Source: Candidatus Gastranaerophilales bacterium
GTDB taxonomy: Bacteria; Cyanobacteriota; Vampirovibrionia; Gastranaerophilales; Gastranaerophilaceae
Length of the DNA: 64,000 nt
Assembly: GCA_944326525.1 (NCBI GenBank)
Contig: CALVEG010000001.1
Location: forward strand, 1 to 64,000
Direction of reading: 5' to 3'
In this document: positions 1 to 64,000 of the stretch, piece after piece
How positions within the stretch are numbered: position 1 is the stretch's first letter
How the letters are laid out: the number at the start of each line of letters is the position of its first letter
Notes under the pieces: model-generated
Seen by the model: only the letters and a program-made list of their open reading frames with translations
The model's database searches: none
Told to the model about the DNA's origin: nothing
Position numbers and translations under genes: made by a program

Positions 1-1389
1 TTTTTGGAAAAATACGGAGTTTTAGGTGAACTTGGCACCGGCGACACAATTCAGGTAATAAACCCTGAATATGAAGCAGCTTGGGATGATTATTACGATG
101 AATATAACAAATGGCAGTCAGAAAAACCTGATCCAAATGATGAAATTTATTATGATACAGTAACAGAAGAATCAAATGTTTATGAACAATTTACTGAAGG
201 TACAGCAGGAGGATGTTATACATCTGTAATAAATCCTTGCAGCAGCTGTTATCTTGGAGTTTTGCATTTTTGTGATGTTTTGGAACATATGCTTGACGTT
301 GGTGAACATGAAACTTCTGATGGAACAAAATTTACTATAGATTCATTTAGCCCTTCTTATGGAGGTTATCCAGGTGGTCACTGGTGGGTTGATGGACAGC
401 AAAGTGAAAGTATTCATAATACTGGTGGTAGCGCATCTATAATGGAAGAAATGCGAAAGGCACTTGAAGGCAAGTATTGTTGCGGCGAAGAACACGATGC
501 CGATGATTCTACTCATTATATTGATTGTCCGACATCCTGGAGTGGATGCGGAAGCAAGCACGAGTTAGATTGTAACGAAGCTGAACCATGTGATGGCAAT
601 ATGCTTGTTACCGACAAAATTGAAGATTTATATTATGATTTTTATTTGAGATTTTATGATAATTCTAAAGGTAGCAAGCTTGATTTAAATGATCCAGATG
701 ATGCTGATTTATTCCGTCGTATGATTCACCTTGTTGAACACGATTTAAAATGGGCTTTATCTGAAGAAAAATTTGACCAAGAAGCTTATGATGAAGATAT
801 GGCGGATTGGGAAGCAAGAAAGCCGACAGAACCGACGGTTGCACAATATATAGACCAAGAAACCAGAGCGATAAAAGATTTGGACAAAGCGCAATGGTAT
901 GTAAACTTGTGGCACAGAATGAACGGCACAAGTGATTTTAAAGCGGGCTTTGGCAACAGCGAAGACTACATTGCAGGTAACGGCTGGGCAAGCAAATCAG
1001 AAACAGATCAAAACTGGGCAGTCTTAAAAGACGGCGATATGAACAGTGAAGAATACTTAAAATATGCAATAGAAAACGGTTTAATTACTTTAGAACAAGT
1101 ACAGTTTGTAGATCCATCCGACAGTACAAGCGGAATAGAAAATGCACAATGGACATCAATAGTATTCTCAACCGCTCAGGATATAACCGAACAGAAAGAT
1201 CAAATTGCAATAACGAAGGCAGAAACCGAATACAATCAAACATTAAGAGAAATAGAAGCAAAAGACAAAGAATATGATACTCAGATCAAGAAACTTGATA
1301 CAGAGCACAATGCACTCCAGACAGAATACGACAGCATCAAGAGTGTAATCGAAAAGAACGTTGAAAGAAGCTTCAAAATCTTCTCATAA
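1..1389 (+). CDS. Orphan Cys-rich protein with C-terminal coiled coil (5' partial)
   Basis: The reading frame is open to the window edge, so the N terminus is missing; the TTG at position 4 is not a convincing start. I do not recognise the family. The visible part is acidic. It has a Cys/His-rich stretch at about residues 70-200 (CSSCY, CCGEEH, SGCGSKHELDC), a Trp/Tyr-rich middle, and a predicted coiled coil over the last 60 residues ending in VERSFKIFS. No membrane segment is visible in this part. Codon use changes within the gene: the second half favours A-ending codons (gta, ata, tta, aca) more than the first. It converges on the acyltransferase gene, 5 bp away. Confidence 0.6.
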   Translation, partial: FLEKYGVLGELGTGDTIQVINPEYEAAWDDYYDEYNKWQSEKPDPNDEIYYDTVTEESNVYEQFTEGTAGGCYTSVINPCSSCYLGVLHFCDVLEHMLDVGEHETSDGTKFTIDSFSPSYGGYPGGHWWVDGQQSESIHNTGGSASIMEEMRKALEGKYCCGEEHDADDSTHYIDCPTSWSGCGSKHELDCNEAEPCDGNMLVTDKIEDLYYDFYLRFYDNSKGSKLDLNDPDDADLFRRMIHLVEHDLKWALSEEKFDQEAYDEDMADWEARKPTEPTVAQYIDQETRAIKDLDKAQWYVNLWHRMNGTSDFKAGFGNSEDYIAGNGWASKSETDQNWAVLKDGDMNSEEYLKYAIENGLITLEQVQFVDPSDSTSGIENAQWTSIVFSTAQDITEQKDQIAITKAETEYNQTLREIEAKDKEYDTQIKKLDTEHNALQTEYDSIKSVIEKNVERSFKIFS

Positions 1390-1394
1390 ATTGA

Positions 1395-2294
1395 TTAATC
1401 TTTGAATAAGTCATAAAAATGATAAAATTGTAATGGACTTTTTAAAGTAATTTTTTCCATAAATTCGACGTAAGATTTTTCCAAATTACAAAGGTTTGAG
1501 AAATTATGTTTATGTAAATGAATTGTATAAGTATCGTTTTTAGTTTTAAGCGCAATAACGAAATAAATAGGAACTTCCATTAATTGGGCAAGTTTAAAGC
1601 TGCCGACAGGCAAGTCAATTTTATGTCCGAAAAGTGTTGTTTCAAAAACGGCTGCATTCGTGTTTTCTGCGAGTCTATCCCCTGCAATAAAAGTGACACA
1701 TCCTTTATCCAAGCTTTCTTTAAGTCTTATTGATGTTGAAATTCCAATATCTTCTACATAAAAATAATTAACCGGAATGCTTGGAGCAATTTTACTTATG
1801 AAATTATTGAAAATTTGACTTTGGGTGCGGCTTAAAAATACGTTAACTTTAAATTCCGGCCAGAAATCATTGTTTATAAAAAAACTTCTCATAACGTCAG
1901 TGTTTCCTATGTGTGAACATAAACAGAAAACACCTTGCTTTTTATAAAAATCATTGTAAAAAAGCTCTTTTTCTTCTTCTGATGCAAAAAGGATTTTTTT
2001 CTTATCATAATTATTAGAAAAAATTTCTATTTTATCAGCAAGTAAAAATCCGTAAGAAAGAAAATGTTTAAAAGAATTCCATAAAGATGGTTTTAATCCA
2101 GTTAGAGGCTCAATTACCATAAGATATTTTTTCGAATATTTTCTTATTTCTTTCGCAAATAAAAAAGTGAAAAAAGTTACAATGAAAGCAACTAAATAGA
2201 GAGCTTTTTTGCCAAAAATCTTATACAAATACCATGAAAACCAAAGTCGTTTCTCTCCTGCAGCTTGTTCCTTTATTTGGTACCATTTTTTCAT
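1395..2294 (-). CDS. LpxL/HtrB-like lysophospholipid acyltransferase of the polyene-like cluster
   Basis: This 299-residue protein belongs to the lysophospholipid acyltransferase (LPLAT) superfamily, which moves acyl chains onto lipid or glycolipid acceptors at the inner membrane. An N-terminal hydrophobic segment (about residues 29-47, LYLVAFIVTFFTFLFA) is followed by the catalytic block SHIGNTDVMR, which fits the HX4(D/E) acyltransferase motif loosely. A second conserved-looking block is FIAGDRL. Aryl polyene clusters carry such an enzyme (ApeD type), and the neighbours here match that setting. It is divergent from the PPTase gene. No strong ribosome site precedes the ATG. A lipid A acyltransferase role is the alternative. 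Confidence 0.72.
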   Translation of the reverse strand: MKKWYQIKEQAAGEKRLWFSWYLYKIFGKKALYLVAFIVTFFTFLFAKEIRKYSKKYLMVIEPLTGLKPSLWNSFKHFLSYGFLLADKIEIFSNNYDKKKILFASEEEKELFYNDFYKKQGVFCLCSHIGNTDVMRSFFINNDFWPEFKVNVFLSRTQSQIFNNFISKIAPSIPVNYFYVEDIGISTSIRLKESLDKGCVTFIAGDRLAENTNAAVFETTLFGHKIDLPVGSFKLAQLMEVPIYFVIALKTKNDTYTIHLHKHNFSNLCNLEKSYVEFMEKITLKSPLQFYHFYDLFKD

Positions 2295-2306
2295 TTCTGA
2301 TAATCT

Positions 2307-2336
2307 TTGCTTCTTTTTTTATTAATATGGTATTAT
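2307..2336 (+). promoter_or_regulatory. Putative promoter of a leaderless PPTase transcript
   Basis: TTGCTT (2307-2312) and TATTAT (2331-2336) are separated by 18 bp. The -10 box ends 6 bp before the ATG at 2343, so transcription would be expected to start on or next to the start codon. No Shine-Dalgarno sequence is present. Confidence 0.5.
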
Positions 2337-2342
2337 TTTAGC

Positions 2343-3011
2343 ATGGAAATATTCTATTTAGATATTAACAATTTTTCAGAGTTATTAAAGGACAGGATAA
2401 TCGAAAATTTTCCGTCAGGTTCCGAATTAAAGAAAAGACAGATTGAATTCGCATTCGGAAGATTTTTAATTTCTATTGTGGGTAAAAATTTTTATAATAT
2501 TTCAAATACTGAAATTATTATTAAAAATAAAAAACCGTATTTTGTTACGGGTGGAATTAATTTTAGTTTATCTCACAGTAAAGGGATTGTACTTGCCGCA
2601 TTTGATAAGGTTCCAGTTGGGGCGGATGTGGAATTTATGCGTGATAGAAATTTTGAAAAGTTATTTGAATATTATAACCTTGAACCACAAAAAAAAGATG
2701 CTGAAACTTTTTACAGGTTTTGGACAGAATATGAAGCCGGAATTAAGCTTCAGCAAAAGCCCAAAAGTTATCTTTCAATGAAATTTTTACGGGAATTTAT
2801 TTTATCAATTGCAAGTTCAGAATCTCTGGATATTAAAAGTATGCTTAGTATATACGAGCTTAAAAGCCCAAGTGCAAGAACAAACCCGAGTGAACTTATG
2901 AGCTTAAAACTTGTTAAAGCTAACAGTGAAAATGAAGTTACTGTTGTAATGCATGAGATAAATACTGCATCATTAGAATTTTTTGACCCGTTAAATCTGA
3001 AAACAGAATAA
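2343..3011 (+). CDS. 4'-phosphopantetheinyl transferase (Sfp/ApeB type)
   Basis: It transfers phosphopantetheine from CoA to acyl carrier proteins, most likely the two ACPs of this cluster. The Sfp-type signatures are clear: NFSLSHS at 73-79, the Mg-binding GADVE (D95, E97) and FWTEYEAGIK (W127, E131, K135). I prefer the ATG at 2343 (222 residues) to an upstream TTG, because a -10 box sits just before it. The last 81 codons lie antisense to the 3' end of the MMPL gene. The PPTase core ends before that overlap, a plausible last strand (REFILSIASS) lies inside it, and the final 45 or so residues look like read-through of non-PPTase sequence. The usual stop may have been lost. Confidence 0.82.
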   Translation: MEIFYLDINNFSELLKDRIIENFPSGSELKKRQIEFAFGRFLISIVGKNFYNISNTEIIIKNKKPYFVTGGINFSLSHSKGIVLAAFDKVPVGADVEFMRDRNFEKLFEYYNLEPQKKDAETFYRFWTEYEAGIKLQQKPKSYLSMKFLREFILSIASSESLDIKSMLSIYELKSPSARTNPSELMSLKLVKANSENEVTVVMHEINTASLEFFDPLNLKTE

Positions 3012-4918
3012 TCAAGTCCAAAGCCTGTTATCAAAAATATTGCAAGAATGTGGAATAAATTTATATCTCCAAACAAGCTTACAGCACTGATTGAGAATAA
3101 GCTTGCTAAAATTGAAGGAAGTATAATTTTGTGAGCATTTTTGAAAGAAAAAATACACCCCAAAATTATGTACAAAACAACGAATATAGGTCCTAAAATC
3201 CATAAACATACAAGCCTGATTTCTTTTATTCTTTTTGAAATTTCTAACGGAAGATTAATGTATCTGATATTGGAAATTTCTTTTAAAATTTCAGGTGATT
3301 GGAAATTATAAACAATCATTAAAGAATGAGTTTTGTCAATTAAGAATTCCTGAGCCGAGGAAAGATTATTCAAGCCATCTTCAAGAGTTATAATTGGGGT
3401 AAGTTTTCTCAGATTTTTTATTTCATCTTGTGTCAAATATTCCGATAATTTGTCAATTTTTTTGTCATAAAGTTTTTTAATTAAATTTTGGTTTTCTATT
3501 TGTCGCATTTTTGATGGAATAAATTTACTCAAAGAATAATATGAAATATTGTTTCCGTTTAATCTTTTTGCAATTAATTCCTCTTTTTCAAGAAGTTGTT
3601 CCAAGTTTTCACCTTCAACGATAATGAAGGAAGAATTGGCATTTTGTAAAGAAACTTCGCTGTATAAATTTTCGGCATTTTGCATTTCTTTTGAAGGTCT
3701 GTACATGTTTCTGACATCATCACTGAAATGTATTCTATACAATCCTGCTGCTATTACAATCAAAAGGGCTGCTAAAATTATTTTACTGAATTTGAAGTTG
3801 AATTTTTGCTGTGATTTTTGTGGAGGCAAAAATTCATAAAACAACACAACAATTAAATATACTGTAATTAATCCAGCGGATGTGAATACTGCCATTTGTT
3901 TTAAAATTTCTATTCCGGAAATAGCAAGCATAAAAAGTGCACTTACGGTTGAAAACATGCTGACAGTCAAACTTTTTATAATTTTATTAACATCTGATTC
4001 CATCAAATAATGAAGTGAATAATCTACGCAGATTCCGATTAATGTAGTGGAAAAAACAAATGTGAGAATGTGGATTGAATTAAATAAAAGATTTGTTACA
4101 CAATATCCAATTCCCATTCCTGCAGCTAATGTTGTTAATATTGGCAAAAGTATTTTTAAAGATTTAAAATACCATAGTACAATTACGCATACAAATAGTG
4201 TTGAAATTATGCAAATAAAATTAATTTCGTTCATGGAGCTTTCACTTGCATAATATGCGTGGATTGGAGCTCCTGTCAGATAGACATTTAATTCTCTGTT
4301 TGTATAATATTTTTGAAGTTCAACAAGTTTTTTTACTTCTTTGTTCATTAATGATGGCGAAAGTGCAAGTTTGTCATCTGCTTTAAGGTTTATGATTTCA
4401 TAATATTTGCCTTTTAGTGAAGTTTGGACATTTATATTTGTTCCAAGATTCATTATAAAATTTGTTAAAAGCAAATATGGATCTTCCTCTAGAGGTAAAA
4501 TTGAAAATCCAAACGGATCATATAAATTATTTATTGCATTCTGGCTAATTTTTTCGTAATTTTCGGATTTTAAAGTCTTGTAGTCTGATTCTGAAAGCAG
4601 ACCTGATTTATGGTTTTTGTAAAATTCAAGTGTTTTTTGATAGTCTGTACGCTTAATCTTAAAACTTTCAGAAGAGATATTTTGTTCAAAACTTTCTTTG
4701 GTTTTTTCTAAAAGTTCAAGATTTTCACTTTCTAAAAGTACATTTATATTTGCAGAATATTTTCCGCTTAAATTAATTAAAATTTCGTCTTGAATTCCGT
4801 TTGAAAAAAATGCTTTTAATAAATTGGTTTCAACTTTTTTCGGATGCAAAAATGCAAGCGATGCTATTAAAACCAAAATTAATACAAATATTATTCTAAA
4901 TAAATTTATCTTTTTCAT
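2768..4918 (-). CDS. MMPL/RND-type lipid exporter of the polyene-like cluster
   Basis: This 716-residue inner-membrane transporter fits the MMPL exporters (ApeM type) found in aryl polyene clusters. An N-terminal membrane anchor is followed by a large periplasmic domain, a bundle of about five helices (around residues 230-370), a second periplasmic domain, and a final bundle with FHILAIFLITGFGLDYSVFRF and the last helix FVLALGLLSSYILSILLI. The ATG at 4918 overlaps the stop of the LolA-like gene as ATGA, which suggests translational coupling; a TTG three codons upstream is less likely. It would move the finished lipid, perhaps handing it to the LolA-like protein. Its 3' end overlaps the PPTase gene by 244 bp, tail to tail. 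Confidence 0.8.
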   Translation of the reverse strand: MKKINLFRIIFVLILVLIASLAFLHPKKVETNLLKAFFSNGIQDEILINLSGKYSANINVLLESENLELLEKTKESFEQNISSESFKIKRTDYQKTLEFYKNHKSGLLSESDYKTLKSENYEKISQNAINNLYDPFGFSILPLEEDPYLLLTNFIMNLGTNINVQTSLKGKYYEIINLKADDKLALSPSLMNKEVKKLVELQKYYTNRELNVYLTGAPIHAYYASESSMNEINFICIISTLFVCVIVLWYFKSLKILLPILTTLAAGMGIGYCVTNLLFNSIHILTFVFSTTLIGICVDYSLHYLMESDVNKIIKSLTVSMFSTVSALFMLAISGIEILKQMAVFTSAGLITVYLIVVLFYEFLPPQKSQQKFNFKFSKIILAALLIVIAAGLYRIHFSDDVRNMYRPSKEMQNAENLYSEVSLQNANSSFIIVEGENLEQLLEKEELIAKRLNGNNISYYSLSKFIPSKMRQIENQNLIKKLYDKKIDKLSEYLTQDEIKNLRKLTPIITLEDGLNNLSSAQEFLIDKTHSLMIVYNFQSPEILKEISNIRYINLPLEISKRIKEIRLVCLWILGPIFVVLYIILGCIFSFKNAHKIILPSILASLFSISAVSLFGDINLFHILAIFLITGFGLDYSVFRFNGSKNSNDAVFISCITTVTSFSLLALTSFKLISSLGFVLALGLLSSYILSILLISRDSELAIDKINSRKNFIER

Positions 4919-5433
4919 AATTCGCAATAAAAGTTTATTTCTGTGGTTACTCCGTTTGTTGTTTCGATAATCATTTTGTTAATACTTTTTGTGCCGTTGA
5001 TTGTAATACTTTCAAGCTGTCCGAAAGCCGGAGATTTTTCTTTCGGTTTTAAGACGAGAGTCCATTCTTGATCATTGGAAGTGTAGTATAAATTGAAATT
5101 TTTATTAATATATGAGTAATCTTTGTTTGCAATTCCTGTTATAATTCCGCTTATCTGTTTGTTGCTGTCGGAAGTGTAGGTTGAGGTTGATTTAACAGGG
5201 TAAAGGGTTTCAAAGATTACTCCTTTATCTTTTATAAATTTAAAATTTCCGCCGGATTTTAGAGTTTTATTTCGGATTGTTTTTTCTTGAGTAAATTTAC
5301 AAGTTACGCTGTTGAGCTGAGGAAGCTTTTCGGCAACTTCTCTTGCTGTTGTCGGGCTGTCAAAGGTGCCTTCCGCATAAGAAATTTGCGCAAAAAATAT
5401 TAATATAAATAATGCTAAATATTTTTTAAACAT
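4915..5433 (-). CDS. LolA-like periplasmic lipid/lipoprotein carrier
   Basis: This 172-residue secreted protein resembles LolA (COG2834). Its signal peptide covers residues 1-20, with cleavage likely after ISYA. The mature part has the LolA-like opening of an amphipathic helix and then FTQEKTIRNKTLKSGGNFKF, followed by alternating beta strands. Aryl polyene clusters include a LolA-like gene that probably shuttles the polyene lipid to the outer membrane. The start at 5433 follows AAGGACTTGA and overlaps the thioesterase gene by 19 bp. It ends in an ATGA overlap with the MMPL exporter. A general lipoprotein-carrier role cannot be excluded, but the operon context argues for a cluster-specific one. 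Confidence 0.75.
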   Translation of the reverse strand: MFKKYLALFILIFFAQISYAEGTFDSPTTAREVAEKLPQLNSVTCKFTQEKTIRNKTLKSGGNFKFIKDKGVIFETLYPVKSTSTYTSDSNKQISGIITGIANKDYSYINKNFNLYYTSNDQEWTLVLKPKEKSPAFGQLESITINGTKSINKMIIETTNGVTTEINFYCEL

Positions 5434-5834
5434 TCAAGTCCTTTTCTGAATTTTTCAGGTGCTTGGTATAAGCTTTTTCCTGATTTTACATCTACACAAA
5501 TTTGCATTGTTTTAGCTTTAAATAAAACTTCATCAGTTGCGGAATCTTTTATAATATATTGTATATTTAATCCTGGCTCAAGTTCTTCTAAAATAGCTTT
5601 CACTGTGAGCTTTTGTCCGAAAATCGCGGATTTAATAAATTTCATTTCTGTTTTTGCTATAGGATACATAATACCGTCGAGTTTCATATTGTCGTAATTG
5701 TAACCGATTTTTTTCAGTAATTCACATCTTGCCGCTTCCATGAATTTAAAATAATTGCCGTGCCAAACAACATTCATAGGATCAAGATCGTAGAATTGCA
5801 CTTCAATAGTAGTTTCTGCTTCTGCTAAATGCAT
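5415..5834 (-). CDS. 4HBT-family acyl-CoA/ACP thioesterase
   Basis: This 139-residue hotdog thioesterase has the 4-hydroxybenzoyl-CoA thioesterase signature YDLDPMNVVWHGNYFKFMEA near the N terminus, where the first Asp of the motif is the expected catalytic residue. It would hydrolyse the acyl-ACP or acyl-CoA product and matches the ApeK type of aryl polyene clusters. The ATG at 5834 is chosen because AGAGGA lies 7 bp upstream; an in-frame TTG six codons earlier overlaps that ribosome site. It lies between the ligase/dehydratase and the LolA-like gene and overlaps the latter. Confidence 0.82.
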   Translation of the reverse strand: MHLAEAETTIEVQFYDLDPMNVVWHGNYFKFMEAARCELLKKIGYNYDNMKLDGIMYPIAKTEMKFIKSAIFGQKLTVKAILEELEPGLNIQYIIKDSATDEVLFKAKTMQICVDVKSGKSLYQAPEKFRKGLECLKNI

Positions 5835-5870
5835 ACAATATCCTCTTTGCAAAAATTATACACCAAAATG

Positions 5871-7427
5871 TTATTTGATAAAAGTGCCTGATGAAAAAGG
5901 TTTTTCGTTATCAGTAAACGTGAAATCAACAGAAAGTTCATTGTTTTTGAGGTTTAAGATTACTTTGTTATCAGGTTTTATAACTCTTGAGAATTTTATT
6001 TTTTTTATTTTGTTTTGCGAAATTTTTATTCCAAAAACATCCTCTGCTAAATTGTGTGCATATAATAATTGAACAACTCCCGGCAAAATCGGAATATCAG
6101 GGAAATGCCCGTTGAAAAAGTTGCTGTTTCTTAAAAATGCAAGTGTGATTTTGGCAGATTCATTTGTGTTTTTTTTCTCGAAAATTAGCGGGTAAGAAAG
6201 ATTTAAGTTAAAGATTTTAATGATTTTTGTTTTATCAATTTTCCCTGCTGAAGTTTTTGGAATTTCAGGTAAAAATCTCCATCTTTGCGGAATTATTTCG
6301 CAAAATTGTTTAAGATGCAGTTTTAAATTCTGTATCATTTCAATACTTCCAATATCTAAAAGCTTTTCTTTTCCTTCTGTTGTTAAAACTATTGCGGCTC
6401 CCGCTTTTTCTCCGATTTTTAGACAATAAGCATCTTCTACGTAATTTTGTTTTTTTAGATAATTTTCGATTTCTTCTGCTGAAATTCTTTTTTCTTGAAT
6501 CTTTAATATTCTGTCGTTGCGGCCTATAATTTTAAATTTTCGGTCTATTTTTTCAATGTTATCATTTAGTATAAGCTCATCTTCAAGAAAATAAGGTGAT
6601 TTGATTATTGTACCTTTGTTGTCGTCTGAAATTAGTTCAATATCTCCAAAAACTGTTAAAAATCCTTTGTCAAATGATGTTCTGTATCCGATTGTACCGG
6701 TTTCGGTGCTTCCGTAGCTGTCTACAATTCTTGAGGTTTTTGAAAAATATTCAAAAACTCTTTCCGGCATTTTATCGCCTCCTGCATATATAAGTTCTGC
6801 AGGGTGTGGGTTGTCATCATATTTTGCCATCATATCAAGAAATGATGGGGATGATACAAATACGTGTTTTTCATTTTTTATCTGTTCAGGAAATTTTATT
6901 ATGTCTGTGTCGATAACGTGTCCGTATATAAGCGGATATAAAAATGCATAAACAAATCCGAACATATGTGACATTTTTACTGTAGAAACAAACGGTAAAT
7001 CTTTGTTAACCGGAAATAATTTATCCATAACAACGGTTTCTAAATAAGTGTTTTGTAAACTTTTTCTTACACATTTAGGTATTCCGGTTGAGCCTGATGT
7101 GTAAAAATTAATTATTACGTCGTTAAAATTTGGAACTTTTAAGTCAAAAACTTCGCATAATTCTGGTTCTATATTTTTTATGTAGTCCTCGTTAAAATGA
7201 TTAATCTTTGTGCTGTCAGAAAGAAAATATAATTCTTTTTCTGAAAAAATTCCTGCTAAAAAATTTTTAACAAATTCAAAATTGCTGTCGCAAGTTATTA
7301 AAAATTTTGTTCTTCTATCAGATTTGAGCGCACTAACTATCGGGCAGATTATTTTTTTTAATTCTTGCCAAGTAATATAGTTGCCATTGCTTCTTATAAC
7401 AATTTTTTCATCACCAAAATTAAACAT
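5871..7427 (-). CDS. AMP-dependent ligase fused to a FabZ/FabA-like dehydratase
   Basis: This 518-residue protein has two domains. Residues 1 to about 400 are an acyl-AMP ligase with the P-loop TSGSTGIPK (110-118), YGSTETG (238-244), GRNDRILK (303-310) and the C-terminal lysine in TSAGKIDK (K396). Residues 425-518 are a hotdog 3-hydroxyacyl-ACP dehydratase with NGHFPDIPILPGV (439-451, H441 expected catalytic). In aryl polyene clusters these are the ApeH (ligase) and ApeI (dehydratase) functions. The ligase would load an aryl or acyl starter onto an ACP and the dehydratase would form the double bonds. It overlaps the upstream membrane-protein gene by 8 bp. Confidence 0.85.
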   Translation of the reverse strand: MFNFGDEKIVIRSNGNYITWQELKKIICPIVSALKSDRRTKFLITCDSNFEFVKNFLAGIFSEKELYFLSDSTKINHFNEDYIKNIEPELCEVFDLKVPNFNDVIINFYTSGSTGIPKCVRKSLQNTYLETVVMDKLFPVNKDLPFVSTVKMSHMFGFVYAFLYPLIYGHVIDTDIIKFPEQIKNEKHVFVSSPSFLDMMAKYDDNPHPAELIYAGGDKMPERVFEYFSKTSRIVDSYGSTETGTIGYRTSFDKGFLTVFGDIELISDDNKGTIIKSPYFLEDELILNDNIEKIDRKFKIIGRNDRILKIQEKRISAEEIENYLKKQNYVEDAYCLKIGEKAGAAIVLTTEGKEKLLDIGSIEMIQNLKLHLKQFCEIIPQRWRFLPEIPKTSAGKIDKTKIIKIFNLNLSYPLIFEKKNTNESAKITLAFLRNSNFFNGHFPDIPILPGVVQLLYAHNLAEDVFGIKISQNKIKKIKFSRVIKPDNKVILNLKNNELSVDFTFTDNEKPFSSGTFIK

Positions 7428-7818
7428 TATATTTTCTCTTAAATCGGAGTCGTATCAGATATTCTATTGCAAATAAAAGCCCTGTTAAAAGATACGAAAT
7501 GCATCCGTTATAAATCGTCCATACTTTTGAACTCATAAATATTGTAGCAAAAGAAATCATAAAATTAAATATTAAAAATACACACCATACGTAAGTAAGT
7601 TTTCTGGTGTAATCTTTAACAATGTCCGGAAGCTCTTTGCCTTCCATAAGTTTAGCAAATTTTTGAATAATTGTTTCTTCGGTAAAAGTTGAGGAGAAGA
7701 ATATTGTGAATATTACAAGATTAATTGTTGCAGGATAATACTTTAACGCAATCAGACCTGTAAAATGAAACAGACCAATAACTGCAAATGTGAATATTAT
7801 CGGGAAAATCATTCTCAT
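7420..7818 (-). CDS. Small membrane protein of the COG4648 (ApeG-like) type
   Basis: This 132-residue hydrophobic protein has four predicted membrane segments (about residues 4-23, 31-45, 72-93 and 98-120). Between the second and third lies a short basic cytosolic loop with EETIIQKFAKLMEG. The pattern matches the small COG4648 membrane protein found between the ACP and AMP-ligase genes of aryl polyene clusters; its biochemical role is not known. It is translationally coupled to both neighbours, with a 4-bp overlap with the upstream ACP and 8 bp with the downstream ligase. Assignment rests on size, topology and position. Confidence 0.68.
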   Translation of the reverse strand: MRMIFPIIFTFAVIGLFHFTGLIALKYYPATINLVIFTIFFSSTFTEETIIQKFAKLMEGKELPDIVKDYTRKLTYVWCVFLIFNFMISFATIFMSSKVWTIYNGCISYLLTGLLFAIEYLIRLRFKRKYNV

Positions 7819-8066
7819 AATAATTCTTCAATAGCGTTTATAACATCGTTTATTGTTTTAATTTGCTTAAAATTTTCCGGTGGAATTTTCTTTTGCGTAA
7901 ACTGTTGAACTCTTACTGCCAAATCTACAGCATCAATACTATCAAGGTCCAAATCTTCAAATAGACTTGCATCTAAAGTAATTAAATTCTTATCAACTTC
8001 AAAATCTTCGACAAGTATTGAAGTAAGTTTATTCAGTATATCATCTCTTGTTAATTTCCCGTTCAT
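7815..8066 (-). CDS. Acyl carrier protein, second copy (ApeF-like)
   Basis: This 83-residue ACP has the attachment motif DLDLDSIDAVDL, with Ser43 as the expected phosphopantetheine site. It carries the growing acyl chain between enzymes of the cluster and should be modified by the adjacent PPTase. It starts 2 bp after the first ACP gene and ends in an ATGA overlap with the membrane-protein gene. Two consecutive, non-identical ACPs are typical of aryl polyene clusters and unusual for housekeeping fatty acid synthesis, where one acpP normally sits with fabD, fabG and fabF. None of those genes is nearby. Confidence 0.88.
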   Translation of the reverse strand: MNGKLTRDDILNKLTSILVEDFEVDKNLITLDASLFEDLDLDSIDAVDLAVRVQQFTQKKIPPENFKQIKTINDVINAIEELL

Positions 8067-8068
8067 TC

Positions 8069-8326
8069 TTAATCCTGTTTGTTTTGTTTTTCAATAAAAT
8101 CTGCAAGTGTTTTTACCGAATAAAAATATTCTTTATTTTCCTCGTTGTCAGAACCGATTGAAATATTGTATTTTTTCTTCAATGCCATGCCTAATTCCAA
8201 GGCGTCAATAGAATCCAATCCTAATCCGTCAATAAATAAAGGCGCATTTTCATCAATATCATCAGGAGTAATGTCTTCCAAATCAAGAGTATCTATGATT
8301 AGTTGCTTAATTTCGTCCGTAATCAT
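8069..8326 (-). CDS. Acyl carrier protein, first copy (ApeE-like)
   Basis: This 85-residue ACP has the site LGLDSIDALEL, with Ser39 as the expected attachment residue, followed by the helix-II pattern of ACPs. I set the start at 8326 rather than the ATG at 8341: AAGGTGAG lies just upstream of 8326, and a good sigma-70 promoter ends only 7 bp before 8341, so the longer form would have no leader. It is the first gene of the operon that runs through the second ACP, membrane protein, ligase/dehydratase, thioesterase and LolA-like genes to the MMPL exporter. Confidence 0.88.
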   Translation of the reverse strand: MITDEIKQLIIDTLDLEDITPDDIDENAPLFIDGLGLDSIDALELGMALKKKYNISIGSDNEENKEYFYSVKTLADFIEKQNKQD

Positions 8327-8347
8327 CTTCTCACCTTCCATATATCC

Positions 8348-8376
8348 ATGATAATCTAAGCTTTTTGTAAAGTCAA
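8348..8376 (-). promoter_or_regulatory. Sigma-70 promoter of the polyene-like operon
   Basis: Reading on the minus strand, TTGACT (8371-8376) and TATCAT (8348-8353) are separated by exactly 17 bp. The predicted transcription start falls near 8341, 15 bp upstream of the first ACP start codon. No operator-like palindrome is seen. Confidence 0.65.
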
Positions 8377-8402
8377 ATTATCAATTTTGCTTGTATTAAT
8401 TT

Positions 8403-8768
8403 TTATTTTGAAAATAATGTTTTAAAAATATTGCTGTTTTTGTCGTTTATTTCCAGAAAATGATTTAAAGCTAACTCTATAGGGTTGTTATTGGTGGTAG
8501 ATATTACCTTGCTTGTTTTAAGTTGTTTATTTGGATTTATTAAAAAAATACTTGAATATGATTTAATACTATCCTTGTTTTTTAATTTGCCGGTTGTAAC
8601 AAGAACATCTCCTTTAACAGGAGAAGATGTTAAAAGGTTTACTGCATTGTCAAAAAGTTGCTGTTTACCTTGTTGTTTAGCTAATTTTGAAATTGTTTTA
8701 AATTCTTTGGTTCTGTGTAAAGTAAGACCAAATGAAGTATTATTTCCATTATTTATCCCTATAATCAT
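8403..8768 (-). CDS. Uncharacterised 121-residue protein
   Basis: I do not recognise this protein. It is basic, lacks a signal peptide or membrane segment, and begins MIIGINNGNNTSFGLTLHRTK. An NTSFG-like N terminus recalls the YTGVNFSG opening of the orphan protein at 42756. The middle reads like a small alpha/beta domain (KGDVLVTTGKLKNKDSIKSY). AAGGAG stands 9 bp before the ATG, so translation is credible. It is transcribed toward the polyene-like operon, whose own promoter lies in the 76-bp gap, so it need not be part of that operon. Confidence 0.65.
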   Translation of the reverse strand: MIIGINNGNNTSFGLTLHRTKEFKTISKLAKQQGKQQLFDNAVNLLTSSPVKGDVLVTTGKLKNKDSIKSYSSIFLINPNKQLKTSKVISTTNNNPIELALNHFLEINDKNSNIFKTLFSK

Positions 8769-8809
8769 AATAAAGTTCTCCTTATGTTAATATATAACCT
8801 CTAAAACGT

Positions 8810-8842
8810 AACAAGACCGAAAACTATTTTTTCGGTCTTGTT
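8810..8842 (-). terminator. Hairpin terminator-like element after tRNA-Gln
   Basis: A 14-bp perfect stem (AACAAGACCGAAAA with its complement) and 5-base loop lie 12 bp downstream of tRNA-Gln. The T run after the stem is short (ACGTTTT on the minus strand), so termination may depend on the A/T pairs within the stem. Confidence 0.6.
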
Positions 8843-8853
8843 ATCCTAAAACT

Positions 8854-8925
8854 CTGGGGCGGAAGGATTCGAACCTCCGAATGCCTGAACCAAAATCAGG
8901 TGCCTTACCACTTGGCGACGCCCCA
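8854..8925 (-). tRNA. tRNA-Gln (TTG anticodon)
   Basis: The minus strand folds as a 72-nt cloverleaf with a 7-bp acceptor stem (TGGGGCG/CGCCCCA), a D arm containing AAGTGGTAAGGC, the anticodon arm CCTGA-TTTTGGT-TCAGG with anticodon TTG, and a T arm with GGTTCGAATCC. The discriminator base is G, as expected for Gln. CCA is not encoded. Confidence 0.93.
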
Positions 8926-8991
8926 ATATGGGTACTTTATTATTGTATTCTGTAAATCTTTCTTGTCAATATTTTTGATTTTTAAATTATT

Positions 8992-9678
8992 TTAAATTAT
9001 TTTAAAGGGGCTTTCTTCTTTTGCATAAACTATTTCAGCCTTATTTTGCAAAAGTTTTTCAAATACTTTTAATACAGGAATTTCGCTTTCAAAGTGTCCA
9101 GCATCAAAAAGTACAATTGGACTTTCAAGTGCGGTGTGAAATTTCAAATCGCCTGTCACAAAGGCATCTGCGCCATCGTTTTTAGCGGTTTCTATAAATT
9201 CTGAGCCGCTTCCTGCACAAAAAGCTATTTTTTGTATTTTATTGATTTGCTGATTGTTTACGTATCTTAGATTTGGTGAAAGTTTTTTTAATTTTTGAGC
9301 AAATTCGTTTACTGAAATTGGTGAAAGTAAATTTACATATCTTACAAATCCGTTTTCATCAGTTTTTTTTAGCCCAAGATTATTTATAAGTGTATCTGTT
9401 GTACCGCCTTCTGCAAGGTCTAGATTTGTGTGTGCACAAAAAATATTCATATCTTTATATTTTATCGGAACGTAAAAAAGCGGATGATGGCTTATTATCA
9501 TATCGCAGTTCTGCTCTAACGCCTGATTTAAAATATCATCTGTTACTGTCAGGCAAAGCAGAATTTTTTTAATTTCTTCCTTTTTATTTTCAACCAAAAT
9601 TCCAACGCAATCCCAATCTTCTGCTGTTTCGGGCGGCGCAAATTTATTTATGAGTGCATATATTTCTGCTCTTTTCAT
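8992..9678 (-). CDS. Nif3-like dinuclear metal-center protein (GTP cyclohydrolase I type 2 family)
   Basis: This 228-residue protein is a short member of the Nif3/YqfO family, which bind two metal ions in a toroidal hexamer; the cellular function is unsettled. Metal-binding motifs are visible: SHHPLFY near residue 65, FCAHTNLD near 82, GDLKFH near 178 and DAGHFESE near 192. The N-terminal family pattern ETAEDWDCVGI is present. The length lacks the extra central domain of the longer Bacillus form. It overlaps the upstream coaBC gene by 35 bp, which suggests coupling in a gmk-coaBC-nif3 operon. Confidence 0.85.
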   Translation of the reverse strand: MKRAEIYALINKFAPPETAEDWDCVGILVENKKEEIKKILLCLTVTDDILNQALEQNCDMIISHHPLFYVPIKYKDMNIFCAHTNLDLAEGGTTDTLINNLGLKKTDENGFVRYVNLLSPISVNEFAQKLKKLSPNLRYVNNQQINKIQKIAFCAGSGSEFIETAKNDGADAFVTGDLKFHTALESPIVLFDAGHFESEIPVLKVFEKLLQNKAEIVYAKEESPFKII

Positions 9679-10855
9679 ATACCTCTTTTATTATTTCTTC
9701 TGCAATTTTTGCTTTTGATTGTTTTTCGATTTTTTTAACTTCAAGATTTTTATCAATTATATAAACTTCATTTTCATCTGATGAAAATCCGATATCTTTT
9801 CGGCTTACGTCATTTGCGACAATAAAATCACATCCTTTTTTTTGAATTTTGGTTTTCGCATTTTCGATTAAGTTTTCGGTCTCTGCGCAAAATCCAATAA
9901 TTACAGGAGTTTCTGATATTTTTTTATTACATAAATTTTGCAGGATATCGGGGTTTTTTACAAGTTCAAGTGTAATTGTATCTTCTGCTGTTTTTTTTGT
10001 TTTTTGCGGGTTAAATTCTTTTACTCTAAAATCCGCAACGGCCGCAGACATAAAAATATAATCAGCTGTGTCGAATTCTTCTGTTAATGCTGTTTGCATT
10101 TCAAGGGCTGATTTTACTTTTACTGTTTTATAGTTTTTTTGAACATCTTTTGTTGTAATCAAAACGGTTTCTGCGCCTAATTGGTTAGCATAATCTGCAA
10201 TTGCGGTTCCCATTTTGCCTGAGGAATAATTAGAAATAAACCTCACAGGATCAATGTCTTCAACTGTTCCGCCTGCTGTTACTACAATTTTTTTGCCTGA
10301 TAGAATTTTTTTATTGTTATTTAGAACTTCGACAGTCTTATCGTAAATTTTGCTTAATTCTGCAAGTCGTCCTTCTCCTGTCGTTCCGCAGGCAAGGAAA
10401 CCTGATTCAGGCGGTACGATTATGTAGGAATGTGATTCAAGTTTTTTTAGATTTTCCTGTACAAAAGGATTGCTCCACATATTGCAATTCATTGCAGGTG
10501 CAATAACAATCGGCTTCTTAAAAGCTAGAGCTATTGAGGTTAAAAGGTTATCTGCAATCCCGTTTGCTATTTTGGAAATAGTGTTTGCGGTTGCAGGAGC
10601 AATTACAAAAATATCCGCTTCATCTGCGTATGAGATGTGTTCAGGTTTGTAGTCAGTAATCTCAAATTGCTCCATTGCAACATTGTTTTGGCTTAAAGTT
10701 TGAAGAGTAAGTTTTGTTACAAAATTTAGGGCATTAGGAGTTACAACTATTTTTACATTTGCACCCGATTTTTTGTACATTCGGATAAGCTCGCAAATCT
10801 TGTAAGCCGCAATTCCGCCTGTTATACCTATGAGAATGTTTTTGCCGCTAAGCAT
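9644..10855 (-). CDS. coaBC: Bifunctional phosphopantothenoylcysteine decarboxylase/phosphopantothenate-cysteine ligase
   Basis: This 403-residue protein makes 4'-phosphopantetheine in CoA synthesis. The N-terminal half is the FMN-dependent CoaC decarboxylase (GITGGIAAYK at 10-19, APATANTISK, and PAMNCNMW). The C-terminal half is the CoaB ligase (VTAGGTVEDIDPVRFISNYSSGKMG near residue 190, then CAETENL). Length is typical for CoaBC. It overlaps gmk by 8 bp upstream and nif3 by 35 bp downstream. The product ultimately supplies the CoA used by the PPTase and AdhE encoded elsewhere in the window. Confidence 0.95.
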   Translation of the reverse strand: MLSGKNILIGITGGIAAYKICELIRMYKKSGANVKIVVTPNALNFVTKLTLQTLSQNNVAMEQFEITDYKPEHISYADEADIFVIAPATANTISKIANGIADNLLTSIALAFKKPIVIAPAMNCNMWSNPFVQENLKKLESHSYIIVPPESGFLACGTTGEGRLAELSKIYDKTVEVLNNNKKILSGKKIVVTAGGTVEDIDPVRFISNYSSGKMGTAIADYANQLGAETVLITTKDVQKNYKTVKVKSALEMQTALTEEFDTADYIFMSAAVADFRVKEFNPQKTKKTAEDTITLELVKNPDILQNLCNKKISETPVIIGFCAETENLIENAKTKIQKKGCDFIVANDVSRKDIGFSSDENEVYIIDKNLEVKKIEKQSKAKIAEEIIKEVYEKSRNICTHK

Positions 10856-11411
10856 TATTAATTTCTCCTTTTACAATTTCTTCAAGCCGTAAAATTGCAT
10901 CTTCTAATTTGTCATTTACTATTCGGTAATCAAAATTTTCTGATCGTTTTATTTCTGCTCTAACTTGTTCTAATCTTTTTTGAATTGTAGCTTCGTCTTC
11001 AGTGTGACGACCTCTTAGTCTTGCTTCTAATTCTTCAAGTGATGGTGGTGCAATAAAAATTAAAACGGCTTCAGGCATTTGTTTTTTAACCTGCAAAGCT
11101 CCTTGGGTATCAATTTCAAGAATTACGTTTTTGCCTTCTTCAAGGCATTGGTTTATGTATTTTTTCTTTGTCCCGTAAAAATTTCCTGCAAATTCCGCCC
11201 ATTCTAAGAATTTATTATTTTCAATGCAGTTTTTAAATTCTTCTTGTGTTGTAAAAAAGTAATTTATTCCATCAACCTCTCCTGGGCGAGGTTTTCTTGT
11301 TGTGCAGGAGATTGAAAGCATAAAATCAGGGTTTCTTTTAAGAAATCCTTTTAATACGGTTCCTTTTCCGACTCCGGATGAACCGGACAATACAAATAAT
11401 TTTTTGTTCAT
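10848..11411 (-). CDS. gmk: Guanylate kinase
   Basis: This 187-residue enzyme phosphorylates GMP to GDP. The P-loop GSSGVGKGT is at residues 10-18, followed by the GMP-binding block SCTTRKPRPGEVDGINYFF and the lid RLRGRHTEDEATIQKRL. I chose the ATG at 11411; an upstream in-frame start would add 31 residues that run into the divergent histidine kinase gene. TATAAT ends 6 bp before this ATG with no Shine-Dalgarno, so a leaderless mRNA is likely. In many bacteria gmk is followed by rpoZ and coaBC; here coaBC follows directly. Confidence 0.95.
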   Translation of the reverse strand: MNKKLFVLSGSSGVGKGTVLKGFLKRNPDFMLSISCTTRKPRPGEVDGINYFFTTQEEFKNCIENNKFLEWAEFAGNFYGTKKKYINQCLEEGKNVILEIDTQGALQVKKQMPEAVLIFIAPPSLEELEARLRGRHTEDEATIQKRLEQVRAEIKRSENFDYRIVNDKLEDAILRLEEIVKGEINNA

Positions 11412-11425
11412 ATTACAATTATACA
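11412..11425. promoter_or_regulatory. Bidirectional leaderless promoter between gmk and histidine kinase
   Basis: Only 14 bp separate the two start codons. TATAAT (minus strand, 11418-11423) ends 6 bp before the gmk ATG. TACAAT (plus strand, 11414-11419) ends 6 bp before the kinase ATG. The two -10 boxes overlap. The -35 regions would lie in the opposite gene and look weak. Confidence 0.45.
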
Positions 11426-12616
11426 ATGAATATTTTATTAGAAAAAAATATTTGTAAATTTTTAAAGAAAATAAACACGATTTCGACATCAAAAGAGCTT
11501 GCAAAGTTTACGGCTTTTGAATTTTTAAGTCTTACAGGTGCCGAAGCTTCTTGTTTTTGTCTTTTAAGCAGTGTGACAAATACGATTGAAATAAAAACTT
11601 ATGCCTACGCTCAAGGCAAAAAGAAAAGCAGTAGACTGGTCCATGCCATAGAGCAGATTTCAAAAGTTGGTGTTGATATGCTGACTAACAATTTCGAAAA
11701 CGAAGATATAATTGAATATCTTAACTCTATTTCTAAAGATCAGGTTATTATTGAGCCTATTTATTACAAGAATACGGTTTTAGGATTTGTTGCATTGGTA
11801 AACAAAAATCGGAACTTTAAAAAGCATAATGCTTTGATTGTAGAATCGTTGATGGAAGCTGTAAATTCCAGAATAGAAATAATTTCATTGAATGATGAAT
11901 TAAAACGAACAAACCAAGAAAAAGTGCAGTTTTTGGCAAGTATTTCTCACGAATACAAAACTCCGCTTAACTCTATTATCGGTTTTTCCGATATGCTAAA
12001 AAAAGAACTTGAAGGAACAAAAAGTTATAAATATATAGATAATATTTCTAAAAGTTCAAAATTTTTACTGAGTTTAATTCAGGATATACTTGATATGGCA
12101 AGATCTGAGTATAAACAGCTTGAGTTGAAATACGAAACTTTTCGTCCAAAAGATGTTATCAAAGATATTATTTACAGTTTCGACGAGGTTATAAAGGAAA
12201 AAAATATAAATTTCAGTTATACATTAATGGATGTCGAAATAACCGCTGATTTGAAAAGGTTTAAGCAATTGATATTTAACCTGATTTCAAATGCCTTAAA
12301 ATTCAACAAAATTGGCGGGAAAATTGTTGTTGTGACGTATGTTGATGAAAATAAAAATTACATTTTTGAAATTAAAGATTCCGGCGATGGTATAAGAAAG
12401 AAAGATTACGACAAAATTTTTAATTTCTTTTCTCAAGTTAATCGTAACAAGCTAAAACGCCAACAGGGGTCGGGAGTTGGGCTTGCTTTATGTAAAGTCA
12501 TTACAGATGCGCATAGAGGAAATATTGGTTTTAAATCACGTTTGAATAACGGAAGTACATTTTGGTTCAGTTTGCCTCAGCAGGGGTGCGCTGATACGTC
12601 TTATATTGAATTTTAA
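11426..12616 (+). CDS. Soluble sensor histidine kinase with N-terminal GAF-like domain
   Basis: This 396-residue kinase has no membrane segment. Residues 1 to about 150 look like a GAF-type sensor domain. A short coiled linker follows, then HisKA with SISHEYKTPLNSIIGF (H175 phosphorylated), and a HATPase domain with NLISNALKFN (N box), DSGDGI (G1) and GSGVGLALCKVI (G2). The signal is unknown and no response regulator gene is adjacent, so its partner must be elsewhere. The ATG at 11426 is preferred because TACAAT ends exactly 6 bp upstream; the longer frame would start inside gmk. Confidence 0.9.
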   Translation: MNILLEKNICKFLKKINTISTSKELAKFTAFEFLSLTGAEASCFCLLSSVTNTIEIKTYAYAQGKKKSSRLVHAIEQISKVGVDMLTNNFENEDIIEYLNSISKDQVIIEPIYYKNTVLGFVALVNKNRNFKKHNALIVESLMEAVNSRIEIISLNDELKRTNQEKVQFLASISHEYKTPLNSIIGFSDMLKKELEGTKSYKYIDNISKSSKFLLSLIQDILDMARSEYKQLELKYETFRPKDVIKDIIYSFDEVIKEKNINFSYTLMDVEITADLKRFKQLIFNLISNALKFNKIGGKIVVVTYVDENKNYIFEIKDSGDGIRKKDYDKIFNFFSQVNRNKLKRQQGSGVGLALCKVITDAHRGNIGFKSRLNNGSTFWFSLPQQGCADTSYIEF

Positions 12617-12625
12617 AGGGGAATT

Positions 12626-13099
12626 ATGTCAATAGAAAAAGTAAGAAAATATTTTGAAAAATTTGGATTAGAAAATGAAATTTGGGAATTTCCAGTTTCA
12701 AGTGCTACGGTTGCATTAGCTGCTAAAGCTCTTAATATTCAGGAGGCAAGAATTTGTAAGACACTTTCGTTTAAAACGGAAGATGGCTGTATTTTAATTT
12801 GTGCAGCTGGGGATGCCAGAATAGACAATAAAAAATTTAAAAACAGGTTTGGTTTAAAAGCCAAAATGCTGGATTCTATACAGGTTGAAGAATACACAGG
12901 ACATAAAATCGGCGGGGTGTGTCCTTTTGCAGTTGAAAAAGAAAATGTTAAAGTGTTTTGTGATGTTTCTTTGAAAAGATTTGAAACGGTTTTTCCGGCA
13001 TGCGGAAGTTCAAACTCTGCAATAGAACTTACACCCGAAAAATTGTTTGAATACTCAAACAGCCTTGATTGGGTTGATGTTTGCAATTTGCCTGATTAA
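12626..13099 (+). CDS. YbaK/EbsC-family aminoacyl-tRNA deacylase
   Basis: This 157-residue protein belongs to the YbaK/ProX editing family, which hydrolyse mischarged tRNAs such as Cys-tRNA(Pro) or Ala-tRNA(Pro). Visible motifs are AAKALNIQEARICKTLSFK (the substrate lysine region), GDARIDNKKFK, and the signature GHKIGGVCPF, followed by FPACGSSNSAIELTPEKL. GGGGAATT precedes the ATG, 9 bp after the kinase stop, so the two are probably cotranscribed. It converges on the transporter gene with a 4-bp overlap. Which tRNA it edits cannot be read from sequence. Confidence 0.88.
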   Translation: MSIEKVRKYFEKFGLENEIWEFPVSSATVALAAKALNIQEARICKTLSFKTEDGCILICAAGDARIDNKKFKNRFGLKAKMLDSIQVEEYTGHKIGGVCPFAVEKENVKVFCDVSLKRFETVFPACGSSNSAIELTPEKLFEYSNSLDWVDVCNLPD

Positions 13100-14499
13100 T
13101 CTTTACATTTTCTTTTCTTGTTTTCTTCGTAAATCAGCAGAATTGTACATATTAAAATACAAATCAAGGTTGATACCAACCAAAATCCAATAGCGCCGTT
13201 CCAGCCAAATTTATCAACTAAAAATCCGGTTCCGCCGGAAGACATTGCTGCTCCGATATACCCGAAAATTCCTGTAAATCCGATTGATGCCGATGCAACT
13301 TTTTTCGAACTGCTTTCAACGGCGCAAAGCCCGCCGATAAGCATTTGAGGACCTGATGTAAACATTCCTATCATTGCTGCGTAAACAAAATCAAGAATAT
13401 TGTTTTCTGCCGGATTTTTAGCAAAAGCAAGCAGTGAGATAATTAAGCATATTAAAAATATTATATTAATTGGAGTTCTGTTACTTTTGTAGATTTTGTC
13501 GGAAATTACTCCCGCCAAAATCGCTCCGCCTGCTCCGACAAGTGCAAGTGTGCTTAATTTTGCGCTTGCAAGAGTTAATGAATTTCCTTTTACCTCTACA
13601 AGATATTTTACAAGCCAATCTTCTGTGCCAAATCGGATTATGTATACAAAAATATACGCTATTGCAAGCATCCAGATAATTGGATTACATAAAATATGTT
13701 TTTTGAAAATTTCGAAATAAGATCTTTCGTCTTTATCCTCAGGGTTTTCACATTTTACCTGCGGTTCATTTCTAAATTTTTCAACATCAGGAAGTCCGAG
13801 CGTTTGCGGCTTATCTCTGAGTCTGTCAAAAAGCCAAATTCCTGTGATTGCACATATAATTGCAGGAATGTAAAATGCTGCCATCCACCCGAGATGTTCA
13901 ATTACAAACCCTGAAAGCATAACTGTTGAAAATACGCCTATTTGGTGTGAAGTTGACCATAATGACCACTTTGTACCTCTTTCGGAGTTCGAAAACCAAT
14001 AAGACAAGCTCTTTGCAACAGGTGGAAATCCACATGACTGGAACCATCCGTTAGCACCCCAGAAGAAGCATAGAAGCCATAAAAGCACCGTCGCTGAAGG
14101 TAGTCCGAAAAATGATACATGCCCCGGAGTTACAAACAACGCACTTAAGACAAAGCAAATATTACATATCGCTGATAAAATTAGTGCAGTCGGTAAAAAT
14201 GTTCTGACGTTTGACTTGTCTGCAAGAACTCCATTGATGAATTTGCCCATTCCGTATGTTATGTACAAAGACGAACCTAAAAGCCCAAGTTCAGTGTTTG
14301 AAAGATTTAAGGCTTTACCCATTGAAGGAAGTGCAACAGCTATGTTTTTGCGGCATAAATGAAATACAACGTATGCAATAAAACTTGAATAAAAAATTCT
14401 CCATCTGAAGTGTTCATACGTGTCTCTAATCTCTTCTTCACTCATTGTCACTTCACGAGCCGGGGGCTCTTTGAAAAATTCAATGAAACGATTTGTCAT
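13096..14499 (-). CDS. OPA-family MFS transporter (glycerol-3-phosphate/hexose-phosphate antiporter-like)
   Basis: This 467-residue protein has about 12 membrane helices and belongs to the organophosphate:phosphate antiporter family (GlpT/UhpT/PgtP). The signature GWFQSCGFPPVAKSLSYWFS, with RGTKWSLWSTSHQIG, matches the family pattern in the central region, and basic residues RWRIFY open the first helix. The substrate is likely a phosphorylated sugar or glycerol-3-phosphate, but cannot be settled from sequence. It starts 5 bp after the exonuclease gene and is probably cotranscribed with it. The long cytosolic loop near residue 225 (FRNEPQVKCENPEDKDERSY) is typical. Confidence 0.85.
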   Translation of the reverse strand: MTNRFIEFFKEPPAREVTMSEEEIRDTYEHFRWRIFYSSFIAYVVFHLCRKNIAVALPSMGKALNLSNTELGLLGSSLYITYGMGKFINGVLADKSNVRTFLPTALILSAICNICFVLSALFVTPGHVSFFGLPSATVLLWLLCFFWGANGWFQSCGFPPVAKSLSYWFSNSERGTKWSLWSTSHQIGVFSTVMLSGFVIEHLGWMAAFYIPAIICAITGIWLFDRLRDKPQTLGLPDVEKFRNEPQVKCENPEDKDERSYFEIFKKHILCNPIIWMLAIAYIFVYIIRFGTEDWLVKYLVEVKGNSLTLASAKLSTLALVGAGGAILAGVISDKIYKSNRTPINIIFLICLIISLLAFAKNPAENNILDFVYAAMIGMFTSGPQMLIGGLCAVESSSKKVASASIGFTGIFGYIGAAMSSGGTGFLVDKFGWNGAIGFWLVSTLICILICTILLIYEENKKRKCKD

Positions 14500-14504
14500 A
14501 AAAT

Positions 14505-15422
14505 TTACTTCCCTGCTTTTATAATTTGAATATTGCGGGTTTCTGTAAGTTCTTGACGGGCTTCTTTTAGAATTTCCCGTTTTTCTTCATCAAGACTGCA
14601 CCCGCCAACAAGTCTGTCAACAAATCCTGTGTTAAGCTTTACGGCTTTATCAAATGCGCCTACTTCTTCCAAAACCTCTTTTATCTGATGAATATCGTAT
14701 CCAAAAGACTGTTTGGAGTTGTAAACTAAAGTTTCACCTGTTTGTGAACGTATTGGTGTTCCGCCCTGTTCAAAATAAAGCTTGAATACCGACTTTAAGT
14801 CCTGAAGTTCGGATTGAAGTGTGTTTATTGTATTTTGAATTCTTAAAAACCTTTCAAAAAGATATTCCACGTTATCAAGTTGTTTAACTTCCCAGTCGTA
14901 TTTTTGCAGGTAAAGTTTTTTTAGTTTTGGATAAGCAAGCGCTAAGCCCATAGTATCAGCCATTGCTCTGTGGTGGTTTGTAAGATCCACATTGAATTTT
15001 TTCGTTAAAGCTTCCAAACCGTGAGAATCAAGATCCGGATATACTTCTTTAAACATTTGCTGGCTGTCTACACGGGCATTTTTAAGTTCTTCTCCTGTAG
15101 TTCTGAGGCTTGCCTCGTTTAAAAATGTGTAATCAAAAATGGCATTATGCGCAACAATCGGATAATCCCCGATAAATTCCAAAATTTTTGGCATTATTTC
15201 TGCTTCAGTAGGTGCATCAGCCACCATATCGGGTGTAATTCCGTGGATTGCAATACTTGATTTTCTAATATGCTGCTGAGGATTGATTAAAGTTTGAAAT
15301 TCATCTTTAATTTTACCGTTTTCAAGTCTTACGGCTGCGAATTCGACCATTCTTTCTTTTGTGTAATCAAGTCCTGTTGTTTCTGTATCAAGAACGATTT
15401 CTATTGTTTTTTTTCTAACCAT
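14505..15422 (-). CDS. DEDDh 3'-5' exonuclease (DnaQ/PolC epsilon-like)
   Basis: This 305-residue protein has an N-terminal DEDDh exonuclease domain: DTETTG (D12, E14), the ExoII block AHNAIFDYTFL, and the ExoIII block HHRAMADT. Residues 185-305 form a C-terminal extension with a coiled coil (NTINTLQSELQDLKSVF) that I do not recognise. It could proofread with DNA polymerase III or act in repair. The ATG at 15422 is preceded by CAGGAT; the longer frame upstream runs into trxA antisense and is not real. It is divergent from trxA. Confidence 0.85.
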   Translation of the reverse strand: MVRKKTIEIVLDTETTGLDYTKERMVEFAAVRLENGKIKDEFQTLINPQQHIRKSSIAIHGITPDMVADAPTEAEIMPKILEFIGDYPIVAHNAIFDYTFLNEASLRTTGEELKNARVDSQQMFKEVYPDLDSHGLEALTKKFNVDLTNHHRAMADTMGLALAYPKLKKLYLQKYDWEVKQLDNVEYLFERFLRIQNTINTLQSELQDLKSVFKLYFEQGGTPIRSQTGETLVYNSKQSFGYDIHQIKEVLEEVGAFDKAVKLNTGFVDRLVGGCSLDEEKREILKEARQELTETRNIQIIKAGK

Positions 15423-15450
15423 TTTTTTTATCCTGTGGAATTCTATCAAG

Positions 15451-15459
15451 ATAATAGCA
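15451..15459 (-). promoter_or_regulatory. Extended -10 promoter of the exonuclease gene
   Basis: On the minus strand TGC directly precedes TATTAT (15451-15456), an extended -10 element 28 bp before the ATG. A run of ten A residues (15461-15470) lies just upstream, in the spacer. Confidence 0.5.
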
Positions 15460-15474
15460 TAAAAAAAAAATCTG

Positions 15475-15483
15475 TGATAGAAT
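15475..15483 (+). promoter_or_regulatory. Extended -10 promoter of trxA
   Basis: TGA followed by TAGAAT (15478-15483) gives an extended -10 element about 40 bp before the trxA ATG. No good -35 is seen; the ten-A run upstream may act as an UP-like element. Confidence 0.5.
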
Positions 15484-15522
15484 ATCCTTTGTAAAAGTAT
15501 AAATAACTTAAAGGAGATATGT

Positions 15523-15846
15523 ATGTCTAATGCAGTAGATATTAATGATTCGGTGTTTGAATCAGAAGTTTTGCATTCAGAAACGCCGGTAGTTGTAGAT
15601 TTTTGGGCACCATGGTGCGGACCTTGCAGAAAATTAGGACCGGTTTTGGATGAAATCGCGTCTGAGTTTGAAGGTAAGGTTAAATTTGTAAAAATGAATA
15701 CTGATGACAATCTTGAAACTGCTAAAAATTATTCTATTAGCGGTTTGCCGAGTCTTTTGGTGTTCAAAAACGGCAAAGCTGTTGAAAGATTGGTTGGGTT
15801 GATGCCAAAATCTTCAATTATATCAAATATCGAGAAACATTTATAA
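15523..15846 (+). CDS. trxA: Thioredoxin
   Basis: This 107-residue cytosolic disulfide reductase has the canonical active site WCGPC (31-35) in the context VVDFWAPWCGPCRK. The conserved cis-proline region ISGLPSLLVFKNG and the C-terminal GLMPKSSI helix are intact. AAGGAG lies 8 bp before the ATG. A strong terminator follows, so it is monocistronic. No thioredoxin reductase gene is in the window. Confidence 0.96.
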   Translation: MSNAVDINDSVFESEVLHSETPVVVDFWAPWCGPCRKLGPVLDEIASEFEGKVKFVKMNTDDNLETAKNYSISGLPSLLVFKNGKAVERLVGLMPKSSIISNIEKHL

Positions 15847-15869
15847 TTTCAAGATTGTAAAATTTTATA

Positions 15870-15914
15870 AAGCCGAATTGGAAAAGCGTAAAGCCTTGAA
15901 AATTCGGCTTTTTT
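15870..15914 (+). terminator. Intrinsic terminator of trxA
   Basis: A 10-bp stem AAGCCGAATT/AATTCGGCTT (15870-15879, 15901-15910) with a 21-base loop runs straight into six T residues. Confidence 0.85.
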
Positions 15915-15948
15915 GCTGTTTAATGCAAAGCTTTTTTAAAATTCAGTT

Positions 15949-15976
15949 TAAAGATTTTACTTAAGTCTGCCGTTAA
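15949..15976 (+). promoter_or_regulatory. Sigma-28 (FliA)-like promoter
   Basis: TAAAGATT (15949-15956) and GCCGTTAA (15969-15976) each match 7 of 8 bases of the flagellar sigma-28 consensus TAAAGTTT and GCCGATAA. The spacer is 12 bp rather than 11. The gene start lies 38 bp downstream, behind AAAGG. Confidence 0.5.
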
Positions 15977-16014
15977 TTTAGACAAAGTATAACAAACAAG
16001 AAAGGCGCGCGTTT

Positions 16015-17355
16015 ATGTCAAGTATTGATGCTCTTAAAAAAAGACTTTTAGAAGCTTCGTTTTATAAGACAACAGATAGTGATTCTGTTTATACAGTAGA
16101 TGACAGGGTTGAAGACTTAAAGAAAGATCCTAAATATGCAGGTTGGACAGATGATGAATTGTACAATTATGCATATAAAATTATATCATCCCAAAATGCA
16201 AGTAGTTATGCTCAATTTATGAAAGGAATTCACCAACAGCTCGGATTGGTCGGGGATGGTGAATGGAGTGAATATACTTATGAAGAAATTCTTCAAATGG
16301 AAGACAACGGGGTAGTTATCCCTGATGATGTTTTAAAATGGGCGCATTCAATGCAAGCTTCAAATGTCGTTGAATATGAAATAGAAAGCGGCGATGCAAA
16401 TGATGTAAACGATACAGACAGTACGAAAAGCGATGTTGGTGAAGCCGGTAATATGGGGCTGGCTAATATTGCAAAAGTTTTTACTAAAAAAGTTGTTTTA
16501 CAGGAATCAGTATTGGCTGAAGCGGAAAAGAATTTTGAGCAATATTCGACGCAGCTTAATATTGCTTCAGAGGATGCTTTAACCGTTCAGAATAATGCGC
16601 TTAAAGAAATACAAGCTATGATGAATGAATGGCAAGCTATAGATAATAAAGTTAAAAATGGCGAAACCTTATCTGCGGATGAACAGGCCAAATATGGTGA
16701 ACTTGGAATTTTAATGAATAATACGGTTAATAATTCTACGGTTCAGATTGCAAATTATATGACGGATTTTGATGAAATTTCAAAATTATTGCAAACAACT
16801 TCAAAAGAGGCAAAAATTGCACAAGATTATGCTAACGATACATCTTTTACAGGTGCTTTAATTGCAGAGTATGAAGCTTCTCCGAAAAGCAGTGCAAGTA
16901 CGAATTATTCACATGTTTACACAGGAGCAGTTGGAATTGTGGATTTGATTAAATCGAATGCTATTGGTAAAAACCTTTCGGTTGCTGCAATTCAACAGTC
17001 TGGTCATTTACAGAATGCTGCGTTTAATACTGACAAGTCAATAAAAGAAGTTTCAAAAATAATGAGTAATATGACTGATGAAGTTGATACAGGCAGTAGA
17101 AATATTTCGCTTGTTGTTTCTGAAAATGCAAGTGAGGCAGTAGGGCAAGAACCTAAAAAAGAAGAAACTCCGCCGCCACAGGATGTTACGGCAGAAGGAG
17201 AAGAATTGCCGCCACCACCTGAAAACGAAGAAGATGACGAAAATAAAAATGTTTTTGCAGAACAGGAAGATTTTAATGATATAAATTCAATAATCAAGCG
17301 ACAGCAAAAACAAGCTCCTAAACAAGAACCTCAAGACATAATTGTTGAAAGCTAA
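16015..17355 (+). CDS. Uncharacterised cysteine-free helical protein, possibly of the flagellar regulon
   Basis: I do not recognise this 446-residue protein. It is acidic, has no cysteine, no signal peptide and no membrane segment. Residues 1-110 form a small globular part, and residues 150-360 are mostly helical with heptad character (KKVVLQESVLAEAEKNFEQY). The tail from about residue 380 is rich in Pro, Glu and Gln (ETPPPQD, LPPPPENEEDDENK). Cysteine absence and helical structure are common in proteins exported by the flagellar apparatus, and a FliA-like promoter precedes it. Those two facts suggest, but do not prove, an exported flagellar-associated protein. AAAGG precedes the ATG. Confidence 0.7.
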   Translation: MSSIDALKKRLLEASFYKTTDSDSVYTVDDRVEDLKKDPKYAGWTDDELYNYAYKIISSQNASSYAQFMKGIHQQLGLVGDGEWSEYTYEEILQMEDNGVVIPDDVLKWAHSMQASNVVEYEIESGDANDVNDTDSTKSDVGEAGNMGLANIAKVFTKKVVLQESVLAEAEKNFEQYSTQLNIASEDALTVQNNALKEIQAMMNEWQAIDNKVKNGETLSADEQAKYGELGILMNNTVNNSTVQIANYMTDFDEISKLLQTTSKEAKIAQDYANDTSFTGALIAEYEASPKSSASTNYSHVYTGAVGIVDLIKSNAIGKNLSVAAIQQSGHLQNAAFNTDKSIKEVSKIMSNMTDEVDTGSRNISLVVSENASEAVGQEPKKEETPPPQDVTAEGEELPPPPENEEDDENKNVFAEQEDFNDINSIIKRQQKQAPKQEPQDIIVES

Positions 17356-17367
17356 ATTTAGGTTTAA

Positions 17368-19155
17368 TTAGGATTGTCGTTGGAAAAATGAGGCAATTTG
17401 TTTGTGCGGAAGAATTTTAGAAATAGGTCGTCCGTGCGGACAAGTATAGGGCATTTCTGTTGTTCGCCAGCGTTTGATAATTTCTTGCATCTGCCACAAT
17501 GAAAGTTTTTGACCTGCTTTTACAGAAGCCTTGCAAGAAGTTGTTATAAGAATTTTTTCTTCTAATCCGTCAATATTTCCTTCAATGTTTTCTAAAATAT
17601 CTGATAAAATTTCTTTTGGATTAACTTTTGCTATTAATTGCGGAAGCTTTCGGAAAATAAGTTCGTTGTCTTTTAAAAATTCTATCTCATACCCGAATTT
17701 TTCGAATTTATCAATATTTTCTTTTAAAATTTCTGTTTCTTCTGCTGTTACAGTGAGAACATCAGACACGAAAAGTAATTGCGAAACTATATTTTTTTCG
17801 GATTTTAATTTTTCATAAATGTATCTTTCTTCTGCTATATGCTGATCAACAATTTCAAGCCCTTCTTCTCTTTCAATCAAAATATAAGTGTTTCGATATT
17901 GTCCGATAATATTTTCTTCTGGTTCTGCCGGTGTTTGAGGTGCGGCCGAAATCAGCTTGGATTGAGTAACTTCCGGCGTGCGGTTTAATGGTAAATCTCT
18001 GGAGATTAATTCTGCCATTTTGTCCGTAACATACATATTATCATTTTGTTTATCGAAGTATATGTCTTCATTTTTTGCAAATCTTGCTTGATTAAAGTTT
18101 ATAACAGGAGTTTTTTCAGCTTCTGTACTAACAGTTTGTAAGTCTGATGAAACCGAAGGTCTTTCTGTATAGTTGGAAAGTCCGCCCTGAATTGCGGTGC
18201 AAATAAAATTGAATACCATATTAGTATTTTTGTAGCGAACTTCTTTTTTTGTCGGGTGTACGTTTACGTCAACGTCAGTTGGCGGAATTTCAAGATTTAA
18301 AACAATAAACGGAAATTTTCCGCTTGCAATAAGGTTTTTGTAAGCGGTGTCTATTGATTTTTGAAATATCGGACATTTTACTGCTCGTCCGTTTATAAAC
18401 ATAAAATAATTCTTTTTGCTAGAGCGTGTAAAATTCGGTGTGCTTACGTATCCTGAAATTTTCATCCCTGAAAGTTTGTCTGTTTTAAGAACGTCTTTTA
18501 GATTTTGCGCAATTTCGCCGTTAAATAAATCTTTTATTGTTCTTTTTAAATCTCCAAGTCCATCAGTTTTAAGAATTTGTTTGCCGTCCCGTTTAAGTTC
18601 AAATGAAACTTCCGGATGTGCCAGTGCAATTGATTGGACAAGATCTTGGATGTATGAAAATTCAGTAGAAGAGCTTTTTAAAAACTTTAATCTTGCCGGA
18701 ATATTGTAGAATAAATCCTTTATTTCCATAATTGTACCGACGGCACAGCCTGTTTCGGTTTGAGAAACTTCGGAGTTTTCGCATTTTACTTTTGTGCCTG
18801 TCTCAAAATCTGCAGTTCTTGTTGTACAGGTTAGTTTTGAGATTGATATAATACTTGCTAAAGCTTCTCCTCTAAATCCGAGGGTGTGAATATTATATAA
18901 GTCTTCATCATTTTGAATTTTGCTTGTCGCATGCTTTGTAAACGCAAGCAGGATGTCATCAGGATGAATTCCGCAACCGTTGTCGGCAATTCTAATATTT
19001 CTGCATTCGTTAGTAATTTCGATGCTTATTTTTTTTGCTCCTGCGTCAATCGAGTTTTCTGCAAGTTCCTTTACAACTGATGAAGGGCGTTCAATTACTT
19101 CTCCTGCAGCAATTTGGTTTATTAAATTTTTTGATAACTGTTTTATTCTTGCCAA
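17368..19155 (-). CDS. mutL: DNA mismatch repair protein MutL (endonuclease type)
   Basis: This 595-residue protein has the N-terminal GHKL ATPase of MutL (ENSIDAGA at 33-40, DNGCGI at 58-63, GFRGEAL at 93-99) and a C-terminal dimerisation and nuclease domain. The nuclease motif DQHIAEERYIYE (437-448) matches DQHA(X)2E(X)4E apart from Ile for Ala, and SCKASVKAG and CPHGRP are also present. So this MutL should nick DNA itself, as expected where MutH is absent. The start is TTG, preceded by AGAGGG 8 bp upstream. No mutS gene is adjacent. The linker (330-415) is low in conservation, as usual. Confidence 0.95.
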   Translation of the reverse strand: MARIKQLSKNLINQIAAGEVIERPSSVVKELAENSIDAGAKKISIEITNECRNIRIADNGCGIHPDDILLAFTKHATSKIQNDEDLYNIHTLGFRGEALASIISISKLTCTTRTADFETGTKVKCENSEVSQTETGCAVGTIMEIKDLFYNIPARLKFLKSSSTEFSYIQDLVQSIALAHPEVSFELKRDGKQILKTDGLGDLKRTIKDLFNGEIAQNLKDVLKTDKLSGMKISGYVSTPNFTRSSKKNYFMFINGRAVKCPIFQKSIDTAYKNLIASGKFPFIVLNLEIPPTDVDVNVHPTKKEVRYKNTNMVFNFICTAIQGGLSNYTERPSVSSDLQTVSTEAEKTPVINFNQARFAKNEDIYFDKQNDNMYVTDKMAELISRDLPLNRTPEVTQSKLISAAPQTPAEPEENIIGQYRNTYILIEREEGLEIVDQHIAEERYIYEKLKSEKNIVSQLLFVSDVLTVTAEETEILKENIDKFEKFGYEIEFLKDNELIFRKLPQLIAKVNPKEILSDILENIEGNIDGLEEKILITTSCKASVKAGQKLSLWQMQEIIKRWRTTEMPYTCPHGRPISKILPHKQIASFFQRQS

Positions 19156-19182
19156 AATATTTCCCTCTCTATAATATTGGGT

Positions 19183-20187
19183 TTACATAAAATGTGAGGT
19201 GAAGAAACTTTTTATAACATCGAATTTTATAAGTAAAAATACTGTTATAATTGATACAATAAGACCAATTGCAGCTTTTGATAAGTCTTTAAGAATATGT
19301 TTATACATTTTTTTAGGACTTTCAAAACGCAACCTGTGGTAAAGTGCGATTTCTCTGCCTGCTAAAAGCCCGATAAATACCCAAGTTGTAGACATTGGAA
19401 CATTATTTAGTTGTATAAAATACAATAAGAGGAATGCGTAAATAAGATCGATAATAGTAGCGGATCTTGGATCTTGAACATTAGTTTTCATTTTGACTAT
19501 TTTTTGAACTTCCCCGCCTCTTTTATATGCAACAATCCACATAAAGGCAGAAAAAGCTATTATGACAAGTGCAAGTTGCGTAAAAGATGCTTTTCTTGGT
19601 AAGTAAACGAATAGATTTGCAGCATCCTGCATAAGCCATTGTGACCATAAAAATGCTGTAGACATCCATTTTGCCGCAATCCACCATTTAGATATTTTTT
19701 TGTTTGCAGTGTAGTAGAAATATCTTTCTACTGGACGTGCAATCACTGAGTAGATTAATATTGAAACTATTGCCGCCAGAACATATCCGATTAACGACTT
19801 AGACAAAATCATTCCGATAACATTTAAATCACTTGCAGAGAATATGCTTAATATTAAAAATGTTGTAGAAACCGGAATTCCGTATCTTGTAAGGAAAAGA
19901 AGAATAATTGGCGGAAGTACGTGGATTAAAGTAAAAGTTTCCGGATAAGGGATTCTCTCTAACCTGCCAAAGGACATATCTCCGTCATTAACCAACCATC
20001 CCATAGAAATTGTAATCACAAGAACGGCGCTGGTGAAAGCCCAAATAAGCCAAGTTGGCATTTTTTTGCTGGAAGTTAAATAAGTTCCGAGTGTCTGGAT
20101 TACGTCATTAGATACGCATGAGTACATAGATATTAAAAATCCTGTAATCATGTAGATATTGCTTAGTGTAAGACATTCCGGAAACAT
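19183..20187 (-). CDS. PiT-family inorganic phosphate/sulfate permease
   Basis: This 334-residue membrane protein has about nine or ten helices with the internal repeat of the PiT family. Repeat 1 carries SNDVIQTLGTYL (26-37) and GIPVSTTFLI. Repeat 2 carries QDAANLFVYLPRK and NNVPMSTTWVFIGLLAGRE. The repeats align with the GNDVxN and (V/I)S(T/S)T motifs of PiT/CysP transporters, although the first Gly is replaced by Ser. It takes up phosphate or a similar anion by ion symport. The ATG at 20187 is chosen for its near-perfect GGAGGAATT. It is divergent from the methyltransferase gene. Confidence 0.82.
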   Translation of the reverse strand: MFPECLTLSNIYMITGFLISMYSCVSNDVIQTLGTYLTSSKKMPTWLIWAFTSAVLVITISMGWLVNDGDMSFGRLERIPYPETFTLIHVLPPIILLFLTRYGIPVSTTFLILSIFSASDLNVIGMILSKSLIGYVLAAIVSILIYSVIARPVERYFYYTANKKISKWWIAAKWMSTAFLWSQWLMQDAANLFVYLPRKASFTQLALVIIAFSAFMWIVAYKRGGEVQKIVKMKTNVQDPRSATIIDLIYAFLLLYFIQLNNVPMSTTWVFIGLLAGREIALYHRLRFESPKKMYKHILKDLSKAAIGLIVSIITVFLLIKFDVIKSFFTSHFM

Positions 20188-20323
20188 AATTCCTCCATAC
20201 ACCTTCAATCTACATCAAAAACAAATTCATCTAAACAATTGATTACAATTTTGAAACAATTCTATATGATGATAGCTGCAAGGGAAATTATACAATACTT
20301 TAAGAGACGTTAGGTAGAGGACA

Positions 20324-21196
20324 TTGGCAAGAGTAAAAACAAACACCAAATTAAAACCTTTAAAGAAGGCAGATTTGCAGGTTGTAAAACCTGTTAAGAC
20401 AACGAAATACAGTGATATTGATTTGAATAACTGGAAAGCATACGATCATATAAAGACAGATACTTTGTGGGAATTTCCATCACGTCTTAAAGACGGCGGG
20501 CATTCAAATGAATATCATGGAAATTATATTCCGCAGATTGCTCAGCAGTTGTACGAAAGATTTACAAAGCAGAATGATGTTGTTTTGGATTTGTTTTTTG
20601 GCTCAGGAACGTCCGGTATTGAGGCTGTAAATATGAAACGCCGCTGTATTGGAGTTGAACTTAAAGAAGATTTAGCAGAAAAGGTTTCTGAAAAATTTAC
20701 CCCAAAACAGCTTGTCACTGATGTAAGAATTATTTGCGGAGATTCAGCTTCAGAAACTGTTAAAGATAAAATTCAGGCAGGGCTTGAAATTTTAGGTGAA
20801 GAAAAAGCTCAGTTTTTAGTTCTTCATCCTCCTTATGACGATATAATTAAGTTTTCCGATAAAAAAGAAGATCTTTCAAATTGTGAGTCTACTGAAGAGT
20901 TTTACAATTTGTTTTCAAAGGTTGCAAAAAATGGTTACGATATGCTTGAAAAAGGCAGATTCGCAGCATTGATTATCGGTGACAGCTACAAAAATTCAGA
21001 AGTTCAGCCGCTCGGTTTTGAATGTATGGCAAGAATGATGAATTTGGGATTCCGTTTGAAGGGAATAATCGTTAAAGATATTCAAGGAAACGAAAGAGCA
21101 AAAGGTAAAACCGCAAATTTGTGGAGATATCGTGCTTTAGCGGGGGGATTTTTTATATTCAAACATGAATATGTAATGATTTTCCAGAAAGTGTAA
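20324..21196 (+). CDS. Orphan SAM-dependent DNA methyltransferase
   Basis: This 290-residue protein has a Rossmann-type methyltransferase fold. The SAM-binding motif I is DLFFGSGTS (89-97), followed by RCIGVEL, and the catalytic motif IV is HPPYDD (168-173). Leading motifs include WEFPSR and GGHSNEYHGNYIP. Motif I comes before motif IV, the order of alpha/gamma-class amino-MTases. The His in place of Asn/Asp/Ser before PPY is unusual. No restriction endonuclease or specificity gene is adjacent, so it is an orphan. The start is TTG behind GTAGAGGAC. A base other than adenine or cytosine, or an RNA target, cannot be excluded. Confidence 0.75.
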   Translation: MARVKTNTKLKPLKKADLQVVKPVKTTKYSDIDLNNWKAYDHIKTDTLWEFPSRLKDGGHSNEYHGNYIPQIAQQLYERFTKQNDVVLDLFFGSGTSGIEAVNMKRRCIGVELKEDLAEKVSEKFTPKQLVTDVRIICGDSASETVKDKIQAGLEILGEEKAQFLVLHPPYDDIIKFSDKKEDLSNCESTEEFYNLFSKVAKNGYDMLEKGRFAALIIGDSYKNSEVQPLGFECMARMMNLGFRLKGIIVKDIQGNERAKGKTANLWRYRALAGGFFIFKHEYVMIFQKV

Positions 21197-21539
21197 AGTT
21201 TTAAATTAAAATCTCAACCGTTTATAGGATAAAATTTGCCTTAAAATAGTTTATTCTAAGACTTGGAATATTGTACAGTGAAAGTTTTGTAATTTACGGG
21301 CATGCTCGAAGTCATGGGAATTTTCTTTATTATTACAAATTGTAACCAACATTTAAGAAATATTAAAATGGCTGAAATCATGTCAAAATCATGGTTTTAG
21401 AGAAATATAAACGATGATGTAGATACAAAAAACAAAATAGTTGTCCACTATAAAGGTATAGAGTACAATTAATTGTATATTCAAATGGTTGTTCGCCAAA
21501 AGTGGTGACAGTCAAAGTTTCTTGTAAGAGGAAGATGAT
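21197..21539. other. 343-bp intergenic region before yggS
   Basis: No credible ORF or structured RNA is visible here. The only clear signal is the promoter at 21441-21469. The stretch 21200-21400 is AT-rich with no strong hairpin. Confidence 0.5.
21441..21469 (+). promoter_or_regulatory. Sigma-70 promoter of yggS-sepF
   Basis: TTGTCC (21441-21446) and TACAAT (21464-21469) are separated by 17 bp. The yggS ATG lies about 70 bp downstream behind AAGAGGAAG. Confidence 0.55.
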
Positions 21540-22202
21540 ATGCAGTTTAAGGTAAAAGAGAATCTTTCAAAAATACAAGAAGAAATTGCACCTTATAGAC
21601 CAAATATTATTGCAGTTACAAAGTATTTTGACGGAGAAGCGATAGTTCAAGCGTTTGCGGCAGGGATACGAAATTTTGGGGAGTCAAGAACAATTGAAGC
21701 TATTGAAAAAATCGAAAAACTGCCTTTGGATGTTAAAACTAATTCAACTTTTCATTTTATAGGGCATCTTCAGTCTAATAAAGTCAAAAAAACTGTTGAA
21801 CATTTCGATTATATTCATTCCGTTGATTCTTTAAAGCTTGCAGAACATATTTCAGAGACTGCCAAAAGTTTTGGAAAAGTTCAGAAAATTCTTCTTCAAT
21901 TGAATAACGCCGGAGAAATTCAAAAATCAGGGTTTTCAAAGGAAGAATTGATAGAGGTATTTCCTGAAATTCAAAAACTTGACGGAATTAGTATAGAAGG
22001 GTTGATGAATATGGCGCCTTTAGGAGCTGAGGACAATGCTTTGTATGAACTTTTTAATGAAGTTGCGGAAACGAAAAAGTTTTTGGAAAAAAGATATAAC
22101 TGCAAAATGCAAGAGTTGTCTATGGGAATGAGTCAGGATTACAAGATTGCAGCTCGGTGCGGGGCGACAATGCTTAGAATCGGTAGAAGGTTGTTTAGTT
22201 AA
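21540..22202 (+). CDS. YggS/PLPBP family pyridoxal-phosphate homeostasis protein
   Basis: This 220-residue protein is a fold-type III barrel that binds pyridoxal phosphate but has no known catalytic reaction; it buffers PLP and affects amino acid pools. The PLP lysine is K28 in IIAVTKYF. Other family motifs are RNFGESR, FHFIGHLQSNK, and the C-terminal LSMGMSQDY with RIGRRLF. Its place directly before sepF matches the ylmE-sepF order of Firmicutes and Cyanobacteria division clusters. The 34-bp gap suggests cotranscription. Confidence 0.93.
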   Translation: MQFKVKENLSKIQEEIAPYRPNIIAVTKYFDGEAIVQAFAAGIRNFGESRTIEAIEKIEKLPLDVKTNSTFHFIGHLQSNKVKKTVEHFDYIHSVDSLKLAEHISETAKSFGKVQKILLQLNNAGEIQKSGFSKEELIEVFPEIQKLDGISIEGLMNMAPLGAEDNALYELFNEVAETKKFLEKRYNCKMQELSMGMSQDYKIAARCGATMLRIGRRLFS

Positions 22203-22236
22203 AGTAAGATAAATAAAAATAAACGGAGGAAAAACG

Positions 22237-22740
22237 GTGGCGATTGTAACAGACAAAATTAAATCAGTGGTTGATTTTCTTGTAAAAGGGTTTGAACCCA
22301 GAGAAACTATTTTCGATGATATGGCAGAAGACGATATGGAAGGCGGATATGAGGTTCAAGATAATCTTGCAATAGATCCAGCTTATTCATACCAGCCAAA
22401 ACAAGAAAAAAGTCAAGATTTGAAAGTTGTAGCACATCCTAATTATAAAGGATATGAAGTAAGAATTATGGAACCGCGTTCATTTGATGATGCGGCACAA
22501 ATTGTTCAGCATTTAAAAGACAGACAAACAATCGTCCTTAATTTACATCTGCTAGATAAAGAACAATCACAAAGAACAATCGATTTCGTTTGCGGGGCCG
22601 CACATGCATTAAACGGCAAACCGCAAAAAGTTGGCGATTTAGTATTTGTTTTCACTCCGAGCAACGTAACTTTGTCTGTTGATATCAACGCTGTACAAAA
22701 TAAATTTAACGACTCTCTATGGAGAGCACCTTTACAGTAA
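22237..22740 (+). CDS. sepF: Cell division protein SepF
   Basis: This 167-residue protein tethers FtsZ to the membrane and organises its filaments. The N terminus can form the amphipathic membrane-binding helix (TDKIKSVVDFLVKGF), followed by an acidic linker and the SepF core: VRIMEPRSFDDAAQIVQHLKD, IVLNLHLLD, RTIDFVCGAAHAL and VFTPSNVTL. The start is GTG with GGAGG 8 bp upstream. No ftsA gene is seen in the window, so SepF may be the main FtsZ anchor. A terminator follows. Confidence 0.94.
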   Translation: MAIVTDKIKSVVDFLVKGFEPRETIFDDMAEDDMEGGYEVQDNLAIDPAYSYQPKQEKSQDLKVVAHPNYKGYEVRIMEPRSFDDAAQIVQHLKDRQTIVLNLHLLDKEQSQRTIDFVCGAAHALNGKPQKVGDLVFVFTPSNVTLSVDINAVQNKFNDSLWRAPLQ

Positions 22741-22781
22741 GGTCTGTTCGTTAACTTGTTATGAGAAGAAGAGGATAGTTT

Positions 22782-22808
22782 AAAGGCGGTTTTTATAAGC
22801 CGCCTTTT
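22782..22808 (+). terminator. Intrinsic terminator of yggS-sepF
   Basis: The stem AAAGGCGG (22782-22789) pairs with CCGCCTTT (22800-22807) and continues into TTTT. Confidence 0.8.
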
Positions 22809-22874
22809 GGTTTATTGTCGGAAACTTCTTGATATACAGGCTAAGTTAAGCTATAATTTGTACGGGAGAATATT

Positions 22875-23534
22875 ATGAAACAGACATCAATAATAGATAT
22901 AATCTCACCTGTTATGGTCGGTCCTTCAAGTTCTCATACAGCAGGCGCAATTCGGTTGGGACTTTTGGCGAGAAATATTTATCATGAAATTCCTGAAAAG
23001 ATTACATTTAAGCTTTATAATTCCTTTGCAAGAACAGGAAAAGGTCACGGAACTGATAAGGGACTTTTAGCAGGTGTTTTAGGGTTAAGTGTTGATGATA
23101 CAAGGATTAAAGATATATTTAATTCTGATATCGCAAAATCTATAGAGTATGAATTCCAATATTTAGATGATTTTAATCGGCATCCGAATGCGGTGGATTT
23201 TATTTTTCAAGGTAGACGGAATATGGTTGTATCCGGAAATTCTGTTGGGGCAGGCGAAATTGAGATTACCAAAATTGATGATTTTTCGGTTAGTTTGACA
23301 GGAAAATACAATACGCTTGTTTTATTTTACAAAGATGTTCCGCACATGATTGCAAGAGTTACTAATTCTATACATGTAAATATTGCATCTTTTCATTGTG
23401 ACCGATCGGCAAAAGGACAGGACGCTTCAATGTGTATTTGTTTGGACGGTGAAGTGAGCCAAAAAGTTATTGATTTTTTGTATATGTTAGATGATGTTTA
23501 TATGATTAGGTATATTGAGAAGTTAGAAAGTTAA
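22875..23534 (+). CDS. sdaAB: L-serine dehydratase, beta subunit
   Basis: This 219-residue subunit of the iron-sulfur L-serine dehydratase helps convert serine to pyruvate and ammonia. The N-terminal signature SPVMVGPSSSHTAGAIRLG is intact, followed by GHGTDKGLLAG. The C-terminal part resembles an ACT-like regulatory domain (VPHMIARVTNSIHVNIASFH). GGGAGA precedes the ATG, and TATAAT lies about 20 bp upstream. It sits 2 bp before sdaAA, so the two subunits are translated from one mRNA. The split two-gene form is typical of anaerobes. Confidence 0.95.
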   Translation: MKQTSIIDIISPVMVGPSSSHTAGAIRLGLLARNIYHEIPEKITFKLYNSFARTGKGHGTDKGLLAGVLGLSVDDTRIKDIFNSDIAKSIEYEFQYLDDFNRHPNAVDFIFQGRRNMVVSGNSVGAGEIEITKIDDFSVSLTGKYNTLVLFYKDVPHMIARVTNSIHVNIASFHCDRSAKGQDASMCICLDGEVSQKVIDFLYMLDDVYMIRYIEKLES

Positions 23535-23536
23535 TT

Positions 23537-24415
23537 ATGGAAAAAAGTATAAGTACATTTGAAGAGTTAAAAGCGGTTTGTGAAAAAAACGGAAAGCAAA
23601 TTTGGGAGATAGTTCAGGTGCAGGAAGCCGAATTTGCTGAAGTGTCGGTTGACGAAATCCGCAGTATAGTAAAAAGAAGTCTTGATGCGATGAAAGAGTC
23701 TATACAATCAGGTTTAAAGAGCAAAGAGATGTCAATAAGCGGAATGTGCGGGGATGATTGTGACAGGTTGCAAAAAAGATTTGAGAAAGAAAATTCGCTT
23801 TTTGGCAAGACTTTTGAAAAAATAACAACTTACGCACTTGCAGTTATAGAGGAAAATTTAAGGATGGGAAAAATTGCGGCTTGTCCGACAGCTGGATCTT
23901 GTGCAATTGTTCCGTCTGTTTTGATTGGTGTTAGTGAAGATTTAGGCATAAGCGAAGATGAGCAGATTAATGCTCTTATAACAGCTGGTGTTGTCGGGAG
24001 AATTGTTTCAAATAAGGTAGCACTGGCAGGAGCAGTAGCCGGATGTCAGGCTGAATGCGGAGTAGCGTCAGCTATGAGTGCAGCAGCTTTAACGCAAATG
24101 CGGGGCGGAAATATCGACCAAATTCTTAATGCTGTTGCTCTTGCTCTTAAAAATCTTTTAGGGCTTACGTGTGATCCGGTTTGCGGGCTTGTGGAAATTC
24201 CTTGTGTTAAGAGAAATCCGTTTCTTGCAATTCATGCAGTAACTGCTTCAGAGCTTGCGCTTGCGGATATACGATCAAAAATTCCTTTGGATGAAGTTAT
24301 AGATGCGCTTGAGCAGACCGGAAATTTGATGTCACCTATGCTTAAGGAAAGTTCGCAGGCTGGGCTTGCAACTACTAAAACAGCGCTTGAGTTGAAGGAA
24401 AAATTGTTTAATTGA
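23537..24415 (+). CDS. sdaAA: L-serine dehydratase, iron-sulfur alpha subunit
   Basis: This 292-residue subunit carries the oxygen-sensitive 4Fe-4S cluster that dehydrates serine. Conserved cysteines stand in MCGDDC, ACPTAGSC, GCQAECG and LTCDPVCGLVEIPC; the last two blocks supply the expected cluster ligands. Pyruvate made here can feed fermentation through AdhE. It is cotranscribed with sdaAB. It ends 74 bp before the guanidine riboswitch, and I see no convincing terminator in that gap. Confidence 0.95.
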   Translation: MEKSISTFEELKAVCEKNGKQIWEIVQVQEAEFAEVSVDEIRSIVKRSLDAMKESIQSGLKSKEMSISGMCGDDCDRLQKRFEKENSLFGKTFEKITTYALAVIEENLRMGKIAACPTAGSCAIVPSVLIGVSEDLGISEDEQINALITAGVVGRIVSNKVALAGAVAGCQAECGVASAMSAAALTQMRGGNIDQILNAVALALKNLLGLTCDPVCGLVEIPCVKRNPFLAIHAVTASELALADIRSKIPLDEVIDALEQTGNLMSPMLKESSQAGLATTKTALELKEKLFN

Positions 24416-24488
24416 TTTTAAATTATTGTTTAATAATTTTGTCTTTTAGCAGGGGTAGATTTGTAATATAAATTTAATATAAAAAATT

Positions 24489-24591
24489 TTCTAGGGTTCC
24501 GCGGTGATACCGGCTGGTCCGAGAGAAAATTCACGAAAGTGTACACGGAAGGATAAAAGCCTGGGAGATAAAAGTATCTCTCAGGCTTTTT
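24489..24591 (+). promoter_or_regulatory. Guanidine-I (ykkC) riboswitch with terminator
   Basis: The conserved ykkC blocks appear in order: CTAGGGTTCCG (24491-24501), CTGGTCCGAGAG (24514-24525), ACACGG (24543-24548) and GGATAAAAGCCTGGGAGA (24551-24568). The last block overlaps a 16-bp terminator stem with one G-U pair (24555-24570 with 24575-24590) that ends in T residues. Guanidine binding would keep that strand in the aptamer and let transcription continue into the exporter gene, an ON switch. Confidence 0.93.
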
Positions 24592-24616
24592 GTCAGTAAT
24601 AGGAAAGGGAATAACA

Positions 24617-24937
24617 ATGCATTGGATATTTTTACTTGTAGCAGGATTGTTTGAAATCAGCTGGGCTGTTGGGTTAAAGTATTCTCACGGGTTTACCAGA
24701 ATAATGCCGTCTTTTATAACTGTTATTTGTATGATTGCAAGTTTTTATTTTTTGGCTTTATCACTTAAAAATTTACCATTAGGAACGGCTTATGCTGTCT
24801 GGACAGGTATTGGTACTGTCGGAACTGTTGTTTTAGGTGTGATTTTATTTAAAGAGCCTGTCACGGTTTTGAGAATTTTGTGTATATTACTAATAATAGG
24901 CGGGATTACGGGACTTAAACTTTTAACGCACTCTTAG
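24617..24937 (+). CDS. gdx: Guanidinium exporter Gdx (SugE, SMR family)
   Basis: This 106-residue small multidrug-resistance-type protein has four membrane helices and works as an antiparallel dimer. Glu near residue 13 in AGLFEISWAVGLK is the expected proton and guanidinium site. LPLGTAYAVWTGIGTVG is characteristic of the Gdx subtype rather than EmrE. The guanidine-I riboswitch directly upstream supports guanidinium as the substrate. The ATG at 24617 follows AGGAAAGGG; the earlier TTG lies in the terminator and is rejected. Confidence 0.94.
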   Translation: MHWIFLLVAGLFEISWAVGLKYSHGFTRIMPSFITVICMIASFYFLALSLKNLPLGTAYAVWTGIGTVGTVVLGVILFKEPVTVLRILCILLIIGGITGLKLLTHS

Positions 24938-24990
24938 AAAATTTTTAGTGTATTTTTGCTCATTAATATATGTAAAGATTTTATAAAGAT

Positions 24991-24996
24991 TTGACA
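24991..24996 (+). promoter_or_regulatory. Possible -35 box for the small ORF at 25086
   Basis: A perfect TTGACA is followed 19 bp later by TTTTAT and then TATATATA. The spacing is loose, so only the -35 is confident. Confidence 0.35.
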
Positions 24997-25085
24997 ATAT
25001 TTCGATTTTTCATGGTTTTATATATATACAAAGTGGTAGTATGTGTATTTAATTCTCAAATTATAAGTGTGAAAAAGGAGTGTTA

Positions 25086-25226
25086 ATGTTTAGCCCTGAA
25101 TTTATGCGTTATTTGATTAACTATCAAAAATCTGATTTTGCCCCTGAAAAAACAAAGAAAGAAATCCCCTTGAAAATAAATAAAAAAGGCAAGTTTGCCT
25201 GGGTCGATATTCTTGTAACAAAATAG
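25086..25226 (+). CDS. Small 46-residue orphan protein
   Basis: This short frame starts with MFSPEFMRYLINYQK and ends FAWVDILVTK. It is basic (a lysine-rich middle, KKEIPLKINKKGK), with no signal peptide or membrane segment. AAGGAG stands 6 bp upstream of the ATG, a possible -35 box lies further up, and a strong terminator begins 24 bp after the stop, so it looks like a complete monocistronic gene. I do not recognise it. Confidence 0.55.
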   Translation: MFSPEFMRYLINYQKSDFAPEKTKKEIPLKINKKGKFAWVDILVTK

Positions 25227-25249
25227 TTTTCCAAATTAAAGTTCATCCG

Positions 25250-25296
25250 AAAATATCAGGTTTAAAGCCTTGGAAGCACATTAAACCTGATATTTT
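25250..25296. terminator. Bidirectional terminator
   Basis: A perfect 16-bp stem (25250-25265 with 25281-25296) around a 15-base loop has ATATTTT at the 3' side and the same on the opposite strand. It would serve both the small ORF and the convergent zincin gene. Confidence 0.75.
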
Positions 25297-25317
25297 GACG
25301 TGTCAAATTTCGTAAAA

Positions 25318-26991
25318 TTAATCAGGGAGTATAATCTTCAAATCATCTGCTATACCGAGAACAGTTTTAATATTCATCTGCATTTCGTCACCGTAATGTT
25401 TTTTGATTAAGTCCTGCATCTCTTCAAAATCCTTTGTAGGCAGCCCGCCTTCCGTATCCATTTTCTTGCAAAGTTCGGCAAGATGTACGTCGCGTTTGGC
25501 AATCTGTTCGTAAAACATTTCATTAAACTTTTCGCATTTATTTTTTCCGTAGAGTTCTTCCAGTTTCTTTTCTACCGGTTCAAATCTACTCTTATAGCGA
25601 CCAAGCTCCACAATCGGCTTTTGCCCGTATGCATCTGAAAATTTTGTCTTTTGGAACAAGCCGGCATCTTCAAGTTTGTATTTTAAATTTTTCTCGACAA
25701 GCCTTGCATGCTCTTCTATCGGCGAGAACTGGTATCGTTCCGCATATTTTATCTCGGCAAATCTGCCGGTGTAACCTTTTTTTGCAAGAGATATCTTTTC
25801 TTTTCCATCTTTAATCATTGAGTTTGCATTGAATTTTTGATGATTAATTATTAGTTTTGCGCCGTCATACCCTGTAACTTCTGTTTTCTGTAAACCGCTC
25901 ATCCATTTCCAATCATTTTCATCTATATTTTCTGACATTTTTTTGTACCAGCTGTGATTTAGAGGCTCGTCGCCATGTAATTTTGGATGACGCATAAGTT
26001 TTTCAAATTCTTCTGCGCCGATTTTTTTGTATAATTTCAGAAAATCTTCCATGTGAACGAGTTCATGTGAAAGGACAAACGCAATGTCCTGATGGGTTGC
26101 GCTATCTAAAAATTTTGGATTTGCATATAATTTCCCTGCCAAAGCATCAAAGGCCATAAAATATTCCGAAGGTTCTTTATCTATTTCAAGTGTTACAGAT
26201 TTCGGATTAAAACCCATATCTTTGACCAGAATGTTTTTGGCCTTAATAATACTTTCTTCAGTGGGTTTTCCTTGCCAGCCTGCAATTTTTACAGCCTCAT
26301 CAAGACAATCGTTTATTGAATGAATTCTTGCTCCTTTGTTTGAAATAAATCTGCTCAATTTAAGCCGCATTTGATTTATATCTTTCGGCTTTATTTTTTG
26401 ATGAGAAGCTAATTCCTTCAGCATTTCTTTCGGAATTCCGGCACTTACTGCAAGATTTGAGTCAACATAAGAGTCAGCCAGAAACGCAGGACGCATATTT
26501 TCATCTCTTATTGCAGTTGAAAGTTTTTTACCGCCTTGCATTTTTCCTGTAAAAATTCCGCAGTTTTTCGGATTCAGTGCAACATTTGAATCATACAGCG
26601 CATTAAAACTGACAATTTTATTTTGAGAATCGCCAAGGACTCCTCTATATTGCAATATAGGGGCCTTGCCTCCGGTTGTATCTATTCCTACAGCAAACTT
26701 TGCGGTTGTCTTGTTGCCGTCACGCACCGCAATGCCTAAAACTCCCTGACCTTTTTCAGAAGATTTTGTACCGATTAAAACTTTCGGTTTCTTAAGCCCT
26801 GCAATCAATGGCTTAAGTCCGGCAGGCAATTCCTCCAGATATTTGCCTTCCAACAAAACAGGCGAAGGCTTTCCCGCTCCGTCCGTCAATGTTTTGAAAA
26901 TATTAAATAATGCTTTTTCATCACGTCTGTGAAAAGTTTCCAGCTGTTTCAACTGTTTTAAAAGCCGACCGATTTTTGTAACTGCGACCAT
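25318..26991 (-). CDS. Putative zinc metallopeptidase (HExxH), otherwise uncharacterised
   Basis: I do not recognise this 557-residue protein as a named family. The clearest signal is FVLSHELVHMEDF with H309-E310-x-x-H313, the zincin active site; a later Glu, perhaps in PIEEHARLVEKNL, could be the third ligand. Residues 40-200 contain a beta-rich part (VLIGTKSSEKGQGVLGIAVRDGNKTTAKFAVGID). The C-terminal third is helical. There is no signal peptide, so it is either cytosolic or exported without Sec. AAGGGAAA precedes the ATG. It is monocistronic, flanked by terminators and a long intergenic gap. Confidence 0.65.
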   Translation of the reverse strand: MVAVTKIGRLLKQLKQLETFHRRDEKALFNIFKTLTDGAGKPSPVLLEGKYLEELPAGLKPLIAGLKKPKVLIGTKSSEKGQGVLGIAVRDGNKTTAKFAVGIDTTGGKAPILQYRGVLGDSQNKIVSFNALYDSNVALNPKNCGIFTGKMQGGKKLSTAIRDENMRPAFLADSYVDSNLAVSAGIPKEMLKELASHQKIKPKDINQMRLKLSRFISNKGARIHSINDCLDEAVKIAGWQGKPTEESIIKAKNILVKDMGFNPKSVTLEIDKEPSEYFMAFDALAGKLYANPKFLDSATHQDIAFVLSHELVHMEDFLKLYKKIGAEEFEKLMRHPKLHGDEPLNHSWYKKMSENIDENDWKWMSGLQKTEVTGYDGAKLIINHQKFNANSMIKDGKEKISLAKKGYTGRFAEIKYAERYQFSPIEEHARLVEKNLKYKLEDAGLFQKTKFSDAYGQKPIVELGRYKSRFEPVEKKLEELYGKNKCEKFNEMFYEQIAKRDVHLAELCKKMDTEGGLPTKDFEEMQDLIKKHYGDEMQMNIKTVLGIADDLKIILPD

Positions 26992-27154
26992 AATAAATTT
27001 CCCTTAATTTTCCCCTTGTATATATTTATAAAAAAATTTTTGATGTAATTATTGCTTCAAAAAAAGAAAAAGATTACATTGTGTAACAAATAATCTCTAC
27101 GCCCTTTACACTTTGAGGCGGAAATAGTTCCTAATCCGACACCGATATCTTAAC

Positions 27155-27169
27155 GCACACTTCGTGTGC
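27155..27169. repeat. 15-bp palindrome GCACACTTCGTGTGC, copy 1
   Basis: Two 6-bp arms enclose a TTC loop. An identical copy lies at 48625-48639, touching the stop codon of the sigma factor gene. Confidence 0.6.
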
Positions 27170-27198
27170 AAAAAAAAGAGCCCTTTTTTAGGGGGCTC
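27170..27198 (-). terminator. Intrinsic terminator on the minus strand
   Basis: The stem GAGCCC/GGGCTC is followed by eight T residues on the minus strand. No minus-strand gene ends nearby; surE upstream reads the other way. Confidence 0.7.
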
Positions 27199-27539
27199 CG
27201 GAATAAACTTTGATTCATTCCTCAAATAGTGTGAAGTGTAGTGTGTGCTTAAAATCTGTCTGTTTTTCTCAATTTTAAGCGTTCCTCGTGTTCATCTATA
27301 TAAAAAAATTTTGTTATATAAAATTGCTATATTAAAGCTGTTATTTTTATATTTCGTTACAAAAGTTAATATTAAGGCTTGCAGAAAAGTTTTAGTAATA
27401 GCCCTAAACCTCTGATAGTTAAGGATTTTAGGTTCTAAAAATTAGAATATGTAAATTGTATAAAATAGTTAAATACTAGCTTTTGAATGATTAAATAATG
27501 TGTTAAAATTAATTTAACAGATTATGGTGAGGTAAAAAG

Positions 27540-28331
27540 ATGAAAATATTGATATCAAATGATGACGGGATTGCAGCAAACGGGATAAGAATGCTTACAA
27601 AAGAGCTTTCACAGGATCATGATGTATATGTGATTGCGCCTGACAGGGAAAGAAGTGCGGCAGGACATTCGCTGACACTTCACACACCTTTAAGGGTTGA
27701 AGAATTGGATCCGATAAATGGTGCGAAACGTTCTTGGGTAACGACTGGAACTCCGGGTGATTGTGTAAAAATCGGGATTAATGCTATTTTGTCAGCTGAT
27801 GAGCAGCCGGATATCGTAATTTCAGGTATAAACCATGGTCCGAATTTAGGTTCCGATATTTTGTATTCAGGAACTGTTAGCTGTGCTATGGAAGGTGCTA
27901 TGATGGGTATTCCAAGTATTGCAGTGTCATTAGCGAGTATGCAATCGGATTATGACGATTTTGAATTTACGGCAAAATTTGTCCGTGGTATGCTAAGACG
28001 TTTGAAAGATTTTAATTTTCCGCAAAAGACGCTTTTAAATGTTAATGTGCCGCTTTTGGATGCGGATGATATTGCCGGGGTTGCAATAACAGAGCTTGGT
28101 TCAAAGATGTTTACAAATACTTACGAAAAGCGAGTTGATCCAAGAGGCAAGGTTTATTATTGGATGGCTGGAGAACTTACAACCGAGCCGACCGACGCAA
28201 ATACCGATCTTGCGGCTATCAGAAACAACAAAATCTCCATAACTCCGGTAACTTACGAAATGACAAAAGAAGAAGTTATGACGGATTTAGAGAAAACCCT
28301 TTGCAACCACGATGTCTGCGACTGGATGTAG
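27540..28331 (+). CDS. surE: 5'-nucleotidase SurE
   Basis: This 263-residue metal-dependent phosphatase removes phosphate from nucleoside monophosphates and is linked to stress survival. The N-terminal metal site ISNDDGI (D8, D9) is intact, with APDRERSAAGHSLTL, WVTTGTPGDCV and SGINHGPNLGSDILYSGTVSCAMEG following. GGTGAGG lies 7 bp before the ATG. The length is typical. The usual partner pcm is not adjacent. Confidence 0.95.
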   Translation: MKILISNDDGIAANGIRMLTKELSQDHDVYVIAPDRERSAAGHSLTLHTPLRVEELDPINGAKRSWVTTGTPGDCVKIGINAILSADEQPDIVISGINHGPNLGSDILYSGTVSCAMEGAMMGIPSIAVSLASMQSDYDDFEFTAKFVRGMLRRLKDFNFPQKTLLNVNVPLLDADDIAGVAITELGSKMFTNTYEKRVDPRGKVYYWMAGELTTEPTDANTDLAAIRNNKISITPVTYEMTKEEVMTDLEKTLCNHDVCDWM

Positions 28332-28376
28332 ATAAGCTAATTCTTTAAGAAATTTATAAATATTTTGGAGCTGATA

Positions 28377-28574
28377 TTAAGCTTTAATATCTAGCTTGTT
28401 GGAAGTAACATGTACTAGTTTTATGCCATTTTCTTTAAGATATTGCATGCTTTTTTCAAATGATTTGTTAACAATTGATTTTGCGTTATATGGGTTTCTC
28501 AAAACCATTTTGGCAACCATTTCAGAAGGATTGTTAATAACCCCATAAGGCGTTTTTAATTTAGTAATTTTCAT
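28377..28574 (-). CDS. Small uncharacterised protein (65 residues)
   Basis: A 65-residue basic protein beginning MKITKLKTPYGVINNPSEMV. It is predicted to be mostly helical, with no membrane segment. ATGAGGTTTAA just before the ATG is a plausible ribosome site. I cannot assign a function. It converges on surE, 45 bp away. Confidence 0.5.
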   Translation of the reverse strand: MKITKLKTPYGVINNPSEMVAKMVLRNPYNAKSIVNKSFEKSMQYLKENGIKLVHVTSNKLDIKA

Positions 28575-29021
28575 TTAAACCTCATAAATAAAAATGTCAT
28601 AGGCGGGACTTGTCTTGGATTTGCTTCACGCTCTCAGAGTTTCGCCTAAGTAGCGTTGCTACGTCGGCTCAATCTGTTCGCTCACCGGACTCGTTTCACT
28701 CCGTCCATAAATTCGCTGTCTTGGTCGCTCGCATTTAACGGCAATTCCGTGTTTTGTTTTCTGTAATTTCATTACATCAAACAAAAGCACTCCAGCCTCA
28801 GCTCGCTCCCGCTTGAACCTATACAAGGCTTCGCCTTGTGGGGTTCTGCGTCCCAATACAATCAACAAGCATTAAAAAAGACTCCTTACGGAGTCTTGAT
28901 ATATGGTGTCTATAGGCTCCCTAATATGGAACCTTTTAGCTACAGTGCAAAGACATTATATAGCGAACTCATATCACTTATGAAACAATCTATTCACGAA
29001 TACTGCAATATGAGAATTGCG
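28575..29021. other. Composition-shifted non-coding patch
   Basis: The stretch 28600-28860 is clearly richer in G and C than its surroundings and contains several short palindromes, among them TAGCGTTGCTA (28651-28661) and CAAGGCTTCGCCTTG (about 28824-28838). A minus-strand frame of 69 residues crosses it, but lacks a ribosome site and reads as arginine-rich low-information sequence. I take the patch as a non-coding repeat-like relic. Its right edge holds the terminator of the TPR gene. Confidence 0.4.
28874..28897 (-). terminator. Intrinsic terminator of the TPR-protein gene
   Basis: AAGACTCC/GGAGTCTT with a 4-base loop, followed by six T residues on the minus strand. Confidence 0.75.
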
Positions 29022-29669
29022 TTACGCAGAAATCTTCTTTAACTTTTCTGTTATCTTAGTTTTAACGTCATTATCTTTTATTTTAACTAATACCTTTTTA
29101 TATAAAATTGATGCTTTATCAAAGTCTTGTTTTTCATAGTATAAATCTGCTAAATTTAGTATACTAATTAAATTATTTGGATATCTGTTAACCAAATCAT
29201 TTAAAATATCAAATGCTTCATTTTGTTTATTAGTTCTTAATTTTATGATAGCTAAATTATTAAGTAATAATATTTTTAATGATTTATCTATAGCACTACT
29301 ACAATTTGGCAGGCAATTCATAATAACCTGTTCAGCTTCATCAAATTGTTGCTCTTTAATTAACAGAGTTGATTCTTGAATACCTAATAATAAGCTAAGT
29401 TTTTTGTTATATTTTCTTGTTTTTGCTGAATTTATACAAACTCGAGCTTCTTTATATTTTTCCTGTTTTATATATAAAGTAGCTAAATTAAGATAAGCAA
29501 ATCCAATTGAAACGGCTGATTTGTTTTTGTCAATAATTGCTAGGTACTTTTTTTCTAAATTATCCATATTAGTATTGCATAACTGAAATTCGTGATATTT
29601 AATTTTTATAAATATAATTAAAAATATAATAACACTTGTTAAAAAAAGCGGTAAAATAATACTTTGCAT
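29022..29669 (-). CDS. Membrane-anchored TPR-repeat protein
   Basis: This 215-residue protein has an N-terminal membrane helix (about residues 4-22, ILPLFLTSVIIFLIIFIKI) without a clear cleavage site, then helical pairs with TPR character: AYLNLATLYIKQEKYKEARVC, LLLNNLAIIKLRTNKQNEAFDIL and ISILNLADLYYEKQDFDKASILY. TPR domains bind partner proteins, so a scaffold role at the membrane is likely; the partner is unknown. The start is followed directly by the hydrophobic segment. It is transcribed alone, with a terminator downstream and tRNA-Leu upstream. Confidence 0.75.
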   Translation of the reverse strand: MQSIILPLFLTSVIIFLIIFIKIKYHEFQLCNTNMDNLEKKYLAIIDKNKSAVSIGFAYLNLATLYIKQEKYKEARVCINSAKTRKYNKKLSLLLGIQESTLLIKEQQFDEAEQVIMNCLPNCSSAIDKSLKILLLNNLAIIKLRTNKQNEAFDILNDLVNRYPNNLISILNLADLYYEKQDFDKASILYKKVLVKIKDNDVKTKITEKLKKISA

Positions 29670-29772
29670 AACTCATCCTTAAAATTGACGTTGGGGCTGT
29701 TTTGTTGCGCTTCGCGTCCTATTTCATACAACTATAAATAATTGAGGCAAAATGCGTCATTATTTTTTATGG

Positions 29773-29853
29773 TGTCGTAGGCGGGACTTGAACCCGCACG
29801 GATCTCTCCACACGCCCCTCAAACGTGCGCGTATACCATTCCGCCACTACGAC
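29773..29853 (-). tRNA. tRNA-Leu (GAG anticodon)
   Basis: The minus strand forms a class II tRNA of 81 nt with acceptor stem GTCGTAG/CTACGAC and discriminator A. It has the anticodon arm CACGT-TTGAGGG-GCGTG with anticodon GAG, a variable arm, and a T arm with GGTTCAAGTCC. CCA is not encoded. Confidence 0.92.
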
Positions 29854-30112
29854 ATAACGATAAAATATAAAATTTTCACTGTTCCTATTTGAACTGCCTG
29901 TGGCGGAAGTACTCGCTTCGCTTGTACCCTCTCGAGTTTCTTTCGCTAGAGTGCAACCTCAACTCAACGTAATTGTTGCTTTTCTCTACCAGTCCACAAT
30001 TCTCAATATATCATAAAATATTTTAAAATCAATCCCTAACAATTACTCTAAAAAGTCCTCTTAGTAGTGCTGCGGCTCTTTTATATTTTATTATTTCTTA
30101 TGTCCTATTATT

Positions 30113-31048
30113 TTAGATATTACTCTTATTTATGTAATCGGTTATTTCTTTCATTGTAGGATTTTGAAATGTTTTTGTATGTTTATATATTTTTTCTGAT
30201 GGTGCCCAAGATTTGTGTGGAGGAGGTTCCAAGAAAATACAAATTGTTTTTGCTCCGACTGCATATCCTAAATGCATTGTGCCTGTATCTACGCTGATTA
30301 AAATTCCTATACTTTTTAATATCTGTCCTAATTCTACTATGGTTGTACCATTTACCAAATTAATAAAATCACAATTATTTTGTTTAAGGGTATTTGCATA
30401 TTCTTTTGATTTGTTTCCTGCTCCTGTAAATATAACATTGTATCCTTGTGAATTTAAATTATTTATAAGCTCCACAGCCATGTTAATAGGCAGATCTCTT
30501 GTTGGGCTTGTTGATACAGGACAGAATATAATGTTTTTCTTTGAAGTATCAATTATATTCGAAAATTTTTCAGGAATTTTATTCTCTACTTCAAATTCGA
30601 CAGGATAATTTATAATTTCTTTATCTGTAATTTGTTTTAAAACACTGGAACGGTACTCTTGCATTGATAAATTACTGTCTTTTTTCCTGATATATAAAGT
30701 CTTTTTGGCTATAAACTTAGAAAGAACCCAGCTTCGCTCATTAACATAGGTCATAATTGCGTAATTTGCATTTCTGTAAGGAAAGGAACGAATAAACTTT
30801 ATCATTCCAAATAAACCTTTATGAATCCCTTTTTTGTCGTATACAAAAACTTCATCTACACCTTTTTGATACCTTGCTATATCTTGATAGGTTTTATTAG
30901 CTATGAAAACAACTTTAGAATCCGGATATATGTTTTTTATATTTTGTACCAAACTATTGCATATCATAACATCACCAAGTGCCGAGGTGCCGATGACAAC
31001 AAATATTTTCCCCAATTGCTCAGGCTGAAATGTTTTTTCCATACTCAT
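30113..31048 (-). CDS. Glycosyltransferase family 9 (heptosyltransferase-like)
   Basis: This 311-residue protein is a GT-B fold glycosyltransferase related to ADP-heptose:LPS heptosyltransferases. The N-terminal block GTSALGDVMICNSLVQNIKN and the C-terminal donor-binding block SVDTGTMHLGYAVGAKTICIF are characteristic. It would add a sugar to a lipid core or another surface glycan in the cytosol. GGAAG precedes the ATG at 31048. It lies 37 bp downstream of a GT2 gene and behind flagellar rod genes, so surface-glycan or flagellar glycosylation roles are both possible; LPS core is the default reading. Confidence 0.85.
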   Translation of the reverse strand: MSMEKTFQPEQLGKIFVVIGTSALGDVMICNSLVQNIKNIYPDSKVVFIANKTYQDIARYQKGVDEVFVYDKKGIHKGLFGMIKFIRSFPYRNANYAIMTYVNERSWVLSKFIAKKTLYIRKKDSNLSMQEYRSSVLKQITDKEIINYPVEFEVENKIPEKFSNIIDTSKKNIIFCPVSTSPTRDLPINMAVELINNLNSQGYNVIFTGAGNKSKEYANTLKQNNCDFINLVNGTTIVELGQILKSIGILISVDTGTMHLGYAVGAKTICIFLEPPPHKSWAPSEKIYKHTKTFQNPTMKEITDYINKSNI

Positions 31049-31085
31049 CTTACTTCCTTCATGATTTTATGTTATTATAAACATT

Positions 31086-32075
31086 TTATTTTAAAAGTCT
31101 GTATCTAAATCTTGATATAAATTGTTTTATTTTTAAACGCCAATATCCATCAGCTAGAGTTGGATTATAATATTTCCACCAGCCATCACAAATGTTTTGA
31201 ATGTGGGTTAATAATTCGATGTATTCACAATAGTATTCTTTTTTTAAATCTTTATCAAATCGCCCAAGCCATGAGGTCGCTTTACTAAAGTATCTGTCAA
31301 TTGCTATTTTAAGGTATTCATCTGTTTTATCCAGCCTTTTTAAAAGTTCTTCTATTGCTCTTGTTACGTATATCGGAGAATAATTCTTTTTACGTTTTGT
31401 CGAAGTTACACTGCCTTGGCGTTCTTTTCTGTAACAGTACAAATATTCATTCAAAACTTTTATTCTGTTTGCCAAAATCATTGAATGGAAAAATAATAAC
31501 TGATCTTGTCCAGCTTTTATGTGTTGGAATTTTATGTTGTTTTTTATTAAAAATTCTCGTCTGTAAAGTTTGGTCCAAGCTGTTGATGGAAACTTGAAAA
31601 TATCCTTTTTGATATCTTTTGCGCCAAAAACATCATTAAAATATTTTTTATTTAAGGTGTCAAGTTTATAACTTCCTTTCCATTTGATTAATTTACCGCA
31701 TTTGGTATAGCAGGAATATCCGCCAAAAATTAGGATATCTAAACAATCTTTTTCTGCTGCATTGTACATTTTTTCAAGTGCGGTATTGTTTTCAAGCCAA
31801 TCATCCGAATCCGCAAAATAGACATATTCCCCTGTTGCTATTGAAAGCCCCAAGTTGCGGGCAATACCGGAGCCTTCATTTTCTTTATCTATAATTTTAA
31901 TCCTACTGTCTTTTGATTTGTATTCCTGCAAAATAGCAAGGGAATTATCACTAGAGCCGTCATTAATACAAATAATTTCAAAATCTTCCAGGGTTTGAGA
32001 AATTATACTGTCCAGACATTCTGGCAGGTATTCAGCAACGTTATAAACCGGAATTATTATTGATATTTTGGTCAT
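31086..32075 (-). CDS. Glycosyltransferase family 2
   Basis: This 329-residue GT-A enzyme opens with ISIIIPVYNVAEYLPECLDSI and has CINDGSSDNS and the metal-binding FADSDDW, as in family 2 transferases. The C-terminal part (from about residue 220) is basic and aromatic, a likely acceptor or membrane-contact region, without clear membrane helices. AGAGGTGATTA is a good ribosome site. Sugar donor and acceptor cannot be told from sequence. It probably shares a transcript with the GT9 gene downstream. Confidence 0.9.
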   Translation of the reverse strand: MTKISIIIPVYNVAEYLPECLDSIISQTLEDFEIICINDGSSDNSLAILQEYKSKDSRIKIIDKENEGSGIARNLGLSIATGEYVYFADSDDWLENNTALEKMYNAAEKDCLDILIFGGYSCYTKCGKLIKWKGSYKLDTLNKKYFNDVFGAKDIKKDIFKFPSTAWTKLYRREFLIKNNIKFQHIKAGQDQLLFFHSMILANRIKVLNEYLYCYRKERQGSVTSTKRKKNYSPIYVTRAIEELLKRLDKTDEYLKIAIDRYFSKATSWLGRFDKDLKKEYYCEYIELLTHIQNICDGWWKYYNPTLADGYWRLKIKQFISRFRYRLLK

Positions 32076-32156
32076 TAATCACCTCTGCGACTATAATATC
32101 ACAAAGATAAAAATGGCATTATGTTTTATAAAAATTATTAAATATTTATCTTATAT

Positions 32157-32600
32157 TTATCTGCCGATTTCAGTTGCTCTTTGTGCCATAGATTTTGTAA
32201 TATTTACAAGTGCAAGGTTTGCTTCATAAGCTCGTTGGGCAAGAATTGCATCTGCCATTTCAACCATTGGGTTTACGTTTGAAGCTCTTATGTATCCATT
32301 TTCATCGGCATCTGGATGTCCTGGTTTGTAAATTTTTTCTCCTAAAGTCGGGTCTTCTACACATCCGTTAAATACTACTCCACCCTGTAATAACGGTAGT
32401 GTTCCGATTCCAAAAACGTCTTCTTTCATTTCATTTAAAAGCCCGTGAAATGAAATTTCTTCTGTAGCATTCAATACAGGAATACGTCTTATATAATTTG
32501 GCGTATCAACGTTAGCCATGTTGCGAGAATGTACATCAAGCCTTAATCCGTGTGTGCGGAGAGCTCTTTCGCCTATGTCCATTGATCCTAATAAACTCAT
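32157..32600 (-). CDS. flgC: Flagellar basal-body rod protein FlgC
   Basis: This 147-residue rod protein is exported by the flagellar type III apparatus and polymerises in the proximal rod. The N-terminal rod motif LDVHSRNMANVDTPNYIRR and the C-terminal helix VNPMVEMADAILAQRAYEANLALVN match FlgC closely. AGGAG stands upstream of the ATG. It is the last rod gene of the operon; FliE, which commonly follows flgC, is absent here. Confidence 0.93.
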   Translation of the reverse strand: MSLLGSMDIGERALRTHGLRLDVHSRNMANVDTPNYIRRIPVLNATEEISFHGLLNEMKEDVFGIGTLPLLQGGVVFNGCVEDPTLGEKIYKPGHPDADENGYIRASNVNPMVEMADAILAQRAYEANLALVNITKSMAQRATEIGR

Positions 32601-32650
32601 AATTTACGCTCCTGTCTTATTTTGTCCCGTTATTACAAGACGATTAAAAA

Positions 32651-32998
32651 TTACTTACCTACGTTAATTACCGTTTTCATCTCGGTGATAATATTAGACA
32701 TACGTCTGGTTGCCATTGTGTATAAAATGGCGTTGTTTTGAAGTTCCATCAATTCCTTATCCGGCCTTATTTCTTCGTAAGTTCTTTCAGAAATTACGGC
32801 AGACGCCCCAAGTTTTTCAGAAAGTTTAGTTTCAAGAGGGCTGTTCATTGTACCGAGATATTCAGAAAAATCAATATCACGTCTTACATAGCCGGGTGTA
32901 TCCATGTTTGCAAGGTTTGAACCCAATGCTACCTGTCTTTGAGTAATCAGGTCCAACATTAATCCTACTCGCCCCATGTGGTCTAATGATGTAAACAT
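32651..32998 (-). CDS. flgB: Flagellar basal-body rod protein FlgB
   Basis: This 115-residue proximal-rod protein has the rod signature ALGSNLANMDTPGYVRRDIDF near residue 26 and the C-terminal helix YTMATRRMSNIITEMKTVINV. It is slightly shorter than the usual 125-140 residues, mainly in the middle. It lies 50 bp upstream of flgC in the normal B-C order. Export depends on the flagellar secretion system; no secretion-apparatus gene is in the window. Confidence 0.93.
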   Translation of the reverse strand: MFTSLDHMGRVGLMLDLITQRQVALGSNLANMDTPGYVRRDIDFSEYLGTMNSPLETKLSEKLGASAVISERTYEEIRPDKELMELQNNAILYTMATRRMSNIITEMKTVINVGK

Positions 32999-33049
32999 TT
33001 TTATCCTTTCTTCTTTTTTGCGGTATGTTTTTACCGCAGATAAATTTTA

Positions 33050-33763
33050 TTATTCTCTGATATTTATTGACTTGTTGTACATATCGTCGACAACTTTCAT
33101 CAATCTTGTACTTGCAAGCATTGAGGCGTTAAGTCTAAGCATTGTACCTACATTGTCAAAAATATCTACGTTTGAATTTTCAAGATTATTTTGAGCAAAA
33201 TATTCGTGGTCTTTAACGAGTTTTGCATCGCCTGAATCCGCTGTTGCAACGAGTTTGTTAAGTCCTCCTTGTTCAAGTCCTTCGGGGTTGTCAAATTGTA
33301 CAAGTGGAATATTGCCTGCTTTTCGTCCTGGAGAGTCAACAGCATCATAAACGTAAACATCTCCGTTAGGTTTAATCAAGAACTTGTAGCAATTTGTCGG
33401 AATTTTAATACCTTCACCGACAAGCCAGTCATCATTTGTAACCAGATAACCATCTTTACCTTGTTTAAAAGCTCCGTCACGTGTATATTGGACTTCTCCG
33501 CTCGGGGAAATTACCGGAATAAATCCAGGACCTGTGATTGCGACATCATAAGGATTGCTTGTTACACGGACAGATCCGTTACTGTGGTCTGTTCTTATTG
33601 CTCCTGTAAGGTAGCCATCCTCATTAAGCATTTGCTCAAATCTTACAGCTTTATATCCGTGGGTATTGTAGTTAGCAAGAGCATTAGCAACGTAACCAAG
33701 TCTGTCCCATTGATTCGTAACGTTGTTTACACCTTTTCTGATTATCGCCTGTAAATTGTGCAT
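33050..33763 (-). CDS. flgG: Flagellar distal-rod protein, FlgG-type
   Basis: This 237-residue protein has the flagellar rod/hook N-terminal helix with DRLGYVANALANYNTHGYKA. A central beta domain follows (YDVAITGPGFIPVISPSGEVQYTRDGAFKQGKDGYLVTNDDWLV), then the C-terminal helix AQNNLENSNVDIFDNVGTMLRLNASMLASTRLMKVVDDM. The end resembles FlgG or FlgF. It is a little short for FlgG (about 260). FlgG is the best guess for this copy, and the neighbour upstream is then FlgF. Confidence 0.75.
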   Translation of the reverse strand: MHNLQAIIRKGVNNVTNQWDRLGYVANALANYNTHGYKAVRFEQMLNEDGYLTGAIRTDHSNGSVRVTSNPYDVAITGPGFIPVISPSGEVQYTRDGAFKQGKDGYLVTNDDWLVGEGIKIPTNCYKFLIKPNGDVYVYDAVDSPGRKAGNIPLVQFDNPEGLEQGGLNKLVATADSGDAKLVKDHEYFAQNNLENSNVDIFDNVGTMLRLNASMLASTRLMKVVDDMYNKSINIRE

Positions 33764-33782
33764 AATTTTATTCCTTTATCCT

Positions 33783-34481
33783 TTAAGATGCGCTTCCAAG
33801 TTGTGATATTACTTTTTGCAAGTTTTGGTTCTGAATCATAAATAATTGCCTATTTGCATCGAAATTTCTGATAATTGGCATCATTGTCATAAATTCATTT
33901 TGAAGAGCAACATTTGAATATTCGTTGTAACCTTGCTTAATTTGCGGTTCCATAACAATCATTCCGTTTGCGTCAACAACACCGATGTGACCTGCAAGAA
34001 GGAGTTCTCCGGTGTTTTTGTCCAAAACTTTAACAAGCCCGCTTTCATCAACTTTTATATCTTCAACTTTTTCCGGTACTATAGGAAGCGTAATCGGCAT
34101 TCCTGCGTTAGAAAGTACTCGTCTGTCATCAAGTGTGAGAAGATTTCCGTTTTTATCAAGTTTAAATCGACCATCTCTTGTAAGTTTTATCCCGTCATTT
34201 CCTTCAGTTTGAAAATACCCTTCGGTTGCAATGGCGAAGTCAAGCGGGTTTTCAGACATTGCGATACGGCCGATTTTGGTATCTGTTGTTTTTGAGATTC
34301 CGTTTACACCTATAAATTCTGAAAATGAAGAAACGACAGCTTCTTGTCTTTGATAGCCAATTTTATCAAAACCGATTATATTTTCATTAGCTATTGACAT
34401 CAATTCAGTTTGAACCTGCATAGCCCGGATTGAAAGGTCTATACCTCTTTCAAAATAACGAATTCCGCCATTAATTTTCAT
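33783..34481 (-). CDS. Flagellar rod protein, FlgF/FlgG-type paralogue
   Basis: This 232-residue rod protein is paralogous to the next gene. It opens GIRYFERGIDLSIRAMQVQTELMSIANENIIGFDKIGYQRQE, has the beta core PLDFAIATEGYFQTEGNDGIKLTRDGRFKLDKNGNLL, and ends in the helix VALQNEFMTMMPIIRNFDANRQLFMIQNQNLQKVISQLG. The usual ANxxTxGY motif is altered to ANENIIGFDKIGY. It is first in the rod operon. FlgF is my first choice, but FlgG and FlgF are hard to separate without comparison. Confidence 0.75.
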   Translation of the reverse strand: MKINGGIRYFERGIDLSIRAMQVQTELMSIANENIIGFDKIGYQRQEAVVSSFSEFIGVNGISKTTDTKIGRIAMSENPLDFAIATEGYFQTEGNDGIKLTRDGRFKLDKNGNLLTLDDRRVLSNAGMPITLPIVPEKVEDIKVDESGLVKVLDKNTGELLLAGHIGVVDANGMIVMEPQIKQGYNEYSNVALQNEFMTMMPIIRNFDANRQLFMIQNQNLQKVISQLGSAS

Positions 34482-34542
34482 AACTTCTACCTCTGAACAT
34501 TTTTTATAAATATACGGCCATACTTACAGTTTGACGTAATTT

Positions 34543-34585
34543 TATAAAAAAAAATCATCTGTTTGGATGGGTTTTTTCATGTAAA
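34543..34585 (-). terminator. Possible terminator of nadK
   Basis: On the minus strand a short CATC/GATG stem with a 6-base loop is followed by ATTTTTTTT. It lies 46 bp downstream of the nadK stop. The stem is weak. Confidence 0.4.
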
Positions 34586-34630
34586 TAATGATAATTAAGC
34601 GAAAGTCAATACTTCAAAAATAAAGAGTTC

Positions 34631-35431
34631 TTAAATATTAGCAGGAGAAGTTCCCCAGCGAAGCTTGTTACGCAGAAGCGAGTAAAAATCAGAATTTTCC
34701 AACAGGGCAAGTTTAGCCTTAAAATCCGATTTCCTAATGTCAATATTAGACTTACACTCATAAAAATTTTGTCCATCTGTAGAAACTGCAAACCCATTTT
34801 CGCAGTCACTCATAGATACGGTTATTATTTCAGTATCCGGAATTACTAAAGGTCTTGCGGTCAAAGTATGCGGACAAATAGGAACGATAACAAAAGCTTC
34901 CAAATTTGGGGCAAGAACCGGCCCGCCTGCAGAAAGTCCGTAAGCTGTAGAACCTGTGGGTGTTGAAATTATAAGCCCATCAGCAAGATAGTCGCAAACT
35001 GCTTTTCCGTTAATTTTAAGTGTAAGTCTTGAAGTTCGTCCTTGAGAGTTTCCTTTTATGACAAAATCGTTAAGTGCAAGGTTTTCACCGCTTTGCAGCA
35101 TAATTCTTTCATCGATATAATATTTCCCGGCAAGAATTTCATCAACAGCTTCGGAGAGTTTTTCTTGTGACGCTTGTGACAAAAAGCCTAATCTTCCGAG
35201 ATTAATTCCGAACACAGGCGTTTGATATTTAGCAAAAAAGCGTGCAGATTTTAGAATTGTTCCATCTCCTCCAATTACAAATGCAAAATCGCATCCTGAT
35301 TTTAAATCATCAATGTCTAAGGTGTTAAAGTTCACTTTTTTTTGGCTAAGAATTTCTCCGAGTGAAGTCTTTACCTCAACTGAATTTTGGATGGTATTAT
35401 TACAGCAAATTGCAAACTTTTTGTTTATCAT
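34631..35431 (-). CDS. nadK: NAD kinase
   Basis: This 266-residue enzyme phosphorylates NAD to NADP. The signature GGDGT is at residues 54-58, followed by GINLGRLGFLSQ, the substrate motif DFVIKGNSQGRTSRL and the glycine-rich TPTGSTAYGLSAGGP. TGC-TATATT ends 9 bp before the ATG and no Shine-Dalgarno is present, so the mRNA leader is at most a few bases. It is divergent from the giant pilin-like gene. The length is normal. Confidence 0.94.
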   Translation of the reverse strand: MINKKFAICCNNTIQNSVEVKTSLGEILSQKKVNFNTLDIDDLKSGCDFAFVIGGDGTILKSARFFAKYQTPVFGINLGRLGFLSQASQEKLSEAVDEILAGKYYIDERIMLQSGENLALNDFVIKGNSQGRTSRLTLKINGKAVCDYLADGLIISTPTGSTAYGLSAGGPVLAPNLEAFVIVPICPHTLTARPLVIPDTEIITVSMSDCENGFAVSTDGQNFYECKSNIDIRKSDFKAKLALLENSDFYSLLRNKLRWGTSPANI

Positions 35432-35529
35432 AACGAGTAGAATATAGCATATAAACTATAAATAAGCAAGAAATAGGTAAATTTTATAGTTTTAATTAAT
35501 AATAATTTTAAAAAAACAAAATTCCCCTC

Positions 35530-35558
35530 TTGCGCCCTAAATTGAAATAGGTTATAAT
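35530..35558 (+). promoter_or_regulatory. Sigma-70 promoter of the giant pilin-like gene
   Basis: TTGCGC (35530-35535) and a perfect TATAAT (35553-35558) are separated by 17 bp. The ATG at 35600 follows AAAGAGGT. Confidence 0.75.
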
Positions 35559-35599
35559 AAGATATGATGTGAAAAACACGAGCAAAGGAGCAAAGAGGT

Positions 35600-39790
<4,191 letters not shown>

Positions 39791-39810
39791 CAAAGCTTTT
39801 TGCTCAATAT

Positions 39811-39849
39811 AGGCGCCCAAATCTTTAGTAATTACATAGGGCGCCTTTT
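39811..39849 (+). terminator. Intrinsic terminator of the pilin-like gene
   Basis: AGGCGCCC pairs with GGGCGCCT around a 20-base loop and is followed by TTTT. Confidence 0.8.
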
Positions 39850-39998
39850 CCTTGTCTTCTTTTATCCTTTATTAATAAATCTTAATCATACTTTATTTTA
39901 ATTCAGGTTATTTTTTGTGTGCTTTGTGCAGAGGTTGTTGTATCGTGTTTTTAAATGAAAAAATTTATTAACTTTTGTTCATAATTCGCCTAAAATTC

Positions 39999-40027
39999 TT
40001 GTACTTTTTTCCTATTTAAAATACTAT
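39999..40027 (+). promoter_or_regulatory. Putative ftsZ promoter
   Basis: TTGTAC (39999-40004) and TACTAT (40022-40027) with a 17-bp spacer; a second AT-rich -10-like TATTATATAAT follows at once. The leader would be about 80-90 bases. Confidence 0.5.
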
Positions 40028-40118
40028 GTTATTATATAATTGGGGAGTCCGGAATATCTAATCGGGCTAATGAAACCGGAATTATGTAATTATATTTAAC
40101 TATAAAAGAGGTAACAAA

Positions 40119-41297
40119 GTGGAAAATTACGTATCAGATATCTTCGCAAAGAAAGAAGATCCAACAAACAATCAGGTTCAGTCGCCTCGTTCTGCTGTAA
40201 ACCCTACCAAAATTAAAGTTGTAGGTGTCGGCGGTGGCGGCGGTAATGCTGTTAACAGAATGATTAAGGCAGGACTCTCAGGTGTTGAGTTCTGGCTAAT
40301 GAATACAGATTTACAGGTGTTAGAGTTTGCTCAAACTCCTAATAAGATTCAACTTGGTGCTAAATCTACATCTGGATTAGGTGCTGGTGGTGATCCGTCA
40401 GTAGGTGAAAGAGCTGCAGAAGAAGCTCAACAAGAAATTACTCAAGCTTTAGACGGCGCAGATATGGTATTTATCACTGCAGGTATGGGTGGCGGAACCG
40501 GAACAGGTGCTGCTCCTGTAGTTGCCAAGATCGCAAAAGAACTTGGTATTTTAACTATCGCAGTTGTTACAAAACCTTTCTCTTGGGAAGGTCGTAAACG
40601 CCAAAATCAAGCTGTTCAAGGTCTTGAAAAGTTAAGAGAAGCAGTTGATGCAGTTATTGTTATTCCGAACGATAAGTTGCTTCAGGTTGTTGATAGACAA
40701 GTTTCTTTGAATGAATCATTTATAATTGTTGACGAAGTTCTTCTTCGTGGTGTTCAGGGTATTTCGGATATTATCACAGTTCCTGGAACTATTAACGTTG
40801 ACTTCGCTGATGTTAAAAATGTTATGCAGGCTTCAGGATCAGCTCTTATGGGTATTGGTCGCGGTCAAGGTGAAGGCCGTGCTATCAAGGCTGCTGAAAT
40901 CGCTATTAATTCACAACTTCTTGAAACTTCAATCAATGGAGCATCCGGTGTTATTGTTAACATAACAGGTGGCCCAGATATGACTCTTCATGAAGTTACT
41001 GATGCTGCTAACATTATTCATGATGCTGTACTTGATGATGCTACTGTTATTATCGGTACTGCTATTAATGAAAATATTCAAGGAGAAATTCAGGTTACTG
41101 TTATTGCAACTGGTTTTGAACTTAAAAATCAGCCTGTTGAAGCTCCGAAAAAGGATGTTAAACAGCTTAGTGCATCTGACTTTTTCTCAGGAGCATTCAA
41201 TAACAATGCAAATACTGCTCAGCCTAGAAGAAGTTCTATGCCTCAAATGGGTTCAGGATTTACCAATATTGAAATTCCTGATTTCTTGAAAAAATAA
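40119..41297 (+). CDS. ftsZ: Cell division protein FtsZ
   Basis: This 392-residue tubulin homologue polymerises into the division ring. Visible are the GTP-binding [36 protein letters not shown], the synergy-loop region [11 protein letters not shown], and a C-terminal tail ending IEIPDFLKK, the peptide that binds anchors such as SepF. The start is GTG after AGAGGTAACAAA. It stands alone, away from any dcw cluster, while sepF lies 18 kb away. Confidence 0.97.
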
Positions 41298-41302
41298 AAT
41301 TA

Positions 41303-41337
41303 AGAATGCCGAGTAAAGTTAATTTATTCGGCATTCT
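41303..41337 (+). terminator. Hairpin after ftsZ
   Basis: AGAATGCCGA/TCGGCATTCT with a 15-base loop lies 6 bp after the ftsZ stop. The T run is poor (GTATAAAA), so it may protect the 3' end instead of terminating. Confidence 0.55.
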
Positions 41338-41411
41338 GTATAAAAACTTTGTTATTTGCTATTTGCAAGTTATTTGATACATTTATAATCACAATATAAG
41401 TTGGAAGTATG

Positions 41412-41445
41412 GTGACTGGCTTTAAGGTATTGGCGGTCACTTTTT
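41412..41445 (+). terminator. Second terminator after ftsZ
   Basis: GTGAC...GTCAC, extended by two further imperfect pairs, followed by TTTTT on the plus strand. Confidence 0.55.
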
Positions 41446-41483
41446 ATTTGGAAGAATTGAAAGCTGAAATTATAACAAACGCA

Positions 41484-41512
41484 AAAATCCCGCCTATATA
41501 AGACGGGATTTT
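41484..41512 (-). terminator. Intrinsic terminator of fba
   Basis: AAAATCCCG/CGGGATTTT with an 11-base loop; on the minus strand it runs into a T-rich end. It lies 25 bp after the fba stop. Confidence 0.8.
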
Positions 41513-41536
41513 AAATTTAATCAATATCAAAAATGA

Positions 41537-42496
41537 TTAATCTTGAGCGTGTCCTGCAGTTCCAAGAACATCTCTCATTTTGTGAATAACCATTTCCTTA
41601 ACAGCAGTTCTGCCAGGTCCCATATATTCACGTGGGTCGAATTTTTCAGGGTGTTCAATAAAGAATTCTCTGATTGTAGAAGTCATTGCAAGTCTTAAAT
41701 CAGTATCAATATTGATTTTTGCAACACCGTGTTTAGAAGCATAATTAAGCATATCTTCTGGAACACCTTGAGCATCCGGTAAGTTGCCGCCGAACTTATT
41801 GCATTTAGCAACGAATTCAGCCGGAACTGATGATGAACCGTGAAGAACTAATGGGAAATCATATCCTACAGCTTCATTAACAGCTTTTTTAATTTCAGCA
41901 AGTCTTTCAAAGTCAAGTTTAGCTTCACCTTTGAATTTGTAAGCTCCGTGAGAAGTACCGATAGCAACTGCTAATGAATCGCAACCAGTTTCTTTAACAA
42001 ATCTTGCAGCTTCAGCTGGATCTGTATAAGTAGAGTCTTTAGCGTGAACTTTAACGTCATCTTCAACGCCAGCTAGTTTACCAAGTTCAGCTTCAACTGA
42101 AACTCCGCGCGGATGAGCATAATCAACAACTTGTTTAGTCAATTTGATGTTTTCTTCAAGCGGGAATCTTGAACCGTCGATCATAACTGATGAGAAACCG
42201 CCATCAATACAAGCTTTACAAATTTCGAAATCAGCACCGTGATCAAGGTGTAAAGCGATCGGAACTGTAGTTGTAGCAAGAGCTGCTTCAACAAGTTTGA
42301 TTAGGTATGTTTGATTAGCGTATTTTCTTGCGCCAGCTGAAACCTGTAAAATAATAGGTGATTGAGTTTCTTCAGCAGCTTCAGCAATACCCTGAAGAAT
42401 TTCCATGTTGTTAACGTTGTATGCACCAATAGCATAACCGCCAGCGAGTGCTTTTTTAAACATTTCGCCTGTTCCAACTAATTTTCTTTCACTCAT
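41537..42496 (-). CDS. fba: Fructose-bisphosphate aldolase, class II
   Basis: This 319-residue glycolytic enzyme cleaves fructose-1,6-bisphosphate. Class II features are the zinc-binding HLDHGADFE, DGSRFPLEENI, VEAELGKLAGVED, AIGTSHGAYKF and LHGSSSVP. The ATG at 42496 follows AAGGAG; the frame continues upstream for 45 codons without a start context and with a hydrophobic, unrelated sequence, so the longer form is rejected. It is monocistronic. Such aldolases point to sugar fermentation. Confidence 0.96.
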   Translation of the reverse strand: MSERKLVGTGEMFKKALAGGYAIGAYNVNNMEILQGIAEAAEETQSPIILQVSAGARKYANQTYLIKLVEAALATTTVPIALHLDHGADFEICKACIDGGFSSVMIDGSRFPLEENIKLTKQVVDYAHPRGVSVEAELGKLAGVEDDVKVHAKDSTYTDPAEAARFVKETGCDSLAVAIGTSHGAYKFKGEAKLDFERLAEIKKAVNEAVGYDFPLVLHGSSSVPAEFVAKCNKFGGNLPDAQGVPEDMLNYASKHGVAKINIDTDLRLAMTSTIREFFIEHPEKFDPREYMGPGRTAVKEMVIHKMRDVLGTAGHAQD

Positions 42497-42755
42497 GTGA
42501 GTTCTCCTTCTTTTAAAAAACTTTTTATACACCATGAAAGTTACTACAAAAATACGAAGGGTGCAAGTGTTAAGAAATATTAAAATTGTATATACAATTT
42601 TACAAACTCTATAAAGCATACTATAATGCAAAAAACGGGGAATTAATGAATTAAGAGAAAGATATTGTTAGCAAAAAAATATTTTTTGCTGTTTTGTAGC
42701 ATACAACAAATTTATATGTGAAGGGTTAATAAAAAATTAAAATGGAGTAAGAACT

Positions 42756-43436
42756 ATGATGATTAGTGCAGTTACATCAACAGCACCTGCTAGAAGCTAT
42801 ACAGGGGTGAATTTTAGTGGAAGAAAAAGAAACGTAAATGAAAATTATTCTGAAACAAATTCAGAATATTTAAATTCGATAAAGAAATTAGCTGTGCCAT
42901 TAGCTGCAACTATATTAGCAATGAGTCCGATGAGTTCATCAGCATCAAGTAATATGGATATAGATGTAAATTCAATAGATAGTGAATTGGTGGTTCCGCA
43001 AAATCAGCCAAAAGAGACATTAGTTGCAACAGTTGATATTCCTAAAGATATCAAACAATTTGGTGGTGGATTTATTTGTTTATATAGTACAGATGATAAT
43101 TTGAATAATGCAGAAAAGGCTTTATTAATTAAAACCCAACCATCAAGAGGTCGAATTATAAAAATTGATATGACAGATGGATTGCTGGTTAAAAAGTTGT
43201 ATACCCCGAAGGGTGATTACGCAACGACAGCTTATTACATAAAGGGCGGACAGCAAATTACAGAAAACAAGAACGGTAATACAAAGAAATTTAAATTAGG
43301 TTCAACAACTCAAATAGACAAGGGCTTTTTCGATTTTATAGTAAAAGCTTTTGGTGATGGAATAGATGTTGAGCATCAAGAAATAAAAATGGCTGGTTCA
43401 GGCAATAATCTAGATGTTTTGTTAAGTATAGATTAA
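42756..43436 (+). CDS. Uncharacterised protein with internal hydrophobic segment
   Basis: I do not recognise this 226-residue protein. It opens MMISAVTSTAPARSYTGVNFSGRKR, a basic Ser/Thr-rich stretch, and has a hydrophobic segment at about residues 46-62 (LAVPLAATILAMSPMSS) ending in a Sec-like SSASS. The rest is a beta-rich domain with GGGFICLYSTDD and GDYATTAYYIKGG. If the segment is a late signal peptide, the protein is periplasmic or surface. GGAG precedes the first of two ATGs. It is followed by the 884-residue orphan gene, with a hairpin-containing gap. Confidence 0.6.
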   Translation: MMISAVTSTAPARSYTGVNFSGRKRNVNENYSETNSEYLNSIKKLAVPLAATILAMSPMSSSASSNMDIDVNSIDSELVVPQNQPKETLVATVDIPKDIKQFGGGFICLYSTDDNLNNAEKALLIKTQPSRGRIIKIDMTDGLLVKKLYTPKGDYATTAYYIKGGQQITENKNGNTKKFKLGSTTQIDKGFFDFIVKAFGDGIDVEHQEIKMAGSGNNLDVLLSID

Positions 43437-43451
43437 GAGGGCAATTGAGAT

Positions 43452-43570
43452 ACAAACCAAGTTAATATGTACCAAGTATATAAAATGTAAATATTTGTAA
43501 AAACATGTTATGAATGGTGAAATTTTAGTATTCATAATGTTTTTACATGTGTAAGGTGTTACAAACCAAG
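43452..43570. repeat. 10-bp direct repeats flanking a long hairpin
   Basis: ACAAACCAAG occurs at 43452-43461 and again at 43561-43570. Between them, 43497-43546 folds into an imperfect hairpin of 16 bp (GTAAAAACAT, ATGAAT and their complements) with a small internal bulge. The second direct repeat ends 8 bp before the next ATG. Confidence 0.5.
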
Positions 43571-43578
43571 AGAGTATC

Positions 43579-46233
43579 ATGGAAATACAAGTAAATAAAA
43601 CGACTGGTTTCACGCCGGAAACCACAGTTCAGGGCAGTACCCCAACCAGTGCTGCAAGTTCATCAACAAACAATGTTCCGGTCGGGCAAACCCCAAAAAA
43701 TGAAGAATTAAAAGAGTTATATAAAAAGCTGTGTGTGACAAAAGAACAGTTTGAAAGGTTGTGCAAAGAATATCCCGGATTTGAAACCTACGCGTTTGAT
43801 AAACAATTAGAAATAGTAAATTTAAACTTTGCCAATGAAAAGGTTCAGGAAACAACTTCAACGTCGAAAACTCAAGCTGATTCAAAAACTAGTTCCGAAA
43901 GTGCGGTGAATGCTGAAACTACAGCGAATGTTGCACAAAAAAATGAATCGGCTATAGAGGAGCCTTTTAATCATAAAGAGTTTGCAAAACTTTCAAAAGA
44001 AGAAAAAGAAAAGACTTTAGCTTTAGAATTGGCAAAAAATAAGTTTTTGTATGCTGATCAGGCTAATCCCAAAAGTATAGAAGAATGGAATGCATTAAGT
44101 CCTGAAGAACAACAGTCATTAATTAAGGAATCAACAGAGAATTTGCAAAAAGCAATGAGCATGTTTCCAAAGCTATTTGATATGGATACTAAGGGAAACA
44201 GTTATGAAATGTTAATGACAGTTCTTCAAACTGCTAATGAAAGTAATATAGATTTTAAAAAATTCTTTGATAGCATTACAGATGGTGATGTAAATGCTAA
44301 ATCACTGATGCATGATTATATATTTAATTTGGATGAATCAAGCAGATCAGATGCGCAAAATTCTTATATAGAAAAGCAAACATTTACATCAACAGCTATT
44401 TCTCATGCTCTTAAAGAATCAGGCGATTTTATAGTTATTCTTTCTCCTGAAGAAATGAATCAGAAGTTAAAAGAACTAGGTAAAACAAAAGAACAGGTTG
44501 AATTAGATTATTTAAACAGTAAAAAGGATAAGCTAACTCCAAAAGAAGCTGCGATGAAGAGCCATTTGGAAGCTATAATAAAGAAGAACAAAGAGGTTCT
44601 TGCAATAATGGAGGAACGAACAAAAGATCCTTCAAAACGTTCAAACTACGGAATTTTAGAAGGTTTGCATAACACAAAATTTGGCGAATTGTATAAAGCA
44701 GCACAAACCCCAGATGAAAAATTAAAAATTTTAACTATATATTCAGCTCATGCAACAAAAGGAATGTCCCCAAAAGAAAAAGCTGAATTTATGGGAAAAA
44801 TGATGGATGAATTGTGTAACGATCCTGAAAACCTCGAAGTTGTAAACAAAATTTTTGGCATGATGGCAGGGTTTAAGGAGATTAGAAGTCACATGGCAAG
44901 GCGAACAGAAGGTGTAATGCCGGAAGTAAACGCTGCAAACGTAGATAAATATGAAGGTGACCAAGATGCCTTAAATGCTATGGTTGAAGCACAAAATGAA
45001 ATTCAGAAAAACGATAAAGAACGTGCTGAGAGATTAAAGCTTCAGACTTCAGAAAACGCTACAGATGCTCAAATGGTTATATTAGCAGATGATTATTCTG
45101 GTGATGAATCTTTGGATGTTCAAAGACAAGTTAAAGAACGAGCTTTAAATGCAGAAAAGACAGAACATCAAAGTGCTATGGTCGAGAAAATTAAAAAGAA
45201 TTCATCAGAAGTTGTGATCGCCGAGACCGCAGCAAGAGCTGATGAATTAAATGAAGATTATCAGCTTGAAGGTTTACAACTTTTGACAAAAGATTCAAAA
45301 CTTGCAACGAAAGCGGCGAATGAGTCAGGTGTTGTTACAAGAATGTCAAAAGAAAACCAGACTGAGGCTTTCAATTATTTGAAGGAAAATATTGAAAAAT
45401 TATACACGAATAAAGAAGAAGCCGTAGAACAATTAAATAAATTATCAGATCAAATTAAAGATTTGCATAAAGACAACCAGCTTGCAGCTCACACTACAAT
45501 GATGACATCAGAATATAGTGAGGTTCAAGAACATACTGCAGCGAATATTAATAATTACGATCCGACGGTTCAATCAGAAGCGATGGATGTTGTTTACCGC
45601 TCTGGTAACGAGAAAGCAATTCAAGCTGCGTCAGAAGTTATTAATAAGATGTCTTCACCAAATGTTCAGCAAACGGAAATTGTAAGAGTTGCAGCTGAAA
45701 TGGCACTTAATAGTGCAACAGATTCCGAGATTAATTCGGTAATAAGCACAGGAACCCTTACAGCAAAAGAAATACGAAATCTTTCGCCGGCACAAAGACG
45801 TGAATACTTTGTAAAATTATTTGAAAGTGCTCCTCCGGCTAAGAAAATAGAAATGTTGATGAAGTTTGCGGAACTTTCAGGATTAGCCAATAAGCGTTTA
45901 ATTTATACCTTAATAGCAAGAACATCAATGCTAACAAGTGTAATTGAAAGCGGAATGGCTTCAACAATGTTATCAACAGGTCTTCCTGTGGATGCAGTTA
46001 ATAAAATTATAACAGTTATGAAGCGTTCTACAACTTTCCAAGTTAAAGATCAACTTGCAGAACTAAAACAAGATTCAGGATTTTCTCAATATTTTAGTAA
46101 GGATGAACTGGATGAAATAAAAGAGAAAAAAGATGTGCCGCAAGATATGAAAAGGGCATTTACAGCTCCTATAGATTCTAAAACAAAAAAGAAATTACAA
46201 GAGCAAGATTCAACACTATATTTAAATTCATAA
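43579..46233 (+). CDS. Large helical orphan protein (884 residues)
   Basis: I do not recognise this protein. Residues 1-35 are a Ser/Thr-rich linker. A first small domain follows (ELYKKLCVTKEQFERLCKEYPGFETYAFDKQLEIV), then a low-complexity Thr/Ser/Lys linker to about residue 125. From 125 to 884 it is almost entirely helical; the part from about 490 to 800 alternates helices like HEAT or armadillo repeats (EQLNKLSDQIKDL, AMDVVYRSGNEKAIQAASEVINKM). There is no signal peptide or membrane helix. Two cysteines lie in the N-terminal domain. A scaffold or exported helical protein are both possible. Confidence 0.6.
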   Translation: MEIQVNKTTGFTPETTVQGSTPTSAASSSTNNVPVGQTPKNEELKELYKKLCVTKEQFERLCKEYPGFETYAFDKQLEIVNLNFANEKVQETTSTSKTQADSKTSSESAVNAETTANVAQKNESAIEEPFNHKEFAKLSKEEKEKTLALELAKNKFLYADQANPKSIEEWNALSPEEQQSLIKESTENLQKAMSMFPKLFDMDTKGNSYEMLMTVLQTANESNIDFKKFFDSITDGDVNAKSLMHDYIFNLDESSRSDAQNSYIEKQTFTSTAISHALKESGDFIVILSPEEMNQKLKELGKTKEQVELDYLNSKKDKLTPKEAAMKSHLEAIIKKNKEVLAIMEERTKDPSKRSNYGILEGLHNTKFGELYKAAQTPDEKLKILTIYSAHATKGMSPKEKAEFMGKMMDELCNDPENLEVVNKIFGMMAGFKEIRSHMARRTEGVMPEVNAANVDKYEGDQDALNAMVEAQNEIQKNDKERAERLKLQTSENATDAQMVILADDYSGDESLDVQRQVKERALNAEKTEHQSAMVEKIKKNSSEVVIAETAARADELNEDYQLEGLQLLTKDSKLATKAANESGVVTRMSKENQTEAFNYLKENIEKLYTNKEEAVEQLNKLSDQIKDLHKDNQLAAHTTMMTSEYSEVQEHTAANINNYDPTVQSEAMDVVYRSGNEKAIQAASEVINKMSSPNVQQTEIVRVAAEMALNSATDSEINSVISTGTLTAKEIRNLSPAQRREYFVKLFESAPPAKKIEMLMKFAELSGLANKRLIYTLIARTSMLTSVIESGMASTMLSTGLPVDAVNKIITVMKRSTTFQVKDQLAELKQDSGFSQYFSKDELDEIKEKKDVPQDMKRAFTAPIDSKTKKKLQEQDSTLYLNS

Positions 46234-46264
46234 ATTACAGGTGCAAAATTTGTAGCAGTAATAG

Positions 46265-46292
46265 ATGCAGGTTTTATTCTTAAAACCTGCAT
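46265..46292 (+). terminator. Intrinsic terminator of the 884-residue protein gene
   Basis: ATGCAGGTTTTA/TAAAACCTGCAT, a 12-bp stem with a 4-base loop, followed by TTT. Confidence 0.7.
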
Positions 46293-46413
46293 TTAAAGCT
46301 TTATAAATGGAGAAAAATCGGAATTGGACTTGCCAATTTGTTATTTTTGTAATTTAATACAATTACAGCGGTAAGATTTACTGCAAGTCTAAAAGAAAGA
46401 AGACAATTTTAAA

Positions 46414-47280
46414 TTGCCGAAAAAAGTTAAATTAGCTAAATATGCGGGTTTTTGCTACGGAGTCAAGCGTGCAGTGGAATCCGTTCAGAAGTTAAAATCC
46501 GAAAACCCCAATAAAGAAGTATTTGTGTTGGGCGAGCTTATACATAATGCGAATGTAATAAAGGAGCTTGAAAAGACAGGTATAAAGACTTTATATGAAC
46601 TTCCTGAAAAAGGGGAAGGTATTTGTGTGATCCGCAGTCATGGAGAGAGTCCTGAAGTTATAGAAAAGATTAAACAAGCAGGCTTTACACCTGTGGATTT
46701 GACTTGTCCTGATGTTAAAAAGGTTCAGCAAAAGGCTATAGAGTTGGCGAAAGAAGACTATTTTGTTGTAATAGTTGGCAAGGCCGAGCATCCTGAAGTT
46801 GTAGCGATTAAGGCAAATGCTTTATTGTGGACTGATAAAGTCGCAGTGGCATCAAATATTGAGCAGTTAGAGGGTTATGCAAATGCAATTAAATCTCACA
46901 AACGTGTGGGGGTTGTCGTTCAGACAACGCAAATGATTTCGACGTTAAATTCAATAGTTGATTATTTAACTACAATTGCTAAAGAAATTCATATTGCCAA
47001 TACAATTTGTCCAAGTACTTCAATGCGCCAGAATGAAGCAAAGGAACTTGCTAAAACAAGCGGATTAATGGTGGTTGTGGGTTCTAAAAAGAGTGCAAAC
47101 ACAACTCATCTGGCAGAGATTTTAAAAAATATAACTAATACAATTCATATTGAAAAAGCAGAAGAATTGGATGAATTTAAAGATTTGATTAATGAAAATG
47201 ATGATATTTCAGTAACAGCAGGAGCATCAACTCCGCAGAATATTATAGACGAAGTGATTAAACGCTTAAACAGTTTTTGA
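46414..47280 (+). CDS. ispH: 4-hydroxy-3-methylbut-2-enyl diphosphate reductase
   Basis: This 288-residue 4Fe-4S enzyme makes isopentenyl and dimethylallyl diphosphate in the MEP pathway. The three cluster cysteines are in GFCYGVKRAV, DLTCPDVKK and NTICPSTSMRQ, and RSHGESPE and VVVQTTQM are also conserved. The start is TTG with no strong ribosome site, the least certain start here; the next in-frame residues (KKVKLAKYAGF) match the family opening, so the start is probably right. Isoprenoid synthesis is by MEP, as expected for cyanobacterial relatives. Confidence 0.94.
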   Translation: MPKKVKLAKYAGFCYGVKRAVESVQKLKSENPNKEVFVLGELIHNANVIKELEKTGIKTLYELPEKGEGICVIRSHGESPEVIEKIKQAGFTPVDLTCPDVKKVQQKAIELAKEDYFVVIVGKAEHPEVVAIKANALLWTDKVAVASNIEQLEGYANAIKSHKRVGVVVQTTQMISTLNSIVDYLTTIAKEIHIANTICPSTSMRQNEAKELAKTSGLMVVVGSKKSANTTHLAEILKNITNTIHIEKAEELDEFKDLINENDDISVTAGASTPQNIIDEVIKRLNSF

Positions 47281-47320
47281 TATAACAAATGAAAATAAAA
47301 AACGAAAGGAAAAATACAAA

Positions 47321-48397
47321 ATGACAGTTACATTAGAAAAAACAAACATGGATGAATTTGAAAAATTATTAGAAGAATCATTTTCATCAAGCAACACAGT
47401 TGCAGACATTGTAGAAGGAACAGTAATTAAAAAAGAACAGGATGGATATCTTGTAAGTGTTAAAGGTGCAAAAACCGAAGCATTTCTACCACAAAAAGAA
47501 ATTCCGTCAGCAGAAGGTGTTGATTCAGTAGCCGTAGGTGACGTAAAAGAATTTTATATTTTAAAAGAAGAAAATGATGATGAAGGTATGCTTTTATCAT
47601 TGAAACGTTTAGCATTTGCTCAAGCTTGGGCTCAGTTAAACGATGCTAAAATCCAAGGCGATACAATTTTAGCAAAAGTTGTTTCAATCGTAAAAGGCGG
47701 AGTTCTTGTAGATGTTGCAGATTTAAAAGGTTTTATTCCTTCATCACAATTAAGAACAGGAACACCATTTGATGGTTTGATTGATACAAAAATCGAAGTT
47801 AAAGTATTGGAAGCAGATCCAAAGAAAAACAAACTAATCCTTTCACAAAGACAAGCTGTAGCAGAACAAAGAGATCAAGTTGTTGATAACATTCTATCAA
47901 CATTAGAAGAAGACCAAATTGTAAAAGGTGAAGTTGTAAGAATTGCTGATTTTGGAGCATTCGTGGACATCAACGGAATTGACGGACTTCTTCCGATTTC
48001 AGAAATTTCTTGGTCAAGAATCAAACATCCTTCAGATGTAATTTCTTTAGGTGAAACTATAGAAGTTAAGATTATCAAAATTGATAATGAATTAAAGAGA
48101 ATTTCGCTTTCATTAAAGAGAATGGGCGAAGATCCGTGGCAGCAAATTGAAGGTCAATTTGAAGAAGGTCAGGTAATTACAGGAACAGTTAATAAAGTAA
48201 CAGGTTTTGGTGCATTTATTAACATATTCCCAGGCGTAGAAGCATTGTTGCCGGTATCAGAAATGGCTGAAGAAAACGTAAATCCGTTCAACAGATACAA
48301 AGTTGGTGACAGTGTAGAAGTGTTGATTAAAAAATTCACTCCGCAAGAACACAGAATTGCTTTAAGTGTAAAAGATATCAACAAAGACGCTGAATAG
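47321..48397 (+). CDS. rpsA: 30S ribosomal protein S1
   Basis: This 358-residue protein has four S1/OB domains (about residues 28-95, 110-180, 197-268 and 285-353), each opening with a G-x-V pattern such as VEGTVIKKEQDGYLV, VKGEVVRIADFGAFV and ITGTVNKVTGFGAFI. It helps mRNA binding at initiation. The E. coli form has six domains, and Cyanobacteria and Firmicutes have shorter ones. AAAGGA precedes the ATG. Gene order ispH-rpsA is seen in several phyla. A terminator follows. Confidence 0.93.
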   Translation: MTVTLEKTNMDEFEKLLEESFSSSNTVADIVEGTVIKKEQDGYLVSVKGAKTEAFLPQKEIPSAEGVDSVAVGDVKEFYILKEENDDEGMLLSLKRLAFAQAWAQLNDAKIQGDTILAKVVSIVKGGVLVDVADLKGFIPSSQLRTGTPFDGLIDTKIEVKVLEADPKKNKLILSQRQAVAEQRDQVVDNILSTLEEDQIVKGEVVRIADFGAFVDINGIDGLLPISEISWSRIKHPSDVISLGETIEVKIIKIDNELKRISLSLKRMGEDPWQQIEGQFEEGQVITGTVNKVTGFGAFINIFPGVEALLPVSEMAEENVNPFNRYKVGDSVEVLIKKFTPQEHRIALSVKDINKDAE

Positions 48398-48417
48398 TTT
48401 ATTATAAAAAGTCAAAT

Positions 48418-48451
48418 AAAAAAATCGCTCTGAAAATCGGGGCGATTTTTT
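48418..48451 (+). terminator. Intrinsic terminator of rpsA
   Basis: AAAATCGC (48421-48428) pairs with GCGATTTT (48442-48449) and continues into T residues. Confidence 0.75.
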
Positions 48452-48511
48452 ATTTTGTGAGTGGTAAAACTGAAAATTGGGGCGATTTTTTAAATTTTTT
48501 GAATGATAAAA
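48430..48511 (+). repeat. Imperfect 40/42-bp tandem repeat after rpsA
   Basis: CTGAAAATCGGGGCGATTTT (48430-48449) recurs as CTGAAAATTGGGGCGATTTT (48470-48489), and both copies end in a GATAAAA- or GGTAAAA-like edge. The 3' half of the rpsA terminator has therefore been duplicated. Confidence 0.6.
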
Positions 48512-48512
48512 T

Positions 48513-48533
48513 GGTGCGTCAAAACGACGCACC
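48513..48533. repeat. Short palindrome between rpsA and the sigma factor gene
   Basis: GGTGCGTC pairs with GACGCACC around a 5-base loop. No T run follows. Confidence 0.5.
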
Positions 48534-48624
48534 CTACTTTGTTAAAAGCGACGCAAATTATTTACGTGATAAAGTTTCCTATTTTCACAAAAGCGCAAAC
48601 ACAGATATTTACCCAAAGGTAGGA

Positions 48625-48639
48625 GCACACTTCGTGTGC
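48625..48639. repeat. 15-bp palindrome GCACACTTCGTGTGC, copy 2
   Basis: Identical to 27155-27169. Its last base is part of the sigma factor stop codon, so on the minus strand it forms a hairpin right at the end of that gene. Confidence 0.6.
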
Positions 48640-49640
48640 TATTCGCCGAAGTAGTTTTTAAGTCCGACTGTGAGGTGTTTATTTTTGCAAAGTTTTTTAA
48701 GTTTTGCGATAGCTCTATTTTCGATTTGTCTGATACGTTCACGTGAAACCCCATATTGAGAACCGATTTCATCAAGAGTTTTTTTCGTACCGTTGTTATC
48801 CAGACCGTAACGAAGAATAAGAACATCTCGTTCTTTTGGGCTTAGTTGGTTAAGCATTTTTCTTATATCTTCAAATAAGTTTTCTTGAGAAACTCTTCCG
48901 TCAGGAGTAATCGTAGAATCATCCACAATAAAGTCAGCAATTTTAGAGCTATCTTCGGAACTGTTTGCAGGAGTTTCCATACTGATAGTGCTTTGAGCCG
49001 ATTTAATTATCGAGGTTAGTTTGTTTACGGAAATTCCAAGTCTATATGCAATTTCCTGTTTCGTTGGGGTGTGGCCGAGTTCTGTTGTCAGGTCAATTGT
49101 CGCACGACGAATTTTACCAAGGGATTCAATCATGTGTATCGGAAGCCTTATGATACGTGCTTTATCGGCAATAGCGCGAGTGATTGACTGCTGGATCCAC
49201 CATGTTGCATAAGTTGAGAATTTGTAGCCTTTTGTATAGTCAAATCTTCCTGCGGCTTTCATTAAGCCCAAATTCCCCTCCTGAATTAAATCAAGAAATG
49301 AAAGTCCTCGTCCTATATATTTTTTTGCAATGCTAACAACAAGTCTTAAGTTTGCGTTTACAAGCAGATTTTTTGAAAATTCATCTTGAGATTCGTAAAT
49401 TTTCTTTGCTAAATCAAGTTCTTGCTCTGATGAAAGCAATGGAATTTTACCGATTTGCTGCAAGTATATTTTTACACTGTCATCAGAATTTACAGACGCT
49501 AAACTTTCTTGAACTTTTGGATCTTCTACAGAATGAATAAGCTCGTCTTCTTCATCCATAGGTTCAAGTTCGTGAAAATCAACATCTTCATCCGAAATAT
49601 CTTCTGATATAAGTCCAAGTTTTTCGATTTCTTTTTTCAT
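48639..49640 (-). CDS. RNA polymerase sigma-70 family factor (primary or group 2)
   Basis: This 333-residue factor has regions 1.2 to 4.2 of the sigma-70 family. Region 1.2 is [17 protein letters not shown]; region 2 is [61 protein letters not shown]; region 4.2 is [29 protein letters not shown]. It lacks the long region 1.1 insert of E. coli RpoD, so it is either the main sigma or a close group 2 relative, as Cyanobacteria have. The -10 and -35 boxes throughout the window fit such a factor. GGAGAG upstream of the ATG is far (13 bp). Confidence 0.93.
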
Positions 49641-49721
49641 TTATTATAAAACTCTCCATCTCTCAAAATTATTATAATATGATTTTGTATATAAAACTAT
49701 TTTTTAACTTTGCTTAAAATT

Positions 49722-50456
49722 TTATTTTTTAATCCGTTGTCTTAAGCTTTCAAAAATAATAACACTTGCTGCATTAGAAACGTTAAGTGAATTAAAATTA
49801 TTCATCATTGGAATTTTAACTTTAAAGTCGGACATTTTAAGAAGTGATTTTGACACTCCTGCGTGTTCAGCCCCCATGATGAGAGCAAAGTTCATATCGT
49901 TATATTTGATATCATAATAATTATCGTTTGCTGAAGCATCTGTCGCAATTATCCACCAGTCGGAATCTTTCAACTTTTGGACTGCGTTTGTAAGGCTATT
50001 GACTTTTATTATAGGAATGTGATTAATAGCGCCGGCGCTGGTCTTTTCCACGACGGAATTTACTTGGACGTTACGTCTGGACGGAATTATAATTCCGCTA
50101 ACTCCTGCGCAAACACAAGAACGAATTATTGCGCCAAAATTGTGCGGATCTTCAACTCCATCAAGAATAACAAGCGATGAATTTTGGTGATTTTGTTCCA
50201 AAAATTCATCAAGATCTGCGTATTTTAAAGGTGAAATCTGTGCAATGACTCCTTGGTGATTGAATTCAGCGTAGGGCTGGAATTTTTCTTTTGCTACAAA
50301 TTGAAAAACAATTCCTCTTTCTTTGGCAAGAGTTTTAATTTTTTCGATTTTTGCATCAGTGTGAATGCTTTTAGAAATCAGAATTTTGTTGATTTCTCGT
50401 TCTCCGTTAATTAAAGCTTCAGTTATAGCGTTTTTACCAAAAATTATGTCATCCAT
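49722..50456 (-). CDS. rlmB: TrmH/SpoU-family 23S rRNA 2'-O-methyltransferase
   Basis: This 244-residue protein is a SpoU-type methyltransferase with a knotted SAM-binding site. The N-terminal substrate domain opens FGKNAITEALINGEREINKI. The catalytic domain has LVILDGVEDPHNFGAIIRS (motif 1), LIMGAEHAGVSK (motif 2) and IPMMNNFNSLNVSNAASVIIFE (motif 3). It best fits RlmB, which modifies G2251 of 23S rRNA. It is 13 bp downstream of nadA and probably cotranscribed. Confidence 0.9.
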   Translation of the reverse strand: MDDIIFGKNAITEALINGEREINKILISKSIHTDAKIEKIKTLAKERGIVFQFVAKEKFQPYAEFNHQGVIAQISPLKYADLDEFLEQNHQNSSLVILDGVEDPHNFGAIIRSCVCAGVSGIIIPSRRNVQVNSVVEKTSAGAINHIPIIKVNSLTNAVQKLKDSDWWIIATDASANDNYYDIKYNDMNFALIMGAEHAGVSKSLLKMSDFKVKIPMMNNFNSLNVSNAASVIIFESLRQRIKK

Positions 50457-50469
50457 TTTAAAATTAATC

Positions 50470-51378
50470 CTATTTTGAAACTTCGAGCATTCTTTCGATG
50501 CATTTGAGTGCTTTTTGTGCGATTTCTTTATCTACCGTAATTTCCGGAGCTTCATTTTGCAGTGCATTATAGATGTCTTTAACAGTATTTAATTTCATGC
50601 TCTGACAAATTGATGGGGTGTTGTTTATATCATAGAATTTTTTGTTTGGGTAATCTCGTTTTAATCTGTCAAGAACACCTTTTTCTGTTGCGACTATAAA
50701 CTCTTTTTCGTTGCTGTTTTTGACGTAATTCATAATCCCTGTTGTGCTGCCGACGTAATCTGCAAGATTTAAAAAGTCTTCTACGCATTCCGGATGTGCT
50801 AGTACAAGAGCATTCGGATATTGAGATTTTGTTTCTTTTATTCCTGTTGGATTTAGTTTGTTATGAATAGGGCAACATCCGTTGTAGGTTATAACTTCTA
50901 CATTACCAAGCTGTTTTTCAACCCATCTGCCTAGATTTTTGTCCGGTAAAAACAAAACTTTAGGTGATTTAAGACTTTCAACAATTTTGATTGCATTTGA
51001 ACTTGTGCAGCAAATGTCACATTCAGCTTTTACTTCAGCAGTAGAATTTATGTAACATACTGTCGGAACATTTGGAAATTTGTTTTTAAATTCTCTTAAT
51101 TGTTGTAAATTTATCATATCAGCCATGTCGCATCCGGCTTTAAGGTTAGGCAGAATAACTTTTTTTGATGGATTTAAAATTTTAGCAGTTTGAGCCATAA
51201 AGTAAACTCCTGCAAAAATAATTATATCAGCATCAGTTTTTGCAGCCATTTGACTTAAATAAAGAGAGTCCCCAATATAATCTGCGACTTCATCAATTTC
51301 TATATTTTGATAGCAGTGTGCCAGTATTACTGCATTTTTCTCTCTCTTAAGCCTCTGTATTTCAGTTATATAGTTCAT
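50470..51378 (-). CDS. nadA: Quinolinate synthase
   Basis: This 302-residue 4Fe-4S enzyme condenses iminoaspartate with dihydroxyacetone phosphate in NAD synthesis. Family motifs include LAHCYQNIEIDEVADYIGDS, ILPNLKAGCDMADM (a cluster Cys), YINSTAEVKAECDICCTSSNA (a second) and THKLNP-like HNKLNPTGI. The remaining cluster cysteine is near CPSICQ or AHPEC. The length is the short NadA type. nadB and nadC are not adjacent. GGAGG lies about 12 bp before the ATG. It is divergent from the pilMN gene. Confidence 0.94.
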   Translation of the reverse strand: MNYITEIQRLKREKNAVILAHCYQNIEIDEVADYIGDSLYLSQMAAKTDADIIIFAGVYFMAQTAKILNPSKKVILPNLKAGCDMADMINLQQLREFKNKFPNVPTVCYINSTAEVKAECDICCTSSNAIKIVESLKSPKVLFLPDKNLGRWVEKQLGNVEVITYNGCCPIHNKLNPTGIKETKSQYPNALVLAHPECVEDFLNLADYVGSTTGIMNYVKNSNEKEFIVATEKGVLDRLKRDYPNKKFYDINNTPSICQSMKLNTVKDIYNALQNEAPEITVDKEIAQKALKCIERMLEVSK

Positions 51379-51419
51379 TTGGCAGATTATCCTCCGTATA
51401 GTGTAAATTTATGTTAAAT

Positions 51420-51449
51420 TTGCAACCTCTATAAAATATATTGTATAAT
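51420..51449 (+). promoter_or_regulatory. Sigma-70 promoter of pilMN-pilO
   Basis: TTGCAA (51420-51425) and TATAAT (51444-51449) are separated by 18 bp. The ATG is 39 bp downstream, behind AGGAAG. Confidence 0.65.
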
Positions 51450-51488
51450 AAAAATAAGAATTAAGTACATAGGAAGAAAATAACTAAA

Positions 51489-53219
51489 ATGGGTTCAAAT
51501 TTTATTAATGATTTTGTAGATAAATTAACAGCTGGAAATCGCCCGGATGTTTATCTTTCAGTCACTCCTGGGGTTGGGCTAGAAATGCTTCAAATTGATG
51601 ATTCCAGCCATACGATTAAGAATTATGCTGTAAGGCCCCTGGCTTATAATGAATCTCTTAGAGAAATTGCAAATATGGAAGATTTCAAAAAAGCTGTTGG
51701 CGAAATGTTTGAGGAGCTTAAACTTAATCCAAAGTGTAACATTACATTGAATCTTCCAACAGTTTTGTTTGGTTCAATAGAAATGTCTTTGATGCTTGGA
51801 GATGAAGCGATTACAGGTGCAATAACATCAGAGGTTGAACAGTCTTATGTGTTTAAAAGACATGATCCGATTGTTCAATGGTGGGATTCAAATGTTGGCA
51901 GCGGAGAAAATCGTAAATTGTTTTATTCTGCAGTTCAACAATTGGTTATTGAAGGTATATCAGCTGCATTGACTGAATTGGGTGCTAATTTGGTAGGCGT
52001 TGAAATGGCAATTCTTTCAACTCTTAGAGCACTTGATTATACTGGGCTTGCAGCCTCCGAAATGCAGGATGGTGTTACTTGGAATTTGTTAACTGTAAAC
52101 TCAAACGGATATACTTTAGCATCATTGTCCGGGAAAAATATTGTTGATTATTATGAAGAACCAATAGCTATTAAATCTTATGAAGGCGATGAAATTTATA
52201 ATGTAATAAGTTCATCAGCACAGATTACATTAATGAGCTATCCTACAAATTATTTGTTAGTTCTTTCAGATACAGATGCAGTAAGTGCTGAGGTGCTTGC
52301 CAAGGCTCTTAATGTCGATGGTACTATAGAGTATATTGAAAATAATAAATTTAAACGCAAGGAATTTTTACCTGTAAGTTTGGATGTATTACCGGATAAT
52401 ATCCTGAAAATTTCTCTTCAGGCTATAGGTGTTGCAGTTTCAAAAACTTTTAATTATCCGATAAGTTGTAATTTTCTCGCAGCTTCCGGTGGTGAAATTG
52501 CTACAGCAGAAGAAATTATAAGAATTCCAATAGGTGAAAACGAATATACAACAACACCAACTATGGCAAGAGTTATGTCAATAGCGATTGCGATTTTATT
52601 ATTGGTGCCTGTTGGTATTGCGATGTTGCTTTTACCTAAAATACAAGCAGATAAGCAATCTGAGCTGGATGAATTAAATGCGAGTATTCAGCAAGTAGAA
52701 AAAGAAATTAAAACTTTGAAAGATGCTCAGCAAATGGCTGGTAAATTTAGTGTAAAAAATGAAATAATTAAAACACTTCAAGATAATAGAATAAAATTGA
52801 TGGCATATTCAGCAATAGGTGAATCAGTTCCATCTCAATTATGGCTTTCGTATTTCTCAACAGAAGGAAATGGTAAGATTCTAATTAAAGGTGGAGCAAG
52901 TTCTGTCGAGGATGTGTACACTTTTTATAGAAACTTAAAAGAGTATCTTGTTTCAAGTGATTTAAAACTTCAAAAACTAGAGATGATATCGGATAATGTT
53001 GATGAATTTATGTCAAATCTTCCGGTAACTTATGATTTTGAAATTTCAAATATTTCAGCAGCTCCAGCGTCGGTGGCAACTGAAGAAGATGATAAAAAAG
53101 CCGGTAATGCTAAAAAGAACAAAGGTAAGGCTAAAAATAATAAATCCGGTAAAACAACCGGAAAAGCTGCAAATATGCCACCTGATAAAAAATTAATAAG
53201 CGATACGCCAATAAACTAA
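51489..53219 (+). CDS. PilM-PilN fusion of the type IV pilus/pseudopilus platform
   Basis: This 576-residue protein joins two usually separate parts of the inner-membrane assembly platform. Residues 1 to about 350 resemble the actin-like cytosolic PilM (or GspL), with the pattern VYLSVTPGVGLEMLQ, IEGISAALTELGANLVGVEMAIL and LAASGG near the end. Residues 361-383 are a membrane helix (VMSIAIAILLLVPVGIAMLLLP), followed by a coiled coil (DELNASIQQVEKEIKTLKDA) and a PilN-like ferredoxin fold. A lysine-rich tail (about 535-576) ends the protein. The fold assignment is inferred from layout. pilO follows, 26 bp away. It may serve the giant pilin-like protein. Confidence 0.75.
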   Translation: MGSNFINDFVDKLTAGNRPDVYLSVTPGVGLEMLQIDDSSHTIKNYAVRPLAYNESLREIANMEDFKKAVGEMFEELKLNPKCNITLNLPTVLFGSIEMSLMLGDEAITGAITSEVEQSYVFKRHDPIVQWWDSNVGSGENRKLFYSAVQQLVIEGISAALTELGANLVGVEMAILSTLRALDYTGLAASEMQDGVTWNLLTVNSNGYTLASLSGKNIVDYYEEPIAIKSYEGDEIYNVISSSAQITLMSYPTNYLLVLSDTDAVSAEVLAKALNVDGTIEYIENNKFKRKEFLPVSLDVLPDNILKISLQAIGVAVSKTFNYPISCNFLAASGGEIATAEEIIRIPIGENEYTTTPTMARVMSIAIAILLLVPVGIAMLLLPKIQADKQSELDELNASIQQVEKEIKTLKDAQQMAGKFSVKNEIIKTLQDNRIKLMAYSAIGESVPSQLWLSYFSTEGNGKILIKGGASSVEDVYTFYRNLKEYLVSSDLKLQKLEMISDNVDEFMSNLPVTYDFEISNISAAPASVATEEDDKKAGNAKKNKGKAKNNKSGKTTGKAANMPPDKKLISDTPIN

Positions 53220-53245
53220 TTAAATACGGAGATTTTTTATAAATT

Positions 53246-53833
53246 ATGCCAGAGGAAATTAAAGAGATTTTAACTAAATTAAAAGATGCAGTGGCAATAT
53301 TGGTTTTATCCATATTGGTTGTTGTGTTTTTTGTAACAAATAAGATTGTTCCAACAGTTCAAAATATTATGGAGATGAATGATCAATATGCTGCGCAAAC
53401 TCTTGTTTTAGCTGACAAGCAAAGAGAGTTAGATCAATTAAAAGCAGAAGCTAAAAAGCAGGAGGATATGTCAGGTATTGAAAAGACATTTTTCCAATCT
53501 GATGAAGTTGGTCTAGATGCAGAAGGGCTTATTGCTGGTGAATTCGAGGAAATTCTTAAAATCATAAGAGCTAATACTATTAAGATGTTGGCAATAAATT
53601 ATACTTATGATCCAAAAGATGATAAGTTTGTTCAAGGTGTTCCAGGCAAGTACAGTGTTGCTCTTCTGGATATGGAATTAATATCTAACTACAAAAATTT
53701 TGAAACGTTCTTAAAGGCCTTATATCAGCATGAACATTTTCTTGATATTTGCAAGGTTGAAGTTGAGCCTTATGAAAAGAACAAATCTATTTTGATGATT
53801 AAGTTTGCGCTGAAACTTTATGCAAAGAATTAA
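53246..53833 (+). CDS. PilO-like inner-membrane platform protein
   Basis: This 195-residue protein has a membrane helix at about residues 17-35 (VAILVLSILVVVFFVTNK), then a coiled coil (LADKQRELDQLKAEAKKQ) and a periplasmic ferredoxin-like domain (YSVALLDMELISNYKNFETFLKALYQHEHFLDICKVEVEPY). This layout is that of PilO, the partner of PilN. Its position directly after the PilM-PilN gene supports the assignment. Its stop codon is directly adjacent to the stop of the convergent radical SAM gene. No PilP or PilQ gene is in the window. Confidence 0.75.
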   Translation: MPEEIKEILTKLKDAVAILVLSILVVVFFVTNKIVPTVQNIMEMNDQYAAQTLVLADKQRELDQLKAEAKKQEDMSGIEKTFFQSDEVGLDAEGLIAGEFEEILKIIRANTIKMLAINYTYDPKDDKFVQGVPGKYSVALLDMELISNYKNFETFLKALYQHEHFLDICKVEVEPYEKNKSILMIKFALKLYAKN

Positions 53834-54685
53834 TTAAGTAAAGTTGTCGAAATTAATTGAAAACATTTGTGTTTTGTTTTTGATGCATGTTGCACAAAAG
53901 TCAGTTTCAAGAATACTTTTGTCAGAGTAGTCATTAAAATCGCTTCCGGATCTTCCTCGGTGATCATTTGCAAGAAAGGGGCAAGAATATACACCTTTTG
54001 CGGTAAGTATTCTGCCATATTCGCAATCCAGGTTTTGCCATTTATCTGACAAGTACTTCGGATCTGTATTTTTTGAGTATGGGGTATTTATTTTGAAATT
54101 ATTTTCAGTTGCAGCAAATCCAATTTTTTCACATACATGTTTAAAACCATCAAGAAGTTTGTTTTTGCCTTCTTGATAAAAGTCAGTTACACATAAAATA
54201 GGATTAAATTCGTAATTGACAAGACTTTTTATTGCAAGAAGAGTTTGTCTGTAAGTTCCACGTCCTCTAATGTCATCATTTTTAATTTCATTATAGTGAT
54301 CCAAACTTAGTTGAAAAATGATTTCAAAATCACTTTCATCTTCGACACGTTTTAAAAATCTGGCTTTTTTTTCGTTTATAAAACTACCGTTAGTACATAT
54401 ACATACGTTAGTGCGTTTTAAACAGAGCCTTAGTATACTGTTAAAGTCGGGGTGTGTCATAGGTTCGGCACCGGTCAGATAAATGCATTGAATATTTTCT
54501 GTTTTAGTGTCAGAAAGAGCTTTTTTTATTAAATTTTCGTCAATAAAATCTTTTACGTTTTTCGAAATCGGGAATTCAATATAACAGTTTTTGCATCTTT
54601 GGTTGCAGTTTTTAGAGGTAAGTTCAATAAAAAGATTGTTTAAGGCTTTAAGGTGGCTGATTTGTGATTGGTAAATATTATTCAT
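53834..54685 (-). CDS. Radical SAM protein with SPASM-like C-terminal cysteines
   Basis: This 283-residue protein has the radical SAM cluster motif C27-x3-C31-x2-C34 (KNCNQRCKNCY) and the barrel pattern YLTGAEPMTHPDF and CTNGSFINEKK. Four more cysteines occur at the C terminus (DCEYGRILTAKGVYSCPF and ETDFCATCIKN), like a reduced SPASM domain that holds auxiliary Fe-S clusters. SPASM proteins modify peptides or enzymes. No precursor peptide is obvious nearby, so the substrate is unknown. Its stop is adjacent to the PilO stop, and the surrounding genes are unrelated. Confidence 0.78.
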   Translation of the reverse strand: MNNIYQSQISHLKALNNLFIELTSKNCNQRCKNCYIEFPISKNVKDFIDENLIKKALSDTKTENIQCIYLTGAEPMTHPDFNSILRLCLKRTNVCICTNGSFINEKKARFLKRVEDESDFEIIFQLSLDHYNEIKNDDIRGRGTYRQTLLAIKSLVNYEFNPILCVTDFYQEGKNKLLDGFKHVCEKIGFAATENNFKINTPYSKNTDPKYLSDKWQNLDCEYGRILTAKGVYSCPFLANDHRGRSGSDFNDYSDKSILETDFCATCIKNKTQMFSINFDNFT

Positions 54686-54773
54686 AGTTTATTTCTCCAT
54701 TTAAAATCTTCGATTTATAAATATTTTAGATTTTAAAGGTTAAATAAAATCCGACAGGCGGGTATTTAATGTG

Positions 54774-55088
54774 CTATTTTTTAAAATCTTGAGGATTTTT
54801 ATCATCCAGCCATTTTTGCATTATATAGTGTTCGTAACTTAGGGCAAAATTATAAAGGGCATTTACAAGAGTTCTTCCGCTTTCGGATTTTGCTGTAATA
54901 AAAAACTCTCCATATTTGTTTTCCGCAAGAAGGATTTCTGTCTGAACAATTTTATCAACATGGCCTTTAGGGTTTTTCTTTATAACAAGCCGAATCCAGT
55001 CACACAAAATTTTAAGAGCGGTGGATTTACCAGAAATCAGATCATTTTTTCGGTTTTGAATGTAAGAAGCAAATTCTTGTAAGATCAT
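54774..55088 (-). CDS. Uncharacterised 104-residue protein next to comFC
   Basis: I do not recognise this small, helical, basic protein (MILQEFASYIQNRKNDL... DDKNPQDFKK). It has no membrane segment or signal peptide. It starts immediately after the comFC stop, so the two are cotranscribed and perhaps functionally linked. Residues 30-70 (DWIRLVIKKNPKGHVDKIVQTEILLAENK) are the most structured part. A DNA-uptake role is only a guess. Confidence 0.55.
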   Translation of the reverse strand: MILQEFASYIQNRKNDLISGKSTALKILCDWIRLVIKKNPKGHVDKIVQTEILLAENKYGEFFITAKSESGRTLVNALYNFALSYEHYIMQKWLDDKNPQDFKK

Positions 55089-55736
55089 TTATTCCTCAAA
55101 TGGGGTTGTTGCGGCAAAACATGTTATATCAAAAATATTGTGTTTTGCAAACTCTTTTATCATTTCTTCAAAAGTAGAGCCTGTGGTGCAAATGTCATCA
55201 AGTATCAGAATTTTCATTGGCAAAAGGTTACTTTCATCAACTTCAAAAGCGTTTTTAAGATTATTTTCGCGTTCGTGTTTCTTCAGATTGTATTGCGGTT
55301 TTGTGTTTTTAATTCTTTTTATCAAATCAATGTTAAGAGTGCATCCTGAAAGATTACAAAATTCTTCAGCTACAAGATTCATGTGATTATATTTGCGTTT
55401 TTTTTCTCTTGTTTTGTAAATAGGAACAGGAACTACTTGAAAGTTTGATTTGCCGTCAATTAGAAGCCAATATTCATACATAAATTTTGCCAAATATTTG
55501 GCAAGTTCTCTTTGGTTATGATATTTAAGTCCTCGAATAAGTTTTTGCAGATTTTTGTCATAAACACCGGCACAGTAAATGTTTTTGCTTTGTACAATTC
55601 TGTTTACTTCAGGGCGTAGATGCTCAAGCGATTCATAACATTTTGAACACATTCTGACACACTCATCAGAGTGTTTGCAAAAATAACATTTCTTCTTGTA
55701 AATCCAGTCTAAAAGTCCTATAAAAAAATCTTTCAT
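55089..55736 (-). CDS. comFC: ComF family phosphoribosyltransferase-like protein
   Basis: This 215-residue protein is the ComFC type required for natural transformation in several bacteria. An N-terminal zinc ribbon (CYFCKHSDECVRMCSKCYE) precedes the phosphoribosyltransferase-like fold, with VPVPIYKTREKKRKYNHMNLVAEE and the PRPP motif ILILDDICTTGSTFEE. I use the ATG at 55736. TATAAT ends 7 bp before it and no ribosome site is present, so the transcript is probably leaderless. The PilMNO proteins in the window fit with a pilus-driven uptake machine, but comEA and comEC are not seen here. Confidence 0.9.
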   Translation of the reverse strand: MKDFFIGLLDWIYKKKCYFCKHSDECVRMCSKCYESLEHLRPEVNRIVQSKNIYCAGVYDKNLQKLIRGLKYHNQRELAKYLAKFMYEYWLLIDGKSNFQVVPVPIYKTREKKRKYNHMNLVAEEFCNLSGCTLNIDLIKRIKNTKPQYNLKKHERENNLKNAFEVDESNLLPMKILILDDICTTGSTFEEMIKEFAKHNIFDITCFAATTPFEE

Positions 55737-55828
55737 AATCAAAATTATATAATAAAAGCTTTAATAAAACATAAACTTTTCAATTTGTAGGAAATGTAAT
55801 TAAATATAACAAAAATTACTATTATAAA

Positions 55829-55857
55829 TTGACAATTGAAGCGTTTAAGACGACAAT
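55829..55857 (+). promoter_or_regulatory. Putative promoter of the gcv operon
   Basis: A perfect TTGACA (55829-55834) and GACAAT (55852-55857) with a 17-bp spacer, 19 bp upstream of the gcvT ATG. No glycine riboswitch is visible in the leader. Confidence 0.5.
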
Positions 55858-55876
55858 AATTTCAAAAGGGGGAATT

Positions 55877-56983
55877 ATGACAAAAGAAACTTTTTTGCAT
55901 GACAAGCATATAGGATTAGGGGCAAGAATGGTTGATTTTGCGGGTTGGAGTATGCCTGTTCAATATACATCAATAATTGAGGAACACAAGACCGTAAGAG
56001 AAAGTGTTGGTTTGTTTGATGTTTCACATATGGGAGAGGTATTTGTTTCAGGAAAGGATTCCTTGGCATATTTGAACAAGATTGTTCCTCAGGATATAAC
56101 AAAATTGACTTATGAAAAAGCTGTTTATTGCCAGCTTACCAATGAAAAAGGCGGATTAATAGACGATTTAATAATTTATAAACTTGGAATTTTAGAATAC
56201 CTTATAATATGCAATGCCGCAAGAATTGATGAAGATTTAAACTGGATGGTAAGGAATAAAAAAGGATTTGATGTAAAAATAGATAACCAATCCCATAATT
56301 ATTCACTATTGGCTGTGCAAGGTCCGAAAGCTGCTGAGGTTTTAAGTTCTATGGGGCTTGATATAAACCAAAATTCTTTTACAATAAGGCCTGCAAAAGT
56401 TTTTGGTATAAAGCTTTTGGCTTCCCGCACAGGATACACTGGCGAAGATGGGTTTGAACTTTTGGTTGAAAATGAATTTAGCGAAGAATTATTTGATAAG
56501 ATTTTAGAATGCGGAAAACCTTTCGGAATTAAGCCTATTGGTTTAGGTGCCAGAGATACGTTGAGATTGGAGGCAGCCTTACATTTATACGGAAACGATT
56601 TGGATGAAGATACAACTCCGATAGAGGCAGGACTTTCTTGGTCTGTTCCAAAGGATAAGGAAGCTGATTATAACGGGAAAAAAGTTATAATGGAGCAGAT
56701 TAAAAACGGTACAAACAAAAAACTTGTCGGGTTAAAAATGCTTGATAGGGGAATCGCAAGACACGGATATGAAATCTATTTTAAAGGTGAAAAAATCGGA
56801 ACAGTTACAAGCGGCGGAATTTCACCTGTGTTAAATACTAATATTGCGCTTGGTTATGTTAAAAATATTGAAGAAATTTGCACAGGCGCAGTTGTTCAGG
56901 TTATGATAAGAGAGAAATTGCACGATGCTGAAATAGTAAAAAGACCGTTTGTGACAAAAAGGAACATAGTTAAAATAAATTAA
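55877..56983 (+). CDS. gcvT: Aminomethyltransferase (glycine cleavage T protein)
   Basis: This 368-residue protein takes the aminomethyl group from lipoyl-H protein and gives methylene-tetrahydrofolate and ammonia. Family motifs are MVDFAGWSMPVQY, VSHMGEV, NAARIDEDLNWM and TGYTGEDGFELLV, which also contribute to folate binding, and the C-terminal GTVTSGGISPVLNTNIALGYV. The ATG at 55877 follows AAGGGGGA; the earlier frame start has no such site. It is first in gcvT-gcvH-gcvPA. Confidence 0.96.
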   Translation: MTKETFLHDKHIGLGARMVDFAGWSMPVQYTSIIEEHKTVRESVGLFDVSHMGEVFVSGKDSLAYLNKIVPQDITKLTYEKAVYCQLTNEKGGLIDDLIIYKLGILEYLIICNAARIDEDLNWMVRNKKGFDVKIDNQSHNYSLLAVQGPKAAEVLSSMGLDINQNSFTIRPAKVFGIKLLASRTGYTGEDGFELLVENEFSEELFDKILECGKPFGIKPIGLGARDTLRLEAALHLYGNDLDEDTTPIEAGLSWSVPKDKEADYNGKKVIMEQIKNGTNKKLVGLKMLDRGIARHGYEIYFKGEKIGTVTSGGISPVLNTNIALGYVKNIEEICTGAVVQVMIREKLHDAEIVKRPFVTKRNIVKIN

Positions 56984-56993
56984 GGAGAAAAGA

Positions 56994-57377
56994 ATGAGTA
57001 TAACAGAAAAGATTTTATGCGCAAAAACTCATGAATATATTTATGAAGATGAAAATGGCGGATATACAGTCGGACTGACAGATTATGCTGTAGAACAGCT
57101 TGGAGATATCGTGTTTTTGGAATTACCTGAAGTTGGTACAGAATTTCATAAAGGTGAAACTTTCGCAACTGTTGAATCTGTAAAAGCCGCAAGTGAAATT
57201 TATATGCCTGTTAGCGGAAAAGTTACTGAAGTAAACAATGAAGTAGCTGATAGTCCTGAAATTCTTAATGAAGATTCTTACGAAAAGGGCTGGCTTGTGA
57301 AAATTGAAAAAACGGGCGATGAAGCTGAACTTGGCGATTTAATGGAATACGAAGATTATAAAGAAGAATTGGAATAA
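56994..57377 (+). CDS. gcvH: Glycine cleavage H protein
   Basis: This 127-residue carrier shuttles the methylamine group on a lipoyl arm between P and T proteins. The lipoyl lysine is K64 in ESVKAASEIYMPVSG. The rest matches the H-protein hammerhead fold (GLTDYAVEQLGDIVFLELPEVG). AAGGAG precedes the ATG. It overlaps gcvPA by 1 bp. Lipoylation enzymes are not in the window. Confidence 0.96.
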   Translation: MSITEKILCAKTHEYIYEDENGGYTVGLTDYAVEQLGDIVFLELPEVGTEFHKGETFATVESVKAASEIYMPVSGKVTEVNNEVADSPEILNEDSYEKGWLVKIEKTGDEAELGDLMEYEDYKEELE

Positions 57378-58621
57378 TGAAAAATTTTTTAGTACATAAT
57401 GATGAAGTAAAAGCTGAAATGCTAAAAGTTTGCGGGGTAGATAAAATTGAGGATTTGTTTGCCGATATTCCGCAGACGGCTTGTATGAAAACTCTTGATT
57501 TGCCTGATGCAATGAGCGAAATGGAAGTTCAAAGAACAATTAAGTCGCTTGCAAAAAAGAATAGAACTGATTATATAAGTTTTTTAGGTGGCGGGGTTTA
57601 CAATATGTTTATTCCTGCTGTAGTGTCGCAGGTTGCTCAAAGATGGGAATTCTTGACTGCATACACTCCTTATCAGGCTGAAATTTCTCAAGGTACACTT
57701 CAGGTTATGTACGAATTTCAAACTATGATTTCTCGCCTTACGGGTATGGATATATCAAATGCTACGGTATACGATGGCGGAACAGCCTGCGCTGAAGCTG
57801 TTTTGATGGCTAAAAGGATTACTAAAAAATCTAAAGCTCTAGTATCAGAAAAATTAAATCCTGAATATAAAAAAGTCATAGATACTTACGCATGGGCAAA
57901 TGAAATTCAGGTTGATTATTTTAACGAATTGCCTATGAATACTGCTGATTATGCTTGTGTTTTGATGCAAAATCCTGATTACTACGGTGAGATTTCTGAG
58001 CTAAAACCGGTCGATACTCTTTTAATTGTTTGTACGAACATATCTTCACTTTCAATCTTAAAACCTCCGTCAGAATACGGTGCAGATATTGTTGTTGGTG
58101 ATATTCAAGCTCTCGGTATTCCGCAAGAATTCGGCGGGCCACATGCAGGATTTATTGCGTGTCGTGAAAAATATATGCGCCAGATTCCGGGAAGACTCGC
58201 CGGAAGAACTGTTGATGCAGATGGTAATCAAGCTTTTTGCCTCACAATACAAACCAGAGAACAGCATATAAAAAGAGAAAAAGCTACAAGTAATATTTGT
58301 TCAAATCAAGCTTTAATTGGGCTTTGTGCGACTTTGTACTTGTCTTTATTAGGCGAAAAAGGCTTTAGACAAGTCGGATATCTTTCAGCAAAACAAGCGC
58401 ATAAATTATCTCAAAAACTTTCTCTGAAAGGATTTAAAACGCTTAATAAAAACTTTTTTAACGAGTTTGTACTTGAGGTCGAATCATCGGACAGATTCCT
58501 TAAAAAGCTTAAAGAAAACGGTATTCTTGGTGGTATAAAGCTTGATGAAAAAAGAATTTTAGTTGCTGCTACAGAAATGATTTCTGACGAAGATATTGAA
58601 AAATATTTGCAGAATGTTTAA
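57377..58621 (+). CDS. gcvPA: Glycine dehydrogenase (decarboxylating) subunit 1
   Basis: This 414-residue protein is the N-terminal half of the split P protein. It shows SFLGGGVYNMFIPAVVSQ, TAYTPYQAEISQGTLQVMYEFQTMISRLTGM and VYDGGTACAEAVLMA. It must pair with GcvPB, which carries the PLP lysine, to decarboxylate glycine. No gcvPB gene follows; a GNAT gene on the other strand ends 10 bp later. It is slightly short (about 440 is common), but no truncation is evident. It overlaps gcvH at TAATG. Confidence 0.94.
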   Translation: MKNFLVHNDEVKAEMLKVCGVDKIEDLFADIPQTACMKTLDLPDAMSEMEVQRTIKSLAKKNRTDYISFLGGGVYNMFIPAVVSQVAQRWEFLTAYTPYQAEISQGTLQVMYEFQTMISRLTGMDISNATVYDGGTACAEAVLMAKRITKKSKALVSEKLNPEYKKVIDTYAWANEIQVDYFNELPMNTADYACVLMQNPDYYGEISELKPVDTLLIVCTNISSLSILKPPSEYGADIVVGDIQALGIPQEFGGPHAGFIACREKYMRQIPGRLAGRTVDADGNQAFCLTIQTREQHIKREKATSNICSNQALIGLCATLYLSLLGEKGFRQVGYLSAKQAHKLSQKLSLKGFKTLNKNFFNEFVLEVESSDRFLKKLKENGILGGIKLDEKRILVAATEMISDEDIEKYLQNV

Positions 58622-58631
58622 AGCAATTGCT

Positions 58632-59075
58632 CTAGTCTGGATTTTTGTCGTAAATCATTTGTTTGTAATCTAACACTTCAAAGCCATGCTTCTTGTAAGC
58701 AGCATAAGCTCTTGTGTTTGAAGGGCAAAGTTCAAGTCTTAGTCTTGCACATTTAGTGTTTTCTTTTATAAACTTAAGAAAGTTACCCCCAAGTCCTAAT
58801 GAACGAAATTGCGGCAAAATGTAAATTTCTTCAATCCATAAAACAAGCCCGCCGGCTTCTTGAGAAAATGTTTTTGCTAATAATGCGTATCCGGCTTTTT
58901 CTCCGTCCTTTTCAAATATGTAGCATTCGGCGTATTCATTTGAGCGCATAAGCTCATTAAAGGTGTTTTCTATATTTCTGCAAGGTACTTTGTGATCAAC
59001 AGCATTAGAATCGTAGAATTCGTTTGCTGTATTAATATAAAAAGCTTTATCTTTTTCTTGAATTTTTCTAAACAT
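58632..59075 (-). CDS. GNAT-family N-acetyltransferase
   Basis: This 147-residue acetyltransferase has the GNAT core: IEEIYILPQFRSLGLGGNFLKF (beta 4 and the acetyl-CoA pyrophosphate loop R/Q-x-x-G-x-G variant) and NTRAYAAYKKHGFEVL near the end. The acceptor is unknown. TAGAAT, with a TGA extension, ends exactly 6 bp before the ATG and there is no ribosome site, so a leaderless transcript is likely. It converges on gcvPA. Confidence 0.85.
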   Translation of the reverse strand: MFRKIQEKDKAFYINTANEFYDSNAVDHKVPCRNIENTFNELMRSNEYAECYIFEKDGEKAGYALLAKTFSQEAGGLVLWIEEIYILPQFRSLGLGGNFLKFIKENTKCARLRLELCPSNTRAYAAYKKHGFEVLDYKQMIYDKNPD

Positions 59076-59081
59076 AGTGAA

Positions 59082-59090
59082 ATTCTATCA
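59082..59090 (-). promoter_or_regulatory. Extended -10 promoter of the leaderless GNAT gene
   Basis: TGA followed by TAGAAT (59082-59087 on the minus strand) and 6 bases before the ATG. TTGTAA lies 16 bp upstream of the -10. Confidence 0.5.
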
Positions 59091-59117
59091 GAAAAATTTT
59101 TTTTTACAAAATAAAAA

Positions 59118-59190
59118 TGGGCGATACGTGACTCGAACACGTGACCCTCACAACGTCAATGTGATGCGCTACCAACTGCGCTAATCGCCC
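59118..59190 (-). tRNA. tRNA-Val (GAC anticodon)
   Basis: The minus strand folds as a 73-nt cloverleaf: acceptor stem GGGCGAT/ATCGCCC, D arm GCGCAGTTGGTAGCGC, anticodon arm TCACA-TTGACGT-TGTGA with anticodon GAC, T arm ACGTG-TTCGAGT-CACGT, discriminator A. CCA is not encoded. Confidence 0.93.
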
Positions 59191-59420
59191 AAAATAAGTT
59201 ATTAAATTATCAAAGTTTGAGCTTGTTGGTAGCTTGCGCTACCTTCCCTCCATCTTTTCGATACTCAATCGAAAAGCGGAGTCCTTGCTAATCGCCCCAA
59301 ATAAGTCTATTAAATTATCAAACTTGAGCTTGTTGGTAGCTTGCGCTACCATCCCTCCATCTTTTCGATACTCAATCGAAAAGCGGAGTCCTTGCTAATC
59401 GCCCAAAATAAGCTATTAAT
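59180..59420. repeat. Tandem 107-bp repeat carrying the 5' end of tRNA-Val
   Basis: Copy 1 is 59180-59286 and copy 2 is 59287-59393, differing at only a few positions; a third, partial copy runs 59394-59420. Each copy begins (plus strand) with GCTAATCGCCC, the complement of the first 11 nt of the tRNA. Inside each are the palindromes GGTAGCTTGCGCTACC and CTTTTCGAT/ATCGAAAAG. Confidence 0.85.
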
Positions 59421-59442
59421 TTTTCAATTTTGCATTTCTGAA

Positions 59443-60096
59443 TTAAGAATTTTGTTCTTGTTGCGCATTAAGTTTTTTCTTGTTGGCTACAAATATCCAG
59501 ATTGCTGCTCCTGCTCCAAAAATTGGGATTAGTAATAACCATAACCAATTTTTATTAAACGGCTTTTTTAATCCATTTGCATCAGGAACATTTCCAAAAT
59601 GTTCGATTTTTTTGCCGTCAATTTTTCCTATCATATCAGCCATTAAATATGTTCCGCTTATAATTCCGTCTTCATATTTTCCGGCTTCAAAATAAGGTAA
59701 AACATTTTTATCTATAATATTTTCAAGTTTTTTAGGCTCAATACTGCTAACAAGTCCATCTCCTAAAATTATTTGGAGTTGTCTTTCTTCAATTGAAATA
59801 ACAAATACAAGTCCGTTTTTCTTTGTATCGTCACCAATTTTGTATTCGCCCATTATGTCATTTGCAACTTTTTCTATTTTTTCATCTTTTAAGTTGTTTA
59901 GGGTTATTACAGCTATAGCTGCGGTTGTTTTTTTGTTTAAATCGTGTAAAGTATAATTCAAATTCTCAAGGGATTCATTAGAAAGAATTTTTGCGTTATC
60001 TGAAATATATCCATCAAAATTCAAATCTATAGCAAATGCTTTTCCTGCTACTAATCCCAATAATACAAAAACAGAAATTAAAAATCTTTTAAGCAT
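59443..60096 (-). CDS. TPM-domain protein with signal peptide and C-terminal membrane helix
   Basis: This 217-residue protein has a signal peptide (residues 1-22, cleavage after KAFA) and a TPM domain (about 25-165) with VFVISIEERQLQIILGDGLV and YFEAGKYEDGIISGTYLM. A membrane helix (WLWLLLIPIFGAGAAIWIFVA) and a basic tail follow. TPM domains occur in envelope proteins of uncertain function, some with phosphatase activity. The start at 60096 follows GAAGGGGT; the GTG two codons earlier is less likely. Its gene lies between the tRNA-Val repeats and tRNA-Cys. Confidence 0.83.
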   Translation of the reverse strand: MLKRFLISVFVLLGLVAGKAFAIDLNFDGYISDNAKILSNESLENLNYTLHDLNKKTTAAIAVITLNNLKDEKIEKVANDIMGEYKIGDDTKKNGLVFVISIEERQLQIILGDGLVSSIEPKKLENIIDKNVLPYFEAGKYEDGIISGTYLMADMIGKIDGKKIEHFGNVPDANGLKKPFNKNWLWLLLIPIFGAGAAIWIFVANKKKLNAQQEQNS

Positions 60097-60124
60097 GTAC
60101 ACCCCTTCAAGTTTAAAAATAAAA

Positions 60125-60196
60125 AGGCGACACCCAGATTCGAACTGGGGGATAAGAGCTTTGCAGGCTCCTGCCTTACCACTTGGCCATGTCGCC
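60125..60196 (-). tRNA. tRNA-Cys (GCA anticodon)
   Basis: The minus strand forms a 72-nt cloverleaf with acceptor stem GGCGACA/TGTCGCC, an anticodon loop CTGCAAA with anticodon GCA, a T arm with AGTTCGAATCT and discriminator T (U in RNA), the Cys identity base. CCA is not encoded. Confidence 0.94.
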
Positions 60197-60215
60197 GTCC
60201 TCGTTTCTTTATAAT

Positions 60216-60253
60216 AAAAAAGACATACCTTAATGTCAAGGCATGTCTTTTTT
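60216..60253. terminator. Bidirectional terminator
   Basis: AAAAAAGACAT pairs with ATGTCTTTTTT, with a second CCTT/AAGG stem inside and one internal mismatch. It has T runs on both strands and lies between the gene at 60273 (minus) and tRNA-Cys (minus). Confidence 0.8.
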
Positions 60254-60272
60254 ATTAATTTATATAAAGCAA

Positions 60273-60809
60273 TTATAACTGTATGTACATTTCGTTGTAT
60301 CCAAAGCCGCCTTTATCAAATATAATTTTCTGTGCAATAGAAGGGTGTATTGAGCCTGCAAGAGGTGTTGCCGGAAATTCGGATTCCCTGTTTCCGTATG
60401 AGATTACTGTGGTAGTTGAACCTCTTCCTAATCCTGAATATTTGTTTGCTTTTTCTTCTATTTTTCCGGTTTTTGTGTTTATCAACACTTGTCTTTCGTG
60501 AAAGCTGCAGCCTGGAAGATATTTTTTCAGTATTGAAATTAATTTGAAGCCTTTTTCGGAATTTCTATTTTCCCTTTCTGTTATATTGTTAACTCCGTTT
60601 GAATTTAAAAATAAAGTTTTTGTGTGATTTGTATTTCTTGATTTCGTTTCGTGTTGAAGCACTATTTGACCATTTGGCAAGTTTTTTTGATAAATATCAA
60701 TGCATTCGTTAGTAAATGAGCGTATATTTTTAATTTCTTCATTTGCCACTCTGCCTGTTGGGGTAAAGTAATTTTTAAATATTGTTAATCTGTTTACTTT
60801 TTCTATCAT
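60273..60809 (-). CDS. Uncharacterised 178-residue protein
   Basis: I do not recognise this protein. It is basic and has no signal peptide or membrane helix. A helical N terminus is followed by beta-rich sequence: NGQIVLQHETKSRNTNHTKTLFLNSNG, and a Gly/Ser segment near the end (KYSGLGRGSTTTVISYG). ATG follows CGGAG 9 bp upstream. A terminator lies just downstream of the stop, and another separates it from adhE, so it is a one-gene unit. Confidence 0.6.
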   Translation of the reverse strand: MIEKVNRLTIFKNYFTPTGRVANEEIKNIRSFTNECIDIYQKNLPNGQIVLQHETKSRNTNHTKTLFLNSNGVNNITERENRNSEKGFKLISILKKYLPGCSFHERQVLINTKTGKIEEKANKYSGLGRGSTTTVISYGNRESEFPATPLAGSIHPSIAQKIIFDKGGFGYNEMYIQL

Positions 60810-60869
60810 GTTTAAATCTCCGTACTGTGATTATTTTAAAAACTCTGAAAAATTTTTTTGCTGGAAAAA

Positions 60870-60895
60870 GGAACTGTTAAATATTTAACAGTTCC
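60870..60895. terminator. Bidirectional terminator after adhE
   Basis: A perfect 26-bp palindrome (GGAACTGTTAAAT and its complement) has five T residues on each strand. It ends the adhE transcript 25 bp past the stop codon. Confidence 0.85.
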
Positions 60896-60919
60896 TTTTT
60901 ATTTGGTAAATGTGCAAAA

Positions 60920-63592
60920 CTATTTAGCTGGGTTGTAATCTCTTACAATACCTTCAAAAGCGTCTTTGTAAATAGTTTTAATATCTTCCATTAACGGATA
61001 AGCAGGGTTTGCACCTGTACATTGATCGTCGAATGCTAGTTCAACCATTTCGTCTAACTTAGCATTGAAGTCTGCTTCTGTAACTCCAAAATCTTTGATT
61101 GAATTTGGAAGATTTACAGCCTTCATCAATTTGTCGATAGCATCGATTAATAATTGAACTTTTTCATCGTCGTTCTTTCCGCCCAATCCTAATTCATCTG
61201 CAATTTGAGCATATTTTGCTTTTGCATTCGGGAATTTGTATTGTGGGAAGATACATTGTTTGTTCGGGCAATCTGTTGCATTGTATTTGATTACCTGTCT
61301 GATTAACAATGCGTTAGCTACACCGTGAGGTACGTTGAACATTGCACCTAATTTGTGAGCCATTGAGTGGCACAATCCTAGGAATGCGTTTGCAAATGCC
61401 ATACCTGCAATTGTTGCTGCATAGTGCATTTTTTCTCTTGCTATTGGATCATTTGCTCCTTCTTTCCAAGATCTTTCCAAATATCTGAATACAAGTTTTG
61501 TTGCTTCTAATGCATTTGAATTTGTAAAGTTTGTTGCCATTGCTGATACATATGCTTCAATTGAGTGTACTAAAGCATCAATACCTGAAGCTGCTGTTAA
61601 ACCTTTTGGCATTCCATCAACAAAGTTTGGATCAATGATTGCCATATTCGGTGTTAATGCATAATCTGCAATTGCGTATTTTACGTGAGTTTCGTCATCA
61701 GTGATGATTGCAAATGGGGTTACTTCTGAACCTGTACCTGATGTTGTCGGAATTGCAACCATTGTTGCTTTTTTGCCGAGTTCAGGTATTCTGCAAATTC
61801 TCTTTCTGATATCCATAAATCTCATTGAAATATCTTCAAATACTGTATCAGGTTGTTCGTACATTAACCACATGATCTTTGCAGCATCCATTGGTGATCC
61901 ACCACCAAGTGATATGATTACATCCGGTTCATATGGTCTGATAATATCCATTGCCTGATTAATTGTTGATAATGTCGGATCCGGTTTTACATCAAAGAAG
62001 ATTTGGTGATCAATACCGATTTCATCCAACACATTTACTATGCTGTTTACCGCACCTGAGTTGAATAGGAATCTGTCAGTTACGATGAAAGCTCGTTTTT
62101 TGCCTTGAAGTTCACGGAGAGCTAAATCTACTGCACCTCTTTTGAAGTAAACTTTCGGCGGAACTTTGAACCAAAGCATATTTTCTCTCCTTTCAGCAAC
62201 TGTTTTGTAGTTCAATAAGTTTTCAACTCCGATGTTTCCGGATATTGCGTTTTTACCCCAAGATCCGCAACCTAATGAAAGTGACGGTTCAAGTTTGAAG
62301 TTGTACAAATCTCCGATACCGCCTTGTGCTGATGGTGAGTTGATTAATACACGGCAAGCAGGCATTTTTTCTGCAAATTTGTCTACTCTTTCTTGTTTAC
62401 GTGTATCGGTGTAAAGGTCTGCTGAGTGACCTGCGCCGCCTTTTGATACAAGCTCATATGCCATTTCTGTTGCATGATCAAAATCTTTTGCTCTGTACAT
62501 TGTCAAGATCGGTGACAATTTTTCTCTTGAGAACGGATCTTCCCAATCTACTGAAGGTCTTTCTGCAAGAAGTACTTTTGTATTTGCCGGAACTTCAAAA
62601 CCTGAAAGTTCTGCGATCTTACGTGCAGGCTGACCTACGATGTCAGGGTGTGCTGTTCCTCTTTTTGGATCGATGAACGGTAATGCGATCATTTTCTTTT
62701 CATCTGCAGCGCTTAATAAGTGGCAGCCTCTGTAGATGAATTCTTTTTTAACTTCTTCGTATATTTCATCAACAACAACTACTGACTGTTCTGAAGCACA
62801 AATCATACCGTTGTCGAAAGTCTTTGACATTATGATTGATGAAACTGCCATTTTAATATCTGCTGTTTCGTCAATAACTGCTGCTGCGTTACCAGGACCT
62901 ACGCCTAATGCTGGGTTGCCTGATGAATATGCAGCTTTAACCATTCCTGGACCACCTGTTGCTAATATGCATGAAATTGATTCGTGTTTCATTAATTGAT
63001 TTGATAAATCAATTGAAGGAATATCTATCCAGCCGATAATATCTTCCGGTGCTCCGGCTTTTACTGCTGCTTCAAGAACAACTTTTGCTGCTGCTATTGT
63101 ACATTTTGTTGCTCTTGGGTGTGGTGAGAAGATTATTGCGTTTCTTGTTTTTAATGCTATTAGTGATTTGAAAATAGCTGTTGATGTCGGGTTTGTTGTC
63201 GGAACAATACCTGCGATTACGCCTAAAGGTTCTGCTACAACTTTAATTCCGTTTGCTTTGTCTTCTTTAATAATTCCGCATGTTTTTGCGTTTTTGTGTT
63301 TGTTGTAAATGTATTCTGATGCAAAATGGTTTTTAATGATTTTGTCTTCAAGAACTCCCATTCCTGTTTCTTCATAAGCCATTCTTGCTAAAGGAATACG
63401 TGCTTTGTCTGCTGCTGTTGCTGCTGCTTTGAATATCGCATCAACTTGCTCTTGAGTAAAATTAGAATAAATCTTTTGTGCTTTTTTTACTCTTTCAATA
63501 AGCAATTCCAATTGCTCTGCGTTGTCTACCAAGGTTGACTTGTTTAAAGTCTTTTCAAGGTTTTCAACTGTCTTTTTGCTTTTTGTTGTCAT
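60920..63592 (-). CDS. adhE: Bifunctional acetaldehyde-CoA/alcohol dehydrogenase
   Basis: This 890-residue enzyme reduces acetyl-CoA to ethanol, regenerating two NAD. The N-terminal half (to about 440) is an aldehyde dehydrogenase with the catalytic cysteine in [11 protein letters not shown], and [16 protein letters not shown]. The C-terminal half is an iron alcohol dehydrogenase with [11 protein letters not shown] and the metal block [21 protein letters not shown]. Length is the usual full size. AAGGAG precedes the ATG. The promoter has a near-perfect Rex operator, so it should be repressed when NADH is low. Such proteins form filaments (spirosomes). Confidence 0.97.
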
Positions 63593-63676
63593 AATTATTT
63601 TCTCCTTAATCGTAACTTGACAATTGCTATTTTTATTCCGTATGTTAATTTTAACAGGATAATTTTAAAATTACAA

Positions 63677-63695
63677 TTCGTGAATAATTTCACAA
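63677..63695 (-). promoter_or_regulatory. Rex redox-repressor operator of adhE
   Basis: The sequence TTGTGAAATTATTCACGAA on the minus strand matches the Rex consensus TTGTGAAnnnnTTCACAA at all but one base. It starts 5 bp after the -10 box and overlaps the expected transcription start, so bound Rex should block transcription until NADH rises. Confidence 0.78.
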
Positions 63696-63699
63696 TTGT

Positions 63700-63728
63700 A
63701 TTATAAAATAAAGAATATTGAAAAGCAA
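63700..63728 (-). promoter_or_regulatory. Sigma-70 promoter of adhE
   Basis: On the minus strand TTGCTT (63723-63728) and a perfect TATAAT (63700-63705) are separated by 17 bp, with the Rex operator directly downstream. Confidence 0.75.
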
Positions 63729-63802
63729 GTGTATTTTGTACAATCTTTATACAATTTTAATATTTAGTCTTTTTGGATGAAAGCCTTGTCTGACAATTGT
63801 TA

Positions 63803-63808
63803 TATAAT
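63803..63808 (+). promoter_or_regulatory. -10 box of a leaderless gene at the right edge
   Basis: TATAAT ends 7 bp before the ATG at 63816; no Shine-Dalgarno lies between. The -35 region has only TTGTCT at a short distance, so the -10 is the only sound element. Confidence 0.45.
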
Positions 63809-63815
63809 GCTTTAT

Positions 63816-64000
63816 ATGAATATATTTAAAAAAATTATTTATCTTTTGTTAAAACTACAGGAAAAACGTCTTTCTGCAAGACTTGACAAACATTTGAAGA
63901 CCAGTACGGCGAATAAAACCTCTAAAACTATTCTCGCGTCTAATGTTACGGTTACTTTGACTTCAGAAACCGAAAAGAACAAAGAATTGGTCTTGAATAC
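63816..64000 (+). CDS. N-terminal fragment of an unidentified protein (3' partial)
   Basis: An open frame runs from ATG 63816 to the window end (61 codons). It begins MNIFKKIIYLLLKLQEKRL and continues Lys/Thr/Ser-rich (LKTSTANKTSKTILASNVTVTLTS). The short hydrophobic start may be a membrane contact. The fragment is too short to assign. A leaderless -10 box precedes it. Confidence 0.5.
   Translation, partial: MNIFKKIIYLLLKLQEKRLSARLDKHLKTSTANKTSKTILASNVTVTLTSETEKNKELVLN

Follow-up and report, generated by a model that had tools for sequence, protein, structure and literature searches.

The nine genes near the left end of the window (the whole 64,000-base stretch analysed, bases 1-64000 of contig C1; G000:C1:1-64000) very probably form the accessory half of a genuine aryl polyene (APE) cluster, the other half of which, carrying apeC, apeD, apeO, apeP, apeQ and apeR, is found on another contig of this genome, C4. 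Aryl polyenes are yellow antioxidant lipids of the bacterial envelope. The genome (G000) is a draft of 1.95 Mb in 27 contigs, 98.5% complete, and C1 is 444 kb long. The two halves together contain a ketosynthase (KS)-chain-length factor (CLF) pair, a second KS, a ketoreductase (KR) and dehydratases (DHs), two acyl carrier proteins (ACPs) with the ligase ApeH, a thioesterase, acyltransferases, an exporter and a LolA-like carrier. The set is thus real and was correctly recognised from the sequence, and in the whole-genome view it is ordinary: an aryl polyene gene set in split form.

Nine ORFs were confirmed at 1395-8341 and constitute an apeE-F-G-H/I-K-L-M-(PPTase)-J block (ape gene names follow PMC8253772). 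Profile searches and matches to the Ape proteins of E. coli CFT073, which were taken from NC_004431 and compared by BLASTP with the proteins of G000, verified the families assigned by the sequence-only reading, with the ligase and the dehydratase residing in one ORF:

1395..2294, minus strand: apeJ-type acyltransferase, 299 aa, with an SHIGN motif; 27% identity to residues 268-550 of E. coli ApeJ (E 1e-26)
2307..3011 (start may be 2346), plus strand: 4'-phosphopantetheinyl transferase (PPTase), AcpT/HetI-like; NCBIfam AcpT 1.9e-06 and AusB 1.4e-08, both below cut-off
2768..4927, minus strand: apeM, MMPL/RND exporter; Pfam MMPL 3.4e-05; 22% identity to E. coli ApeM over 668 aa (E 1.6e-38)
4915..5433, minus strand: apeL, LolA-like carrier; Pfam LolA 1e-04, just under cut-off; LolA2_flexi 5.2e-07, below cut-off
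5415..5852, minus strand: apeK, 4HBT thioesterase; TIGR00051 1e-20, over cut-off; 36% identity to E. coli ApeK
5871..7427, minus strand: apeH-apeI fusion, AMP-ligase with an ApeI dehydratase domain; Pfam AMP-binding 2.1e-19 and ApeI-like 4.6e-07, both over cut-off
7420..7818, minus strand: apeG, COG4648-type membrane protein; 42% identity to E. coli ApeG (E 1e-24)
7815..8066, minus strand: apeF, ACP; NF003757 1.5e-30, over cut-off; 50% identity to E. coli ApeF
8069..8341 (start may be 8326), minus strand: apeE, ACP; NF006617 8.7e-27, over cut-off; 65% identity to E. coli ApeE

The acyltransferase and the COG4648-type protein of the window had no Pfam match and were identified by comparison with E. 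coli ApeJ and ApeG, and the window apeJ corresponds only to the acyltransferase half of E. coli ApeJ, the glycosyltransferase half being missing. BLASTP found no significant similarity between the window ApeL and its E. coli counterpart, and the protein was identified solely by its profile matches. The fusion protein is 29% identical to E. coli ApeH and 35% to ApeI, and its ApeI part matches PDB entry 6qsr_A. The nearest named relatives of this starter ligase (85%, 76% and 70%) come from metagenome genomes, two of the three labelled Candidatus Gastranaerophilales. The PPTase and apeM ORFs, on opposite strands, overlap by ~240 bases, 3' end to 3' end (window 2768-3011), and an overlap of ~190-250 bases with a recognisable PPTase tail recurs in loci L007, L011 and L017.

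No KS, CLF or KR gene lies beside the block, as had been remarked, and this is true within the window; the left side of the block is only 1.4 kb from the contig end (window base 1 is contig base 1), so this absence tells little about the genome. A KS-family search of the whole genome found three places, one on C18 and two on C4. By ORF inspection, the C18 place is the housekeeping fab locus (KS, ACP, KR, malonyl transferase, KSIII and PlsX). The two on C4 belong to a segment at C4:3481-8355 (locus L004), 3.5 kb from the start of C4, in which apeD and apeC (PF13723) lie on one strand and apeO, apeP, apeQ and apeR are divergent from them:

C4: apeD, acyltransferase; 32% identity to E. coli ApeD
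C4:4212-4805: apeC, CLF; PDB matches only to 7f28_A and 6qsp_B; 27% identity to E. coli ApeC
C4:4835-5959: apeO, KS; best profile match NF006618; best PDB match 6qsp_A; 38% identity to E. coli ApeO
C4: apeP, DH; Pfam ApeP-like 7.4e-18, over cut-off; best PDB match 6qsr_B; 26% identity to E. coli ApeP
C4: apeQ, KR; 56% identity to E. coli ApeQ; FlxB 2.6e-91, below cut-off
C4:7132-8355: apeR, second KS; NF006587 over cut-off; 55% identity to E. coli ApeR

The catalytic Cys-His-His residues are retained in both KSs (ApeO and ApeR), and the Cys is absent from ApeC. The entries 6qsp, 6qsr and 7f28 are Ape structures of Xenorhabdus and Acinetobacter. After apeR (L004 8384-11970) come a 113-aa protein without a Pfam match, an MFS transporter, a cupin and an alcohol dehydrogenase, some or all of which recur at the KS half in the related genomes G010, G001, G003 and G006.

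These findings bear on the explanations that the sequence-only reading had offered for the missing KS. The genome search for ape-type KS/CLF and KR genes that it had proposed located them at C4:3481-8355, so its guess that the cluster is split was right, and the matches to the E. coli CFT073 locus allow its label 'aryl-polyene-like' to be narrowed to a true APE cluster. Supply of these activities by the housekeeping fatty acid system is not needed, because a dedicated KS, CLF, KR and DH (apeO/apeC/apeR/apeQ/apeP) are encoded on C4, separately from the C18 fab locus. Its other suggestion, a different acylated lipid, may still hold for the head group, since neither a recognised 4-hydroxybenzoate source nor apeB was found in the genome.

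In G000 and in its closest relatives the APE genes occupy two contigs. C1, C4 and C17 have an exact 77-base end in common, which lies within a repeated gene (window 4-1389; the C1 copy of the end is window 1..77); 77 bases is a length typical of an assembler k-mer. If C1 and C4 were joined at this 77-mer, apeD would be ~4.8 kb from apeJ, and the ends are compatible with this spacing. Because the end is common to all three contigs, the assembly cannot place the halves either ~4.8 kb or far apart, and the simple adjacency of C4 and C1 via the 77-mer is not proven, the C17 end carrying the same 77 bases. In G006 and G003, the KS half adjoins genes for a LysR protein, a hydrolase and a flavodoxin-like protein, whose G000 homologues are at the C17 end; this synteny would point partly to C17. 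In G010 and G001, the contig carrying apeE to apeJ appears to terminate in the 3' end of a gene like the repeated one, and the KS-half contig in the 5' end of such a gene. No exact overlap of the corresponding contig ends was found in G001, G009 or G010, and among the 14 genomes of the genus that were examined there is no split-subclade genome that spans the junction. Since G000 is a draft, C1 and C4 are linked only by binning and by the parallel layout in relatives: the E-J block adjoins Nif3-CoaBC-Gmk in G000, G001, G009 and G010, and in the three closest relatives the genes are likewise divided between two contigs, Nif3-CoaBC being the neighbour of the accessory half. Local linkage of the two halves is plausible, but unproven. 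The repeated gene family has 17 matches in the genome, many starting with MGMSASQARLL, and breaks the assembly at several contig ends; its sites include window 4-1389, L004 3-413 and L035 11021-12286.

We found 80 loci with a ligase alignment in relatives and scored which core genes lay no more than 10 kb from the ligase. In 66 of the 80 Candidatus Gastranaerophilales loci, all 13 core genes are present together. In the contiguous layout, R-Q-P-O lies on one strand and C-D-E-F-G-H/I-K-L-M on the other, followed by a PPTase gene running against it, often a methyltransferase gene, and then J. Eight loci contain apeE to apeM without any of C, D and O-R, namely L037-L042, the six closest to the window, L050 and L056. 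As ~10 kb upstream of the ligase is available in L037-L039, L041, L050 and L056, the blocks are truly not adjacent there; the contigs of L040 and L042 are short. In five other loci (L051, L052, L054, L055 and L081), E is faced by the O-R side instead of D, an arrangement that an in-place inversion of the block would produce. The split and reversed layouts suggest that the two blocks move as units. A homologue of the methyltransferase gene apeB, with 39% identity to E. coli ApeB, is present in 47 of the 80 loci and was found nowhere in the genomes of G000, G001, G009, G010 and G003, and neither the glycosyltransferase half of E. coli ApeJ nor ApeN has a match in any of the 80. The ligase profile (E up to 1e-60) hit 103 of the 241 genomes sampled from the order, spread over 23 of 50 genera; these figures count the ligase rather than whole clusters. 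Distribution within the genus is uneven, G004 having neither apeD nor the accessory half. G003, which is 99% complete, contains the KS half (C, D and O-R) alone (L031, G003:C7:1-16000), with ligase and ApeM not found.

Compared with the apeA-R cluster of E. coli CFT073 (PMC8253772), G000 has counterparts of C, D, E, F, G, H, I, J (acyltransferase), K, M, O, P, Q and R by BLASTP and of L by family, and the internal orders O-P-Q-R, C-D and E-F-G-H-I are shared. G000 differs in that the genes are on two contigs, H and I are fused, apeA, apeN and the glycosyltransferase half of ApeJ are missing, apeB has been lost in the subclade, and no chorismate lyase was recognised. The G000 set includes a PPTase gene, which the E. 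coli cluster does not (PMC8253772). In A. baumannii, the structures of ApeO-ApeC and ApeR have been described, as have an N-terminal ligase part of ApeH and a dehydratase named ApeH-ApeP, which implies that ApeH is a fusion there too (PMC8358021); the H-I fusion is thus not new. The KS-CLF ApeO-ApeC and a FabB-like ApeR are common to that system and G000, but A. baumannii belongs to another phylum and has a contiguous cluster, and the 4-hydroxybenzoate starter was demonstrated there (PMC8358021). The contiguous clusters of other Candidatus Gastranaerophilales, such as L011, L012 and L017, have the same 13 core genes, the PPTase and J in the order R-Q-P-O/C-D-E-F-G-HI-K-L-M, and many keep apeB between the PPTase and J.

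If expressed, the pathway would work as follows, judging from the homologous systems characterised in E. coli, Xenorhabdus and Acinetobacter. The PPTase would arm ApeE and ApeF, and ApeH would load an aryl acid onto an ACP. Extension with malonyl units by the ApeO-ApeC KS-CLF and ApeR, reduction by ApeQ and dehydration by ApeI and ApeP would yield a conjugated polyene, which ApeK may release and ApeD and ApeJ may attach to a lipid anchor. ApeM and ApeL would then carry the product to the outer membrane, where it would function as a yellow antioxidant pigment.

The nature of the head group is uncertain, because no recognised 4-hydroxybenzoate source, no apeB and no glycosyltransferase half of ApeJ are present. 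The genome contains no UbiC-type or Rv2949c-type chorismate lyase (PF04345, PF01947), and the absence of an ammonia lyase, observed around the block in the sequence-only reading, extends genome-wide (PAL/HAL/TAL, PF00221). The E. coli APE cluster is likewise without an ammonia lyase, and a gene for a 4-hydroxybenzoate source is not a defining member of an APE cluster, since E. coli draws 4-hydroxybenzoate from the UbiC of ubiquinone synthesis (PMC8253772). It is conceivable, if somewhat doubtful, that this gut lineage of non-photosynthetic cyanobacteria makes an aryl-polyene-type envelope lipid whose aryl acid is taken from the gut, the head not being self-made, and that one subclade does so with two unlinked operons.

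The most serious alternative to a working APE pathway is one in decay, its blocks being lost piecemeal after the split. The disappearance of apeB from G000, G001, G009 and G010 would fit with this, as would the KS half without ligase or ApeM in G003 and the lack of both apeD and the accessory half in G004. However, all of the reading frames are intact, neither KS has lost its catalytic residues, and G000, G001 and G010 are closely similar in both halves (82-97% identity for the KS half and 76-99% for the accessory half), which makes decay improbable. The complete fab locus on C18 and the lack of a KS in the window itself could also mean that the accessory set cooperates with the housekeeping fatty acid synthase to produce a non-polyene acyl lipid, leaving the C4 genes unused; this is very unlikely, given that the KS, CLF, KR and DH on C4 are of ape type and, in most relatives, stand in one cluster with the accessory genes.

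Least probable of all is a flexirubin-type pathway, which would yield an aryl polyene esterified with a dialkylresorcinol. The flexirubin clusters of Bacteroidota contain related KR and LolA-like proteins, and the G000 counterparts match FlxB and LolA2_flexi, but both matches are below cut-off, the KSs fit ape-type profiles best, and no resorcinol-forming genes were found among the ORFs next to either half. We rejected this pathway owing to the weaker profile matches and the absence of an ammonia lyase.

No paper on aryl polyenes in Gastranaerophilales or Vampirovibrionia was found in the literature collection searched, and the one paper there that mentions both arylpolyene and Melainabacteria lists APE clusters solely for Bacteroidetes, Lentisphaerae and Verrucomicrobia. 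The contiguous clusters are of a kind that antiSMASH would probably detect, and they may therefore already figure in unpublished or tabulated records. The APE assignment favoured here extends a widespread envelope pigment pathway to uncultured gut relatives of cyanobacteria and yields testable predictions on their lipids and oxidative-stress tolerance. It also cautions that what looks like a 'KS-less' cluster may, where a contig ends, be one half of an ordinary cluster. Two records among the relatives deserve mention. L040 and L093 both come from BRZ_SG bin60, one being of the split type and the other contiguous, which means either that one genome holds two clusters or that the bin is mixed. 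L103 carries a Gastranaerophilales-type cluster (ligase 40%) in a record labelled 'uncultured Brachyspira', a label that is probably wrong.
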